A DNA stretch of 64,000 nucleotides from Pseudoxanthomonas koreensis (GTDB lineage: Bacteria; Pseudomonadota; Gammaproteobacteria; Xanthomonadales; Xanthomonadaceae), in assembly GCF_010093225.1 (NCBI RefSeq), contig NZ_PDWM01000010.1, positions 1-64,000 on the forward strand, in the 5' to 3' direction. The translations under genes and the position numbers were made by a program. Below are positions 1-64,000 of the stretch, piece by piece. Within the stretch, counting starts at the first letter, position 1, and every line of letters starts with the position of its first letter. Below the pieces are notes generated by a model, which searched no databases, was not told the DNA's origin, and saw nothing but the letters and a program-made list of their open reading frames with translations.

Positions 1-2
1 CC

Positions 3-24
3 GTAGAGCGGGGCTTGCCCCGCT
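3..24 (+). repeat. Solo GTAG-headed REP palindrome (copy 1)
   Basis: The repeat is GTAG followed by a perfect 7-bp hairpin AGCGGGG-CTTG-CCCCGCT. Copies lie at 24098-24123 (reverse orientation) and 44007-44028. A GTAG head plus a hairpin is the layout of the SMAG/REP repeats described in Stenotrophomonas, which are thought to be moved by REP-associated tyrosine transposases; none is encoded in this window. It lies upstream of wecA. Confidence 0.8.
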
Positions 25-61
25 GCTGCCGCCGTCCGGTTCCCCGGGCAATCGGGCGGGG

Positions 62-81
62 GTAGCCGGGCAATCCCGGCT
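62..81 (+). repeat. Solo GTAG-headed REP palindrome, variant stem
   Basis: GTAG overlaps a perfect hairpin AGCCGGG-CAAT-CCCGGCT. It has the same layout and orientation as the copy at 3-24 but a different stem and loop, so it belongs to a second subtype. The two copies lie in tandem 37 nt apart, upstream of wecA. Confidence 0.65.
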
Positions 82-234
82 CCGCGGGGCGTTGCGCGGC
101 TTTGCTTGAAGCTGTCATGCGGGCTGGGTACAGTGCCGTTTGTCGCAAGTTGGCGACATACGTCACAGAACAGCACGCTTAGGTTCGGAAGAGAGCCTTC
201 CAGCCGCACGTGGTACTGCACTTGGGGGGTGCGG

Positions 235-1443
235 ATGTTGGACAGGGGGGAAGGTGCGATTCTGTCGTTGATCGGTGAACCGGTACTGGTAGCGCTGGGC
301 GTCTTCGCCACCGCACTGGTCGCCTGGGCGATGATCTGGCTGCTGCAGCCGCTGGCCCACCGTTTCGGCCTGCTCGACCATCCGAAAGGACGCAAGGACC
401 ATGCGGCGCCGACGCCGGTCACCGGCGGGCTGGGCATCGCACTGTCGCTGCTGCTGCTGTTCGCGCTGGTGCCGCTGCCGATGACCTTGGGCAAGCTGGC
501 CTACCTGCTGGGCGCCGGCCTGCTGCTGCTGGTCGGGCTGCTGGACGACCACCACGACCTGCGCTGGTGGTGGCGGATCTTGGCCCAGGTGGTCGCAGCG
601 CTGCTGATGGTCTACCTGGGCGGGGTGCGGATCGAGCAGCTGGGCCCGGCGTTCGGGTTGCCCGACCTTTCGCTGGGGGTGCTGTCGGTGCCGTTCACCG
701 TGTTCGCCACGGTCGGCCTGATCAACGCCATCAACATGATCGACGGCGCCGACGGCATCGCCGGCTCGCTGGTGGCCGCGGCCCTGGCGATGCTGGCCGC
801 GGCGGCCTGGTACGCGGGCAACGATGGCGTGGCCTTCGTCGCCGCGGCCATCTTCGGCGCGACCCTGGGCTTCCTGCTGCACAACTTCCCGCTGCCGTGG
901 CGGTCGCGGGCACGGGTGTTCCTGGGCAACGCCGGCAGCGCGTTTCTGGGCTACTCGATCGCCTGGATCGTGTTCCGCCTGACCCAGAACGACGGCCACC
1001 CGGTCAATCCGGTGCTGGCGCTGTGGCTGATCCCGATCCCGGTGATCGACTGCCTGGTGCTGATCGTGCGCCGCATCCGCCAACGCCGCTCGCCGTTCTC
1101 GGCCGACCGCGACCACATCCACCACCTGATGCGCGATGCCGGCTTCAGCACCCTGCAGGTGGCGTTGACCCTCACCGCCTTCAGCCTGCTGACCGGGCTG
1201 GCCGTCGGGCAGGCCATGCGCCTGGACGTGCCCAACCCGCTGCTGCTGGGGCTGTTCCTGCTGGCCTGCACGGCCTGGTGCGTACTCACGCTGAAGCGCG
1301 AACGCGCGTGCGCGTTTTTTGCTGCGATGCATCGCGGGCTGGCGGTTGTGCGCGAGCGTGCGGGGGCCAAGGCCGGCGCGGAGGCGATCATGGAGCCGGC
1401 CGTGGATTGCGGCGAGCCGGGGCTGGAGAGCAAGGGCGGCTGA
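235..1443 (+). CDS. wecA: Undecaprenyl-phosphate GlcNAc-1-phosphate transferase (WecA/MraY family)
   Basis: This integral membrane enzyme would transfer a sugar-1-phosphate (GlcNAc in WecA) from the UDP-sugar to undecaprenyl phosphate, the first membrane step of O-antigen or related glycan synthesis. The 402-aa protein has about ten hydrophobic segments. It carries the paired aspartates D104-D105 (LLDDHHDL), the NAINMIDGADG loop at 164-174 and the HIHH loop at 294-297, all typical of the family. The ATG at 235 is preferred because residues upstream of it in the same frame are polar and unlike the family N-terminus. One oddity is FLGNAGS at 229-235, where E. coli WecA and MraY have Asp in MGDxGS. 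It is a single gene, followed by tRNA-Arg. The family is certain; the exact sugar is inferred. Confidence 0.9.
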   Translation: MLDRGEGAILSLIGEPVLVALGVFATALVAWAMIWLLQPLAHRFGLLDHPKGRKDHAAPTPVTGGLGIALSLLLLFALVPLPMTLGKLAYLLGAGLLLLVGLLDDHHDLRWWWRILAQVVAALLMVYLGGVRIEQLGPAFGLPDLSLGVLSVPFTVFATVGLINAINMIDGADGIAGSLVAAALAMLAAAAWYAGNDGVAFVAAAIFGATLGFLLHNFPLPWRSRARVFLGNAGSAFLGYSIAWIVFRLTQNDGHPVNPVLALWLIPIPVIDCLVLIVRRIRQRRSPFSADRDHIHHLMRDAGFSTLQVALTLTAFSLLTGLAVGQAMRLDVPNPLLLGLFLLACTAWCVLTLKRERACAFFAAMHRGLAVVRERAGAKAGAEAIMEPAVDCGEPGLESKGG

Positions 1444-1529
1444 GCGCAGGCGGCGGCCGCAGGCGCGCCGACCCGGCGCTCCGGTCGGGCAGCAGGCCGT
1501 CGCCAGGGTTCGGGACGAACGATTTCCGC

Positions 1530-1535
1530 TACAAT
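1530..1535 (+). promoter_or_regulatory. -10 box for tRNA-Arg
   Basis: TACAAT starts 16 nt before the mature tRNA 5' end, a good distance for a tRNA promoter. No strong -35 is visible; TTCGGG at 1509-1514 is the nearest candidate, with a short 15-nt spacer. Confidence 0.5.
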
Positions 1536-1545
1536 GCCCGGCCGC

Positions 1546-1622
1546 GCGCCCGTAGCTCAGCCGGATAGAGTAGTGGCTTCCGAAGCCATTGGTCGGGGGT
1601 TCGAATCCCTCCGGGCGCGCCA
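1546..1622 (+). tRNA. tRNA-Arg, anticodon CCG (reads CGG)
   Basis: A 77-nt cloverleaf can be folded by hand. The acceptor stem GCGCCCG pairs with CGGGCGC at 1612-1618, followed by discriminator G and an encoded CCA at 1620-1622. The anticodon stem GTGGC/GCCAT encloses the loop TTCCGAA, which places CCG at 1580-1582. The T arm contains GGTTCGAATCC. The CGG codon it reads is common in this GC-rich DNA. No direct repeat of the 3' end was found downstream, so there is no sign that an integrated element used it as an attachment site. Confidence 0.97.
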
Positions 1623-1629
1623 TGTACAG

Positions 1630-1654
1630 ACCCCTCGCCAGCGGCGGGGGGTTT
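1630..1654 (+). terminator. Probable intrinsic terminator of tRNA-Arg
   Basis: The stem CCCCTCGCC (1631-1639) pairs with GGCGGGGGG (1643-1651) across an AGC loop with one G-T wobble, and is followed by TTTGTCGTTT. The T-tract is short. It begins 8 nt after the tRNA CCA end. Confidence 0.6.
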
Positions 1655-1780
1655 GTCGTTTCAGGGGCGGCCCCGCGCCCCCGCACGGGTGCACTCCGCC
1701 CCGCTGTCGGTGGCGCCCGTCCGTGGCCGAGGATGATGCGTTCGCCCTGAAGGGCCTTGCGGGCCCTTAACCGAAATTAG

Positions 1781-1841
1781 TTGCATTGCAGGTAATCAGT
1801 GTATATTCGAAAAACAGCTATTCTGTGTTTATCTGCATAGC
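1781..1841 (+). promoter_or_regulatory. Promoter and possible operator of hipBA
   Basis: This AT-rich stretch precedes hipB. It contains TTGCAT (1781-1786) and TATATT (1802-1807) with a 15-nt spacer, and an inverted repeat GCTAT (1817-1821) - 15 nt - ATAGC (1837-1841). HipB-type antitoxins usually repress their own operon by binding such dyads with the HipA partner. Binding here is inferred, not shown. Confidence 0.4.
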
Positions 1842-1852
1842 GGGTACTCGTC

Positions 1853-2116
1853 ATGCCTGGTCCTGCCCACCCCCTGATCGATCCACGGCAACTCGGGACG
1901 ATCCTGCGGTCCGCGCGCAAGGCGCAACGGCTCACCCAGACGCAGCTGGCCGAGCGCGTTGGCATGAGCCAATCCCGGATCTCCTACCTGGAGAAACACG
2001 CTGCCGAGATCAACGTCGGGCAGTTGCTGCGGGTATGCGCGGTGCTCGGCCTGGAACTGACGATCGGGACGCGCGGCAAAGCGAAGGCTGCCGCCGCCCC
2101 GGGCGAGGACTGGTGA
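1853..2116 (+). CDS. hipB: HipB-type XRE-family antitoxin and autorepressor
   Basis: This 87-aa protein has one XRE-type helix-turn-helix at about residues 14-66. The run LTQTQLAERVGMSQSRISYL is the classic helix 2-turn-helix 3. HipB proteins bind operator dyads and hold the HipA kinase in an inactive complex. The stop at 2114-2116 is one base before the ATG of hipA at 2118, so the two are co-transcribed and likely translationally coupled. The Ala/Lys-rich tail ending in Trp resembles the HipB tail whose terminal residues interact with the toxin complex. The upstream DNA is clearly richer in A and T than its neighbours, which may mean horizontal acquisition. Confidence 0.88.
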   Translation: MPGPAHPLIDPRQLGTILRSARKAQRLTQTQLAERVGMSQSRISYLEKHAAEINVGQLLRVCAVLGLELTIGTRGKAKAAAAPGEDW

Positions 2117-2117
2117 C

Positions 2118-3458
2118 ATGGGGCGACCCTCGCACAGCCGCAGCCTGACCCTCTGGGCCAATGGCGTCCATGTCGGTCGGTGGACCATTCCCACCCGCGG
2201 GGACATGGAGCTGCGATACGACGAAGCATGGGTCGACGACGCGCGCGGACGCCCGCTCTCGCTCTCCCTGCCATTCAACCTGCACGGCCAGGCCATCAAG
2301 GGCCAGGCTGTCGCCAACTACTTCGACAACCTGCTGCCGGACAGCGATGCGATCCGGCGGCGCATCGCCGAGCGCTTCGCCACCGGCTCGGTGGATCCAT
2401 TCGACCTGCTCCAGGCCGTCGGACGGGATTGCGTGGGCGCCCTCCAGATCCTTCCCGACGGCGACTGGCCCCAGGGTCTGGACCGGGTTGAAGGCGTGCC
2501 GCTGTCCGAAGAGGACGTCGAACGCCACCTGATCGGGGCGGTAACCTCGAGGGGATTCGCCGGGCATCAGGATCCGGACGACGACTTCCGGATGTCGCTG
2601 GCCGGCGCGCAGGAAAAAACCGCCCTCCTGCGCTGGAACGGCGCCTGGCATGTGCCCCGTGGTGCCACGCCCACCACGCATATCTTCAAACTGCCACTGG
2701 GCCTGGTCGGCAACAAGAACGCCGACATGACCACATCGGTGGACAACGAATGGCTGTGCCTGCGGCTGCTGAAGGCTTACGGCCTGCCTGCCGCCAACGC
2801 GGAGATCGCCACCTTCGGCCAGCAGCGCGTACTGGTCGTGGAGCGTTTCGACCGGCGGCCGTCATCGGATGGATCCTGGCTGCTGCGCCTGATGCAGGAA
2901 GACTTCTGCCAGGTGGCAGGGCTCTCGCCGCTGCTCAAGTACGAGAGCGATGGCGGGCCGGGTTTGAAGGACCTGTTCGCCACCCTGGCCGGATCCGAGC
3001 GTCCCGAGGACGACATGCGCACGCTGATGGCCTCGCAGATCCTGTTCTGGCTCCTGCGTGCTCCCGATGGCCATGCCAAGAATTTCAGCATCGAACTGCT
3101 GGCACGTGGCCGGTATCGGCTGACCCCGATGTATGACGTCATGTCGAGCTATCCCGTGCTTGGGGATGGACCTGCCCAGTGGTCCCCGTTCTCGGTCAAG
3201 CTGTCCATGGCGCTGCTGGGCAAGAACAGGCACTACAGGATGCACAACATCCAGCGGCGGCATTTCAACAGCACTGCCCGGATCGTCAACTACGGGGCCG
3301 ATGCCGAGTCCCTGATCGGGGAAATCCTCGCCCGCACGCCTGCCGCGATCGCCCAGGTGGCTGCCGAACTTCCAGCCGGGTTCTCCGACCATGTGGCCAA
3401 CACCCTCCTGGGAGGGCTGGAGAAATCCGCAGCAGCACTGGCAGCCATGTCGCCATGA
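2118..3458 (+). CDS. hipA: HipA-type serine/threonine kinase toxin
   Basis: The 446-aa length matches HipA of E. coli (440 aa). HipA phosphorylates glutamyl-tRNA synthetase and triggers a stringent, persister-like state. Visible family marks are the N-terminal subdomain, the phosphate-binding loop SLAGAQEK at 160-167, FDRR at 244-247, the catalytic loop DGHAKNFS at 317-324 (catalytic Asp317, Asn322) and the metal-binding Asp340 in MYDV. All key residues are present, so the kinase should be active. It is paired with hipB one base upstream. The target tRNA synthetase cannot be read from sequence. Confidence 0.9.
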   Translation: MGRPSHSRSLTLWANGVHVGRWTIPTRGDMELRYDEAWVDDARGRPLSLSLPFNLHGQAIKGQAVANYFDNLLPDSDAIRRRIAERFATGSVDPFDLLQAVGRDCVGALQILPDGDWPQGLDRVEGVPLSEEDVERHLIGAVTSRGFAGHQDPDDDFRMSLAGAQEKTALLRWNGAWHVPRGATPTTHIFKLPLGLVGNKNADMTTSVDNEWLCLRLLKAYGLPAANAEIATFGQQRVLVVERFDRRPSSDGSWLLRLMQEDFCQVAGLSPLLKYESDGGPGLKDLFATLAGSERPEDDMRTLMASQILFWLLRAPDGHAKNFSIELLARGRYRLTPMYDVMSSYPVLGDGPAQWSPFSVKLSMALLGKNRHYRMHNIQRRHFNSTARIVNYGADAESLIGEILARTPAAIAQVAAELPAGFSDHVANTLLGGLEKSAAALAAMSP

Positions 3459-3503
3459 TCCGTGCGTCGAATTCCTCCGGCGCACCATTGTTCCCCGCGA
3501 CTC

Positions 3504-4415
3504 CTATAGAAGAGCCTGGACCTCACTCGTAGTCGGTGCGTGGGCGCCGGCGTGGGTGCAGGCGGCGGCCGCGGCGGCGGCGGCGAAGCGGACATGTTCC
3601 ACCAGCGACGCCGCCGGGCGCTGCAGCAGGCTGGCGAGATAGCCGCCGACGAACGCGTCGCCGGCGCCGACGGTGTCGGCCACCGCCACTTCGAATGCGG
3701 GCTGCTCGATCCGTTCGTCGCCGCGGTACGCGGTCATGCCATCGCCGCCGCGCGTGTACAGCAGGGTCGCGGCCGGGGCCAGCGCGCGCACGCGTGCGAG
3801 GGCGTCCTCGGTGGCCAGCGCCGGATAGACGTGGCACAGGTCCTCGTCGGACAGCTTCAGCACCGTCGCCAGTGCGGCCATGCGCTCGAACAGCGGCGGG
3901 TAGGTGGCGTCCATCAGGTTGCGGCAGTTCGGGTCGAAGCTGACCGGGACGCCGGCGGCGTGCAGGGCTTCAGCGATCGCGACCAGGCGCGCGCCCAGCG
4001 GCTGCCGCACCAGGCTGATGCCGCCGAAGTGGGCCAGTTCGCAGGCGCGTTCCCAGCCTTCGGGCAGGCGCGAGGGATCGAAGGCCAGGTCGGCGCTGTC
4101 GTTGCCGAGGAAGAAGTACCGCGGTGGGTCCAGCTGGTGGACCACCGCGACCAGCGGCGCTTTCGCCACTACCTGCCAGAAGCGCGGGTCCAGGCCGGCG
4201 GCGCGTGAGAGGTCGATGATCTCGCGGCCGAACAGGTCGTCGCTGACCGCACCGCCCCATCCGGTAGGCACGCCGAGCGTCGCCGCCACCCGCGCCACGT
4301 TCCAGCAGGCGCCGCCGGCGATGCTGCGCCAACTGTCCTCGCCGCTGCGGACCAGGTCGGTCAGCGCTTCGCCGAACACGACCAGGCGTGGCAGTGCGTC
4401 CGCTGCGCCGGTCAC
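3504..4415 (-). CDS. PfkB-family sugar kinase, probable fructokinase
   Basis: This cytoplasmic kinase of 303 aa belongs to the ribokinase/PfkB fold. The N-terminal glycine-rich GGACWNVA segment binds the sugar, and the C-terminal DTVGAGDAF motif at 247-255 supplies the anion hole and the catalytic base Asp253. It starts with GTG at 4415, 16 nt after the stop of the sugar symporter, so the two form an import-and-phosphorylate pair. Fructose is the most likely substrate given the partner and similar pairs in xanthomonads, but another ketose or 2-keto-sugar acid cannot be excluded. An alanine run near the C-terminus (eight Ala) is a codon-bias feature, not damage. Confidence 0.82.
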   Translation of the reverse strand: MTGAADALPRLVVFGEALTDLVRSGEDSWRSIAGGACWNVARVAATLGVPTGWGGAVSDDLFGREIIDLSRAAGLDPRFWQVVAKAPLVAVVHQLDPPRYFFLGNDSADLAFDPSRLPEGWERACELAHFGGISLVRQPLGARLVAIAEALHAAGVPVSFDPNCRNLMDATYPPLFERMAALATVLKLSDEDLCHVYPALATEDALARVRALAPAATLLYTRGGDGMTAYRGDERIEQPAFEVAVADTVGAGDAFVGGYLASLLQRPAASLVEHVRFAAAAAAAACTHAGAHAPTTSEVQALL

Positions 4416-4431
4416 GACCGTCGCGTCCGGC

Positions 4432-5775
4432 TCAGGCTTCCCCGGCGGCGGGCGCGGCGGCCACCGGCGGCGCCAACACGCGCGACCGCACCAGCAACCC
4501 GTAGCAGGCGATCCACGCGTAGCACACCGCCGGCACCAGCAGCGCCAGCGCCAGGCCGATGCGGTCGGCGGCCAGGCCGGTCAGCAGCGGCACGATCGCG
4601 CCTCCGACGATGGCAAGGCAGAGGATGCCCGAGCCGCCCGGGGTGTCTTCGCCCAGTCCGTCGATGGACAGGGTGAAGATGGTCGGGAACATCACCGAGT
4701 TGAACAGGCCGATCGACAGGATCGCCACCGCCGCCGGCACGCCTTCCAGGGTGGTCGCCGCCAGCAGGGCCAGGCCACCGGCGCACAGCGCGCACACCGC
4801 CAGCACCACGCCCGGCGGCACGAAGCGCAGCACCCACGCGCCGATGAAGCGGCCGACCATGGCCAGGCCCCAGTACACCGCGATCAGGTTGCCGGCCGCA
4901 TGTTCGGAGCCGACCGCACCGGCCATGATCAGGTAGTTCACCAGCGCGCTGCCGATCGCCACTTCGGCGCCCACGTACAGGAAGATCGACAGCGCGCCCA
5001 GGCTCAGCCGGGGGATGCGCAGCAGGCGCAGGTAGTCGCCGTGGCCGACCGCGCGCACCGCCGGCACCGGCGCGCGGCGCAGCCACCAGCACAGCGCGGC
5101 CAGCACCAGCAGCACGCCGGCGATGATCATGTACGGCAAGCGCACGTGGCTGGCCTGCTCGACCCGGAACGCGGCCAGCGCCACTTCATCCATGCCCGGA
5201 GTCGGCTCGGCCACGCCCGCAGCGAGGATCAGCGCCGAGCCGAACAGCGGGCCGATCATGGTGCCGAACGAGTTGAACGCCTGCGCCAGGGTCAGCCGGC
5301 TGTGCGCGCGTGCCGGATCGCCCAGCCCCGCGGCCAGCGGGTTGGCCGCCACCTGGACGATGGTGATGCCGCCGGCCAGCACGAACAGCGCGGCCAGGAA
5401 CGCCGGGTAGAAGCCCATCGACGCGGCCGGCGAAAACATCAGGCAGCCGCCGGCCATGATCACCAGGCCAATCACTATGCCGCGCATGTAGCCGATCCGG
5501 CTGACCAGCAGCCCGGCCGGGATCGAGACGATGAAGTACGCCAGGAAGAAGCAGAACTGGGTCAGCATCGCCTCGGCGTAGTTCAGTGAGAACGTGGCCT
5601 TGAGCTTGGGGATGAGCACGTCGACCAGCACCGTGCAGAAGCCCCAGGCGAAGAACAGGGTGATGACCAGCGGCAACAGGCGCGAGCCCGCGGGGCCGGT
5701 GGTGGTCGCGCCGGTCGCCGACGCGCCGGCAGCGATGGTGCCGAAGGCGGATTCCTGGGGTCCCGAAACTTGCAT
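4432..5775 (-). CDS. FHS-family sugar:H+ symporter (fucose/glucose/fructose permease type)
   Basis: This 447-aa inner-membrane transporter has about twelve hydrophobic segments and belongs to the major facilitator superfamily. ITLFFAWGFCTVLVDVLIPK, PAGLLVSRIGYMRGIVIGL and QVAANPLAAGLG are typical of FucP/GluP-like sugar permeases. The ATG at 5775 is chosen because GAGGAG lies 7 nt upstream; an in-frame ATG at 5832 has no such site. It is transcribed with the PfkB kinase 16 nt downstream, so the imported sugar is probably phosphorylated at once. The exact sugar is not certain. Composite repeat 5941-6067 lies upstream, leaving about 165 bp for a promoter. Confidence 0.85.
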   Translation of the reverse strand: MQVSGPQESAFGTIAAGASATGATTTGPAGSRLLPLVITLFFAWGFCTVLVDVLIPKLKATFSLNYAEAMLTQFCFFLAYFIVSIPAGLLVSRIGYMRGIVIGLVIMAGGCLMFSPAASMGFYPAFLAALFVLAGGITIVQVAANPLAAGLGDPARAHSRLTLAQAFNSFGTMIGPLFGSALILAAGVAEPTPGMDEVALAAFRVEQASHVRLPYMIIAGVLLVLAALCWWLRRAPVPAVRAVGHGDYLRLLRIPRLSLGALSIFLYVGAEVAIGSALVNYLIMAGAVGSEHAAGNLIAVYWGLAMVGRFIGAWVLRFVPPGVVLAVCALCAGGLALLAATTLEGVPAAVAILSIGLFNSVMFPTIFTLSIDGLGEDTPGGSGILCLAIVGGAIVPLLTGLAADRIGLALALLVPAVCYAWIACYGLLVRSRVLAPPVAAAPAAGEA

Positions 5776-5940
5776 CTTGCCGCTCCTCAGTGGCGGCGAT
5801 ACGGTCGCCGCGTCCGTTCCGATGATGCCCACGCAGGGCGCGGCAGGCCGCAGGTAACGTTATCCATTGTCGCCCCCCGCTTCATCCCGCATCGCAGCAC
5901 GGCCGCCGGCCTCGTCGCCCGAAATCTTCGTTGCTTTTCT

Positions 5941-6067
5941 GTAGGAGCCCGCATGAGGGCGACCCGACGCCGCTGGAAGGGGCGGCGGTCAACGCGACGC
6001 ATCCGGATCGCCGCGTTCACCGCCGTGTGTTCCGACGACCGGGGGTCGCCCTCATGCGGGCTCCTAC
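5941..6067. repeat. Composite nested inverted repeat, copy A (GCATGA arm subtype)
   Basis: The outer arms read GTAGGAGCCC-GCATGA-GGGCGACC and its complement. The inner arms (GTCAACGCG ... CGCGTTCAC) flank a centre ATCCGGAT. Each outer arm is itself a GTAG-headed REP hairpin (GCCC/GGGC). It lies between the 3' end of ubiA and the 5' end of the sugar symporter. Confidence 0.85.
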
Positions 6068-6083
6068 AAAAAGAGCCACGCAG

Positions 6084-6992
6084 TCAGCTCGCCAGCGCGT
6101 AATGCAACGCGATGCCGGCGAACATCGCCGCGCCGATCCAGTTGTTGTGCAGGAAGGCCCGGAAGCACGGCCCACGCTCACGCCGGCGTGCGAGCCAGAA
6201 CTCGTACCCCACCAGCACCGCGGCCGCGCCCAGCGCTATCCAGTAATACAGCCCCAGCTGCGCTTGCCGCCCGACCAGCGCCAGCCCCAGCAGCACCAGC
6301 GCATACAGGATCCCCTGCACCACCAGGTCCAGGTCGCCGAACAGGATCGCGGTGGATTTCGAACCGGCGCGGATGTCGTCCTCGCGGTCGACCATCGCGT
6401 ACCAGGTGTCGTAGGCGGTGGCCCAGAGGATGTTGGTGCAGTAGAGCAGCCAGGCCAGCGGCGGCACCGTGCCCTGGACCGCGGCGAAGGCCATCGGGAT
6501 GCCCCAGCCGAAGGCCATGCCCAGGTACACCTGCGGCAGATAGGTGTGGCGCTTGAGGTAGGGATAGGTCGCGGCCAGGAACAGGCCGGCGAAGCTCAGC
6601 CACACGGTCAGCCGGTTCAGGGTCAGCACCAGCGCGAACGCCACCAGCATCAGCACCGCGAACACCGCCAGCGCCTCGCGCCCGGATACCGCGCCCGTGG
6701 CCAGCGGCCGCGCCTTCGTGCGCTCGACCTGTGGGTCGAGCCAGCGGTCGGCGTAGTCGTTGATCACGCAACCGGCCGAGCGGGTCAGCCACACCCCGGC
6801 GGTGAACACAAACAGCATCCACAGCGGCGGCACGCCCCCGGCGGCCAGCCAAAGCGCCCACCAGGTCGGCCACAACAGCAGCAGCACCCCGATCGGACGG
6901 TCGCCACGGCACAGCTTCCAGTACTGCCCCAGGCGCTCGCGCCAGCGCGGCAGCGGCGCCCGGTACGGGGATTCGAAACGTTCGTAAGCCAT
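6084..6992 (-). CDS. ubiA: 4-hydroxybenzoate polyprenyltransferase
   Basis: UbiA attaches the octaprenyl chain to 4-hydroxybenzoate in the inner membrane, the second step of ubiquinone synthesis. The 302-aa protein has eight to nine hydrophobic segments and both aspartate-rich prenyl-diphosphate/Mg motifs: NDYADRWLD at 78-86 and [12 protein letters not shown] at 195-206. The phrase [16 protein letters not shown] is characteristic of proteobacterial UbiA. The ATG at 6992 gives a normal family N-terminus. The gene stands alone, divergent from manC with about 100 bp between. The chorismate lyase gene ubiC, sometimes adjacent, is not seen. Confidence 0.96.
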
Positions 6993-7088
6993 GGTGCGAA
7001 GGTTAAGCCATCGTCGCCCGCGCCGCCCCGCCCCGCCCCGGCGATAGTGGCTGGTACTCTTGGGGGCTGATCGCCATCGAGGCTTTGC

Positions 7089-8495
7089 CTGATCCCCGTC
7101 ATCCTTTCCGGCGGGTCCGGCACCCGCCTCTGGCCGCTCTCGCGCGAGGCCTACCCCAAGCAGTTCCTGCCGCTGGCCGGCAGCGACACCATGCTCCAGG
7201 CCACCTGGAACCGGGTCGCGCCGCTGGCCACGGGCGCGCCGCTGGTGGTGGCCAACGAGGACCACCGCTTCATGGTCGCCGAGCAACTGCGCGAAGCCGG
7301 CTGCACGCCGGCGGCGATCCTGCTCGAACCGGTGGGCCGCAACACCGCCCCGGCGATCGCCGTGGCCGCGCTGCAGGCCACCGCCGGCGGCGAGGATCCG
7401 CTGCTGCTGGTGCTGCCTTCGGACCACGTGGTCGCCGATGCGATCGCGTTCCGTGCCGCGGTCGCCACCGCCGCCCCGGCCGCGACGGCGGGCAGGCTGG
7501 TCACCTTCGGCATCGTGCCCACCGGCCCGGAGACCGGCTACGGCTACATCAAGGCCGCGGCCGGGCAGGGCGCGGCGGCCGTCCTCGCGGTCGAGCGTTT
7601 CGTCGAAAAGCCCGACGCGGCCACGGCCGAGGGCTACGTCGCCTCGGGCGAATACTTCTGGAACAGCGGCATGTTCCTGTTCAAGGCTTCGCGCTACCTG
7701 GCCGAGCTGGAACGGCACGCGCCGGCGATGCTGGCCGCGTGCCGCGCCGCGTTCGAGGGCGCGAAGCGCGATGCGGACTTCGTGCGCCTGGACAAGGATG
7801 CCTTCGCCGCCTGCCCGTCCGATTCGATCGACTACGCGGTGATGGAAAAGACCGCCGACGCGGCGGTGCTGCCGATCGCCGTGGGCTGGAACGACGTAGG
7901 CAGCTGGTCGGCGCTGTGGGAAGTGGCCGAGCAGGACGGCGACGGCAACGCCCACCACGGCGACGTGATCGCGCTGGACTGCCGCGACACCCTGGCCTGG
8001 GGCGACGGCCGCCTGGTGGCGATGATCGGGCTGCGCGACGTGGTGGTGGTGGACACCGACGACTCGCTGCTGGTGGCGCACAAGGACCGCGTGCAGGAGG
8101 TCAAGGCGGTGGTGGCCCGGCTCAAGGCCGAGGGGCGCCCGGAGCCGACCCTGCACCGGAAGGTCTACCGGCCGTGGGGCGCGTACGACTCGATCGACAT
8201 GGGCGAGCGCTTCCAGGTCAAGCGGATCACGGTCAATCCCGGAGCGGCGCTGAGCCTGCAGATGCACCACCATCGCGCCGAGCACTGGATCGTGGTCAGC
8301 GGCACCGCCGAGGTGACCCGCGGCGAGGAAGTGCTGTTGCTGTCGGAGAACCAGAGCACCTACATTCCGCTGGGCGTGACCCACCGCCTGCGCAACCCGG
8401 GCAAGGTGCCGCTGGAGCTGATCGAGGTGCAGTCCGGCAGCTACCTGGGCGAGGACGACATCGTCCGCTTCGAGGATGTGTACGGGCGAGGGTGA
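7089..8495 (+). CDS. manC: Bifunctional mannose-1-phosphate guanylyltransferase / mannose-6-phosphate isomerase
   Basis: This enzyme makes mannose-6-phosphate from fructose-6-phosphate and GDP-mannose from mannose-1-phosphate, for LPS and exopolysaccharide. The nucleotidyltransferase domain (about 1-290) has [12 protein letters not shown] at 8-19, [21 protein letters not shown] and GWNDVGSW. The C-terminal type II isomerase cupin has MHHHRAEHW and RPWGAYD. Total length (468 aa) fits XanB. No ATG, GTG or TTG lies in frame between the upstream stop at 7068-7070 and the conserved GGSGTR; the first ATG (7191) would delete it. A CTG at 7089 sits 6 nt after GAGG and gives the expected N-terminus, so I call CTG as the start. 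A base error upstream is the alternative. Confidence 0.9.
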
Positions 8496-8534
8496 ACCCG
8501 ATCCGGGATCCCCGCACACGACCCGCCTGCCCCT

Positions 8535-8667
8535 GTAGGAGCCCACTTCAGGGGGCGACCTGGTGCACCTGTGAGGGCGCCGCGCTCAACGCGACGGCTG
8601 CGGATGGGCCGCGTTGAACATCGCTGCGCCGGACTCCTTCGGGTCGCCCCCTGAAGTGGGCTCCTAC
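8535..8667. repeat. Composite nested inverted repeat, copy B
   Basis: The outer arms carry the CACTTCAGG loop (GTAGGAGCCC ... GGGGGCGACC). The inner arms are CTCAACGCG and CGCGTTGAA. It lies between manC and kdsA, and its right tip lies close to where a kdsA -35 would fall. Confidence 0.88.
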
Positions 8668-8684
8668 AAGTGGGGGGCGGGGGT

Positions 8685-9571
<887 letters not shown>

Positions 9572-9572
9572 C

Positions 9573-9606
9573 GCCCCTTTGCAGGGGCCCGTCTTGCGCG
9601 CGACCC
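9573..9606 (+). repeat. Degenerate REP-like half element or hairpin after kdsA
   Basis: GCAGGGGCCCGTCTTGCG followed by CGCGACCCGA resembles a decayed outer arm of the composite repeats (GTAGGAGCCC ... GGGCGACCCGA). GCCCCT-TTGC-AGGGGC (9573-9588) also forms a 6-bp hairpin just after the kdsA stop that could act as a weak terminator. No matching right arm is seen. Confidence 0.35.
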
Positions 9607-9744
9607 GAGATCGCCGGAATCGCGACGGGCGATAACGGACTCATGGGCCAGGTGCCGGCCTATTCGACAGCGCCAACCGCGGACGCCGCCGGCGGTATTG
9701 GTACTCGCCTGGAATGCCCGGGGCTGCGCATTGGGAATCGACTG

Positions 9745-10560
9745 TCAGCGCAGGGTCGCGGCGAGATAGTCGTGATCGCCCGGCACGACATGGACACGGG
9801 TGGTCAACACCGGATCGTCGAAGGCGTGCACCGCGTCCAGGGTCACGGGCAGGGTGGTGCCGGGCTGGTAGTACCATCGGCTGTGCACCATCGCGATCAT
9901 ATGCCTGTTGGCCGACGACAGGTTGGGCATGCCGCGATGCCACAGGCGCGGGTCGCGCAACAGCACGTCGCCTTGCCTGCTGCGGATCCGGACAGGCGCC
10001 ACGACGTCGGCCCGCGCGCATTGCGCCTGTGCGTCGATGCGCGTGGACCCGGGGATGCGGTGCGTGCCGGGCCACAGTTCGATGGCACCGTTGCCTTCAT
10101 CCACGTCGACCAGCGGCACGTTGACGATGACCGACACGAACGGATGGACCACGTCGTTGCCGACATTCGGTGCATCGCGGTGCAGGACCTGGAAGCCGCT
10201 TCCTGGCATGTTGGTGTTGCACGTATAGAAGTGCTGGTGGACGCCGGCGCCGAGCATCGCGTGCGTGACCTGCACTACCTGCGGGTTGGCCACGATCGAG
10301 CGGTGGATGTGCCGTGCCTGCGGCGGCATCGCCTGGGGCAAATGGCCATAGGCGTTCGCTTCCGCCGCCCAGTCCACGCGCTCAGCCAATACCGCCGTGT
10401 CCTGCTCGAGCTGGAGCCGCAGCGCATCCAGCGCCGCCGGATCCACGACCCCGGGCAGCACCACATAGCCCAACTGCGCCAGCTGCTGCATGGCCTGGGC
10501 AATCCACCCCGGCTCCAGCGGCGGCGGACCCTCATATCCAAGGCGTGGCGCAATGCGCAT
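9745..10560 (-). CDS. Phytanoyl-CoA dioxygenase (PhyH)-like Fe(II)/2-oxoglutarate oxygenase
   Basis: The 271-aa protein has the PhyH facial triad: His127-x-Asp129 (LHRDAPN) and distal His208 (LWHRGMPN), with Arg219 a candidate 2-oxoglutarate anchor. Such enzymes hydroxylate or otherwise oxidise small molecules or peptide side chains with O2 and 2-oxoglutarate; the substrate is unknown. It is the last gene of a four-gene minus-strand operon and starts 7 nt after the radical SAM gene's stop. ATG at 10560 gives MRIAPRLGY. The genes upstream are an AmrS-like radical SAM enzyme, a SagB-like oxidoreductase and a small peptide, so a role in maturing one common product is inferred. Confidence 0.82.
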   Translation of the reverse strand: MRIAPRLGYEGPPPLEPGWIAQAMQQLAQLGYVVLPGVVDPAALDALRLQLEQDTAVLAERVDWAAEANAYGHLPQAMPPQARHIHRSIVANPQVVQVTHAMLGAGVHQHFYTCNTNMPGSGFQVLHRDAPNVGNDVVHPFVSVIVNVPLVDVDEGNGAIELWPGTHRIPGSTRIDAQAQCARADVVAPVRIRSRQGDVLLRDPRLWHRGMPNLSSANRHMIAMVHSRWYYQPGTTLPVTLDAVHAFDDPVLTTRVHVVPGDHDYLAATLR

Positions 10561-10567
10561 GGCCGCC

Positions 10568-11722
10568 TCAGACGAAGCGCTGCGGCTGGCGCTCGAACCA
10601 CAGTCCCGCCGGCCGCACCACCGCACCCTGCGGCGACCATCGTCCGGGCACCCGCGTGGCGCAGGCCGCGCATTGCCCTGCCGCGTCCAGCGCGTAGCCA
10701 GTGACCTGGTAGCCCATGCGCTCGACCACCGCCGTCCCGCACCCCGGGCAACGGGTGTTCTCGAAGTCACCGACCCGGCCCGGCTGCACGCCCGCATAGG
10801 TATATCGCAACCCCTCAGCGCGACCGATCGACGCCGCGCGTACGACGTCGGCCGCGCCGGCGTCCGAGCCGCCACGCATGCGGTAATCGCGGTGGAAGTT
10901 CCACAGGGTCCATGGAATGTCGGGCGACACCGACGCGATCGCGCGTGCGGCACCGCGCAACTCGTCCTCGCTGTCGTTCCAACCCGGGACGACCAGCGTG
11001 ACCAATTCCAGCCAGAAACCGCGCTCGGCGACCATGCGCAGGGTGTCCAGCACCGGCTGCAGGTGCGCTCCGAGCGAACGGTAGCGTTGCGGCGACAGCG
11101 TCTTCAGGTCGATCTTGACCAGGTCGACGTGCGGACGCAGGAAATCCAGGACCTCCGGCGTGGCGTAGCCGCTGGAGACGATGCCGGTGGTCATGCCGGC
11201 GGCCTTGGCACGGGCGAATAGCTCCACCGCCCACTCGGCCGTGATCAGGGGCTCGTTGAGCGAACTCAGCAGCACGCGGATACCGCGCCCGTGCGCCGTG
11301 GCGACGATTTCCTCGGCCGACACCGCGGTCGGCCGTTCCGGCGCTTCGACGTCGCGCAGCACCTGCGACAGGTGCCAATTCTGGCAATAGCTGCAGCGCA
11401 GGTTGCAGCCCAGCATGCCCAGGGTCAGTACGTCCTCGCCGGCATGCGCATGCATGAAGGGCGCCTGCTCGATCGGATTGATCTGCAGGCTGCCGGCGTA
11501 GCCCCACGGTACGTGCAGCAGGCCGTCGCGGTTGAAGCGGACCTTGCAGGCGCCGCGTCGCCCCGGGGGTATCACGCAGCGATGGGCGCAGGCGATGCAT
11601 TGCACCCGCCCATCGTCGCGCATGCGCGCCAGCGTGCTGTCCGGGCGTGTCGCCGCGTCGAGCTGGGTCGCGACCGCGGTGTCGTCCGCCTCGAGCCGCG
11701 TCGGAACCGGAACCACGCTCAT
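10568..11722 (-). CDS. AmrS-like radical SAM enzyme (AmmeMemoRadiSam type)
   Basis: The 384-aa protein has the radical SAM motif CNLRCSYC (Cys106, Cys110, Cys113), which holds the 4Fe-4S cluster that cleaves S-adenosylmethionine. It also has the N-terminal cysteine set of AmrS (Cys42, Cys45, Cys49, Cys59) and a C-terminal CxxC pair of pairs (Cys325/328 and Cys351/354), both usual for this family. AmrS is normally discussed with AMMECR1- and Memo-like partners; neither is in this window. The biochemical role of the family is not established. Its ATG overlaps the stop of the SagB-like gene (ATGA, 11719-11722), so the genes are translationally coupled. Confidence 0.85.
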   Translation of the reverse strand: MSVVPVPTRLEADDTAVATQLDAATRPDSTLARMRDDGRVQCIACAHRCVIPPGRRGACKVRFNRDGLLHVPWGYAGSLQINPIEQAPFMHAHAGEDVLTLGMLGCNLRCSYCQNWHLSQVLRDVEAPERPTAVSAEEIVATAHGRGIRVLLSSLNEPLITAEWAVELFARAKAAGMTTGIVSSGYATPEVLDFLRPHVDLVKIDLKTLSPQRYRSLGAHLQPVLDTLRMVAERGFWLELVTLVVPGWNDSEDELRGAARAIASVSPDIPWTLWNFHRDYRMRGGSDAGAADVVRAASIGRAEGLRYTYAGVQPGRVGDFENTRCPGCGTAVVERMGYQVTGYALDAAGQCAACATRVPGRWSPQGAVVRPAGLWFERQPQRFV

Positions 11723-12888
11723 GGCGCGCCATGTCCAAGCAGAACCCCGAGGACGAAATGTTCCTGCGTCCCGTCCGTCTCGATGGCCTGGTCGACCAGT
11801 GCGTCAAAAACGCCGGTGAACGGGCCGGCCGACAGTCCCTGCGCCTGCGCCACCAGCAGCAGGTTCTGGACGATGCAACCGGCTTCGGCCATCAGGATCC
11901 GGTACGACACGTCAGCATACTTTGGCGTGACCCTCGACAAGCGGATGGTCAGTGCAATGAATGCCGCCGCGCCAGCGGCGATCGGGCGGGTATCGGGCAG
12001 GCAGAGATCGGCCGGATCGATCGCACGGCCATGCACGCGTTGCAATGCGTGCCGGGCCGGGTCGTACCGGTAGGCGCCCGTCTCGAGGCCATCGACCCGA
12101 TGCGCGATGACGCACACGTCCACGCCATACAACGCACCCGGCGACGGATAGGCACGCAGGCCCAGCCGCCTCTCGCCCCACGCCAGCTCGCCGGTGATGC
12201 CACAGGCGCGACCCAGCCATTGCCCCAGTTGCTCCAGCGACACGGGCCGTCCGGCATAGCGGGTCGGCGAGCGCCGATGGCGCAGGGCGGACGACAACGA
12301 GTCGTCCGGCAACGCGTCCGGCGCAGCCAGCGGCAGCCACGCGCCATCGGCGATCCGGCCGGGTGGATCGAAGGTCAGCGCCGCGAGCCGATCGGGGGTC
12401 AGCAGGGTCTGCGCGCCGGCACCGCGCATCGACCAGGCGTGCGCCTGCCGCGGACGCGCCCCTTCCGCCGGCGTCAGTGCCTCCCAGCCGATCAGGTCCT
12501 GGGTGACCACGCGCGCCAGTTCGCCCCAGCGCAGGCCCATGGCCTCCGGATCAATGCCCTGCGCCCAAGCATCCAGCCACGTGTCCAGGCATCGGGCGTC
12601 ACCCTCGATTTCCACCGTACGCCGCGTCCGCGATACGACGACCCGGCCATGGTCGCGGCCCACCGCATCGGGCAGGACGTCGAACGCCAGGGTCAGGCGA
12701 TCGTCGTGCAGGCGCGCGATGACACCGGGCGTGAGCACCCACTGGCCTGTGGGCGCAGGCGGCGCGGATCGCGCCGGCGCCGGACAATCGAAACGCGAAT
12801 CGGCCACAACCATGCCCGATGGCAGGATCATGTCGACGGAAACCTGATCGGCGGCACGGCACACCGGACTGGCCGCCGCGAAGGTCAT
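11719..12888 (-). CDS. SagB-like FMN-dependent nitroreductase-family oxidoreductase
   Basis: The C-terminal half (about 195-389) matches the SagB-type dehydrogenase family: RRSPTRY at 205-211, YPSPGALYGVD at 247-257, GLETGAYRYDP, and KYADVSYRIL followed by EAGCIVQNLLLVAQAQGLS. SagB enzymes oxidise azolines to azoles in peptide antibiotics, using FMN. The N-terminal 190 residues are not recognised. No YcaO cyclodehydratase or SagC is in the window, so azole formation cannot be assumed. The ATG at 12888 overlaps the peptide gene's TGA by one base (TGATG). Coupling to a 90-aa peptide on one side and a radical SAM enzyme on the other suggests peptide or small-molecule maturation. Confidence 0.8.
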   Translation of the reverse strand: MTFAAASPVCRAADQVSVDMILPSGMVVADSRFDCPAPARSAPPAPTGQWVLTPGVIARLHDDRLTLAFDVLPDAVGRDHGRVVVSRTRRTVEIEGDARCLDTWLDAWAQGIDPEAMGLRWGELARVVTQDLIGWEALTPAEGARPRQAHAWSMRGAGAQTLLTPDRLAALTFDPPGRIADGAWLPLAAPDALPDDSLSSALRHRRSPTRYAGRPVSLEQLGQWLGRACGITGELAWGERRLGLRAYPSPGALYGVDVCVIAHRVDGLETGAYRYDPARHALQRVHGRAIDPADLCLPDTRPIAAGAAAFIALTIRLSRVTPKYADVSYRILMAEAGCIVQNLLLVAQAQGLSAGPFTGVFDALVDQAIETDGTQEHFVLGVLLGHGAP

Positions 12889-13160
12889 CAGCGCAACGGC
12901 CTCTTTTCAGTCAGCATCGGAGCCGCTTGGCCGGCGACGTAGGTGCCCAGTTCCGCGACGATGTTCGGAGCCAGCTGCGGCGTGATCAATGCCAGCAGCC
13001 CTTCGCCGGACGCCAGCCAGTCACGTTCGGCCTGGGCTCGCGCCGCGCGCTGCAGCGAAGAACCGATGATCAGGGCGATGACCTTGCGCTCGTCCGGTTC
13101 CAGGCCCGTGTAGAACGCTTCCAGCTTGCGAATGGCCGAGTGGCTGGCGTCGTGTTGCAT
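12888..13160 (-). CDS. Small 90-aa protein heading the SagB/rSAM/PhyH operon; possible precursor peptide
   Basis: I do not recognise this family. The 90-aa protein is free of Cys. It has an N-terminal amphipathic stretch (LEAFYTGLEPDERKVIALII), a middle rich in Ala and Arg, and a tail with VAELGTYVAGQAAP then TEKRPLR. A strong site AAGGAG lies 7 nt before the ATG at 13160, so the gene should be translated more strongly than the genes behind it. It is the first gene of the operon and its stop codon is fused to the next start. Size, position and partner enzymes fit a ribosomally made precursor peptide, but a small regulatory or scaffold protein is equally possible from sequence alone. Confidence 0.7.
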   Translation of the reverse strand: MQHDASHSAIRKLEAFYTGLEPDERKVIALIIGSSLQRAARAQAERDWLASGEGLLALITPQLAPNIVAELGTYVAGQAAPMLTEKRPLR

Positions 13161-13349
13161 GGCGATGCTCCTTGGGGACGGTCCGTGCTTGGGTTGCGTA
13201 CCTCAAACCGAACGCATGAATGGGCAGCACCGGGCCACCGGCCCGACCAGCGGCATCCATCCCGTCGGCCCGGAACTCCCCGCCACTTCTTCATCCGGTG
13301 CCAACGCCGGCCGCGACAGGCTGGACGCCCCTTCCGACGGAGCCGTCCC

Positions 13350-13682
13350 ATGTCCCGCACGATCCTCTGCAGCCTCGCCCTAGCCACCGGCCTGCTCGCC
13401 GGTTGCGCCGGGCCGCAGATCGCCGGGGTCCAGCCGATCGACGGGCTGATCTCCGGCCAGTGCCACACCGGCATGGCCCGCGGTGCGGTGGGCCTGGCCG
13501 CGTCCGATGCCACGGTCCAGCGCGCGCGGATCGACAGCGACAGTAACGAGGTGCAGGTCGTGCGCGGGGCCGACAAGCGCACGGGCGGGGCCAGCACGCC
13601 AGTGGAGGCCACTTCCGGCGGACCGCGCCTGACCATCGAAACCGGCCGCAACAACGCCATCACGGGGATGCATTGCGGCTGA
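13350..13682 (+). CDS. Small lipoprotein, divergent I78-inhibitor-like
   Basis: The 110-aa protein has a signal peptide ending in the lipobox LLAGC (Cys19), so it should be an outer-membrane or periplasmic lipoprotein. GGAG lies 7 nt before the ATG at 13350. The C-terminal part ends RNNAITGMHCG, the ending style of I78-family peptidase inhibitors such as the neighbour at 13920, but the AGA...RPG core of that family is not clear. It points away from the peptide operon at 13160, about 190 bp distant. Function is not known; the inhibitor link is tentative. Confidence 0.72.
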   Translation: MSRTILCSLALATGLLAGCAGPQIAGVQPIDGLISGQCHTGMARGAVGLAASDATVQRARIDSDSNEVQVVRGADKRTGGASTPVEATSGGPRLTIETGRNNAITGMHCG

Positions 13683-13919
13683 GGGCGCGGTGCGTCCGTC
13701 AGCTGGCCGGCGTCGACCGCGCCAGACCGGGCGTCGCGCATCCGCCGGGTTCCGGGTACGCGACAGGCCGCCGCGGCGCGCCGATGGGCACGTTCGATGC
13801 GTCGCACCCGGACGAGGCGGACCCCCATCCGCTCAAGGCAGGGCTGTGCGCAGCGCGGTTAACGACTCCCGAATGCGGGCTGCGGCAATCTCGGCGCCTC
13901 TGTCCTCCGGAAACCGCCG

Positions 13920-14306
13920 ATGCAAACGCACCTGCTCCGCACCCTGCTGCCGCTCGCCCTGGCCACCGCACTCTGCGCCTGCTCCGCCGGCACCGCGCCG
14001 GAAGACGATGGCGCCGAACAGGAGCAGGCGCTCGCCGACGCGCAGCAGGCCGCGGAGTCGGCGGCCACTCCACCCGAAGGCACGGGCGCCGCCGCGCCGC
14101 CGCTGGAGTGCGACGACACCCAGGTGCAAGGGCTGGTCGGCCAGGTGCTGGAAGAGTCCACTGCCGAGCAGGCCCGTGTCGACGCCGGCGCGAAGAGCGT
14201 GCGCGTGCTCGAGCCGGGGCAGATGGTGACCATGGAGTTCGACGGCGAGCGGTTGAACATCGAGGTCGATGGGGAGCGGAAGATCGTGGCGCTGCGCTGC
14301 GGCTGA
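13920..14306 (+). CDS. I78-family peptidase inhibitor, exported lipoprotein
   Basis: The 128-aa protein has a signal peptide with lipobox-like ALCAC, then a 40-residue Ala/Glu/Gln-rich linker, then an I78 domain. The domain core AGAKSVRVLEPGQMVTMEF followed by RLNIEVD and a terminal LRCG is the pattern of potato-inhibitor-like I78 proteins, in which two cysteines (in LECDD and RCG) probably form a disulfide. The family inhibits serine peptidases. It is the second of two small exported proteins in the same direction, 237 bp after the first; the gap holds nothing recognisable. Confidence 0.82.
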   Translation: MQTHLLRTLLPLALATALCACSAGTAPEDDGAEQEQALADAQQAAESAATPPEGTGAAAPPLECDDTQVQGLVGQVLEESTAEQARVDAGAKSVRVLEPGQMVTMEFDGERLNIEVDGERKIVALRCG

Positions 14307-14354
14307 GGTGGTGTACTGCCGGGCGGCCGCTACGGGCGTGACCGGCATCCATCT

Positions 14355-14484
14355 GTAGGAGCCCACTTCAGGGGGCGACCCGATCCCGCTGAAGGCGCTG
14401 CGTTCAACGCATCGCTTCCGGATCGGTCGCGTTGAACGGGGCTGCGTTCCTGCCACCTGGGGTCGCCCTCATGCGGGCTCCTAC
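14355..14484. repeat. Composite nested inverted repeat, copy C (hybrid arms)
   Basis: The left outer arm is the CACTTCAGG subtype and the right outer arm is the GCATGA subtype seen in copy A. The inner arms GTTCAACGC and CGCGTTGAAC flank TTCCGGAT. Mixed arms suggest recombination between two subtypes. It lies upstream of gltB. Confidence 0.85.
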
Positions 14485-14683
14485 AGGGGGCATCCCCGTT
14501 CGCGGGACGGTTTCGGATGCATCTTTTTTGTGGGCCGTACGCCTGTTGCGGCAGTGCAGCACTTGTGGTCTAGTCGGGCTTCCGGTGACATTCTGGCAGC
14601 GCCCGTTTCGAATGAAACCGGTGCGGTGTCGCCTTCCCTCGCGTCCGGGAAACAGCGCCCGGCATGCATGTTTCGAGATGCAG

Positions 14684-20631
<5,948 letters not shown>

Positions 20632-20653
20632 GCGGCGCGGCCTGTATGGTCCG

Positions 20654-21682
20654 TCAGGCGGACATGTCGAGGACGATGCGGCCTTCGATCTCGCCCTTGT
20701 GCATGCGGGCGAAGATGTCGTTGATGTTCTCCAGCCGGTCCGATGCCACGGTCGCGGCGACCTTGCCCTGTTCGGCGAACTCCAGCGATTCCTGCAGGTC
20801 CAGGCGGGTGCCGACGATCGAGCCGCGCACGGTGATCCCGTTGAGGACCATGCCGAAGATATCCAGCGGGAAGCTGCCCGGCGGCAGGCCGACCAGGGAG
20901 ACGGTGCCGCCGCGGCGCATCATCCCCTGTGCCTGCTCGAAGGCCTTGGGCGAGACCGCGGTGACCAGGGCGCCGTGTGCGCCGCCGATCTCCTTCTTCA
21001 GGAACGCGGCCGGGTCGGTCGTGAGCGCGTTGACGGTGACCGTGGCGCCCAGGCGCCTGGCCAGTTCGAGCTTTTCGTCGTCCACGTCGACGGCGGCCAC
21101 GTTCATGCCCATGGCCTTCGCATACTGCACGGCCATGTGGCCGAGGCCGCCGATGCCGGAGATGACCACCCATTCGCCGGGACGGGTGTCGGTCACCTTC
21201 AGGCCCTTGTAGACGGTGACCCCCGCGCACAGCACCGGCGCGATCTCGACGAAGCCGATGCCCTTGGGAAGGTGGCCGACGTAACCGGCATTGGCCAGTG
21301 CGTACCGGGCGAAGCCGCCGTTGACCGAATAGCCGGTGTTCTGCTGCTGCTCGCACAGGGTTTCCCAGCCGCCCAGGCAGTGCGCGCAGTAGCCACAGGC
21401 CGAGTATAGCCACGGGATGCCGACGCGGTCGCCTTCCCTGACGTGGGTGACGCCGGCGCCCACCGCGACCACGTGGCCCACGCCCTCGTGCCCGGGAATG
21501 AAGGGCGGGCTGGGCTTCACCGGCCAGTCGCCCTCGGCCGCATGCAGGTCGGTATGGCAGACGCCGCAGGCCTCGATCCTGACCAGCACGTCGCCAGGAC
21601 CCGGGCGGGGCACCGGTACTTCCTCGATCACCAGTGGCTGGCCGAAGCCGCGCACGACCGCGGCCTTCATCGTCTTGTCCAT
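20654..21682 (-). CDS. adhP: Zinc-dependent alcohol dehydrogenase, AdhP type
   Basis: This cytoplasmic medium-chain dehydrogenase interconverts primary alcohols and aldehydes with NAD. The 342-aa protein has the catalytic zinc site ([23 protein letters not shown]), the structural zinc cysteines ([15 protein letters not shown]) and the NAD-binding [14 protein letters not shown]. Its length is close to E. coli AdhP (336 aa). The start at 21682 is preferred since AGGA lies 8 nt upstream; ATG at 21670 and 21715 are in frame but less well placed. It is a single gene with no partner. Confidence 0.93.
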
Positions 21683-21836
21683 GGCGGATCCTCGCGGGAG
21701 GGCAGGTTTGGCCACCTTACACCCGTGCCGTTATCACGCCGTTGACCGGGATCGAGCCGTCCATCCCCACTGCCGTGGCGGCATCGCCACGCTCTGCTAC
21801 GATCCCGGCACATCCCACCCGACGCGGAGCTGTGCG

Positions 21837-22424
21837 ATGGACCATGCGTTCCTCTGGGGCGTCATCGCCCTGGCCTGCGGCACGGTAATGATCGTCTACG
21901 GTTCCACCATGTTCCGGGTGGTGCTGGCCTTCGCCGGCTTCTACATCGGCTTCGGCGTGGTCTCGGCCGCAATCGGCTCGATCGGCAGCGGGCCCAGCCC
22001 GGCGCTGCAGACCATCGTCGCGATCATCCTTGGCGCGGCGCTGGGTGGAGTGCTGTATTCGTTCGCTTCCCTCGCGGTATACGCGGCCGGTGCGATCCTG
22101 GGGCTGGTGGTGGCGCTGTTCTTCGCCTCGCTGGTGGGCATCGGCGGCAGCTGGATGCTGACGGTGCTCGCTCTGGCCGGCGTCGGTGCCGGCGCCTTCG
22201 GCGGACGCTACCTGGGCAGCTGGCTGACGATCCTGTCCTCGGCGGTGGCCGGTGCCTACTTCAGCGTCACCGGCCTGGCGCTGATCTTCGGCTCGCAGGC
22301 GGCCAACGGGATGATGCCGGTGAACGCGCGCACGCTGGTGGTGTTCGCGCTGCTGGCGGTGATCAGCTTCCTGGCCCAGGCACGCACGCGCAACCTGCGC
22401 CGCAGCGGCGCGTTCATCCGCTGA
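21837..22424 (+). CDS. Multipass membrane protein, DUF4203/TMEM198-like
   Basis: The 195-aa protein is almost wholly hydrophobic with about seven predicted membrane segments rich in Gly and Ala (for example GFYIGFGVVSAAIG and GAILGLVVALFFASLVG), the look of DUF4203/TM7-type proteins. No catalytic motif is visible and no function is known. A GGAG-like site lies before the ATG at 21837. It ends two bases before the next gene, so the two are probably one transcript. The family assignment rests on overall pattern and is moderate. Confidence 0.75.
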   Translation: MDHAFLWGVIALACGTVMIVYGSTMFRVVLAFAGFYIGFGVVSAAIGSIGSGPSPALQTIVAIILGAALGGVLYSFASLAVYAAGAILGLVVALFFASLVGIGGSWMLTVLALAGVGAGAFGGRYLGSWLTILSSAVAGAYFSVTGLALIFGSQAANGMMPVNARTLVVFALLAVISFLAQARTRNLRRSGAFIR

Positions 22425-22425
22425 C

Positions 22426-23313
22426 GTGCCGGTGCGCCTGGGCCTCGCCGCCAACCGCCTGCACCACGCCACCGCGGACGCCGCGCTGTTCCGCTGGCTG
22501 CGCGCCAGTGGTGCGGGGATCCGCGAACTGGGGATCGAGCTGCATGCGGTGGGCCGCACCCACGACGCGATCGCCGCGGCGGGTCTGCTCGATGGCCATG
22601 CAGGCCTGAAGCGCTACCCGTACGGGCGCGACGGCGGCCTGATGAAGCTGGTCGCCGAAGTGGTGGGCATGGAAGGCGACGCGCGCACGCTGGACGGGGC
22701 GATTTACCTGATCGATCCGGTCGACCCATCCTCGATCTTCCCCGAGGCGGCGGCGCTCAAGCGCCAGTGCGTGATCCACGGCAAGCCCTTCCTCTCCACC
22801 GTGGCCAGCGCGCGCGACTGGATCGAGAACGAGCGCGTTCTCGCCGGGCTGGCGCCGGACCCGGGGGCCGATGCGCTGCATGCCTTCGAAGCGCAGACCC
22901 TGGCGCTGATCGCGCATGATGCGATGAAGCCGCAGATGCTGGCGTTCGCCGCCGCGCATTACGAAGCGCTGTCGCGGTTCGCCCGGCGCGTGGCCACCGG
23001 CACCACCGGCCAGCGCCTGAACGAGATGGCCTGGAGCCGCGGCTGGCCGCAGGACACGCCGTGGGTGCACCGCTTCCACAGCGGCCCGATGGGCGGCGAT
23101 GCGCAGATCGCCGACCTGGTGCTGGAGCGCCAGTGCCAGCGCGCGGTGTTCTTCGAGGATCCGCACGTCGCACGCCAGCACGAGGCCGACATCCAGCTGC
23201 TCGAGCGTGCGGTGACGACGGTGACCGACGACGCGATGTGCATCACTTCGCCGGTGGTGGCCGCGCGCTGGATGGACGCGGTCGGCCGGCGCGCGCGCTG
23301 GCGCGCGGCCTGA
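22426..23313 (+). CDS. Tandem methylglyoxal-synthase-fold protein; C-terminal half is the likely catalytic unit
   Basis: At 295 aa this is about twice the length of E. coli MgsA (152 aa). The C-terminal half (about 157-295) keeps the MgsA residues: His164 and Asp165 (AHD), Lys168, TGTTG at 191-195, GPMGGD with Asp225, His252 and Asp255. The N-terminal half has the same fold signature (AVGRTHDAI, YPYGRDGG with Asp69, LIDPVDPSSIFP) but has Asn10, Ile104 and Glu107 where MgsA has His19, His98 and Asp101. It thus looks like an internal duplication with a decayed first copy. MgsA turns dihydroxyacetone phosphate into methylglyoxal. GTG start one base after the previous stop; NRDE gene 20 bp downstream. 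Confidence 0.82.
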   Translation: MPVRLGLAANRLHHATADAALFRWLRASGAGIRELGIELHAVGRTHDAIAAAGLLDGHAGLKRYPYGRDGGLMKLVAEVVGMEGDARTLDGAIYLIDPVDPSSIFPEAAALKRQCVIHGKPFLSTVASARDWIENERVLAGLAPDPGADALHAFEAQTLALIAHDAMKPQMLAFAAAHYEALSRFARRVATGTTGQRLNEMAWSRGWPQDTPWVHRFHSGPMGGDAQIADLVLERQCQRAVFFEDPHVARQHEADIQLLERAVTTVTDDAMCITSPVVAARWMDAVGRRARWRAA

Positions 23314-23333
23314 GCGGCACGGAATCATCCGCC

Positions 23334-24101
23334 ATGTGCGTGGTCGCCTTCGCCTGGAACGCGCATCCGCGCTGGCGCTTCGTGCTGGCCGGCAACCGCG
23401 ACGAGTTCCATGCGCGGCCAACCGCGCCCTTGGCGGCCTGGGACGATGGCTCGGGTATTGTTGCCGGCCGCGACCTGGAAGCCGGCGGCACCTGGCTGGG
23501 CGTGGACGGGCGCGGGCGCTGCGCGCTGGTGACCAACGTGCGCGACTTCCGCCAGCCGCAGGGCGGCCTGTCGCGCGGGCTGCTCGCCAGCGACTACCTG
23601 CGCGGCGAAGAGGATGCGGCGACGCGCGCGCAGATGCTGCAGTCCACCGCGCCGGCGTACCGGCCATTCAACCTGCTGCTGGTCGATGCGCAGGCGTGCG
23701 CCTGGATCGGCAACCTGCCGCAGGTACGCATGGCGATGGCCACGGCGGGCGTGCACGTGCTGTCCAACGCACAGCTCGACACGCCGTGGCCGAAGGCGGT
23801 GGCGCTGGGCGATGCCCTGCGCGGCTGGATCGAAGACGGCGGCGACGGCGATTTCGAGCCGCTGTTCGCCGCGCTTGCCGATGAGACGCGCTGGCCGGAT
23901 GCGCGGCTTCCCGACACCGGCATCGGCCTGGAACGCGAGCGCTGGCTGTCGTCGGCGTTCATCCGCGGCGAGGAGTACGGCACGCGCGCGAGTACCGTGC
24001 TCGCAGTCGACCATGGTGGAGCCGCGCTGGTCGTCGAGCGCCGCTGGGGGCCGATGGGCGTGGCGCTGGGTGAAACCCGGGTGGCGATCGCCAGCCCGTA
24101 G
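23334..24101 (+). CDS. NRDE/TANGO2-family protein
   Basis: The 255-aa protein starts MCVVAF and has the family-naming NRDE at residues 21-24, followed by HARPTAPLAAW and GGTWLGVDGRGRCALVTNVRD, which are typical. It may be an Ntn-hydrolase-like protein with Cys2 as a potential nucleophile; members have been linked to heme handling and membrane integrity in eukaryotes, but the bacterial role is not settled. It follows the MGS-like gene by 20 bp. Its TAG stop (24099-24101) is the TAG of a GTAG-headed REP repeat at 24098-24123. Confidence 0.88.
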   Translation: MCVVAFAWNAHPRWRFVLAGNRDEFHARPTAPLAAWDDGSGIVAGRDLEAGGTWLGVDGRGRCALVTNVRDFRQPQGGLSRGLLASDYLRGEEDAATRAQMLQSTAPAYRPFNLLLVDAQACAWIGNLPQVRMAMATAGVHVLSNAQLDTPWPKAVALGDALRGWIEDGGDGDFEPLFAALADETRWPDARLPDTGIGLERERWLSSAFIRGEEYGTRASTVLAVDHGGAALVVERRWGPMGVALGETRVAIASP

Positions 24102-24123
24102 CGTGGGGCAAGCCCCGCTCTAC
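24098..24123 (-). repeat. Solo REP palindrome with GTAG at both ends
   Basis: Read on the minus strand it is GTAG-AGCGGGGCTTGCCCC then ACGCTAC, matching the copies at 3-24 and 44007-44028 with a changed right flank. Its two terminal GTAG words supply the TAG stop codons of both convergent genes (24099-24101 on plus, 24120-24122 on minus). Confidence 0.85.
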
Positions 24124-25340
24124 GGGGCGCGGGCGTAGCGCCAGCCCACCAGCCAGGCACAGGCCAGCGCGAACGCCGCCAGGAACCACGGTGCGCCAGG
24201 CAGGTGCGCCGGCGCACTGGCGCCGACGAACAGCGCGAACACGTTGGCGAACAGCAGCGGGCCGATGATCCCGGCCACGCTGGTCAGGCTCATCAGCGCG
24301 CCCTGGATGCGGCCCTGCACCTGCGGCCCGACCTGGCGGGTGATCAGCGCCTGCGTCGCCGGCGTGGCCAGCGCCCACAGCGCGCTCACCGGCAGGCCGA
24401 GCAGGAACAGCCAGCCGGTGTCGGCAAGCCCGTAGATGACGAAGCCGGCTACGCCGCAGCCCAGCCCCAGCAGCAGCGTGCGCCGTTCGCCCAGTGCGGC
24501 CACGGTGCGCCCGACCAGGCCGGCGTTGACGATGATGCTCATCACCCCGACCGCGGCCAGCACCCAGCTCACTTCGCGCGGGCCCCACTGGTAACGGTAG
24601 TCCGCGAACAGCACGAAGATGCTCGGGTAGACGTAGTGCGCCAGGTTGGCCAGGAACACCACCGCGGCCAGGCCGAACACCTGCGGGTAGCCGCGCAGCA
24701 GCACCAGTGCGCCGAACGGATTGGCGTGGGCGACATCGAAGCGCTGCGTGCGGCGTTCGGGCGGCAGCGACTCGGGCAGCACGAACCAGCCGTAGAGGAA
24801 GTTCAGCAGCGCCAGCCCGGCGGCGAACCAGAACGGCAGGCGCAGGTCGATCCCGCCGAGCCAGCCGCCGACCAGCGGGCCGAGCACGAAGCCCAGGCCG
24901 AACGCGGCGCCGATCATGCCGAAGCTCTTGGCCCGTTTCTCCGGCGCGGTGACGTCGGCGATGTAGGCGTTGGCGGTGGTGAAGCTGGCGGACGCGATGC
25001 CGGAGATGATGCGGCCGATCAGAAGCATCCCCAGCGAGCTGGCGACGGCCATGAAGATGAAATCCAGGCCCAGCCCCAGGCACGAGAGCAGGATCACCGG
25101 GCGCCGCCCGTAGCGGTCCGACAGCGCGCCCTGCACCGGTGTGGAGACGAACTGCACCGCGGCGAACACCATGCCGAACACGCCGACCCAGCGCGCGGCG
25201 CTGGCGATGTCGCCGCCGGTGAACTCTTCCACCAGGTGCGGCAGCACCGGGATGATCACGCCGAACGAGAGCACGTCGATCAGCACGGTGACGAAGATGA
25301 AGGCCAGCGCCGCGCGGCGCGCACCGGAAGGTGGCTGCAA
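24120..25340 (-). CDS. MFS drug/metabolite exporter, TetA-like
   Basis: This 406-aa inner-membrane antiporter has about twelve segments. DVLSFGVIIPVLPHLVEEF at the first segment and GALSDRYGRRPVILLS at the 2-3 loop (motif A) are typical of the DHA1 TetA group. GFVLGPLVGGWLGG is the antiporter motif C. The start is TTG at 25340, with AGGA about 7 nt upstream; no other start lies before the first membrane segment. The substrate is unknown; resemblance to TetA does not show tetracycline export. Its stop is supplied by the REP repeat at 24098-24123. Confidence 0.85.
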   Translation of the reverse strand: MQPPSGARRAALAFIFVTVLIDVLSFGVIIPVLPHLVEEFTGGDIASAARWVGVFGMVFAAVQFVSTPVQGALSDRYGRRPVILLSCLGLGLDFIFMAVASSLGMLLIGRIISGIASASFTTANAYIADVTAPEKRAKSFGMIGAAFGLGFVLGPLVGGWLGGIDLRLPFWFAAGLALLNFLYGWFVLPESLPPERRTQRFDVAHANPFGALVLLRGYPQVFGLAAVVFLANLAHYVYPSIFVLFADYRYQWGPREVSWVLAAVGVMSIIVNAGLVGRTVAALGERRTLLLGLGCGVAGFVIYGLADTGWLFLLGLPVSALWALATPATQALITRQVGPQVQGRIQGALMSLTSVAGIIGPLLFANVFALFVGASAPAHLPGAPWFLAAFALACAWLVGWRYARAP

Positions 25341-25410
25341 GGGGGGTCCTGTGGCCGTGGGCGGCCGTGTGCGGAAGGGGCGCAGTCTATCCGTTCGCGC
25401 CGCATCCCCT

Positions 25411-25541
25411 GTAGGAGCCCACTTCAGGGGGCGACCCCGGTGGCATCATGCGGCGGTGTTCAACGCGGAGCCTCCGGAGAGTGCGCGTTCTGCGCGACGC
25501 TTTCCGGCGGGATCGGGTCGCCCCCTGAAGTGGGCTCCTAC
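25411..25541. repeat. Composite nested inverted repeat, copy D
   Basis: The outer arms are the CACTTCAGG subtype. The inner arm GTTCAACGCG is intact but its partner is decayed (GCGCGTTCTGC); the centre is CCTCCGGAG. Its right GTAG end gives the TAG stop of the mutarotase reading frame (25538-25540). Confidence 0.88.
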
Positions 25542-26401
25542 AGGGGGGTGACGGTGATTTTCTGGGTGAGGGTGTGGGTGGCGCCGGGGGGGAGGTCGAC
25601 GACGTCGGGGCCGGCGTTGCCGGCTTCCAGGCAGACGAAGTGGCGCCAGTGCGCGCCGACGTCGGCCATGCGCGCGGCGGCGGCTTCGCCGGGGTTCCAG
25701 ACGATGGCGGTGCGGCCGTCCTCCACCTCCAGCGCGATGCTGCGCGCCAGCCCCGGATCGACCAGGCGGTAACGGCCACCGGCGCCGGGGAACAGGCGGT
25801 CGGCGCGACCCGGGTCGCGCGGGTCGTGCAGGGTCCAGTCGCCCTGCTGCAGGTGCCGGCTGCCGCCGTCGTTCTTGTCGAGGAAGACCAGGCCATCGAG
25901 TCCTTCGATGCGCACGCCTTCGACGTCGCCGACGCGGAAGTAGTTGTGCAGGGCCTCGGTGAAACGCAGCGGCTGGTTGCCGGTATTGGTCGTGACCAGG
26001 CGCTGTTCGAGGCTGCGGCCGATGTGCAGCTGCATGCGCAGGTTCAGCGCCAACTCCTGCAGCGGCGGCGGTTCCAGTTCCAGCACCATCGTGCCGTCGG
26101 CCTCGCGCCGCGCCGCGGCCAGCTGCCAGGGCAGGGTACGGACGAACCCGTGCGCGGGCACGGCGTCGGACTGGCCCTGGCGGCTGAAGTACGGCCAGCA
26201 CACCGGCGTGCCGCCGCGGATCGGCGTGGGCAGGTCCGCGCGCAGCGGCGAGAGCCAGAACACGTCTTCCTGCCCGGCCGGCGTCCAAGACACCAGCTGC
26301 CCGCCGAACAGCGACACCGCCGCCTTGCCCAACGGCGTGTCCACCAGCAGCGCATCGAGGCCCTGGAACGTGCCGACGGTCAGTCCGGGAATGTCGTGCA
26401 T
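25538..26401 (-). CDS. Hexose-6-phosphate mutarotase (aldose 1-epimerase family, YeaD-like)
   Basis: From Met at 26401 the frame encodes 287 aa, the length of E. coli YeaD (294 aa). YeaD-like enzymes interconvert the alpha and beta anomers of glucose-6-phosphate in the cytosol. Marks include LFGGQLVSWTP, GGTPVCWPYF, the catalytic-His region PAHGFVRTLPWQL, TEALHNYFRVGD and VWNPG. A separate start is more sensible than translation as part of the upstream lytic transglycosylase. AAGGA lies 11 nt upstream, a little far; GTG at 26410 is an alternative. The TAG stop comes from repeat copy D. Confidence 0.8.
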   Translation of the reverse strand: MHDIPGLTVGTFQGLDALLVDTPLGKAAVSLFGGQLVSWTPAGQEDVFWLSPLRADLPTPIRGGTPVCWPYFSRQGQSDAVPAHGFVRTLPWQLAAARREADGTMVLELEPPPLQELALNLRMQLHIGRSLEQRLVTTNTGNQPLRFTEALHNYFRVGDVEGVRIEGLDGLVFLDKNDGGSRHLQQGDWTLHDPRDPGRADRLFPGAGGRYRLVDPGLARSIALEVEDGRTAIVWNPGEAAAARMADVGAHWRHFVCLEAGNAGPDVVDLPPGATHTLTQKITVTPL

Positions 26402-27742
26402 GTTCTTCACTGTCCTTGCGGTGGTCGGCGACGGCGACTGCAGCAGCGCAGGATAGCCGGCGGGAAGCGCGAACGCGGTGCTTGCCGGCAGCGGCGCGGC
26501 GGGCGCAGGCGCGGCGGTACGCAGCGCGTCGAGGATGCGATGCCCGGCGCGGCCATCGGCTGGCTGCTGGCCCAGTCGCTGCTGCTCGATGGCGATCGCC
26601 CTGCGGGTGGCGTTGCCGACCATGCCGTCGGCGGCGCCGATGTCGTGGCCACGTGCGAGCAGCAGCGCCTGCAGCTCCTTGCGCTGCGCGCGCGACAGGC
26701 CCGGGTCGTCGGTCGGCCAGCGCGCGACCACGCCTTCGCCACCGCGCAGCCGGTCGGCCAGGGTGGTAATGGCCAGCGCATAGCTTTCGGCGGCGTTGTA
26801 GGAATGGATCGCGTCGTAGTTGCGGAACACCAGGAACGCGGGGCCTTCGCGGCCGGCGGGCAACAGCAGCGCACTGCGCGCGTCCGACGGCGCGATCGCA
26901 CTGCCGTCGACGCGGACGATGCCGCGCGCAACCCAGTCCGACAACGGCCGCCGCGCGGTGCGGCCGGCCAGCGCGGCATCGAAGCCGGCCGGCAGCTTCA
27001 CCTCGTAGCCCCACGGCTCGCCGCTGCGCCAGCCGGCGCGCTGGAGGTAGTTGGCGGTGGAGGCCAGCGCGTCGGGAATGCTGCCGACCAGGTCGCGGCG
27101 GCCATCGCCGTCGCCATCGACGGCGATGCGCGCATAGGTGGTGGGGATGAACTGGGTCTGGCCGAAGGCGCCGGCCCAGGAGCCGGTAAGGTCCGGATCG
27201 GTGAGGTCACCGGACTGGAGCAGCGAGAGCAGCGCGAGGAATTCGCCGCGGAAGAATTCCCGGCGGCGGCCTTCGCAGGCCAGGGTGGCCAGCGACACGC
27301 GCAGCGGGCGCTTGCCGGTGATGCGGCCGTAGTCGCTTTCCACGCCCCACACCGCCACCACGGTCTCCGGATCGACGCCGTACTCGCCCTGCAATCGCGC
27401 CAGCAGCGCGCGGTGGGTGGCGAGCATCGCGCGGCCGTCGGCCACGCGCTGGTCGTCGACCAGCCCGGCCAGGTAGTCCCAGATCGGCGTGGTGAATTCC
27501 GGCTGCGCGTCGAGCAGCGGCAGCACGGTCGGGTCAGGCTGGAGGCCGGCGGTGTAGCGCGCGAACGTGGCCGCATCGATCCCGCGCGCGGCGGCGAGCG
27601 GCTGCATCGCGGCGAGGCAGCGCTGGAATGCGGGGTTGGGGGCCTGTGCGGGCGATGGCGCGGCGGTCGCAGTCGCGGCGTTCGCGATCATGAACAGCGC
27701 AGGCAGCGCGGTGATCCGGAATGACGATGCGGGGGGGCGCAT
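25538..27742 (-). CDS. mltB: MltB-type lytic murein transglycosylase open in frame into a mutarotase
   Basis: Residues 1-28 look like a signal peptide. Residues about 35-340 are an MltB lytic transglycosylase with catalytic Glu135 in VWGVESDYG and the GSWAGAFGQTQFIPTTY motif; such enzymes cleave peptidoglycan with formation of anhydro-MurNAc. Residues about 365-425 are a peptidoglycan-binding repeat. The frame has no stop there and continues into a hexose-6-phosphate mutarotase from Met448. In another frame a TGA lies at 26407-26409, five bases before that Met, so a one-base indel in the tail could explain the read-through. An exported hydrolase joined to a cytosolic epimerase makes little sense topologically. 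Start ATG 27742 has no strong binding site. Confidence 0.82.
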   Translation of the reverse strand: MRPPASSFRITALPALFMIANAATATAAPSPAQAPNPAFQRCLAAMQPLAAARGIDAATFARYTAGLQPDPTVLPLLDAQPEFTTPIWDYLAGLVDDQRVADGRAMLATHRALLARLQGEYGVDPETVVAVWGVESDYGRITGKRPLRVSLATLACEGRRREFFRGEFLALLSLLQSGDLTDPDLTGSWAGAFGQTQFIPTTYARIAVDGDGDGRRDLVGSIPDALASTANYLQRAGWRSGEPWGYEVKLPAGFDAALAGRTARRPLSDWVARGIVRVDGSAIAPSDARSALLLPAGREGPAFLVFRNYDAIHSYNAAESYALAITTLADRLRGGEGVVARWPTDDPGLSRAQRKELQALLLARGHDIGAADGMVGNATRRAIAIEQQRLGQQPADGRAGHRILDALRTAAPAPAAPLPASTAFALPAGYPALLQSPSPTTARTVKNMHDIPGLTVGTFQGLDALLVDTPLGKAAVSLFGGQLVSWTPAGQEDVFWLSPLRADLPTPIRGGTPVCWPYFSRQGQSDAVPAHGFVRTLPWQLAAARREADGTMVLELEPPPLQELALNLRMQLHIGRSLEQRLVTTNTGNQPLRFTEALHNYFRVGDVEGVRIEGLDGLVFLDKNDGGSRHLQQGDWTLHDPRDPGRADRLFPGAGGRYRLVDPGLARSIALEVEDGRTAIVWNPGEAAAARMADVGAHWRHFVCLEAGNAGPDVVDLPPGATHTLTQKITVTPL

Positions 27743-27772
27743 GGGCGGCATCCGTGGCGGGGTGAACCCATT

Positions 27773-27905
27773 GTAGGAGCCCACTTCAGGGGGCGACGCG
27801 AGGTGGCTGGGGCGCAGCGGTGTTCAATGCGGTCGTTCCGGAGGGGGCGCGTTGAGCGGCGCGCATTCCGGCGGGATCGGGTCGCCCCCTGAAGTGGGCT
27901 CCTAC
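27773..27905. repeat. Composite nested inverted repeat, copy E, with a duplicated right tip
   Basis: The outer arms are the CACTTCAGG subtype. The inner arms are GTTCAATGCG and CGCGTTGAG around TTCCGGAG. Directly after the right end the tip GGGGGCTCCTACA is repeated once (27906-27919). It sits between the mltB 5' end and the folE 3' end. Confidence 0.87.
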
Positions 27906-27946
27906 AGGGGGCTCCTACAAGGAGGGGCGGGCCATCGGGCGCGGGG

Positions 27947-28543
27947 TCAGCGACGGCCGGCTTCGATGAAGCGCAGGAATTCGGCGCGGGTGCGCGCGTC
28001 TTCGCGGAAGTTGCCGAGCATCTTCGAGGTGACCATGCTGACCCCGCGCTTGTGGATGCCGCGGGTGGTCATGCACTCGTGCGCGCCTTCGACCACCACG
28101 CCCACGCCCAGCGGGTGCAGCACGTCCTGGATGCACTGGGCGATCTGCGCGGTCATCTTCTCCTGCACCTGGAAGCGACGCGCATAGGCTTCCACCACCC
28201 GCGCCAGCTTGCTGATGCCGACCACTTTGCCGTCCGGCAGGTAGCCGACGTGGACCCGGCCGATGATCGGCGCCATGTGGTGCTCGCAGTGGCTTTCGTA
28301 CTCGATGTCGCGCAGCACGATCATCTCGTCGTAGCCGGCGACCTCCTCGAAGGTGCGCTCCAGGTAGCCGCGCGGGTCTTCACGGTAGCCGCTGAACCAG
28401 TCGCCGTAGGCCTCGGCCACGCGCTTGGGGGTGTCGAGCAGGCCCTCGCGCGAAGGATCTTCACCGGCCCAGCGCAGCAGGGTACGCACCGCTTCTTCGG
28501 CCTGGTCCCGGGTGACGGGGGCGGACTTGTCCTGGTCGGTCAT
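27947..28543 (-). CDS. folE: GTP cyclohydrolase I
   Basis: FolE converts GTP to 7,8-dihydroneopterin triphosphate, the first step of folate synthesis. The 198-aa protein has the zinc ligands Cys86, His89 (SHCEHHM) and Cys157 (HECMTTRG), and typical runs [31 protein letters not shown] and [14 protein letters not shown]. Since the Cys and His ligands are all kept, it is the canonical zinc-dependent class. ATG at 28543 gives a normal N-terminus. It is divergent from the DUF885 gene; the 235-bp gap must hold both promoters but no clear boxes were found. Confidence 0.97.
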
Positions 28544-28778
28544 GGCTCGGGCACCGATGGCGGGGGCATGCATCGTACCCGAGTCGCACCGGCCAGCCGG
28601 TGTTTGCGCCGTGCGTCGCCGGCGGACCCCGGGAGTCCGGGCGCCCACGACCGCGTCCATGCCGCCGGCAACGTCCGCCCGCAGCGCCCGGCGGGATCGG
28701 TCGGGGCATGACCATCCGCATGGTCCATGGCCGCCGGTTGGGCGCAGAATCGGCTGTCCCTTCATCCGAGACTCCGCC

Positions 28779-30668
28779 GTGCGCCCAGCTTCCGCCTTGA
28801 CCCCCCTGGCCCTCGCCCTGTCGCTGGCCCTGTTCCTGCCCGCCTGCTCGAAGCCGGCCGGCGACGCCGGCTCGCCGACCGCAACCGAATCCGCCGCCGC
28901 GACTCCGGAGCAGATCAAGGCCGAGTCCGAACGCCTCAACACCTGGTTCGACGCCAAGTACGAAGAGCAACTGCAGTTCAGCCCGATCCAGCTCTCGTTC
29001 CAGGGCCGCAAGGAACTCAACGACCAGATCGACGACATGTCCGAGGCCGGCTTCCGCAAGCAGCTGGCCTGGATGGAGGCCTCGGTCAAGGAGATGGAGT
29101 CCGGCTTCGACTACAACAAGCTCGATCCGGAGACGCAGCTGTCCTGGAACCTGTGGAAGCGCCAGTACGAAAGCGCGCGCGACGGCGTGCCGTTCCTGGC
29201 CGACGGCTACCCGTTCGACCAGATGAGCGGCATGCAGAACCTGGTGCCGACCTTCCTGATCAACTTCCACAAGGTCGACGGCGAGAAGGACTACCTGGCC
29301 TACGTCTCGCGCCTGCAGAAGGTGCCGGTGGCGTTCGACCAGCTGCTCGAGCGCACCGGCGCGGCGACCGCGCAGGGCATCCGCCCGCCGAAGTTCGCCT
29401 ACGAGGGCGTGATCGACCAGTCGAAGAAGGTCGTCGCCGGCGCGCCGTTCAGCGACGGGCCGGACAGCGCGCTGTGGGCCGATGCCCAGGCCAAGGCCGA
29501 TGCGCTGGCGAAGGATGGCAAGGTCACCGCCGAGCGCGCTACCGAGCTGAAGGAACTGGCGAAGAAGGCGCTGCTGGAGAACGTGGCCCCCGGCTACGCG
29601 AAGGTGATCGCCTTCGCCGAGGGCGAACTTCCCAAGGCCGCGGTCAACGCCACCGGCGTCGGCACCACCCACCCGAACGGCAAGGCGTACTACGAGTACC
29701 AGCTCCGGCAGAACACCACCACCGACATGACCGCCGAGCAGATCCACGAGCTCGGCCTGGCCGAAGTGGCGCGCCTGCGCGGCGAGCTGGAGGCGCTACA
29801 GAAGAAGATGGGCGTGGAGGGCGACCTGCAGGCGTTCTTCGAGCACGTGCGCCACGATCCGGCGCGGGTCTACCCGAACACCGATGCCGGCCGCCAGGCC
29901 TACATCGACCAGGCCACCGCCGACATCGCCAACATCAAGACCCACCTGCCGGAATACTTCGGCCTGATGCCCAAGGCCGACCTGGTGGTCAAGCGCGTGG
30001 AAGCGTTCCGCGAGCAGCCCGGTGCCGCCCAGCACTACTACCCGAGCACTCCGGACGGCTCGCGCCCGGGCGTGTATTACGCGCACCTGTCCGACATGAA
30101 CGCGATGCCGAAGACCGAGCTTGAAGTCATCGCGTACCACGAGGGCCTGCCGGGCCACCACATGCAGATTGCGATCGCCCAGGAACTGACCGGCATCCCG
30201 AAGTTCCGCACCCAGTACAACACCACCGCCTACGCTGAAGGCTGGGGCCTGTACTCGGAGTGGCTGGCCAAGGAGATCCCGGGCACCTACACGACCGACT
30301 ACGCCGAGTTCGGCCGGCTGATGTCGGAGATGTGGCGCGCGATCCGCCTGGTGGTGGACACCGGCATGCACGCCAAGGGCTGGACCGAGCAGCAGGCGAT
30401 CGAGTACTTCACCGCCAACAGCTCGGTCCCGGCGGCGGCGATCAAGTCCGAAGTGCAGCGCTACCTGGTCAATCCGGGCCAGGCCACCGCCTACAAGATC
30501 GGCATGATCAGGATCCAGGAACTGCGCCGGAAGGCCGAGGCCGAACTGGGCGACAAGTTCGACATCCGCGGTTTCCACGACGTGATCCTCGGCGGCGGCG
30601 CGATGCCGCTGGACCTGCTGGAGCGCCGGGTGGACACCTGGATCTCGGAGAAGAAGGCCGCCGCGTAA
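28779..30668 (+). CDS. DUF885-family exported lipoprotein, probable metallopeptidase
   Basis: The 629-aa protein starts with GTG at 28779, GAGA lying 7 nt upstream. A signal peptide ends in LFLPACSK, a lipobox. The body is DUF885. HEGLPGHH at 454-461 with Glu487 in [12 protein letters not shown] looks like a zinc site of a gluzincin-type peptidase, although the enzyme class is rarely tested. It is probably anchored in the periplasmic face of a membrane. A strong hairpin terminator follows at 30698. No operon partner. Confidence 0.88.
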
Positions 30669-30697
30669 CTCCTGCGGCCGCGGAAGCAAGCTAACGA

Positions 30698-30724
30698 GGG
30701 GCAGGCCATGGGCCTGCCCCTTTC
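30698..30724 (+). terminator. Intrinsic terminator after the DUF885 gene
   Basis: A perfect 10-bp stem GGGGCAGGCC / GGCCTGCCCC with loop ATG (30698-30720) is followed by TTTCCTTT. It is 30 nt after the stop codon. Confidence 0.8.
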
Positions 30725-30816
30725 CTTTGGCGGCGACGGCGCCATGCCATCCGGGCATGGCTGGCATGCCGGCGGCCCCGGCGGCTAGATTCGCCACGGA
30801 TGCCGCAGGAATGCCG

Positions 30817-32469
30817 ATGACCACCCGCCGAGACCTGTTCAGGACCCTGGCTGCCGGCGCGGTGGCCGCACCGCTGTCCGCGCTTGCCGGAAGCATCGCC
30901 ACGGCCGCTCCCGCCACCCCGGGCGAACCGTGCGTGCCGGTGCCGCCACGCTGGCGCCGCGGCGTGGAAGACCAGCGCCGCGCCGACCTGGGTGATGGCA
31001 CCTTCCTCAACCCGATCGTCGCCGGCGACCGCCCGGACCCGACCATCCTCAAGGATGGCGACGATTACTACATGACGTTCTCGTCGTTCCGCGACGTGCC
31101 CGGCATCGTCCTCTGGCACTCGACCGACCTGGTGAACTGGACACCGCTCGGCCCGGCGCTGCGGCAGTCGCTGGGCGACGTGTGGGCGATGGACCTGTGC
31201 AGGCACGGCGACCGCTACTACATCTACCTGCCGGCCAATCCGGGCGACAAAGGCTGGCGGATCTTCGTGATCTGGACCGACGACATCCGCGGCGGCCGCT
31301 GGAGCGCTCCGGTGGACCTGGGCATCGAGCACTGCATCGACCCGGGCCACGTGGTCGGCGAGGACGGCAAGCGCTACCTGTTCGTCAACGGCATCCGCAA
31401 GGTGCGGCTCACCGACGACGGCCTGGCCACCGACGGCGAGCTGGAGATGGCCTACGAACCATGGCGCTATCCGGAGGAATGGATCACCGAGAACTTCGCC
31501 CCGGAAGGTCCCAAGCTGTTCTGGCGCGATGGCTGGCTGTACCTGGTCACCGCGGTGGGCGGCACCGCCGGGCCGGTCACCGGGCACATGGTCATCGCCG
31601 CGCGCTCGCGCTCGGTGCACGGGCCGTGGGAACACTGCCCGCACAACCCGCTGGTGCGCACGCTGTCGACCGCCGAACCGTGGTGGTCGCGCGGCCATGC
31701 CACCGTGGTCGAAGGACCGGGCGGCGATGCCTGGATGGTCTACCACGGCTACGAGAACGGCTATCGCACGCTGGGCCGGCAGGCGCTGCTCGAACCGGTC
31801 GAATGGGACGCCGATGGCTGGTTCCACGCAAAAGGCGGCGACCTTTCGCGGCCGCTGCGCAAGCCGGTGCCCGCATCCACGCCAACGGCCGGCACCGCGC
31901 TGTCCGACGACTTTTCCAGCGACCGGCTCGGCACGCAGTGGTGCCTGTTCCAGCCGGGCACCGACGGCCTGGCGCGGATCAGCCGCACGGGCGGCGCGCT
32001 CGTGCTGGCCGGCGCCGGCACCTCGCCGGCCGACAGCGCGCCGCTGCTGTGCACGCTGGTCGACCGCAGCTACGAGATCGAAGTGACCGTGGAGGTGTCC
32101 GACGATGGCGAGGGCGGCCTGCTGCTGTTCTACAGCCACCGCGCCTTCGTCGGCCTGGGCTTCACGCCGGAGACGGTGAAGACCTTCCAGTACGCCGAGG
32201 AACATCCGTGGGCGCGGGTGCCACGCCCGGGCAATGGGCCGGTCCGCGTGCGGCTGAGCAACGACGCGCACGTGCTGACCTGGCGTTACTCGTTCGACGG
32301 CGGCCGCAGCTGGCGGCTGCATCCCACGCGCATGGAAGTGTCGGGGATCCACCACAACGTGTTCGGCGGCTTCCTCAGCCTGCGCGCGGGCCTGTACAGC
32401 GCGGGCCGGGGTGCGGTGCGCTTCCGCGACTTCCGTTACCGCGCGTTGCCCGGTCCGGTCCACGCCTGA
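30817..32469 (+). CDS. Glycoside hydrolase family 43, exported (beta-xylosidase / arabinofuranosidase type)
   Basis: The 550-aa protein starts TTRRDLFRT, a twin-arginine signal, and its mature part would be periplasmic. The GH43 five-bladed propeller spans about 65-335: base Asp74 in DRPDPTIL, a middle Asp in CIDPGHV, and acid Glu230 in FAPEGPKLFW. A C-terminal beta-sandwich (about 360-545) resembles the GH43 C2 domain. GH43 enzymes release xylose or arabinose from plant polysaccharides. The start 30817 is favoured since AGGA sits 6 nt upstream; an in-frame ATG at 30811 overlaps that site. No TonB receptor or other glycosidase lies beside it. Substrate is not determined. Confidence 0.88.
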   Translation: MTTRRDLFRTLAAGAVAAPLSALAGSIATAAPATPGEPCVPVPPRWRRGVEDQRRADLGDGTFLNPIVAGDRPDPTILKDGDDYYMTFSSFRDVPGIVLWHSTDLVNWTPLGPALRQSLGDVWAMDLCRHGDRYYIYLPANPGDKGWRIFVIWTDDIRGGRWSAPVDLGIEHCIDPGHVVGEDGKRYLFVNGIRKVRLTDDGLATDGELEMAYEPWRYPEEWITENFAPEGPKLFWRDGWLYLVTAVGGTAGPVTGHMVIAARSRSVHGPWEHCPHNPLVRTLSTAEPWWSRGHATVVEGPGGDAWMVYHGYENGYRTLGRQALLEPVEWDADGWFHAKGGDLSRPLRKPVPASTPTAGTALSDDFSSDRLGTQWCLFQPGTDGLARISRTGGALVLAGAGTSPADSAPLLCTLVDRSYEIEVTVEVSDDGEGGLLLFYSHRAFVGLGFTPETVKTFQYAEEHPWARVPRPGNGPVRVRLSNDAHVLTWRYSFDGGRSWRLHPTRMEVSGIHHNVFGGFLSLRAGLYSAGRGAVRFRDFRYRALPGPVHA

Positions 32470-32552
32470 GCGAAGCTGGCGCCCGGCGCCGAGGGCAGGT
32501 GCACGGAGCCACAGGCTGCACCACAATGGCCGCGACCTGACGGGGATGCCGC

Positions 32553-33599
32553 ATGAACGAAGGATTCCGCGTACTCGTGTACGCCACCGTGTTCGCGGTG
32601 CTCGCCGGCTGGGTGCTGTACCTGGGCCGCGACATCCTGGTGCCGATCGTGTTCAGCGTGATGGCGATGTACGTGATCCTCGGTTCGGCGCGGCTGCTCG
32701 AACGCGCGCCGGTGATCGGCCCGGCGCTGCCGCCGCGCCTGCGCTACGGTCTTTCGGCGCTGGCGATGCTGGCGGCGCTGCTGCTGCTGGGCTGGCTGGT
32801 GATGGACAGCGTGGACGCGCTGGTCGCGCAGGCACCGCACTACCAGGCGCAGCTGGTGGCGCTGGCGCAGCGCGGCGCGACCGTGCTGGGCCTGGAATCG
32901 GAGCCGAGCTGGGAGACGATCCGGCGCGGCGCGCTGGATCGCTTGAGCCTGCAGAAGCTGGCCGCCTCGCTGCTGCTGTCGCTGGGCGCGATCCTGGCCG
33001 GGCTGACCGTGATCGGCCTGTACGTGGTGTTCCTGATGGTCGAGCGCGGCCACTTCGATGCCAAGGTCGCCGCGCTGTCTGACGATCCGGCGCGCGTGGC
33101 CCAGGTGCGCCGCATCGTCACCGACATCAACCACCGGATCGGCACCTACCTGGCGCTGAAGACCCTGCTCAGCCTCCTGCTGGGCCTGGCCAGCTGGATC
33201 ATCCTGGCGGCGATGGGAGTGGAACTGGCCGGCTTCTGGGCACTGCTGATCGGGCTGCTCAACTACGTGCCCTACATCGGCTCGGTGCTGGGCGTGGCCC
33301 TGCCGGCGCTGTTCGCGCTGCTGCAGTTCGGCGACCTGAAGACCGCGCTGCTGCTCGCCGGCGGGCTGTCGGTGGTGCAGTTCCTCAACGGCAACCTGCT
33401 CGACCCGTACCTGATGGGCAGCTCGCTCAACCTCAGTCCGTTCGTGATCCTGGTCTGCCTGACCGTGTGGACCGCGCTGTGGGGCATGGCCGGCGCATTC
33501 CTGGCGGTACCGCTGACCGCGTGCCTGGTGATGGTGCTGGCCGAGTTCAACGGCGGGCGGCCGATCGCGGTGCTGCTGTCGAAGAAGGGCGAGGTCTGA
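32553..33599 (+). CDS. AI-2E/PerM-family membrane transporter
   Basis: The 348-aa protein has about seven or eight hydrophobic segments: three at the N-terminus, a soluble loop at about 90-140 and then the conserved C-terminal pair GLLNYVPYIGSVLGVALPALFA and GNLLDPYLMGSSLNLSPFVIL, typical of the family. Members include TqsA and Na/H antiporters, so the name does not fix the substrate. It lies 83 bp after the GH43 gene on the same strand. Confidence 0.88.
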   Translation: MNEGFRVLVYATVFAVLAGWVLYLGRDILVPIVFSVMAMYVILGSARLLERAPVIGPALPPRLRYGLSALAMLAALLLLGWLVMDSVDALVAQAPHYQAQLVALAQRGATVLGLESEPSWETIRRGALDRLSLQKLAASLLLSLGAILAGLTVIGLYVVFLMVERGHFDAKVAALSDDPARVAQVRRIVTDINHRIGTYLALKTLLSLLLGLASWIILAAMGVELAGFWALLIGLLNYVPYIGSVLGVALPALFALLQFGDLKTALLLAGGLSVVQFLNGNLLDPYLMGSSLNLSPFVILVCLTVWTALWGMAGAFLAVPLTACLVMVLAEFNGGRPIAVLLSKKGEV

Positions 33600-33660
33600 G
33601 CGCAGGCGGCAGCCGCGACACAGCCCGCGTCGACCGCGTTATTCCGCCGCCACCGGGGCG

Positions 33661-33783
33661 CTGAAACTTCCGCTGTACTTTCCCGAGCGGTCGAAGCAGC
33701 AGGAAGGTCCAGTCGGCGACGTCCGGCTGCGCCGGGCGCAACAGGCGCGCCTTGAAGCGGATGGGTCCGGTCGGGGTGGCCAT
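33661..33783 (-). pseudogene. Remnant of a DUF1905 (YdeI-like) gene
   Basis: Reading from ATG 33783, the first 32 residues (IRFKARLLRPA, then DWTFLLLRP) match the N-terminus of DUF1905 proteins, which normally continue for 70 or more residues. Here the match fails soon after and the reading frame goes into unrelated sequence before the AI-2E gene. A true DUF1905 C-terminal part is not found nearby. It therefore looks like a truncated, decaying gene. Recognition rests on a short match. Confidence 0.45.
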
Positions 33784-33937
33784 GGCTGCAGGATAGCGGA
33801 ACAGCCATACCAGCTATCCATACTTGAAATCGTAAAGAAATATGGCGCTATGTGCTTGTTAAGGTATTGAATATAAAAGATTTGACTGTCCTTATTCGTG
33901 GTTGTATCGTTCTTCAATCGTAAATAAATGTTCTTCG
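33784..33937. other. AT-rich intergenic patch before yjjJ
   Basis: About 150 bp with many runs of A and T (GTAAAGAAATATGG, GAATATAAAAGATTTG, CGTAAATAAATG), in sharp contrast with the GC-rich surroundings. It should hold the yjjJ promoter: TATAAA at 33872-33877 is a likely -10-type box, but no clear -35 is seen. Together with the gene remnant beside it, it may mark an insertion junction. Confidence 0.5.
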
Positions 33938-35335
33938 ATGGCCCGCCCACTCGCCACGACCGTTCCGGACCTGTTGGCCCTGCTGGCCTCGGGCGATCCG
34001 GTCCCAGCGTCCCGGCTGCTGGCCCTGCTGGGCATCAGTCGCCCGGTGTTGTCGCGGCTCGTGCGCGAGGCGGGTACGCGGGTGCTGCGGCTGGGCAAGG
34101 GCCGTGCCACGCACTACGTGGCACGGACCGGCACCGATGCCGACAGCACATGGCCGCTGTGGCGCATGCGCGCGGACGCGACCGTGGAAGAGCTCGGCAC
34201 CCTTTACGTGCTGCAAGGCGAACGGTTCCAGTTCCAGCCCCAGGCGGACCGGCCGAACCTGACTCGCGCGGTGGATACGATCGCCGGACACTTCCCCAGC
34301 CTGCCCTGGTTCCTGGATGACCTCCGGCCACAGGGCTTCCTGGGTCGCAACTTTGCCCACCGCCGCGGCGCGGAACTGGGCGTGCCTACCGACCTCAACC
34401 GCTGGCAGCTGCGCGACACGCTCCTGGCCATCACCCGCACCGGCGGCACCGGCATCGGCGACCTGCTGCCAGGCAGCCGTGCGCTGGAGCTGGCGCTGGC
34501 CGAGCTCGACGCGGCCTCCGATGCGGTCGCCGCCGATGCGCGCGCGCGCCGCTATTCGCATTGGGCGGACGACGCCCTGGCTGGCGAGGACATCGGCTCC
34601 TCGCCCGGCGGCGAACAGCCGAAGTTCACCAGTACCGTCAGCACTGCACATGGCCGCTACGCAGCGCTGGTGAAGTTCGCCGTGCGCGACAGCGGGCAGG
34701 CCGCCACGCGCTGGGCGGACCTGCTGGCCTGCGAACAGCTGGCGCTGGAAAGCCTGCGCGAGGCCGGCCTGCCCGCATCGGAAGCGGAGCTGGTCCAGGC
34801 TGAGCGCCACCTGTGCCTGGAAGTGCGGCGCTTCGACCGCACGCCCGACGTGCTCGGAAGGCGCGGCTTCGGATCGTTGCTGGCACTCGACGCGGCCTTC
34901 GTCGGCAGCGGTGCGCGCGACTGGTCGCTGGCCGGCGAGCAGCTGGTGGCACTGGGCTGGATCGACGCGGCCACCGCAGCCGACATGGCCGTGCTGCACT
35001 GGTTCGGCCGGCTGATCGGAAACAGCGACATGCACCCGGGCAACCTCGGCTTCCATCTGGTCGATGCCGGTCCGCTGCCCTTGGCACCGGCCTACGACAT
35101 GCTGCCGATGTACCTGGCGCCGTCGCGGACCGGTGCGGTGCGACCAGTCGCGCCGATCACCCCGCGCCCGCCCGAGCGTACCGGGCAGACACCCCACATC
35201 ACTCGGGCTGCGGAAGCGGCGCTGCGGTTCTGGGAGCACGTTGCGGAGGCAACGTCGATCCAGTCCGAGGAAATCCACGCGGTAGCCGCTGCCAATCGCG
35301 AAATCGTGGCGAGGTTTGCGCGCACGTTCCAGTAA
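33938..35335 (+). CDS. yjjJ: Orphan HipA-like kinase, YjjJ type
   Basis: The 465-aa protein has an N-terminal winged-helix-like segment (ASRLLALLGISRPVLSRLVREAG) and a HipA-like kinase core. SSPGGEQPKF is the phosphate loop, VRRFDRTP matches the FDRR motif, and NSDMHPGNLGF has catalytic Asp364 and Asn369, with Asp387 (AYDM) as metal ligand. YjjJ of E. coli is a HipA homologue carrying its own DNA-binding part and lacking a separate HipB; here too no antitoxin gene lies beside it. It could act as a self-contained toxin. AT-rich upstream DNA suggests acquisition from elsewhere. Confidence 0.85.
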   Translation: MARPLATTVPDLLALLASGDPVPASRLLALLGISRPVLSRLVREAGTRVLRLGKGRATHYVARTGTDADSTWPLWRMRADATVEELGTLYVLQGERFQFQPQADRPNLTRAVDTIAGHFPSLPWFLDDLRPQGFLGRNFAHRRGAELGVPTDLNRWQLRDTLLAITRTGGTGIGDLLPGSRALELALAELDAASDAVAADARARRYSHWADDALAGEDIGSSPGGEQPKFTSTVSTAHGRYAALVKFAVRDSGQAATRWADLLACEQLALESLREAGLPASEAELVQAERHLCLEVRRFDRTPDVLGRRGFGSLLALDAAFVGSGARDWSLAGEQLVALGWIDAATAADMAVLHWFGRLIGNSDMHPGNLGFHLVDAGPLPLAPAYDMLPMYLAPSRTGAVRPVAPITPRPPERTGQTPHITRAAEAALRFWEHVAEATSIQSEEIHAVAAANREIVARFARTFQ

Positions 35336-35386
35336 CGGGGGGCCGCGGCCAGCCCTGCGGATCGCCGCGGTTTCGCAGGTACCCGG

Positions 35387-37321
35387 TCAGCGCCCGGTTT
35401 TTTCACCCCCCAACCGCCACGCCAGCCCGGAAATCCGGCTGGCATGACGCGACAATGCGGTGGCGAGGATGTCCGGGCTGGCGGCCAGGTGCAGTTCGTG
35501 GCAGGCGCGGGTGAGGCCGGTGTAGACCAGTTCGCGCGAGAGCACGCGGCTGTCGCTGGTGGGCAGCAGCAGCCACACCGCATCGAACTCCGAGCCTTGC
35601 GCCTTGTGCACGGTCATGGCGAAGGCGCTGTCGTGGCGCGGCAGGGTCGCCGGGTGGAAGGCGCGCGGCTGGTCGGGCGCGTCGCCGGGGAACCAGGCCG
35701 CCATCTGGCCGTCGGCGTCGCGCAGGCAGATGCCGGTGTCGCCGTTGAACAGGCGGTGGCGGTAGCTGTTCTCGGTGATGAGCAGCAGGCGGCCGTGGAA
35801 GAAGGCGCCGTCGCCACGCGCGTGGCGGGCATGGCTGCGCACCGCCGACGCGGCCAGACGGCCGGTGAGCAGCGCTTCGATCCGCGTGTTGAGGGTGCGC
35901 GCACCCTGCGGGCCTTCGCGCACGGCGGTGAGCAGGCGCAGTTTGGCGGCACAGGCCAGTGCGGTAGCCGGGTCGGGTGCATCGGCCAGTGCGGCCCAGT
36001 GGGCGAGCAGGCGCTCGCGCTGGGTGGCATCGGCGAGCGGATCGGCCAGGGCGGGGTGGTAGTGCACGCCGTTGAGCTGGCCGGCATGCAGCAGGCGCAG
36101 CGCTTCGCCGGTGTCGCCTGCGCGCACGGCGGCGGCCAGCGGCGCCAGGTCCAGCGCGTCGGACTGGCGCCTGCCACGCAGCAGGTGCACGTGGCGCGCG
36201 GGGAATGCGCTGCGAGTGCTGTTGATGGGTGCGGTGTCGAGGGTCGCGGTGTCGCTGCCTGCTGAGTCGATGGCCGCGGCATCGATGTCTCCCAGCAGCG
36301 GGCGCAGCGCGCTGGCGTCGTCGGCGGCCAGGCGCAGGCCGTCGCCGGCGGCGGCGAGGATGCCGCTGAGCACATCGCCGGCCTCCACCGAGGGCAGCTG
36401 GTCCGGGTCGCCGAGCAGGATCAGACGCGCGCCGTCGGGCACGGCTTCGACCAGCTTGGCCATCAGCGGCAGGTCGATCATCGAGGCTTCGTCGACCACG
36501 ATGAGGTCCTGGTCCAGCGGATTGCCGGCGTGGTGGCGGAACTCCGAAGAATCCCGGCGCGTGCCGAGCAGGCGGTGCAGGGTGGAGCCGCTGGTGGAAA
36601 GCGGCGCGAGCAGGCCGGCGTCGATGCCGTCCGCAGCGAGCAGTTCCGTGGCCTTGCGCAGGCTCTCGGCCATGCGTTCGGCCGCGCGCCCGGTGGGCGC
36701 GGCCAGGGCGATCCTCGGCGCGCCAGCGCCGGTGGCCGCCGCGCGCGCAACCAGCAGCACCAGCAGGCGCGCGATGGTGGTGGTCTTGCCGGTGCCCGGG
36801 CCGCCGGTGACCAGCAGCAGGCGCTGGCGCAGGGCCACGGCGGCGGCGCGGGCCTGGCGGTCGTCGCCGCCGGCGGCCTGCGGGAACAAGCATGCGAACA
36901 GCGGCGCCAGCGCGGCGAGCGCGGCCTCATCGACGGCATCGACACCACCGAGGCGCTGCAGGCCGGCGGCGAGGCGGCGTTCGTATTCGCGGTAGCGGCG
37001 CAGGTAGAGCAGGCCGTGTTCCAGCACCAGCGGCGCATCGGCGGCGGTTTCGGCGTCGCCGGCCTGCGGGGTGGCGATCCAGGGCGAGGCTTCGAGGATG
37101 CGCTGCCATTCGCCGGCTGCGGGCCACGGCACCTCGGCATCGACCAGGTCGAACGGATGCGTGGGGCGGAAGCCGGCATGGCCGGCGGACACCGCCAGCG
37201 ATGCCAGTGCCGCGGCGGCGGCGACTTCATCGGGCGTGTCCGGATCGAGCCGGCGCAGGCTCAGGCCCAGCGCGTGGTCGACGGTACGCAACTGGCCGCG
37301 CAGGGCATCGAGCAGGCTCAT
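35387..37321 (-). CDS. recD: Exodeoxyribonuclease V alpha subunit
   Basis: RecD is the 5'-to-3' helicase of RecBCD, which repairs double-strand breaks and degrades foreign linear DNA. The 644-aa protein has Walker A GGPGTGKT at 173-180, APTGRAAERM, the DEAS box (VVDEASMIDLPLM), GDPDQLPSVE and the late helicase motifs TVHKAQGSEFD and YTGLTRA. An Ala/Asp/Ser-rich insert at about 335-370 is not usual but keeps the frame. The ATG overlaps the recB stop by 4 nt (37318-37321), so recC-recB-recD is one coupled operon. Confidence 0.95.
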   Translation of the reverse strand: MSLLDALRGQLRTVDHALGLSLRRLDPDTPDEVAAAAALASLAVSAGHAGFRPTHPFDLVDAEVPWPAAGEWQRILEASPWIATPQAGDAETAADAPLVLEHGLLYLRRYREYERRLAAGLQRLGGVDAVDEAALAALAPLFACLFPQAAGGDDRQARAAAVALRQRLLLVTGGPGTGKTTTIARLLVLLVARAAATGAGAPRIALAAPTGRAAERMAESLRKATELLAADGIDAGLLAPLSTSGSTLHRLLGTRRDSSEFRHHAGNPLDQDLIVVDEASMIDLPLMAKLVEAVPDGARLILLGDPDQLPSVEAGDVLSGILAAAGDGLRLAADDASALRPLLGDIDAAAIDSAGSDTATLDTAPINSTRSAFPARHVHLLRGRRQSDALDLAPLAAAVRAGDTGEALRLLHAGQLNGVHYHPALADPLADATQRERLLAHWAALADAPDPATALACAAKLRLLTAVREGPQGARTLNTRIEALLTGRLAASAVRSHARHARGDGAFFHGRLLLITENSYRHRLFNGDTGICLRDADGQMAAWFPGDAPDQPRAFHPATLPRHDSAFAMTVHKAQGSEFDAVWLLLPTSDSRVLSRELVYTGLTRACHELHLAASPDILATALSRHASRISGLAWRLGGEKTGR

Positions 37322-40300
37322 GCCGCCGCCTCCTGCGACTGGCCGGCGAACAGCGCGTCGACCGCGTGCAACAGTTCCGGCGCGAAGCGCCATGCCTGCA
37401 CGCCGGGTGAATCGACCTGGCTTGCATCGAGCCCGCGGCAGAACAGGTAGCGCACGCCGCCGAAATCGCGCGCGTAGTCGTACCCGGCACCAAGGTGGAA
37501 GCGCAGCCAGCGGTGCAGGGCTATCGTGTAAATCAGCGCCTGTAGCGGGTACTCGCTATGCTCCATCGCCTCGTCCATGGCGGCGGCGTGGTAGGCGGGC
37601 AGGCGGTTGGACTTGTAGTCGAGCACGTACCAGCGGCCGTCGTGGACATAGGTGAGGTCGATCAGGCCGGTCATCAGGCCTTCGAGCTGGCGGCGGCCGC
37701 CGAAGCCCTGGCGCGTGCGCAGCAGGCCATGCGCGTGGAGCAGGGCGAGCAGGCGGTCGATGCGAGTGGGCGCCAACGCGAACTGGAACTCGATTTCCGG
37801 GCGGCGCTGCGGCTCGGGCACGTCGGCCAGGCGCGTGCCTTCGGGCAGGGCCACGGTGAGCGCCTGCCCGGCCAGTGCGGTGAGCAGGCCGGTGCCGGCT
37901 TCGACCTCGTCGGCGCCGTAGCCGCCGCGGCGCAGGGACTCGACGATGCGTCCGTGTTCGCCGGCGGGTGCCGGATCGCCGGGTCGCCAGTCGCGCCAGG
38001 CGGCGGAATCGGCGGTCTCCAGCACTTCGTGCATCACCACGCCGAAACGCGCACCGGCGAAGCGTGGATCGAAGCCGTCGTCGGCGCTGGCGGTTTCGGT
38101 GACGGCGTCCGCTTCGCCAGGCTCGTCGCGACCGCTGGCCGCCGGCTGGGGCGCCGCGCTGGAAGGATCGTGGCCAGTGTCCGCGTTGGCCAGCTGGGTG
38201 AAGCTGTAGACCCACCAGTCGCTGGCCAGCGTGCGGGTCGCACGACGCACCGGCGGCACCTCGCCCTCGGCCTGAGGCGGCAGCCAAGGCAGTGCGGCCG
38301 GCGGCGGCTCCTGATCGATGACGATGCTGCCGCGCGCGCGCGCGGCCAGCGCGGCCGGGTCCTGCACCATCGTCCACAGCGGCGACTGCGCGTGGCTGTA
38401 GAACGCGCCGGTGGCCAGCCACAGCGCGTCGCGGGCGCGGGTCAGGCCAACGTAGAGCAGGCGTGCGTCCTCGGCTCGCTGGGCCCGCTTCCAGGCGTCC
38501 ACGGCCGGCTCCCAGCCGCTGGTTTCCGCCTGCAGCTTCCAGTGCAGCACGCGGCCTTCGCCTTCGTGCACGACCACCCGGCGCCCGGCGTCCGGCGGCT
38601 TGCCGCCGATGCCGGCGTAAGGCAGGAACACCAGCGGGTATTCCAGGCCCTTGCTCTTGTGCAGGGTCACCACCTGCACGCGGCGCGCATCCGACTCCAG
38701 GCGCAGCAGCTGCGCATCGTCGTCGGCACTGGCCGCGGCGATGACCTGCTCCAGCCAGTCGACCAGGCCGTGCAGAGCCGGTGCGTGGCGCTGCGCTTCC
38801 TGCAGCTGTTCGGCCAGCTGCAGGTAGTTGGTGAGGCGGCGCTCGCCGTCGAGCAGGGCGAGCAGGCGGGTGGCATGCCAGGCGCACAGCTCGTTGACCA
38901 GGGCCAGCGGGCCGCCGCGGTCGAAGCGTTCGCGCCAACCGAGCGCGGTGTCCTGCCACTGGCGCAGCGCCGGGCTGTCGTCCTTGAGCGCGGAGAGGCG
39001 TTGCGCGTCCTCACCGACCAGCACCGTCGCCAGCGCCGCGCGCAGGCGCGACTCGTCGCCACCATGCAGCAGTGCTTCCAGCAGCACGTGCAGTTCGTGC
39101 GCCTCTGCGGTGGCGAACAGGCTCTGCTTGCCCGCGGCCACGGCGGGGATGCCGACCCGGGCCAGCGCCTCGCGAATCATCGTGGCCTCGCGATGCTTGC
39201 GCACCAGCACGGCGATGTCGCCGGGCTGTACCGGGCGGCCATCGATGGTGGCGCGGCCGGCGCGGGCATCGCCCAGCACCGCGTGGATCGCAGCCACGCA
39301 GGCGGCGGTGGCCAGTTCGCGCGACTCGCCGGCCTTGTGCGCCTTGTCCTTCGGTGGCGGCGCCTGCCACAGCACCAGCGCCGGCGCGGGGACGCCGGCG
39401 CGCAGGTAGTCGCCGTCGGCACGCTTGCCGCCGGGCTGGACCGCGTGGAACTCGATGCGCTCATCGACGAACGGCGGCGACAGCTTGTCATTGCTACGGG
39501 CCGCGGCATCAGCCTGCGCGTACAGCGCCTCGATCGCGCCGAGCACGGCGGGGCGGGAGCGGAAGTTGTGCGACAGCGGCGGCGCCTGCTCGGCGGTGGC
39601 GCGCGCAGCCAGGTAGGTCTCCACGTCGCCGCCACGAAAGCCGTAGATCGCCTGCTTCGGATCACCGATCACGAACAGCGCCGGATCGTCGCTGCCGGCG
39701 CCGAACACGCGGTCGAAGATCTTCCACTGGCGCGGGTCGGTGTCCTGGAACTCGTCGACCAGGGCGATCGCGTACTGCGCGCGCAGCTGCTGGGCCAATG
39801 CGGCGGTGTGCGGGCCGTCCAGCGCGGCGGCGACGCGGTCGATCAGGTCGTCATAGGTCTGTACCTGCAACTGCTGCTTGTGCGCGGCCAGGCGCCTGCG
39901 TGCGTCTTCGCGGATGCGGTGCAGCAAGGTGGCGCGGCGCGCCTCGCGGTAGTCGCCCATCGCGGCCAGCGCCACGGCGTAGCCCTCCACCGCGGTGCAC
40001 AGCGGCGAATCGGGCGTGCGCCCGGCTGCGGCCTTGAGGGTGCGCGCCTGCAGGGTCTGCCGCTGCAGCTGTCCCAGCTTGCCGTGCGTGAACGGCTGCC
40101 GCGGGTCGCCAGCCGCGCACCAGCGGCGCAGCGCGGCGAACAGGTCCTCGATCCATTCGACCTTGTAGCTGTTCGCGTTCAGGACCTTGCCTTCGACCGC
40201 CGCCAGCAGCGACTCGCGGAAGCCTTCGGCGTGGGTGCGCGCCGATTCCACCAGCGCTCCGGCGGCGGCGTGCAGCAGCGACGTGGGGTCCGGCAACGGA

Positions 40301-40932
40301 GCGGGCGGTGGCGGCAGCAGCACCGCTTCGCGCACCAGCAGCGACAGGTCCTGCGCCAGCGCCTTGTGGCCCTGCGACCACAGGGTGGTGAGGTCCTCGA
40401 CGCTGTCATCGTCGCGGGCATGCGCGCGCCACAGGTCGGCGGCGATGGCCTCGCGCAGGGCCTGGTCGTTGGCCAGCAGTTCCTGGGCGTGGAAGCCCTG
40501 GCCGCTTTCCAGCGCGTGCTCGCGCAGCACCCGCGCGCAGAAACCGTGGATGGTGAACACCGCGGCCTGGTCGATGCCGTCGGCGGCGGCGCGCAGGCGG
40601 CGCGCCACCTGCTCGCGTGCTTCGCCACTGCTCGCGACGTGCGCGTCGATCAGCGCAGCGGTGAGCGTAGCCTCGGGACTGGCGCCGTCGTACGGCACGC
40701 CGGCAGCGATGCCGGCGGCCAGCAGCAGGCGCCGGCGCACGCGGGCACGCAGTTCCTGGGTGGCCGCTTCGGTGAAGGTGACGGCGAGGATGCGCTCGAT
40801 CGGCAACGCGCGTTCGAGCACCAAGCGCACCACCAGCGTGGCCAGGGTGAAGGTCTTGCCGGTGCCGGCCGAGGCCTCGATCGCGCGCACGCCGGACAGC
40901 GGCAGCGACAGGTAGGCGTCCTGCGCACTCAT
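37318..40932 (-). CDS. recB: Exodeoxyribonuclease V beta subunit
   Basis: RecB is the 3'-to-5' helicase and nuclease of RecBCD. The 1204-aa protein starts with the UvrD-like Walker A SAGTGKT at 21-27 and has LAVTFTEAATQELRARV, VDEFQDTDPRQW, GDPKQAIYGFRGGD and LHKSKGLEYPLVF. The C-terminal nuclease has His in VVMHEVLE, Asp1092 (LIDLTY) and Asp1105 with Lys1107 (DYKSN), so it should be active. Its ATG overlaps the recC stop (ATGA at 40929-40932). Confidence 0.96.
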   Translation of the reverse strand: MSAQDAYLSLPLSGVRAIEASAGTGKTFTLATLVVRLVLERALPIERILAVTFTEAATQELRARVRRRLLLAAGIAAGVPYDGASPEATLTAALIDAHVASSGEAREQVARRLRAAADGIDQAAVFTIHGFCARVLREHALESGQGFHAQELLANDQALREAIAADLWRAHARDDDSVEDLTTLWSQGHKALAQDLSLLVREAVLLPPPPAPLPDPTSLLHAAAGALVESARTHAEGFRESLLAAVEGKVLNANSYKVEWIEDLFAALRRWCAAGDPRQPFTHGKLGQLQRQTLQARTLKAAAGRTPDSPLCTAVEGYAVALAAMGDYREARRATLLHRIREDARRRLAAHKQQLQVQTYDDLIDRVAAALDGPHTAALAQQLRAQYAIALVDEFQDTDPRQWKIFDRVFGAGSDDPALFVIGDPKQAIYGFRGGDVETYLAARATAEQAPPLSHNFRSRPAVLGAIEALYAQADAAARSNDKLSPPFVDERIEFHAVQPGGKRADGDYLRAGVPAPALVLWQAPPPKDKAHKAGESRELATAACVAAIHAVLGDARAGRATIDGRPVQPGDIAVLVRKHREATMIREALARVGIPAVAAGKQSLFATAEAHELHVLLEALLHGGDESRLRAALATVLVGEDAQRLSALKDDSPALRQWQDTALGWRERFDRGGPLALVNELCAWHATRLLALLDGERRLTNYLQLAEQLQEAQRHAPALHGLVDWLEQVIAAASADDDAQLLRLESDARRVQVVTLHKSKGLEYPLVFLPYAGIGGKPPDAGRRVVVHEGEGRVLHWKLQAETSGWEPAVDAWKRAQRAEDARLLYVGLTRARDALWLATGAFYSHAQSPLWTMVQDPAALAARARGSIVIDQEPPPAALPWLPPQAEGEVPPVRRATRTLASDWWVYSFTQLANADTGHDPSSAAPQPAASGRDEPGEADAVTETASADDGFDPRFAGARFGVVMHEVLETADSAAWRDWRPGDPAPAGEHGRIVESLRRGGYGADEVEAGTGLLTALAGQALTVALPEGTRLADVPEPQRRPEIEFQFALAPTRIDRLLALLHAHGLLRTRQGFGGRRQLEGLMTGLIDLTYVHDGRWYVLDYKSNRLPAYHAAAMDEAMEHSEYPLQALIYTIALHRWLRFHLGAGYDYARDFGGVRYLFCRGLDASQVDSPGVQAWRFAPELLHAVDALFAGQSQEAAA

Positions 40933-43900
40933 GCCGCGTCCTCCGCGTCCCAGGCATCGGCCAGGCCCCGGAGGGCTTCCGCATCCACGCCTTCGTAGAC
41001 CCTGCCTTCCACGACCGCGGCGAACACCACCATGGTGGTGTCGGCGAACCGCAGCAGCATCGCGTCGTCGGCGAACGGATCGCGCCCGCGCAAGGCCAGC
41101 CGCAACGCCGGGTCCTCGCCTTCGGCGAAGCCCCGGCCGTTGCCATGCCACTTCGCGCTGGCCTGCTTCACCGCCCTGGTGAAGTTGTCGCTGCAGCAGT
41201 ACAGCTCCCAGCTGCTGTAAGGCGCGAACGGCAGCGGTTCGCGCAGGCCCTGCGCGCGCAGTTGCAGCAGGCGGCCCAGCGCCTGCCGGGCCTGCGCCGG
41301 CGGCAGCGGCTCACGGATGTGCGGGCCCGGCCCCTCCTTCGTTTCGTGGAACTCGACCAGCGGCAGTGCCAGGCCGGCCGCGGACGCCAGCAGCCAGTCC
41401 AGGCCGTGGCGGATCGAAGACGGTCCATTGGGTTCGCCGAAGCGCAGGCGGGCCAGGCCGTGCGGCCAGGCGTTCCCGATCCGGCCCTGCAGGCGCACGC
41501 CATCGATCTCCAGCCCGGGCAGCACGAGCGACTGCGGTTGCGCATCGCCACGCCAGCCCCGGAAGGCTTCCGCGTATGGCGCCAGCCCGCCACGCAACAC
41601 GGCCAGCACGCGCCGGCCCGACGCACCCGAAGGCAGCAGGCCACGGGCACGCAACAGCGCATGGGTGGCGGCGGAATCCTCGTCGCGCAGCAGCGCTTCG
41701 AACACGGCCTGCTGCAGGTGCATCTTTTCCAGGCCGGTGCCGGGCGCGGACAGCGGTTCGATGTCTTCGCCGGCTGCCTCCACCTCCGGCAGCTGCAGTC
41801 CCATGCGGCGCACCAGCGCGCGCGCCGGATGCCGCAGGAAGCGCTGCAGTTCGTCGACCTGCAGCGCAGGCGCGGACTCGTCCGTGATCGCAGGCAACGC
41901 CTCGCCGGCGAACCATGGCGGCAGTGCGATGCGGCGGGTTGCCGGCTGCGCGGCGGCGTCGCGCCAGGCCTCGCGATAGGAGAAACGGCGCGATTCACCG
42001 CTGGCGCCGAACGCGGCCGGCGAGAACGGCTGCAGCGGGTGGCGCACGACCAGTTCGCGCGCGGCGGCCTCCGGATCGGCGTGATGCGCCTTCGCCACGT
42101 CCACCAGCTCGGACACCAGCACCGATGATTCGCGCTCGCTGCCGTCGCGTGGGTCATTCCCGATCCAGCTGACATAGAACACGTCCTGCGCGGCGACCAT
42201 CAGCTGCAGGAACAGGAAGCGGTCGTCGTCGCGGGTGGAGCGGTCGCCGGGGCGGCGGCGGTCGCTGCCCAGGGCGGCGGTGAGCCGGTTGAGCCCGGCG
42301 GCCGGATCGCGCCGCGGGAACTCGCCATCGTTCATGCCCAGCACGCACACCACCCGGAACGGCAGCAGCCGCATCGGCACCATGCGGCCGACGCTGACGC
42401 CGCCGGTGAGCAGCGGCGCGCGGGGATCGGCCTCGGCCAGCGCGTCGGCGAAGTGCGCGCGCACCGCCTCGGCCGGCACCGGCGCCTCGTAGCCGGCGCG
42501 CGCGGCGGTGGCGGCGAAGGCGTCGACCAGGCTGCGCAGGCGGTCCAGCGCTCGCTGGGTGGCCGGGTTCGAAGGCGCCCGCGGCAGCAGTGCGTCGAGC
42601 AGGTGCAGCAGGCGGTCGCGCCAGTGCGCCGGCGGCATCGCTTCGCCGAGCACGCGCGCATGCAGGGCGAGCACGCGCAGCAGGCGGACGAGGGTATCCA
42701 GCGCATCCAGGGCGCCGCCTTCCAGCTCCGGCAGCGGCGCCAGCACCTGGCCACCGGGCAGCAGCACCGGCGCGTCGCTGCCGGTGGCGTGGCCCAGCAG
42801 CAGGCGGTCCAGGGCGAAGGCCCAGGTGTAGGCCTCGTCTTCCGGCGCATCGAAACCGGCGCGATGCCGGGCATCGATACCCCAGCGCGCACCGGCCTGC
42901 TCCAGCCAGGACTGCAGCCGTTCCAGTGCCGGCGCATCCAGGCCGTTGGCCTCGGCCAGCGCCGGGCTGGACAGCAGGTCCAGCACTTCATGCAGGCCGA
43001 AGCGCGAGACCGGCAGCGCCAGCAGGCGCAGGAACACTTCGGCCAGCGGCTCGTTGGCCAGCGGGCTGGCATCGGCCAGCGCGTAGGGAATGGCGTCGTC
43101 CTGGCCACGGCGGCCGAACACCGCGTCCAGGTACGGCAGGTAGGGATCGATGTCCGGCGCCAGCACCGCGACCTCGCGCGGCTGCAGCGGCGGATCGAAG
43201 CGCGGATCGTCGAACAGCCCGCGCAACTGGTCGTGCAGCACCTGCAGTTCGCGCAGGCGGGTGTGGCAGGCGTGCAGCTGCAGGCTCGGGTCGCCGCGAT
43301 CGACCTCGTCGCGCGGCGGGAAACCCGGGGCGGCGCGGCGATGGAACAGGTCCGACTGCAGGCGCCGCAGCAGGCCGGGCGCGGCACCGGAGCCGGCGTT
43401 CCCTGCGCCAGCTTCCGGGGGTCCGCCAGCCCCGGCCCCAGCCGCTTCCAGTGCCGGCACGGCGCCCGGGTCGACATTCGCCTGCAACTCCGCCGAGGCG
43501 TGCACCACCTCGTAGTCGCCGACCATGCGCATGAAGTCCACGCCGGCCGCGCCCCAGCGCTGCAGCAGCGGGTGCTCGCCGGCGTCCTCCGCAGCCTCGC
43601 CGCGGCGCTGGCGCTGCAGGTCGCCCCAGTAGTCGGCCACCGGCGAGGGCACGAACAGGTGCAGGCTGCCGACCCGCGCCTGGGTGGCGATCACCCGCAG
43701 CACGTCCGGCGAGACATTGAGCGTGGCGAAGGCCGACAGCCGCGGCGGCAATCCCCGTGGCAGCGGCCCGTCGTGCGCGCCGAAGCGCTCCAGATACTGC
43801 TGGATCCGTCGCGCCCGGTGCGCGCGGCCACTCGCCACGCGGCGCCAGAGGATTGCCTGCGGATCGTCGCGGTCGGCACCGGCCTCCCAGCGCAGCAGCC

Positions 43901-44441
43901 AGTCGCGGCGCCAGGCCTGGTACTTCTCGAACACCCCGGCCAGCTCGCCGGCCAGCGCCCACGCCCGCAGCGGATCGCCGCCGCCAGAACGCGCGACGTG
44001 CTCTCCGTAGAGCGGGGCTTGCCCCGCTGCCTCCCCGCCACCGCCCACATGCGCCGCGATGGCCGCCATTCCCGGCATCGCCAGCACCGCCGGATCGGTC
44101 AGCGCCGCATACAGGTGCCAGTGCAGCATCGCCGCGTCGAGCTCATCGCGCGTGGCATCGCGCACGATGGCATCGGTAGCCTGTTCCGGCCCGGGGTTCG
44201 CCGCCAGCGCGCGGCCGACGAATTCGCCGGGGGTGAGGAACTCGATGTTCGCCGCCACTCCGTGCGCAGCCGCCAGCGTGGCCTGCAGCCAGCGCCGCAT
44301 CGCCACCTGCGGGATCAGCACCACCTCCGGCGCCAGCAGCGGCTGCCCCGGCGCCGGTTCGCGCAGCACTTCGGCGAGGATCCCGGCGAGCACGTCCAGC
44401 GCGTTGGAGTGGTAGAGGCGGAAGTCCGGGGCGGCCGTCAT
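40929..44441 (-). CDS. recC: Exodeoxyribonuclease V gamma subunit
   Basis: RecC holds the complex together and recognises Chi. The 1170-aa protein is near the usual length (E. coli 1122). It begins FRLYHSNALDVLAGILAEVL and has EVVLIPQVAMRRWLQ, LNVSPDVLRVIA, REVAVLAPDIDPYLPYL, CVLGMNDGEFPR and SWELYCCSDNFTRAV, all family marks. A solo REP repeat is embedded in frame near residues 138-147 (AGQAPLYG), in a Gly-rich stretch; it adds about nine residues and does not break the frame. This is the first gene of the operon; the upstream region is shared with the divergent transporter at 44519. Confidence 0.94.
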   Translation of the reverse strand: MTAAPDFRLYHSNALDVLAGILAEVLREPAPGQPLLAPEVVLIPQVAMRRWLQATLAAAHGVAANIEFLTPGEFVGRALAANPGPEQATDAIVRDATRDELDAAMLHWHLYAALTDPAVLAMPGMAAIAAHVGGGGEAAGQAPLYGEHVARSGGGDPLRAWALAGELAGVFEKYQAWRRDWLLRWEAGADRDDPQAILWRRVASGRAHRARRIQQYLERFGAHDGPLPRGLPPRLSAFATLNVSPDVLRVIATQARVGSLHLFVPSPVADYWGDLQRQRRGEAAEDAGEHPLLQRWGAAGVDFMRMVGDYEVVHASAELQANVDPGAVPALEAAGAGAGGPPEAGAGNAGSGAAPGLLRRLQSDLFHRRAAPGFPPRDEVDRGDPSLQLHACHTRLRELQVLHDQLRGLFDDPRFDPPLQPREVAVLAPDIDPYLPYLDAVFGRRGQDDAIPYALADASPLANEPLAEVFLRLLALPVSRFGLHEVLDLLSSPALAEANGLDAPALERLQSWLEQAGARWGIDARHRAGFDAPEDEAYTWAFALDRLLLGHATGSDAPVLLPGGQVLAPLPELEGGALDALDTLVRLLRVLALHARVLGEAMPPAHWRDRLLHLLDALLPRAPSNPATQRALDRLRSLVDAFAATAARAGYEAPVPAEAVRAHFADALAEADPRAPLLTGGVSVGRMVPMRLLPFRVVCVLGMNDGEFPRRDPAAGLNRLTAALGSDRRRPGDRSTRDDDRFLFLQLMVAAQDVFYVSWIGNDPRDGSERESSVLVSELVDVAKAHHADPEAAARELVVRHPLQPFSPAAFGASGESRRFSYREAWRDAAAQPATRRIALPPWFAGEALPAITDESAPALQVDELQRFLRHPARALVRRMGLQLPEVEAAGEDIEPLSAPGTGLEKMHLQQAVFEALLRDEDSAATHALLRARGLLPSGASGRRVLAVLRGGLAPYAEAFRGWRGDAQPQSLVLPGLEIDGVRLQGRIGNAWPHGLARLRFGEPNGPSSIRHGLDWLLASAAGLALPLVEFHETKEGPGPHIREPLPPAQARQALGRLLQLRAQGLREPLPFAPYSSWELYCCSDNFTRAVKQASAKWHGNGRGFAEGEDPALRLALRGRDPFADDAMLLRFADTTMVVFAAVVEGRVYEGVDAEALRGLADAWDAEDAA
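44007..44028 (+). repeat. Solo REP palindrome inserted in frame within recC
   Basis: GTAG then AGCGGGG-CTTG-CCCCGCT, the same as the copy at 3-24, including two flanking bases on each side. Read in the recC frame on the minus strand it encodes the residues around GQAPLYG. It is the only repeat of either family found well inside a gene here. Confidence 0.9.
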
Positions 44442-44518
44442 CGGGCCATCTTGCCGCAGCCCGCTCTCATGGCGCGAGACGCGCTGCGCGCGCTGTACCC
44501 GGATAATGGCCCCCGCCT

Positions 44519-46405
44519 TTGCCACCGAAGCCGACCGCCTTGACCTGGAAGACCCTGCGCCTGCCGCTGTTCGTGCTCCTCGTCGCCGCGCTGGGCTGGT
44601 CGTTCTGGCGCAGCGGCGGCTGGCTGCAGCTGTGCGCGGGGCTGGCGCTGTTCCTGTTCGGCCTGCAGTGCCTGGAAGACGGGCTGCGCCAGCTCGCCGG
44701 CGGCAAGCTGGAACAGCTGCTGGCGCGCAGCACCGGCACCCCGGCGCGCGGCCTGCTGTTCGGCATCGTCGGCACCACCGTGCTGCAGTCGAGCACGCTG
44801 GTGTCGCTGCTGGCGATCGCGTTCATCAGTTCCGGGCTGATCCAGCTGGCCGGTGGCATCGCGATCATCTTCGGCGCCAACCTCGGCGCGACCACCGGCA
44901 TCTGGCTGCTGGCGCTGGCCGGACAGAACCTGAGCCTGTCGCCGCTGGCGCTGCCGCTGCTGGTGTTCGGGGTGATGGGCGGCTTCTTCGGGCCGCGCGG
45001 CAAGGCCACCGGGCGGGTGGTGATGGGCGTGGCCTTCATCTTCCTGGGCATCGACCAGATCCGCGCCGGCTTCGAGGCGATGGGCGGCAACATGGACCTG
45101 GCCGAAGCCGGCGGCAGCGGCTGGGCGCAGACCCTGCTGTTCGTGCTGGTCGGGCTGGTCGCCACGGTGGTGCTGCAGTCCACCCACGCTGTGCTGATGC
45201 TGGCCCTGGCCGCGCTGGCCGGCGGTCAGCTGCAGCTGGACCAGGGCCTGGCCATCGCGATCGGTTCCAACGTGGGCAGCAGCGTGAGCACCGCCTTCGT
45301 CGGCATGCTCGGCGGCAACCGCAGCGGGCAGCGGCTGGCGCTGGCGCACGTGCTGTTCAACGGGGTGACCGCGCTGCTGGCGCTGCTGCTGCTGGTGCCG
45401 CTGACCTGGACGATGCGGACGCTGGCCGGGCTGGCCGGCTTCGGCGACAACGCGCTGCTGCAGCTGGCGCTGTTCCACACCCTGTTCAACGCTGGCGGCG
45501 TGGCCCTGTTCTGGCCCTGGCAGGACCAGCTGGCGGCGTTGCTGCTGAAGTGGCTGCCCGAGCGCGACGAACCGGCGGTGCCGGCGACGGTGGCGATGGA
45601 AGGCGCCGCGCCGGTCGAGCGGCTGCGCGCGCGCCATCTCAGCGGGCCGGCGCTGGAGTCGGCCGATGCCGCATCCGCCGCCGTGGCGCTGGAACTGCGC
45701 CATCTGGGCGGGCTCAGCCTGGAGGTGATCTGCCAGGCGCTGGGCCTGCCGGCGGATCTTTACGCCCGCGCCGAGATCGACGATGCCCTGCTCGATGCGA
45801 GGCCACTGGCCGAGGCTTGCCACGACGTGGAGCTGCTCTACCAGCAGCGGGTCAAGGGCGTGTATGGCGACCTGCTCGGCTTCATGGGCCGGCTGGAGGC
45901 GCCGCTGGACCAGGAGCACCAGCGCTTCTGGGCCGGCAGCCAGATGGCGGCGCTGCAGCTGGTCAACGCGGTCAAGGACGCCAAGCACCTGCAGAAGAAC
46001 CTCGGGCCACGGCTGCGCGAGCCGGACTCGGCGGTGCGGCAGGCCTACGTGGCGCTGCGCCGCAACCTGTTCGGCCAGGGCCGGGCGCTGCACGGCATCG
46101 CCCGCGCCGGTGATGGCGGCGCCAGCACGCTGCGGCTGGACGAACTGGACCGGCAGGCGGAGGCGTTCGACGCGCGGTTCCGCGATGACCTGTTCGAACA
46201 GGTGCGCAACGGCCGCTTCGATGGCCTGGAAGCCGGATCGCTGCTCAACGACCAGGGTTACGCCGAACGCATCTACCGCAGCCTGCGCCAGGTCTCCGCC
46301 TTCGCCGAGGAGCCGGCGTCGCTGCAGCGCCTGCGACAGCTTGCCGCGCACGGCGACGGCAGCCCGGAGACGCGCGACGGCAAGACCCGTCCACGGAACG
46401 GATAA
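44519..46405 (+). CDS. Na/phosphate cotransporter with a PhoU-like C-terminal part (YjbB type)
   Basis: The 628-aa protein has two inverted membrane repeats, each with the QSST/QSTH signature (TTVLQSSTLVSLLAIAF near residue 90 and TVVLQSTHAVLMLALA near residue 225), and GANLGATTG and GSNVGSSVSTAF, characteristic of the NptA/YjbB family. A PhoU-like helical domain lies at about 400-600. Such proteins move phosphate with Na and are often exporters when they have this tail. The start is given as TTG 44519; a TTG at 44540 is also in frame and no ATG is available. GATAAT at 44502-44507 is a likely -10, which leaves almost no leader. Divergent from recC. Confidence 0.87.
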   Translation: MPPKPTALTWKTLRLPLFVLLVAALGWSFWRSGGWLQLCAGLALFLFGLQCLEDGLRQLAGGKLEQLLARSTGTPARGLLFGIVGTTVLQSSTLVSLLAIAFISSGLIQLAGGIAIIFGANLGATTGIWLLALAGQNLSLSPLALPLLVFGVMGGFFGPRGKATGRVVMGVAFIFLGIDQIRAGFEAMGGNMDLAEAGGSGWAQTLLFVLVGLVATVVLQSTHAVLMLALAALAGGQLQLDQGLAIAIGSNVGSSVSTAFVGMLGGNRSGQRLALAHVLFNGVTALLALLLLVPLTWTMRTLAGLAGFGDNALLQLALFHTLFNAGGVALFWPWQDQLAALLLKWLPERDEPAVPATVAMEGAAPVERLRARHLSGPALESADAASAAVALELRHLGGLSLEVICQALGLPADLYARAEIDDALLDARPLAEACHDVELLYQQRVKGVYGDLLGFMGRLEAPLDQEHQRFWAGSQMAALQLVNAVKDAKHLQKNLGPRLREPDSAVRQAYVALRRNLFGQGRALHGIARAGDGGASTLRLDELDRQAEAFDARFRDDLFEQVRNGRFDGLEAGSLLNDQGYAERIYRSLRQVSAFAEEPASLQRLRQLAAHGDGSPETRDGKTRPRNG

Positions 46406-46408
46406 TTC

Positions 46409-46428
46409 CTGTACCCACAGGTTTAATA
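46409..46428 (+). terminator. Weak terminator-like hairpin after the phosphate cotransporter
   Basis: CCTGT-ACCC-ACAGG (46409-46422) forms a 5-bp stem followed by TTTAATAT. The AT-rich end may instead serve as part of a -10 region for the mla operon 76 bp downstream. Both readings are tentative. Confidence 0.35.
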
Positions 46429-46503
46429 TAGGGTCTGGATTCAGTATGAAGTGCGCATGATGCGCGGTTCGCACGTGCCGCCACGGATCGCCACCCCCTC
46501 CCG

Positions 46504-47298
46504 ATGACCGCTCCGACCGCCCCCGCCGTCGTCCTGCAAGGCGCCCGCCTCGATCGCGGCTCGCGCACGATCCTGCGCGACCTCGACCTGGTGGTGCCGG
46601 CCGGCAGCATCACGGCCGTGCTGGGCCCGTCGGGCACCGGCAAGTCGACCCTGCTCGCCGCGGTGACCGGCGAACTGGTGCCGGCGACCGGTTCGGTGCA
46701 GGTGTTCGGGCAGCCGGTGCCGCGCGTGGCGCGCGCGCTGCTGGAGATGCGCAAGGGCCTGGGCGTGCTGCTGCAGGGCAACGGCCTGCTCACCGACCTG
46801 AGCGTGGCCGAAAACGTGGCCCTGCCGCTGCGCGCGCACACCGCCCTGCCCGAGCCGCTGCTGCAGCGGCTGGTGGCGATGAAGCTCAATGCCGTGGGCC
46901 TGCGCGCCGCCGCCGACCTGTATCCGCGCGAGCTGTCCGGCGGCATGGCCCGGCGCGTGGCGCTGGCCCGGGCGCTGGCGCTGGATCCGCCGCTGATGCT
47001 GTACGACGAACCGCTGACCGGGCTGGATCCCATTGCCTCGGGCGTGATCATGAGCCTGATCCGGCGGCTGTCGCGCAGCCTGGGGCTGACCAGCATCATC
47101 GTCAGCCACCACGTGCACGAGACCCTGCCGATCGCCGACCAGGCGGTGGTGGTGGCCAACGGCGGGATCGTCTTCGACGGCACCCCGGCGCAGCTGCAGG
47201 CCAGTTCCGACCCGCTGCTGCGGCAGTTCCTGGATGGCCAGCCGGATGGACCGATTCCGTTCGAGAGCGTTCCGCCGCGCCGCACGGAGGCCGCGTAA
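46504..47298 (+). CDS. mlaF: Phospholipid transport ATP-binding protein MlaF
   Basis: MlaF is the ATPase of the MlaFEDB inner-membrane complex that moves phospholipids between the membranes and keeps the outer leaflet asymmetric. The 264-aa protein has Walker A GPSGTGKST at 41-49, the Q-loop VLLQGNGLLTDLSV, the signature ELSGGMARRVALARAL, Walker B LMLYDEPLTGLDP and the switch His in IVSHHVHET. It is the first gene of mlaFEDCBA; its TAA stop and the mlaE ATG share one base (47298). Confidence 0.95.
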   Translation: MTAPTAPAVVLQGARLDRGSRTILRDLDLVVPAGSITAVLGPSGTGKSTLLAAVTGELVPATGSVQVFGQPVPRVARALLEMRKGLGVLLQGNGLLTDLSVAENVALPLRAHTALPEPLLQRLVAMKLNAVGLRAAADLYPRELSGGMARRVALARALALDPPLMLYDEPLTGLDPIASGVIMSLIRRLSRSLGLTSIIVSHHVHETLPIADQAVVVANGGIVFDGTPAQLQASSDPLLRQFLDGQPDGPIPFESVPPRRTEAA

Positions 47299-48047
47299 TG
47301 GCCTTCGCCGCGACCGTGCAATCGCTGGGCCGCGCCGGCCTGTTCTCGCTGTCGGTGCTGCGCGCCTCGCTGCCCACGCGCGACTTCTTCGCCGAACTGG
47401 TGCGCGAGATCTACAAGATCGGCGGCCGCTCGCTGCCGATCATCGCCGTGGGCGGCGCGTTCGTGGGCCTGGTGCTGACCCTGCAGGGCTACCGCACCCT
47501 GACCACCTTCGGTGCCGCCGACGCGCTGTCCACCTTGCTGGGCCTGTCGCTGTACCGCGAACTGGGCCCGGTGCTGACCGCGCTGCTGTTCATCGGCCGC
47601 GCCGGCAGCTCCATCGCAGCGGAACTGGGGCTGATGCGCGCCACCGACCAGATCAAGGCGCTGGAGCTGATGGCGATCGACCCGGTGGCCAAGGCGGTGG
47701 CGCCGCGGTTCTGGGCGGCGGTGCTGTGCGTGCCGCTGCTGACGGTGTTCTTCTGCTCGCTGGCGATCAGCGCCAGCTGGTTCCAGGCGGTGCAGGTGCT
47801 GGGCCTGGACAACGGCACGTTCTGGTCGGCGCTGCAGGGCAGCGTCGATTTCTGGGACGACTTCGGCGTTGCGCTGCTGAAGTCGGCCGTGTTCGGCGGC
47901 ACCGCGGCGCTGGTGGCGGCCTACGTGGGCTTCCACGCCGAGCCGACCATCGAGGGCACTTCGGTGGCGACCACCCGCGCGGTGGTCAACGCCTCGCTGC
48001 TGGTGCTGATGCTGAATTTCGTGATGTCGGCTTTGCTTTTCCAGTAG
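47298..48047 (+). CDS. mlaE: Phospholipid transport permease MlaE
   Basis: The 249-aa inner-membrane protein has about five to six hydrophobic segments. LGLSLYRELGPVLTALLFIGRAGSSIAAELGLM in this order of blocks is the MlaE family hallmark (RELGPV and GRAGS). It forms a dimer through which lipid passes, with MlaD on the outside and MlaF inside. ATG overlaps the mlaF stop. The gap of 59 bp to mlaD is the longest in the operon. Confidence 0.95.
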   Translation: MAFAATVQSLGRAGLFSLSVLRASLPTRDFFAELVREIYKIGGRSLPIIAVGGAFVGLVLTLQGYRTLTTFGAADALSTLLGLSLYRELGPVLTALLFIGRAGSSIAAELGLMRATDQIKALELMAIDPVAKAVAPRFWAAVLCVPLLTVFFCSLAISASWFQAVQVLGLDNGTFWSALQGSVDFWDDFGVALLKSAVFGGTAALVAAYVGFHAEPTIEGTSVATTRAVVNASLLVLMLNFVMSALLFQ

Positions 48048-48106
48048 CCGCGGCGCTGTTCACCGCGTTGTTTCTTCGTTCAAACCGGTTCCTATAGGTA
48101 ATCCCC

Positions 48107-48637
48107 ATGGCAATCCGTGGTCCCAGGCTCGAATTCGCGGTCGGCGCCTTCCTCGTGCTGGCGCTGGTGTCGCTGCTGGTGCTGGCGTTCGCCTCGACCA
48201 ACCGCCAGTTCGGCATCGGCGGCGGCAGCTACGAGCTGACCGCGCGCTTCTCCAACCTCGGCCAGCTGCGGCTGCAGGCGCCGGTGAAGATCGGCGGCGT
48301 GGTCGTGGGCCGGGTCGACCGGATCGACCTCGATCCGGTGAAGTTCGATTCCATCGTCACCCTGGCGATCGACAAGCGCTACGCCGAGCTGCCCGCGGAC
48401 ACCTCCGCCGGCATCTTCACCTCCGGGCTGCTCGGCGAAAGCTTCATCGGCCTGCAGCCGGGCGGCGATCCGGAAGCGCTGCGGCCCGGCGACGAGATCG
48501 CCTACACCCAGCCGGCGATCGACCTGATCCAGCTGGTCGGCAAGTACATGTTCGGCGGCGCCGGCGGTTCCGGCGCGGCCTCCCCTCCGCCGGCGGAAAT
48601 TCCCGCCACGGAACCGCCCCCCACGGAAGCACAGTGA
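48107..48637 (+). CDS. mlaD: Phospholipid-binding MCE protein MlaD
   Basis: The 176-aa protein has one N-terminal membrane anchor (about 8-30) and an MCE domain at about 40-120: ELTARFSNLGQLRLQAPVKI, GVVVGRVDRI, and SGLLGESFIGLQPGG. MlaD forms a hexameric ring in the periplasm that passes lipid between MlaE and MlaC. The last 30 residues are rich in Pro, Ala and Glu. Its stop overlaps a GTG; the mlaC ATG follows at 48640. Confidence 0.95.
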   Translation: MAIRGPRLEFAVGAFLVLALVSLLVLAFASTNRQFGIGGGSYELTARFSNLGQLRLQAPVKIGGVVVGRVDRIDLDPVKFDSIVTLAIDKRYAELPADTSAGIFTSGLLGESFIGLQPGGDPEALRPGDEIAYTQPAIDLIQLVGKYMFGGAGGSGAASPPPAEIPATEPPPTEAQ

Positions 48638-48639
48638 CC

Positions 48640-49278
48640 ATGAAGCCCCTGATCCTCTCCCTCGCCCTGGCCCTGCCGCTGCTGGCGGCCGCGCCGGACG
48701 CCGCCCGCGCCCAGCAGGCCACCGCCACGGCCCCCGCCGCGGCCGGCAAGCAGGTGGTCGCCAACGGCACCCGCATCCTCGACACCCTGCAGCAGCGCCC
48801 CGCCGAGTTCCAGAAGAACCCGGCCGCGCCCAAGGCCTTCGTCAACAGCGAACTGAGCGCCGCCTTCGACCGCGAGTACGCCGCGCGCCTGGTGCTGGGC
48901 CCGCACGGCCGCGGCGCCAGCGACGCCGACGTCAAGCTGTTCGCCGACGCGATGACCGACAACCTGATGCAGCGCTACGGCGCGGCGCTGGTCAACATCG
49001 AAGGCAAGCCGCGGATCCGGCTGAAGTCGGAAACCGCGCTGCCGGGCAACCGCGGCTTCAAGGTGTCCACCGAAGTGGTGCGCGACGGCGGCAACCCGAT
49101 CCCGGTCGACTACCTGGTCCGCGACAACGGCGGCTGGAAGATCTTCGACGCGATGGTGGAAGGCGTGTCCTACGTGCAGACCTTCCGCAGCCAGTTCGAC
49201 GCCCCGCTGCGGCAGAAGTCCATCGCCCAGGTCGCCGCCGACCTGCGCGCCGGCGCCCTGCAGCCGCAGGCGGAGTGA
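48640..49278 (+). CDS. mlaC: Periplasmic phospholipid shuttle MlaC
   Basis: The 212-aa protein has a signal peptide (about residues 1-25, ending ARA) and an MlaC/Ttg2D domain (AFDREYAARLVLG, MQRYGAALV, VDYLVRDNGGWKIFDAMVEGVSYV, FRSQFD). It carries phospholipid between MlaA and MlaFEDB. ATG 48640 is chosen rather than the overlapping GTG at 48634 as it has GGAAG at a suitable distance. The stop overlaps the mlaB start. Confidence 0.95.
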   Translation: MKPLILSLALALPLLAAAPDAARAQQATATAPAAAGKQVVANGTRILDTLQQRPAEFQKNPAAPKAFVNSELSAAFDREYAARLVLGPHGRGASDADVKLFADAMTDNLMQRYGAALVNIEGKPRIRLKSETALPGNRGFKVSTEVVRDGGNPIPVDYLVRDNGGWKIFDAMVEGVSYVQTFRSQFDAPLRQKSIAQVAADLRAGALQPQAE

Positions 49279-49595
49279 GCACGCACGCGACCATGGCCGG
49301 CCTGCAGTTGCGACGCGAAGGCGAGGTGCTGCACCTGGCCGGCGAGCTCGACCGCGCCGCGGCTACCGCGGCGTGGCCGTCGCTGCCGCCGTTGCTGGCC
49401 GGTATCCGCAGCATCGACATCACCGCGGTGACGCGCCTGGACAGCGCCGGGCTGGCGCTGCTGGCCGAAGCGATGACGTGCGCGGCCGCACAGGGCACCC
49501 CCCCGGTGCTGCACGGTGCGCCCGAAGGCCTGGCCGAACTGCGCGCGGCTTATCGCCTGGATGCCGCGCTGGGCTACGCGGACGCCGCTCCGTGA
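49275..49595 (+). CDS. mlaB: STAS-domain protein MlaB
   Basis: The 106-aa protein is a single STAS domain: LHLAGELDRA, then the RLDSAGLALLAEAM helix with the conserved Ser, which in E. coli contacts MlaF and is needed for its assembly. It starts with GTG overlapping the mlaC stop by 4 nt (49275-49278). An ATG at 49293 is in frame and possible. Its own stop overlaps the mlaA GTG. Confidence 0.9.
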   Translation: MSTHATMAGLQLRREGEVLHLAGELDRAAATAAWPSLPPLLAGIRSIDITAVTRLDSAGLALLAEAMTCAAAQGTPPVLHGAPEGLAELRAAYRLDAALGYADAAP

Positions 49596-50731
49596 TCGAT
49601 CGCGTGCTGCGCCCGCTGGCGCCCGTTGCGCTGCTGCTGGCGCTGGCCGCCTGCGCCGGCACCCCCGGGCCGGCGGCGACGCCGCCTGGCGGCACGCCGG
49701 TGGCCGGCATGGCCGGTGCCACGGAAGTGGCGACCGGACCGGAGTCAGCCGCTTCCTCGTCCTTGCCGCCGGCGGGTGAGGGCGGCACTGTTGCCGCCAC
49801 TGCGACGGAAGTTGGCGCCGGTGTCGAAGGCCCTGCCGATGCGGGTGCCGCCGCGGGTCCGGACGATGGTTCCGCTGCCATCGCAGCGGAGCCTCCGGCG
49901 GGCGCGGAAGCCGCCACCGCTTCCGGCGCGCCCACCGCGGCCGAGGACGACTACGCCGCGCTCTACGGCGAGGCGCCACCACTTGCGGATCCGGCCGTGG
50001 ACACCGCCCCGGCCGCGGTCGCCTACGACCCGTGGGAGCCGATGAACCGCGGCATCCACGCCTTCAACAACATGGTCGACCGCGCCGTGGCCCGGCCGAT
50101 CGCCCGCGCCTACGTGGCGGTGGTGCCGCAGCCGGTGCGGCTGGGCGTGACCAACTTCTTCGACAACCTGTCCTCGCCGCTGACCTTCGTCAACCAGGTG
50201 CTGCAGGGCCGGCCGCGCGACGCGGTGCAGACCGTGGGCCGGTTCCTGGTCAACTCCACGCTGGGCATCGGCGGCGTGTTCGACCCCGCCAGCGACCTGA
50301 AGATGAAGCGGCGCAGCGAGGATTTCGGCCAGACCCTGGGCATCTGGGGCTGGCGCAGTTCGCGCTACGTGGAGCTGCCGTTCTTCGGCCCGCGCACCCT
50401 GCGCGACGTGATGGGCCTGGCCGGCGACGCGCCGCTGTCGATGACGCCGCGGATCGAGGAAGACAAGGTACGCATCGCCCTGCAGGGCCTGCAGCTGGTG
50501 GACACCCGCGCCCAGCTGCTGGCGCTGGACGCGCTGCGCGACGCGGCGCCGGACGAATACGCGATCACCCGCGACGCCTGGCTCAAGCGCCGCACCTTCC
50601 AGATCGAGAGCGACCGCCGCAACCGGTCGCAGGACGGCGACCTTCCCGACTACCTGCGCGAAGAGGAAGAGGAAGAACGCAATCCGACCGTGCCGGCGAA
50701 CGCGATGCCGATCCCGGTGACGGTGCCGTAA
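49592..50731 (+). CDS. mlaA: Outer-membrane lipoprotein MlaA (VacJ) with a long linker
   Basis: MlaA sits in the outer membrane and removes mislocated phospholipid from the outer leaflet. The 379-aa protein has lipobox LALAAC (Cys21) and, from Asp146, a full MlaA domain: DPWEPMNRGIHAFNN, VPQPVRLGVTNFFDNL, NQVLQGRPRDAVQT and FGQTLGIWGW. The stretch between (22-145) is an Ala/Gly/Glu/Pro-rich, low-complexity linker of about 120 residues, far longer than in E. coli (251 aa in total). GTG start overlaps the mlaB stop. In E. coli mlaA is unlinked; here it closes the operon. Confidence 0.94.
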   Translation: MIDRVLRPLAPVALLLALAACAGTPGPAATPPGGTPVAGMAGATEVATGPESAASSSLPPAGEGGTVAATATEVGAGVEGPADAGAAAGPDDGSAAIAAEPPAGAEAATASGAPTAAEDDYAALYGEAPPLADPAVDTAPAAVAYDPWEPMNRGIHAFNNMVDRAVARPIARAYVAVVPQPVRLGVTNFFDNLSSPLTFVNQVLQGRPRDAVQTVGRFLVNSTLGIGGVFDPASDLKMKRRSEDFGQTLGIWGWRSSRYVELPFFGPRTLRDVMGLAGDAPLSMTPRIEEDKVRIALQGLQLVDTRAQLLALDALRDAAPDEYAITRDAWLKRRTFQIESDRRNRSQDGDLPDYLREEEEEERNPTVPANAMPIPVTVP

Positions 50732-50816
50732 CCGCCGCGCACGTGCGCATGCCGGATTCGCCGCCGCCCACGCCGGCGCCGATGCCATAACGCCGCGAAG
50801 CGCGTGCATGCCCTTT

Positions 50817-50950
50817 GTAGGAGCCCACTTCAGGGGGCGACCCGATGCGGCAGGTCGAAGCCACGCATGAACGCGCACCCATCCGGAGGATGTGCGTTGA
50901 ACACCGCGTATCCAGGCGTTGCCAGGTCGCCCCCTGAAGTGGGCTCCTAC
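50817..50950. repeat. Composite nested inverted repeat, copy F
   Basis: The outer arms are the CACTTCAGG subtype. The inner arms are TGAACGCGCA and TGCGTTGAA around ATCCGGAG. It lies between the convergent mlaA and rmuC genes and supplies the rmuC TAG stop (50947-50949). Confidence 0.88.
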
Positions 50951-52332
50951 AGGGGGTCTTCTTCGGGGTCGGGGTCGTCGGGGAGCGGGTCGCCGAGCAG
51001 GGCTTGCGCCTGTTCCTGGCCCAGCGTCTCCACCCCGCGCAGGCGGCGCTCGATGGTGCGGGTCTTGCGGCTGGCGTCGCCCAGGCTCTTGCCGACGGTG
51101 TTGATCTGCTTCTCGGCCCGCTCCAGGATCCCGGAGAACTTGCCGAACTCGCTCTTCACCGCGCCCAGCAGCGCCCACACCTCGCTGGAACGCTGCTCGA
51201 TGGCCAGGGTGCGAAAGCCCATCTGCAGGCTGTTGAGCAGCGCCGTCACCGTGGTCGGCCCGGCCACCACCACGCGATGCTCGCGCTGCAGCGCATCGGT
51301 CAGCCCCGGGCGGCGGATGGCTTCGGCGTACAGGCCTTCGGTGGGCAGGAACATCACCGCGAAATCGGTGGAGTGCGGTGGCGCGATGTACTTGTCGCAG
51401 ATGGACTTCGCCTGGACCCGGATCGCGCGCTCGAGCTGGGCGCCGCTGGTGCGCACCAGTTCCTGGTCGCCCTGTTCCTGCGCGTCGAGCAGGCGCTCGT
51501 AGTCCTCGCGCGGGAACTTGGCGTCGATCGGCAGCCACACCGGCGCATCGGCCTGGCCGCGGCCGGGCAGGCGCACCGCGAAATCGACCATCTCGCCACC
51601 CTCGGGACGGATCTTCACCCCGCGTGCGTACTGCTCGGCGGTGAGGGTCTGCTCGAGGATGTTCTCCAGCTGCACCTCGCCCCAGCCGCCACGGGTCTTG
51701 ACGTTGGCCAGCACGCGCTTGAGGTCGCCGACCCCGGTGGCCAGCTGCTGCATCTCGCCCAGCCCGCGCTGCACCTGCTCCAGCCGCTCGGACACCAGCT
51801 TGAACGAGGAATCCAGGCGCGTGGTCAGCGTGCTCTGCAGCTTCTCGTCCACGGTCTCGCGCATCTTCTCCAGCTTCTGCGCGTTGTCGGCCTGCAGCGC
51901 GCGCAGCTGCTGTTCGAGGGTGGCGCGCATCTCGCCGATGCGCTGCTCGTTGCGCTGGGTCAGCTCGCGCAGCTGGGTGGAAAGGTTCCCGCTGGAGCGC
52001 TGTTGCGACTCGGCCGATTCCAGCCGGTGCTTGCGCGCGTCCTCGGTGAGGGTGTCGCGCAGGGTGTCCAGGCGGGCGTCGGTGCGGGTGCCCAGGTCGG
52101 CCAGGTTGCGCGCGAAGGCGTCGATGCGCTGGCCCTGGGTGGAGGCCAGGCCGTCCAGCTGCTGGCGCAGTTCCAGGCGGCCGTCGCGCTGCTCGGCGCG
52201 CAAGGCCTCCTCCAGCTGCGCCCGCACCCGCTCCAGCGCGGCCTCCGGGCGGCGCAGCAGCAACGCCAGCAGGAAGGCCAGGACCGCCAGCAGCAGGCCG
52301 GCGACCAGATAGAGCAGGGCGGTATCGGTCAT
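50947..52332 (-). CDS. rmuC: RmuC-type DNA recombination protein
   Basis: The 461-aa protein has one N-terminal membrane segment (about 5-27), a coiled coil at about 28-200 and a C-terminal nuclease-like RmuC domain (GGWGEVQLENILEQTL, DFAVRLPG, WLPIDAKFPREDYERL, VMFLPTEGLYAEA). RmuC limits inversions at short inverted repeats in E. coli, which may matter in a genome with so many palindromes. Its last codon and TAG stop lie at the edge of repeat copy F, so the original C-terminus may have been altered by the insertion. Confidence 0.92.
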   Translation of the reverse strand: MTDTALLYLVAGLLLAVLAFLLALLLRRPEAALERVRAQLEEALRAEQRDGRLELRQQLDGLASTQGQRIDAFARNLADLGTRTDARLDTLRDTLTEDARKHRLESAESQQRSSGNLSTQLRELTQRNEQRIGEMRATLEQQLRALQADNAQKLEKMRETVDEKLQSTLTTRLDSSFKLVSERLEQVQRGLGEMQQLATGVGDLKRVLANVKTRGGWGEVQLENILEQTLTAEQYARGVKIRPEGGEMVDFAVRLPGRGQADAPVWLPIDAKFPREDYERLLDAQEQGDQELVRTSGAQLERAIRVQAKSICDKYIAPPHSTDFAVMFLPTEGLYAEAIRRPGLTDALQREHRVVVAGPTTVTALLNSLQMGFRTLAIEQRSSEVWALLGAVKSEFGKFSGILERAEKQINTVGKSLGDASRKTRTIERRLRGVETLGQEQAQALLGDPLPDDPDPEEDPL

Positions 52333-52429
52333 GCGGACAGTCTAGCGGGGGCGGTCGCAGGGGTCGCGACCGGAGGCTGCGCCCGGCCATTCACGCGGCC
52401 CCAAGGCCGGCCGGGCCAGACTTGGCGGC

Positions 52430-52798
52430 ATGGGCACCAGCACGCGCCACCCCATCCACCTCAAGCGCGCCTACGAAGAGCCGGCGCCGGGCGACGGCCA
52501 GCGCCTGCTGGTGGACGGGCTGTGGCCGCGCGGGGTGTCGAAGGAGAACCTCGCGGCGGAGGCCTGGCTCAAGGCGCTGGCCCCCAGCACCGCGCTGCGC
52601 AAGTGGTTCGACCATGATCCGGCACGCTGGGACACCTTCCGCGCCCGTTACTTCGAAGAGCTGGAGGCCAAGCCAGAGGCCCTGGCACAGCTGCGTGCCT
52701 ACCGCGCGCGCGGTCCGGTAACCCTGCTTTACGCCGCCCGCGACGAAGAGCACAACAACGCGGTGGCGTTGCGCGACTACCTGCTGCGCGGACGGTGA
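52430..52798 (+). CDS. DUF488-family protein
   Basis: The 122-aa protein matches the YeaO-like branch of DUF488: LKRAYEEPAPGDGQRLLVDG, LWPRGVSKE, WLKALAPSTALRKWFDHDP and VTLLYAARDEEHNNAVALRDYL. No enzymatic role is established for the family. It starts 97 bp from the divergent rmuC start. About 165 bp separate it from putP, with nothing recognisable. Confidence 0.9.
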   Translation: MGTSTRHPIHLKRAYEEPAPGDGQRLLVDGLWPRGVSKENLAAEAWLKALAPSTALRKWFDHDPARWDTFRARYFEELEAKPEALAQLRAYRARGPVTLLYAARDEEHNNAVALRDYLLRGR

Positions 52799-52963
52799 CG
52801 CGCCGGATGCGGCGAACCACGGTGCGGCGCAGATTGCCAGACGCACGCACTGGCACTTAGGCTGCGCCGGCCGGGCATTTTCCCGGCCATGTCACCGCCG
52901 CCGTCCGCGCACCGGAACAGATCCGCGCGCGACGGCCGCACCACCGCCAGCCCCGGGATCCCG

Positions 52964-54451
52964 ATGACCGCCAGCACGCCGCTGCTCCTCACCTTCTGCG
53001 CCTACCTGCTGCTGATGGTCGGCATCGGCTTCGCCGCCTGGCGCCGCACCCGCACCTTCGACGACTACATCCTCGGCGGGCGCTCGCTGGGCAGCTTCGT
53101 GACCGCGCTGGCGGCCGGCGCCTCGGACATGAGCGGCTGGCTGATGATGGGCCTGCCGGGCGCGCTGTACCTGAGCGGCGCGTCGGAAGCGTGGATCGCG
53201 GTCGGCCTGGTCATCGGCGCCTGGTGCAACTGGCGCTGGGTCGCCGGGCCGCTGCGCGTCTACACCGAGCGCACCGAGAACGCGCTGACCCTGCCGGACT
53301 ACTTCACCCACCGCTTCGAGGATGGCAGCCGCCTGCTGCGGATCCTCTCGGCGCTGGTGATCCTGGTGTTCTTCACCATCTACTGCGCCTCGGGCATTGT
53401 CGCCGGCGCGCGGCTGTTCGAGAGCCTGCTCGGGATCCCGTACGCGCAGGCGATGTTCTGGGGCGCCGCGGTGACGATCATCTACACCTTCGTCGGCGGC
53501 TTCCTGGCGGTCAGCTGGACCGACACCATCCAGGCCTCGCTGATGATCTTCGCGCTGCTGCTGGTGCCGGTGTTCGCGATCACCGGTGCCGGCGGCCCGT
53601 CGCAGGCGATGGTCCTGATCGAGCAGGTCGATCCGTCGCGCCTGCACTGGATCGGTGCCGGCGGCGCGATCGCCGTGGTGTCGGCCCTGGCCTGGGGGCT
53701 GGGCTATTTCGGCCAGCCGCACATCCTGGCGCGATTCATGGCCGCCGGCAGCCTGGCCACGATCCCGCGCGCGCGCCGCATCGCCATGACCTGGATGACC
53801 CTGTGCCTGGCCGGCGCGGTGGCAACAGGTTTCTTCGGCATCGCCTGGTTCGCCGCCCATCCGGAGGTGGCCGGTCCGGTGAACGCCAATCCGGAGCGGG
53901 TGTTCATCGCGCTGTCGGAACTGCTTTTCAACCCGTGGATCGCCGGCGTGCTGCTGTCGGCGATCCTGGCCGCGATCATGAGCACGCTGTCGGCGCAGCT
54001 GCTGGTGTGCTCGAGCGCGCTGACCGAAGACTTCTACCGCGGCCTGTTGCGGCCGAAGGCCTCGCATCGCGAACTGGTGTGGTTCAGCCGCTCGATGGTG
54101 CTGGCCGTGGCGCTGCTGGCGATCTGGATCGCACGCGACCCGGAAAGCCGCGTGCTCGGCCTGGTGGCCTATGCCTGGGCCGGGTTCGGCGCCGCGTTCG
54201 GCCCGGTCGTGCTGCTGTCGGTGTTCTGGAAGCGGATGACCCGCAACGGCGCGCTGGCCGGCGTGGTCGTCGGCGCGCTGACGGTGGTGCTGTGGAAGCA
54301 GACCGGCAGCGCGCTGTACGAGATCGTGCCGGGCTTCATCGCGGCCACCGTGGCGATCGTGGTCGTCAGCCTGCTCGGCAAGGCGCCCTCGGCGCCGGTG
54401 CAGGCCCGCCACGAGCAGGTGCGGGCCACGCTGCGCGAGAACGGGTACTGA
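52964..54451 (+). CDS. putP: Sodium/proline symporter
   Basis: The 495-aa inner-membrane protein (E. coli PutP 502 aa) has about thirteen segments of the SSS family. FDDYILGGRSLGSFVTALAAG, ASDMSGWLMMGLPGALYLSG, GFLAVSWTDTIQASLMI and GQPHILARFMAA are close to PutP and include the Na-site region. It imports proline with Na, for nutrition or osmoprotection. ATG 52964 is chosen; an upstream in-frame ATG at 52889 would add a basic, non-hydrophobic leader. putA is not nearby. Confidence 0.93.
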   Translation: MTASTPLLLTFCAYLLLMVGIGFAAWRRTRTFDDYILGGRSLGSFVTALAAGASDMSGWLMMGLPGALYLSGASEAWIAVGLVIGAWCNWRWVAGPLRVYTERTENALTLPDYFTHRFEDGSRLLRILSALVILVFFTIYCASGIVAGARLFESLLGIPYAQAMFWGAAVTIIYTFVGGFLAVSWTDTIQASLMIFALLLVPVFAITGAGGPSQAMVLIEQVDPSRLHWIGAGGAIAVVSALAWGLGYFGQPHILARFMAAGSLATIPRARRIAMTWMTLCLAGAVATGFFGIAWFAAHPEVAGPVNANPERVFIALSELLFNPWIAGVLLSAILAAIMSTLSAQLLVCSSALTEDFYRGLLRPKASHRELVWFSRSMVLAVALLAIWIARDPESRVLGLVAYAWAGFGAAFGPVVLLSVFWKRMTRNGALAGVVVGALTVVLWKQTGSALYEIVPGFIAATVAIVVVSLLGKAPSAPVQARHEQVRATLRENGY

Positions 54452-58093
<3,642 letters not shown>

Positions 58094-58115
58094 CCCCCTC
58101 GCGGTTACGCCCCCT

Positions 58116-58247
58116 GTAGGAGCCCACTTCAGGGGGCGACCCGACGCCGTCGGGATACGCCACGTTCAACGCGACGTCTCCGGACCGGTTGCGTTGAACA
58201 CCGCTTCACCCAGCTCCATCGGGTCGCCCCCTGAAGTGGGCTCCTAC
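58116..58247. repeat. Composite nested inverted repeat, copy G
   Basis: This is the most regular copy. The outer arms are the CACTTCAGG subtype. The inner arms are GTTCAACGCG and TGCGTTGAAC around CTCCGGAC. It lies between icd and aceK, where its folded form could affect co-transcription. Confidence 0.9.
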
Positions 58248-58279
58248 AGGAAAGGGGCGGCAGCGCCTAAGATCGGGCC

Positions 58280-59989
58280 ATGCCCAACGCCGCCGCCATC
58301 GCCGCGCTGATCCGCGACGCCTTCGACGACTACAACGCGCGCTTCGCCGCGACCAGCCGCCGTGCACGCGGACGCTTCGAGGCGCGCGACTGGGCCGGCG
58401 CGCGCGCCGACGCGGCCGAGCGCCTGGACCTGTACGACGCCTGCATCGACGAATGCAGCCGGCGCCTGGCCGCGCAGCTGGACACGCAGGCCCACGACCG
58501 TGCGCTGTGGAGCGCGGTGCGCGACGCGTTCGCCACGCTCGTGGCCGGCGCCATCGACGGCGAGCTGTACAAGACCTTCTACAACACCCTGACCCGGCGC
58601 TTCTTCCGCACCCGCGGCGTGGACCCGGCGATCGAGTTCGTGGCCCTGGACATCGAGCCCACCGACGCGATCACCCGCCCGGTGGCGCGGCACGCCTACG
58701 CGGTGTCCGAATCGCGACCGACCGACGCCTTCATCCGCGTGCTGGAAAACCAGCGCTTCGACGCGCCCTGGGCGCACCGCACCCGCTGCGCGGCGGCGAT
58801 CGCGGTGCGCCTGCAGGACGACCTTGCGCACTGGGGCGAGCACCCGGTGCGCGGGATCGAGCTGCTGGACACCGTGTTCTTCCGCGAGCGCCGCGCCTAC
58901 CTGGTCGGGCGCGTGTTCGGCGAGCACCGCTTCTCGCCCTGCGTGATAGCGCTGGTGAACGGCACCGACGGCATCCGCGCCGAAGCGGTGCTGACCCGCC
59001 GCGCCGACGTGGCCCAGCTGTTCGGCGTATCGCGCAGCTACTTCCAGGCGGATTTGCCGACGGTGGGCGATGCGGTGGTGTTCCTGCGCTCGCTGCTGCC
59101 GCACAAGCCGATCGACGAGCTCTACACCGTGCTCGGCCGCGCCAAGCAGGGCAAGACCGAGCGCTACCGCAGCTTCTTCCGCTACTTCCACGCCCATCCG
59201 GCCGAGCGGCTGGTGCGCGCCGAAGGCACGCCGGGCATGGTCATGGCGGTGTTCACCCTGCCCGGGCAACCGCTGGTGTTCAAGGTGATCCGCGACCGCT
59301 TCGCCTGGCCGAAGACGACCACGCGCGAGGAAGTGGAGGCGCAGTACGAGCGCGTATTCCGCCTCGACCGGGTCGGGCGCCTGCTCGATGCGCAGCCGTT
59401 CCGCCACCTGCGCTTCCCGCGCGAGCGCTTCGAACCTTCGCTGCTGGCCGAACTGCGCGACAGCTGCGCGGCCAGCCTGGCCGAGGACGGCGACGACATC
59501 GTGCTGCGGCTGTGCTACGTGCAGCGCCGGCTGCGGCCACTGGACCTGTACCTGCGCGAGCAGACGCCCGAAGGCGCGCATGCGGCGGCACTGGACTACG
59601 GCCAGGCGATCGTCGACCTGGCCCGCAACGACATCTTTCCCGGCGACATGCTGCTGAAGAATTTCGGCGTCTCGCGCCACCGCAAGGTGGTGTTCTACGA
59701 CTACGACGAGATCATGCCGGTCAGCGGATGCCACTTCCGCGAGTGGCCGCAGCCGGCCAGCTTCGAGGAGCAGATGGCGGCCGAGCCGTGGTTCCACGTT
59801 GCGCCCGGCGACGTGTTCCCGGAACGCTTCGCCCAGTTCATGGGCCTGCCGGCGCCGCTGGCCGCGGCGCTGGCGACCGTGCACGGCCAGCTGTTCCGGC
59901 CGCAGTGGTGGCGGCAGCTGCAGGCGCAGCTACGCGACGGCGAATGGCCGGACATGCCGCCGTACCCGGAAGCCTTGAAACTGGCGTAG
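58280..59989 (+). CDS. aceK: Isocitrate dehydrogenase kinase/phosphatase
   Basis: AceK phosphorylates and dephosphorylates IDH to direct isocitrate to the glyoxylate shunt. The 569-aa protein (E. coli 578) has the N-terminal regulatory helical domain and the kinase-like C-terminal half: ATP-site [20 protein letters not shown], then catalytic [18 protein letters not shown] and metal Asp in YDYDEIMPV. In E. coli the substrate is the dimeric IDH; here the neighbour is the monomeric type. TAAGAT at 58268-58273 is a possible -10 that would give a nearly leaderless mRNA. Confidence 0.95.
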
Positions 59990-60009
59990 AGCACGGCGGA
60001 CGCATTCCT

Positions 60010-60139
60010 GTAGGAGCTCCCTTCAGGGGCGACCCGACGCCGCAGGAACAACGCCGCGCTGAACGCGCACTTCCGGCGATTGTCGTGTTGACCGTCGTAT
60101 CCCCGACGCCTTCGGGTCGCCCCTGAAGGGAGCTCCTAC
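60010..60139. repeat. Composite nested inverted repeat, copy H (CTCCCTTCAGG arm subtype)
   Basis: Both outer arms have GTAGGAGCTCCCTTCAGGGG then CGACC, a third arm subtype, changed on both sides together so that pairing is kept. The inner arms are CTGAACGCG and CGTGTTGAC around TTCCGGCG. It lies between aceK and the exported methyltransferase-like gene. Confidence 0.87.
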
Positions 60140-60195
60140 AGGAAGGGCCGGACGCGCGTGCTAGGCTCGCGCCACGTCCGCACCGGAGACCCGAG

Positions 60196-61059
60196 ATGAT
60201 CCGTACCCCGATGTCCTTCGCCTCCCTGCTCGCCATCGCCCTCGCCGCCGCGGTACCGGGCGCGGATGCCGCCAAGCCCGCCGACGCCGCCACCGTGCCC
60301 GCACCCGATGCCACGCTGCAGGCCGCCATCGACGGCAGCTGGCGCGACCCGGCCAACACCGCGCGCGACCAGTACCGGCATCCCGGGCAGACCCTGGCGT
60401 TCTTCGGCATCAAGCCGGACATGACCGTGGTCGAGATCTCCCCCGGCGGCGGCTGGTATGCGGAGATCCTGGCGCCGTACCTGAAGGAGCACGGCAAGTA
60501 CGCAGCGGCGATCGTCGATCCGGCGGCCTACGAGGCCGGCCGCCAGCGCGACTACTACCAGAAGGGCAAGGACGGGCTGGCGAAGAAGTTCGCCGACGCG
60601 CCGGCGCAGTTCGACCAGGCCACCGTCGTCGCCTACGACCCGAAGGCGCCGTCGTTCGGCGCGCCGGGCTCGGCCGACATGGTGGTGACCTTCCGCAACG
60701 TGCACAACTGGCGCGGCGCGGGCCAGGCCGAGGGCATGTTCAAGGGCTTCTACGACGTACTCAAGCCCGGCGGCGTGCTCGGCCTGGCCGAGCACCGCGC
60801 CAAGGGCGACGTGCCGGCCGACGACAAGAGCGGCTACGTCGGCCAGGACCAGGTGATCGCGATGGCCGAGGCCGCCGGCTTCAAGCTGGACGCCACCAGC
60901 GAAGTCAACGCCAACCCGCGCGACACCAAGGACCACCCCAACGGCGTGTGGACCCTGCCGCCATCCAACAACCACCCCGAAGCCGAACGCGCGAAGTATC
61001 AGGCGATCGGCGAAAGCGACCGGATGACGCTGCGCTTCGTGAAGCCGCGCGGGGAATGA
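60196..61059 (+). CDS. Exported class I methyltransferase-fold protein
   Basis: The 287-aa protein begins with a signal peptide (about 1-25, ending GADA-A). The mature part has a SAM-binding-like motif I ([17 protein letters not shown]), an acidic strand (AAAIVDP) and GVLGLAEHR with a DxKxG region, like a family of secreted methyltransferase-like proteins common in xanthomonads. SAM is not expected in the periplasm, so either the protein is not exported, or it uses the fold for another task. The ATG at 60196 is close after repeat H. No operon partner. Confidence 0.8.
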
Positions 61060-61240
61060 AGTGAAGAGTGGGGGGTGTGGGCCGCCGCCGCGGCCCCGCG
61101 CCCTTGAAGCCACCGCGGCTCCCCCGCGCCCCCATGACGACCGGCTTCGATCCGTACATGCAGCCGCGGCCACCCGCGGCCACGGCCTGGACCCGGAACG
61201 GTCCGGTGGCCCTCGGCCTGGTCGCCACGCCCGCCCACGC

Positions 61241-61798
61241 ATGCTGATCGCCTTCAACAAACCTTATGGCGTGCTGTGCCAGTTCACCGACCGCAGCGTG
61301 CCGCCGCGGCCGACCCTGGCCGGCTTCGGCCTGCCGCCCGGCGTGTACGCGGCCGGGCGCCTGGACCACGACAGCGAAGGGCTGCTGCTGCTTACCGACG
61401 ACGGCGCGCTCGCGCACCGGCTCACCGATCCGCGCCACAAACAGGCCAAGACCTACTGGGTGCAGGTGGAGGGCGATCCGCGGCCGGAACAGCTGCAGGC
61501 GTTGCGGCAGGGCGTGCAGCTCAACGATGGTCCGACCCTGCCGGCGAAGGTCGGCCGGCTCGATCCGGCGCCGGCACTGTGGCCGCGCGATCCGCCGGTG
61601 CGTTACCGCAAGACCGTACCCGATGCCTGGCTGGAGATCGTCATCACCGAAGGCCGCAACCGCCAGGTGCGGCGCATGACCGCGGCGGTGGGCCTGCCGA
61701 CGCTGCGGCTGGTGCGCGTGGCGATGGGTAGCCACTCGCTCGGCCCGGCGGGCGACACCGGACACTGGCTGCAACCCGGCCAGTGGCGCCTTTTGTAG
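61241..61798 (+). CDS. rluE: 23S rRNA pseudouridine synthase, RluE type
   Basis: The 185-aa protein is of the RsuA/RluE group without the S4 domain. It has [12 protein letters not shown] at the start, catalytic Asp42 in [23 protein letters not shown] and [10 protein letters not shown]. RluE of E. coli makes pseudouridine 2457 in 23S rRNA. ATG 61241 gives [10 protein letters not shown]; upstream the frame is open but not family-like. Its TAG stop (61796-61798) is the TAG in the GTAG head of repeat copy I. Confidence 0.92.
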
Positions 61799-61927
61799 GA
61801 GCCCACTTCAGGGGGCGACCTAGTGGCAACGAAACACGCTGCGTTCAACGCGGCCGCTCCGGAAATCACGCGTTCAACGCAGCAGCCTTCAGACGGCATC
61901 GGGTCGCCCCCTGAAGTGGCCTCCTAC
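61795..61927. repeat. Composite nested inverted repeat, copy I
   Basis: The outer arms are the CACTTCAGG subtype, with one mismatch on the right (GTGGCCTCC for GTGGGCTCC). The inner arm is GTTCAACGCGG and its partner is CGCGTTCAACGC, around CTCCGGAA. It supplies the stop of rluE and lies between convergent genes. Confidence 0.86.
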
Positions 61928-61965
61928 AGGTGAAGCCGACGGCAGCAGAATCGCCCGCCGAGGCT

Positions 61966-62346
61966 TCAGGCCCTGGTCGAGGTCCGGCGCGTGCGCGTGG
62001 TGCGGCTGCGCGTGGCGGTGCCGCCGGCTTCGCGCGGGATCCGCAGTGATTCGCCGTCGATCGGCTGCTGCAGGTCGCGCTCGCGCTTCTTGCGGTACAG
62101 CACGTAGGCCAGCACGCCGGCACCGACCACCGCCGCGGCGGTGGCCACCGCCACCGGATGGCGCCGCACCGTGCCGCGGGCCACGCTGAAACCGGCCTTG
62201 GCCGCGCCCAGCGCCGCGCCGGTCCTGATCCACTGCTCGGCGCCGACGCCGGCATCGCGCAGGCTCGCGCCGGCATGGCGCAACCCGGCGCCGGCGTGCC
62301 CGGCCAGTTCCAGGGCGCGGTCGGAAATGATGGTCAGCTTGCTCAT
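61966..62346 (-). CDS. Small membrane protein with a basic tail
   Basis: I do not recognise a firm family. The 126-aa protein has one hydrophobic segment at about residues 66-84 (AVATAAAVVGAGVLAYVLY) followed by a positive run YRKKRERD, and ends with about 20 residues made mostly of Thr, Arg and Ser. The layout (soluble amphipathic N-terminus, single anchor, basic stop-transfer) is like small DUF883- or YqjD-type stress proteins that associate with ribosomes, but the match is by layout only. ATG at 62346 has a GGGGA site upstream. Confidence 0.65.
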   Translation of the reverse strand: MSKLTIISDRALELAGHAGAGLRHAGASLRDAGVGAEQWIRTGAALGAAKAGFSVARGTVRRHPVAVATAAAVVGAGVLAYVLYRKKRERDLQQPIDGESLRIPREAGGTATRSRTTRTRRTSTRA

Positions 62347-62529
62347 AGGAAATCCCCGGGAGGAGGGTGGGAGGCATCGCCAGTGTCGGCGATGGCATGT
62401 GGACGATACGTCAGCGGCGGCGGCGGCAGGCCGCGAGCCGGGTGCGGCGATGGCCGCGGTTCATCCGGCAGCGCAAGGCAGGTCTTGGGAGTCCCGGAGC
62501 CTGGCACCGTCGCCACGGGTTGCGGTGCT

Positions 62530-64000
62530 TCACGTCCCCCGCGGCTTCGCCCGGTGCGTCGCCGCCGCGCTCCACGGATCTTCCGGCCACGGGTGCCGCG
62601 GGTAGCGCCCCTTCATCTCCTTCCTCACCTCCGGGTAGGTGCGGTCCCAGAAGCTGCGCAGGTCGCCGGTGACCTGCAGCGGCTTGCCGCCGGGCGAGAG
62701 CAGGTGCAGGGTCAACGGCACGCGGCCGTCGGCGATGCGCGGTGTGTCGGCCAGGCCGAACAGTTCCTGCAGCTTCACCGCCAGCACGGGCGGCTGCGGC
62801 ACGCCTTCGTGGTCGAGCGCGTATTCGATCCGCCGCTCCATGCCCGAGGGCACGCCGATCCGCGACGGCGCATGGCGTTCCACCTGCTGGCGCAGGCTCC
62901 ATTCCAGCGGCGACTTCAGCGCTTCGCCGAGTTGGTCCTCCGACAGCGCATCGAGCCGGGTCTTGCCGGCGAAGGCGGGCTTCAGCCAGTCGTCCAGCGT
63001 GGCCAGCAATGCCATGTCGGAGACATCGGGCAATGCCAGCTCCGGCATCCACGCCCGCAGCGAAACCACGCGTGCCTGCCACTGGCGCAGCGATTCCGTC
63101 CACGGCAGCGCTTCCAGGCCCAGTTCGCGCACCGCGTCCGCCAGTGCCTGCGCGGCCTGCGCCGGATCCACCCGCCCCGCGGGGCGGCTGTCGAGCACGA
63201 TGCGGTCGAAGCGCGATTCGCGCCGCGCCACCAGCGCACGCCGTTCCGCATCCCACACCGCGCCTTCGTGGTCGACGAAGCGGGCGGGGAAATCACGGCG
63301 CAGGCGGGCCTCGTCCACCGGCGCGGCGCGCAGCAGCAGCGCATCGCCGCGCGGTTCGAAGCGCAGCTCGCTGGCCACCAGCCACGGCTCGCCGCGCAGG
63401 GCGCTGTCGTCGAACAGCTTCGCGGTGCGGCCGTTGGCGAGCTGGTAGCGCAGCGGATCGGACGGATGGCGCGCGGCGATGCGGTCGGGGAAGGCATGGG
63501 CGAGCAGGTCGCCGAGTTCGTGCGCTTCGATGTCGGCGGGTGGCGCGGCTTCGCTGCGCAGGCGGCGGCGCCACTGCTTCGCCGCCGCGTCGATCGCGGC
63601 CAGCGCGGAACGACCGGCGTCGGGTGGCACGCGGCCGCTGCGGAAAGCGGCCAGCGCGCGCCAGCGGCCGGCCAGGGCATCGCTGCGGCTGCGCAGCGGG
63701 TCGCGCGCTTCCAGCAGCGCGGCCAGGTCGGCGGCCAGCGCCTGTTCGCGCGGCCCGCGCGCAGCCTGCAGCATCGCCGCCAGGCGCGGGTGCGTGCCCA
63801 GGGCGAGCATGGCGCGGCCGGCGGCGGTGATGCGGCCATCGGCATCCAGCGCATCCAGCCGCTGCAGCAGTTCGCGCGCGGCGGCCAGGGCGCCGGACGG
63901 CGGCAGGTCGACGAAACGCAGCGCGTCGCTGCCCCAGGCCGCCAGTTCCAGCGCCAACCCGGCCAGTTCGACCTGGGCGATTTCCGGCCGGCGCTGTGCT
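62530..64000 (-). CDS. hrpB: ATP-dependent RNA helicase HrpB, 3' part (continues beyond the window)
   Basis: Only the C-terminal part is in the window; the frame is open to the edge at 64000. It begins RRPEIAQVELAGLALELAAW, the start of the winged-helix/ratchet region, followed by LDALDADGRITAAGRAMLALGTHPRLAAML, an HA2-like region, and the HrpB-specific C-terminus (PSRIGVPSGMERRIEY, LQELFGLADTPRIADGRVPL, LHLLSPGGKPLQVTGDLRSFW, MKGRYPRHPWPEDPW). The helicase domains with DEAH lie outside. HrpB is a DEAH-type helicase of uncertain RNA role. Confidence 0.93.
   Translation of the reverse strand, partial: AQRRPEIAQVELAGLALELAAWGSDALRFVDLPPSGALAAARELLQRLDALDADGRITAAGRAMLALGTHPRLAAMLQAARGPREQALAADLAALLEARDPLRSRSDALAGRWRALAAFRSGRVPPDAGRSALAAIDAAAKQWRRRLRSEAAPPADIEAHELGDLLAHAFPDRIAARHPSDPLRYQLANGRTAKLFDDSALRGEPWLVASELRFEPRGDALLLRAAPVDEARLRRDFPARFVDHEGAVWDAERRALVARRESRFDRIVLDSRPAGRVDPAQAAQALADAVRELGLEALPWTESLRQWQARVVSLRAWMPELALPDVSDMALLATLDDWLKPAFAGKTRLDALSEDQLGEALKSPLEWSLRQQVERHAPSRIGVPSGMERRIEYALDHEGVPQPPVLAVKLQELFGLADTPRIADGRVPLTLHLLSPGGKPLQVTGDLRSFWDRTYPEVRKEMKGRYPRHPWPEDPWSAAATHRAKPRGT

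Follow-up and report, generated by a model that had tools for sequence, protein, structure and literature searches.

A unit of four intact genes lies on the minus strand at positions 9745–13160 of the window, that is, the whole 64-kb stretch of Pseudoxanthomonas koreensis DNA analysed here. It is headed by a gene for a 90-amino-acid peptide (12888..13160), followed on the same strand by genes for a SagB-type FMN dehydrogenase of 389 aa (11719..12888), an AmrS-type radical SAM enzyme of 384 aa (rSAM; 10568..11722), and a KanJ-like, PhyH-family Fe(II)/2-oxoglutarate (2OG) oxygenase of 271 aa (9745..10560). The TGA of the peptide gene and the ATG of the SagB gene have one base in common (TGATG, 12890–12886), the SagB and rSAM genes overlap by ATGA (11722–11719), and a 7-nt gap (10567–10561) separates the rSAM stop codon from the PhyH ATG. 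When the ORFs and the sequence were rechecked, the strand and all three junctions were as claimed in the original prediction, and the four genes form one compact unit. With three neighbouring genes as the codon-usage reference, the annotated frame ranked first of six for all four genes, the peptide frame scoring +0.288 per codon versus −0.193 in the top competing frame and SagB showing the narrowest frame margin of the four (0.097 versus −0.12).

The cassette sits between kdsA and lip1, the latter of which is conserved in congeners. Because its GC content is similar to that of the flanks, its codon usage is that of coding frames, and it is placed between kdsA and this conserved neighbour, contamination or misassembly is unlikely. 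The "lipoprotein" label of lip1 was assigned by eye, and a Pfam search of lip1 gave no match. A replacement of a sugar cluster by the cassette, considered at first, proved wrong: matches to a kinase and an MFS gene were found inside the window (3507–5685), and the site was therefore rearranged, not swapped.

The first product is a protein of 9.76 kDa whose gene carries AAGGAG 7 nt upstream of its ATG; its length, the lack of Cys and the AAGGAG site, all previously claimed, were confirmed from the ORF and the sequence. Five Ser and four Thr are scattered across its 90 residues, and it does not have the core rich in Cys, Ser and Thr of the TOMM type. The protein had no match in Pfam, NCBIfam, PHROGs, PADLOC, PDB or plasmids, its helix moments were not significant, and it was present in only one of the 41 genomes searched, its own. 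As no homologue was found, the peptide offers neither a family for alignment nor a variable core that could be looked for. Fast-evolving precursors are often without homologues. We regard the 90-aa protein as a candidate precursor peptide or accessory protein.

Three predicted redox enzymes

The enzyme classes assigned in the original prediction were upheld by family models above their cut-offs, and those active-site residues that could be checked are in place. In SagB, a nitroreductase domain spans about residues 202–386 (PF00881), and the protein scored 101.1 bits against TIGR03605 (cut-off 78.4). Its K323-Y324 pair is in alignment register with CyaGox; such a K-Y pair is catalytic in azoline dehydrogenases. 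The N-terminal region is unassigned and gave no match to RRE or PqqD models of Pfam and NCBIfam.

The rSAM scored 251.1 bits against TIGR04337 (cut-off 220) and also matched PF04055. It holds a CX3CX2C motif (C106/C110/C113) and the further cysteines C42/C45/C49/C59 and C325/C328/C351/C354, and all eleven are common to the rSAM and its 52%-identical relative. In a tree built by a quick, unrooted method, in which the window row was flagged as a long branch (1.37) of unsure exact position, the enzyme clustered with a widespread AmrS branch distinct from the canonical one. Memo was adjacent in 5 of the 81 loci of this branch, sampled as the best 80 of at least 519 rSAM relatives in genome_contigs (up to 8 kb, less at contig ends) and chosen using an alignment that includes the window rSAM, versus 24 of 28 canonical loci, defined as the 28 next-best class hits (L020–L047), which all come from a single class and have flanks of about 1.5 kb; Memo was sought beside the loci by tblastn with one Memo protein query (PF01875, 185 bits). 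The claimed absence of Memo (PF01875) and AMMECR1 (PF01871) was confirmed across the whole genome of the strain (99.95% complete), with no match at E ≤ 0.001, and in a control each of the two models matched in 5 of 14 genomes. The lack of Memo is, however, usual for the mostly Memo-less branch with which the window rSAM groups, and thus not odd.

The window rSAM deviates at 22 of 124 near-invariant columns of its branch, whereas the other members deviate at a median of 1 and a maximum of 9. At 11 of these 22 columns, 27 or 28 of the 28 canonical enzymes hold the same conserved residue. Across 41 diagnostic columns, the enzyme agrees with its own branch at 30, with the canonical branch at 2 and with neither at 9. 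Judged from these sequence comparisons, the window rSAM is not a canonical AmrS, and its deviations, with every cysteine retained, suggest an altered substrate; the conserved cysteines together with the 22 deviant columns would fit a new substrate better than a housekeeping AmrS. That the rSAM is a decaying AmrS, the remnant of a degenerate AmmeMemoRadiSam system with incidental neighbours, would agree with Memo and AMMECR1 being unmatched in the genome and with the many altered positions that are otherwise conserved, but we consider it highly improbable, since the eleven cysteines including CX3CX2C are retained, the gene has an unbroken frame with the codon score of a coding one, and the enzyme does not group with the canonical branch. 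A role in anti-phage defence was also rejected, as the sole matches were those of viperin models to the core of the rSAM (at best 27.4 bits, E 5.1e-07).

PhyH scored 68.2 bits against PF05721 (cut-off 22). Its closest solved relative is the kanamycin B dioxygenase KanJ (E 3.1e-38 over residues 14–267), and the next structure match other than KanJ reached E 6.6e-06. H127-x-D129, the distal H208 and R219 align in register with KanJ, H127, D129 and H208 corresponding to the facial triad and R219 to the 2OG-binding Arg. A relative in Caballeronia is 35% identical over residues 25–233, and its gene adjoins a sugar ABC transporter and an aldose epimerase.

Distribution and linkage of the cassette genes

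None of the four genes was found in 15 congener stretches, 13 of which reach the conserved neighbour gene. Outside the strain's own genome, close SagB (E ≤ 1e-30) was absent from 297 family genomes and close PhyH (E ≤ 1e-20) from 369 class genomes, and an AmrS-type relative (E ≤ 1e-30) was present in 183 of the 369 sampled class genomes. A single-sequence SagB query found nothing in genome_contigs. SagB matches at E ≤ 1e-20 occurred in 14 of 297 genomes of Acidobacteria, the phylum of genome G677 (top match 35% over about 210 aa), and at E ≤ 1e-8 in 3 of 20 genomes picked among those with the 80 rSAM loci.

For conserved linkage of the peptide with the three enzymes, the main test of the original proposal, no second locus was found: more than one cassette gene was detected in only 5 of 171 loci, all five from the strain's own genome (tblastn, E ≤ 0.01), and many of the other loci extend no further than about 1.5 kb to either side of the match. 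Seven larger stretches around SagB matches contained SagB relatives and none of the other three genes. Among the best 80 of at least 519 rSAM loci, beyond which a rarer linked locus may lie, the matches were near chance, namely SagB in L054 (33% over 45 aa, E 0.007), the peptide in L057 and L059 (E 0.57 and 0.87) and PhyH in L109 (E 0.97); the whole genome of L054 gave no SagB match at E ≤ 1e-8. A phage or plasmid origin was rejected, as viral_contigs held no locus related to PhyH, the peptide or SagB, and plasmids held no DNA similar to the cassette. The cassette looks lineage-specific. Consistent with the original view of an undescribed combination, SagB together with a radical SAM enzyme and a phytanoyl-CoA dioxygenase was not found in the open-licence literature searched.

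The lack of conserved linkage would also fit a recent assembly of independent redox genes under a common promoter, serving separate substrates, for example in repair or stress. The affinities of the enzymes indeed differ: the nearest rSAM relatives among the matches listed are from Acidobacteria and other phyla, the top plasmid match of SagB is from Cupriavidus (41% over residues 203–389), and PhyH is nearest to KanJ and the Caballeronia protein. However, three observations speak for joint gain as one unit, namely the two overlapping junctions with the 7-nt gap, the lack of all four genes in the examined congener stretches, and the rarity of every one of the three enzymes in the lineage, and we judge such an assembly distinctly unlikely.

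A RiPP-like reading and its main rival

Considering these results, we propose as the best reading, tentatively and at somewhat below even probability, that the unit is a horizontally acquired, lineage-specific RiPP-like biosynthetic cassette. We infer horizontal gain, the peptide as substrate, the order of steps and a single product. The 90-aa protein would be made first and serve as the substrate or a substrate-carrying scaffold, and the three enzymes may act on it in turn: the diverged AmrS-type enzyme would introduce a radical modification, the SagB-type enzyme would take off two hydrogens with FMN, and the KanJ-like 2OG enzyme would hydroxylate or oxidize a carbon. The product may be a small modified molecule, so far undescribed. 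This reading is favoured because the peptide gene leads the unit with its stop overlapping the SagB start, the peptide is without homologues, as is often the case for fast-evolving precursors, SagB is above the cut-off of a peptide-dehydrogenase model and keeps the K-Y pair, and the rSAM keeps its cysteines yet departs from its branch. A published precedent also favours it, namely an rSAM beside a small diverging protein in FtsH-ternary systems (PMC7159879).

Against the RiPP-like reading, the four proteins include no azoline-forming YcaO, transporter or protease; the peptide is Cys-free and matched no family motif; the N-terminus of SagB has no RRE or PqqD match; and there is no second linked locus, the nearest relatives of the enzymes being different. 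Furthermore, the near relatives of PhyH act on, or adjoin genes for, small molecules. The main rival is a small-molecule pathway, a possible if doubtful account in which the enzymes modify a metabolite derived from a sugar, an amine or an amino acid, and the 90-aa protein serves not as substrate but as an accessory or regulatory subunit. Among solved structures, PhyH is by far closest to an aminoglycoside oxygenase, the Caballeronia gene has the sugar-related neighbours described above, folds of the SagB type are used in NRPS oxidation as well (BmdC), and a gene for peptide processing or export is absent among the four. However, the unit holds no enzyme to build or load a scaffold, the model matched by SagB is one of peptide dehydrogenases, and an orphan 90-aa first gene overlapping SagB is, as a general rule, more usual for precursors.

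New here is a predicted radical SAM enzyme outside canonical AmrS, grouping with a mostly Memo-less branch and divergent at conserved columns. To our knowledge, no reaction has been established for AmrS-type radical SAM enzymes, and a self-contained four-gene system without the usual partners could make such a reaction directly observable. Should the peptide be the substrate, the cassette would extend peptide natural products by a YcaO-free SagB route and by a new branch of radical SAM enzymes. A bolder proposal, which we consider rather unlikely, is a new class of modified peptide, for which an AmrS branch free of Memo and AMMECR1 was co-opted, its conserved residues rewritten, to modify a ribosomal peptide jointly with a YcaO-independent SagB and a KanJ-like oxygenase.

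Comparison with known systems

The putative peptide modification system of TIGR04510/TIGR04511 resembles the cassette in pairing a SagB-related dehydrogenase with a presumed peptide, and the pair occurs in the same genome on contig C22. The cassette differs in having no cyclase adjacent and in the score of its SagB, which at 72.4 bits is below the TIGR04511 cut-off of 240 and excludes this system at the locus. KanJ is like the cassette PhyH in the HxD...H...R residues in register, and no aminoglycoside pathway genes were named among the cassette neighbours scanned.

The cassette resembles the TOMM/azole RiPP dehydrogenases (SagB, McbC, CyaGox) in a SagB above the TIGR03605 cut-off, the K-Y pair and a small first gene. 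It differs from them in its Cys-free peptide, in the unassigned N-terminal region of its SagB and in the lack of a YcaO in the unit, no match being found in a scan that covered the four cassette proteins and the products of kdsA, manC, lip1, lip2 and gltB. With AmmeMemoRadiSam, the cassette shares an rSAM above the TIGR04337 cut-off. It differs in that the partners are unmatched in the genome, the rSAM groups with another branch, and it has altered residues at 11 positions that both branches conserve; a canonical system was rejected on the first two of these grounds.

In the peptide-processing modules of FtsH-ternary conflict systems, an rSAM akin to that of the Memo-AMMECR1 type stands beside a small, fast-diverging protein, and the module includes a zincin-like metallopeptidase beside the peptide gene (PMC7159879). 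The cassette has SagB and PhyH instead of the metallopeptidase, to which neither the four proteins nor the scanned neighbours gave a match. What the cassette and these modules have in common is a small diverging protein adjoining a radical SAM enzyme related to the Memo-AMMECR1 type (PMC7159879).

Gene layout and protein identities

The open reading frames and junctions agreed with the four-gene minus-strand arrangement at positions 9745–13160 put forward in the original prediction: the gene of the 90-aa peptide overlaps that of the SagB-type protein at TGATG, the latter overlaps the gene of the AmrS-type radical SAM enzyme (rSAM) at ATGA, and 7 nt separate the rSAM gene from that of the PhyH-type 2OG protein. 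With codon usage derived from the reading frames of kdsA, manC, and gltB in the window, the assigned frame of each cassette gene scored best among the six, and the GC content of the cassette was similar to that of the flanking DNA. Within positions 9400–13900, no sigma-70-type promoter was matched, and the single terminator-like match equalled the chance expectation.

The SagB-type protein matched PF00881 and scored above the TIGR03605 cut-off; CyaGox and its SagB-type relatives were the closest solved structures, and K323-Y324 falls in line with CyaGox. TIGR04511 was rejected for this protein, which scored under the cut-off. The same genome carries, on contig C22 (L051:4439–8705), a separate pair of a TIGR04510 cyclase and a TIGR04511 SagB-related dehydrogenase, a putative peptide modification system. 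Among plasmids, the window SagB was matched best by the C-terminus of a SagB-family protein encoded on pBB2 of Cupriavidus necator N-1 (L017:6153–8573), which is 806 aa long and bears TPR repeats at its N-terminus. The rSAM scored above the AmrS model cut-off and contains CX3CX2C and eight more cysteines, and residues 14–267 of the 2OG protein aligned with the kanamycin B dioxygenase KanJ, with matching positions for the HxD motif, the distal His, and the Arg. The 90-aa protein had no match in Pfam or NCBIfam (E ≤ 1), PHROGs (E ≤ 10), PADLOC (E ≤ 0.01), PDB (E ≤ 10), or plasmids (E ≤ 1).

Distribution and genomic site

The source genome alone contained the peptide (1/41 genomes), SagB at E ≤ 1e-30 (1/297 family genomes), and PhyH at E ≤ 1e-20 (1/369 class genomes), and the rSAM at E ≤ 1e-20 was found in two of 212 family genomes, 38% identical in the non-source one. 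At a looser E ≤ 1e-5, SagB matches occurred in 51 of the 369 class genomes, source genome counted, including three same-genus or same-family genomes (7.4e-12 to 3.3e-8); the top match outside the source genome reached 7.1e-21 (40% over ~180 aa). The anticipated linkage of the cassette genes elsewhere did not emerge, more than one of the four being present in 5/171 loci, all five from the source genome. The cassette is real and unusual, yet it is known from one genome, and its function therefore rests on inference.

None of the four genes was detected (E ≤ 1e-3) in any of 15 stretches taken from congeners, 13 of which carried lip1 and only three kdsA. A single gain of the entire cassette would be the simplest history. 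In eight of the 13 lip1-bearing stretches, lip1 has a sugar MFS gene on its left; the window matches to this gene and its kinase sit further left, at 3507–5685 instead of beside lip1, indicating that the cassette neighbourhood has been rearranged. The sugar kinase/MFS block has moved left of manC in the window, and the left flank of lip1 is a variable site (window 3507–5685 and 13353–14306). The gene after lip1 (13920–14306) encodes a peptidase inhibitor I78 family protein.

The radical SAM branch

In line with the original claim that Memo and AMMECR1 are missing, neither partner was matched in the source genome, and an AmmeMemoRadiSam system was rejected on this ground. In an unrooted, quick-method tree, a branch with SH-aLRT 100 split the AmrS relatives, with a Memo gene within ~1.5 kb on either side in 24 of 28 loci on the canonical side, the usual one in this class. 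The AmmeMemoRadiSam-annotated family has a second deep branch (L052–L131 and L019), spanning Acidobacteriota, Chloroflexota, Ignavibacteriota, Verrucomicrobiota, and others, with Memo beside 5/81 loci, sampled by an alignment-based scan of genome contigs (best 80 of 519 relatives) plus one class genome. We know of no function for this branch.

The window rSAM was placed on the second, mostly Memo-less side, on a long branch. Across 124 columns at least 93% conserved among the 81 second-side enzymes, it deviates at 22, whereas the 81 themselves deviate at a median of 1 column and at no more than 9. For 11 of these 22 columns, the residue conserved on the second side is shared by nearly all canonical enzymes (27 or 28 of 28). 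All cysteines of the window enzyme are intact. These deviations may reflect a shift to another substrate, not decay. Apart from the window enzyme itself, the class sample gave its best match (52%) in genome G427; that gene adjoins one for a PilS-like histidine kinase, and its 19-kb stretch carries no other gene of the cassette.

Proposed scenario and comparison with known systems

We tentatively propose that the cassette is RiPP-like. The 90-aa peptide would come first and may undergo, in whichever order, radical modification by the rSAM, flavin-dependent dehydrogenation, and 2OG-dependent oxidation. However, YcaO, protease, and transporter are absent among the four cassette proteins, the peptide is Cys-free, the relatives of the 2OG enzyme lean to small molecules, and the 171 loci include no second linked locus.

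A standard TOMM cluster was rejected, no YcaO lying beside the cassette. In the open-licence PMC literature, no paper bringing together SagB, radical SAM, and phytanoyl-CoA dioxygenase was found, in keeping with the original view that the combination is not a described one. The nearest published analogue found was the FtsH-ternary systems, in which a related rSAM adjoins a fast-diverging small protein (PMC7159879).
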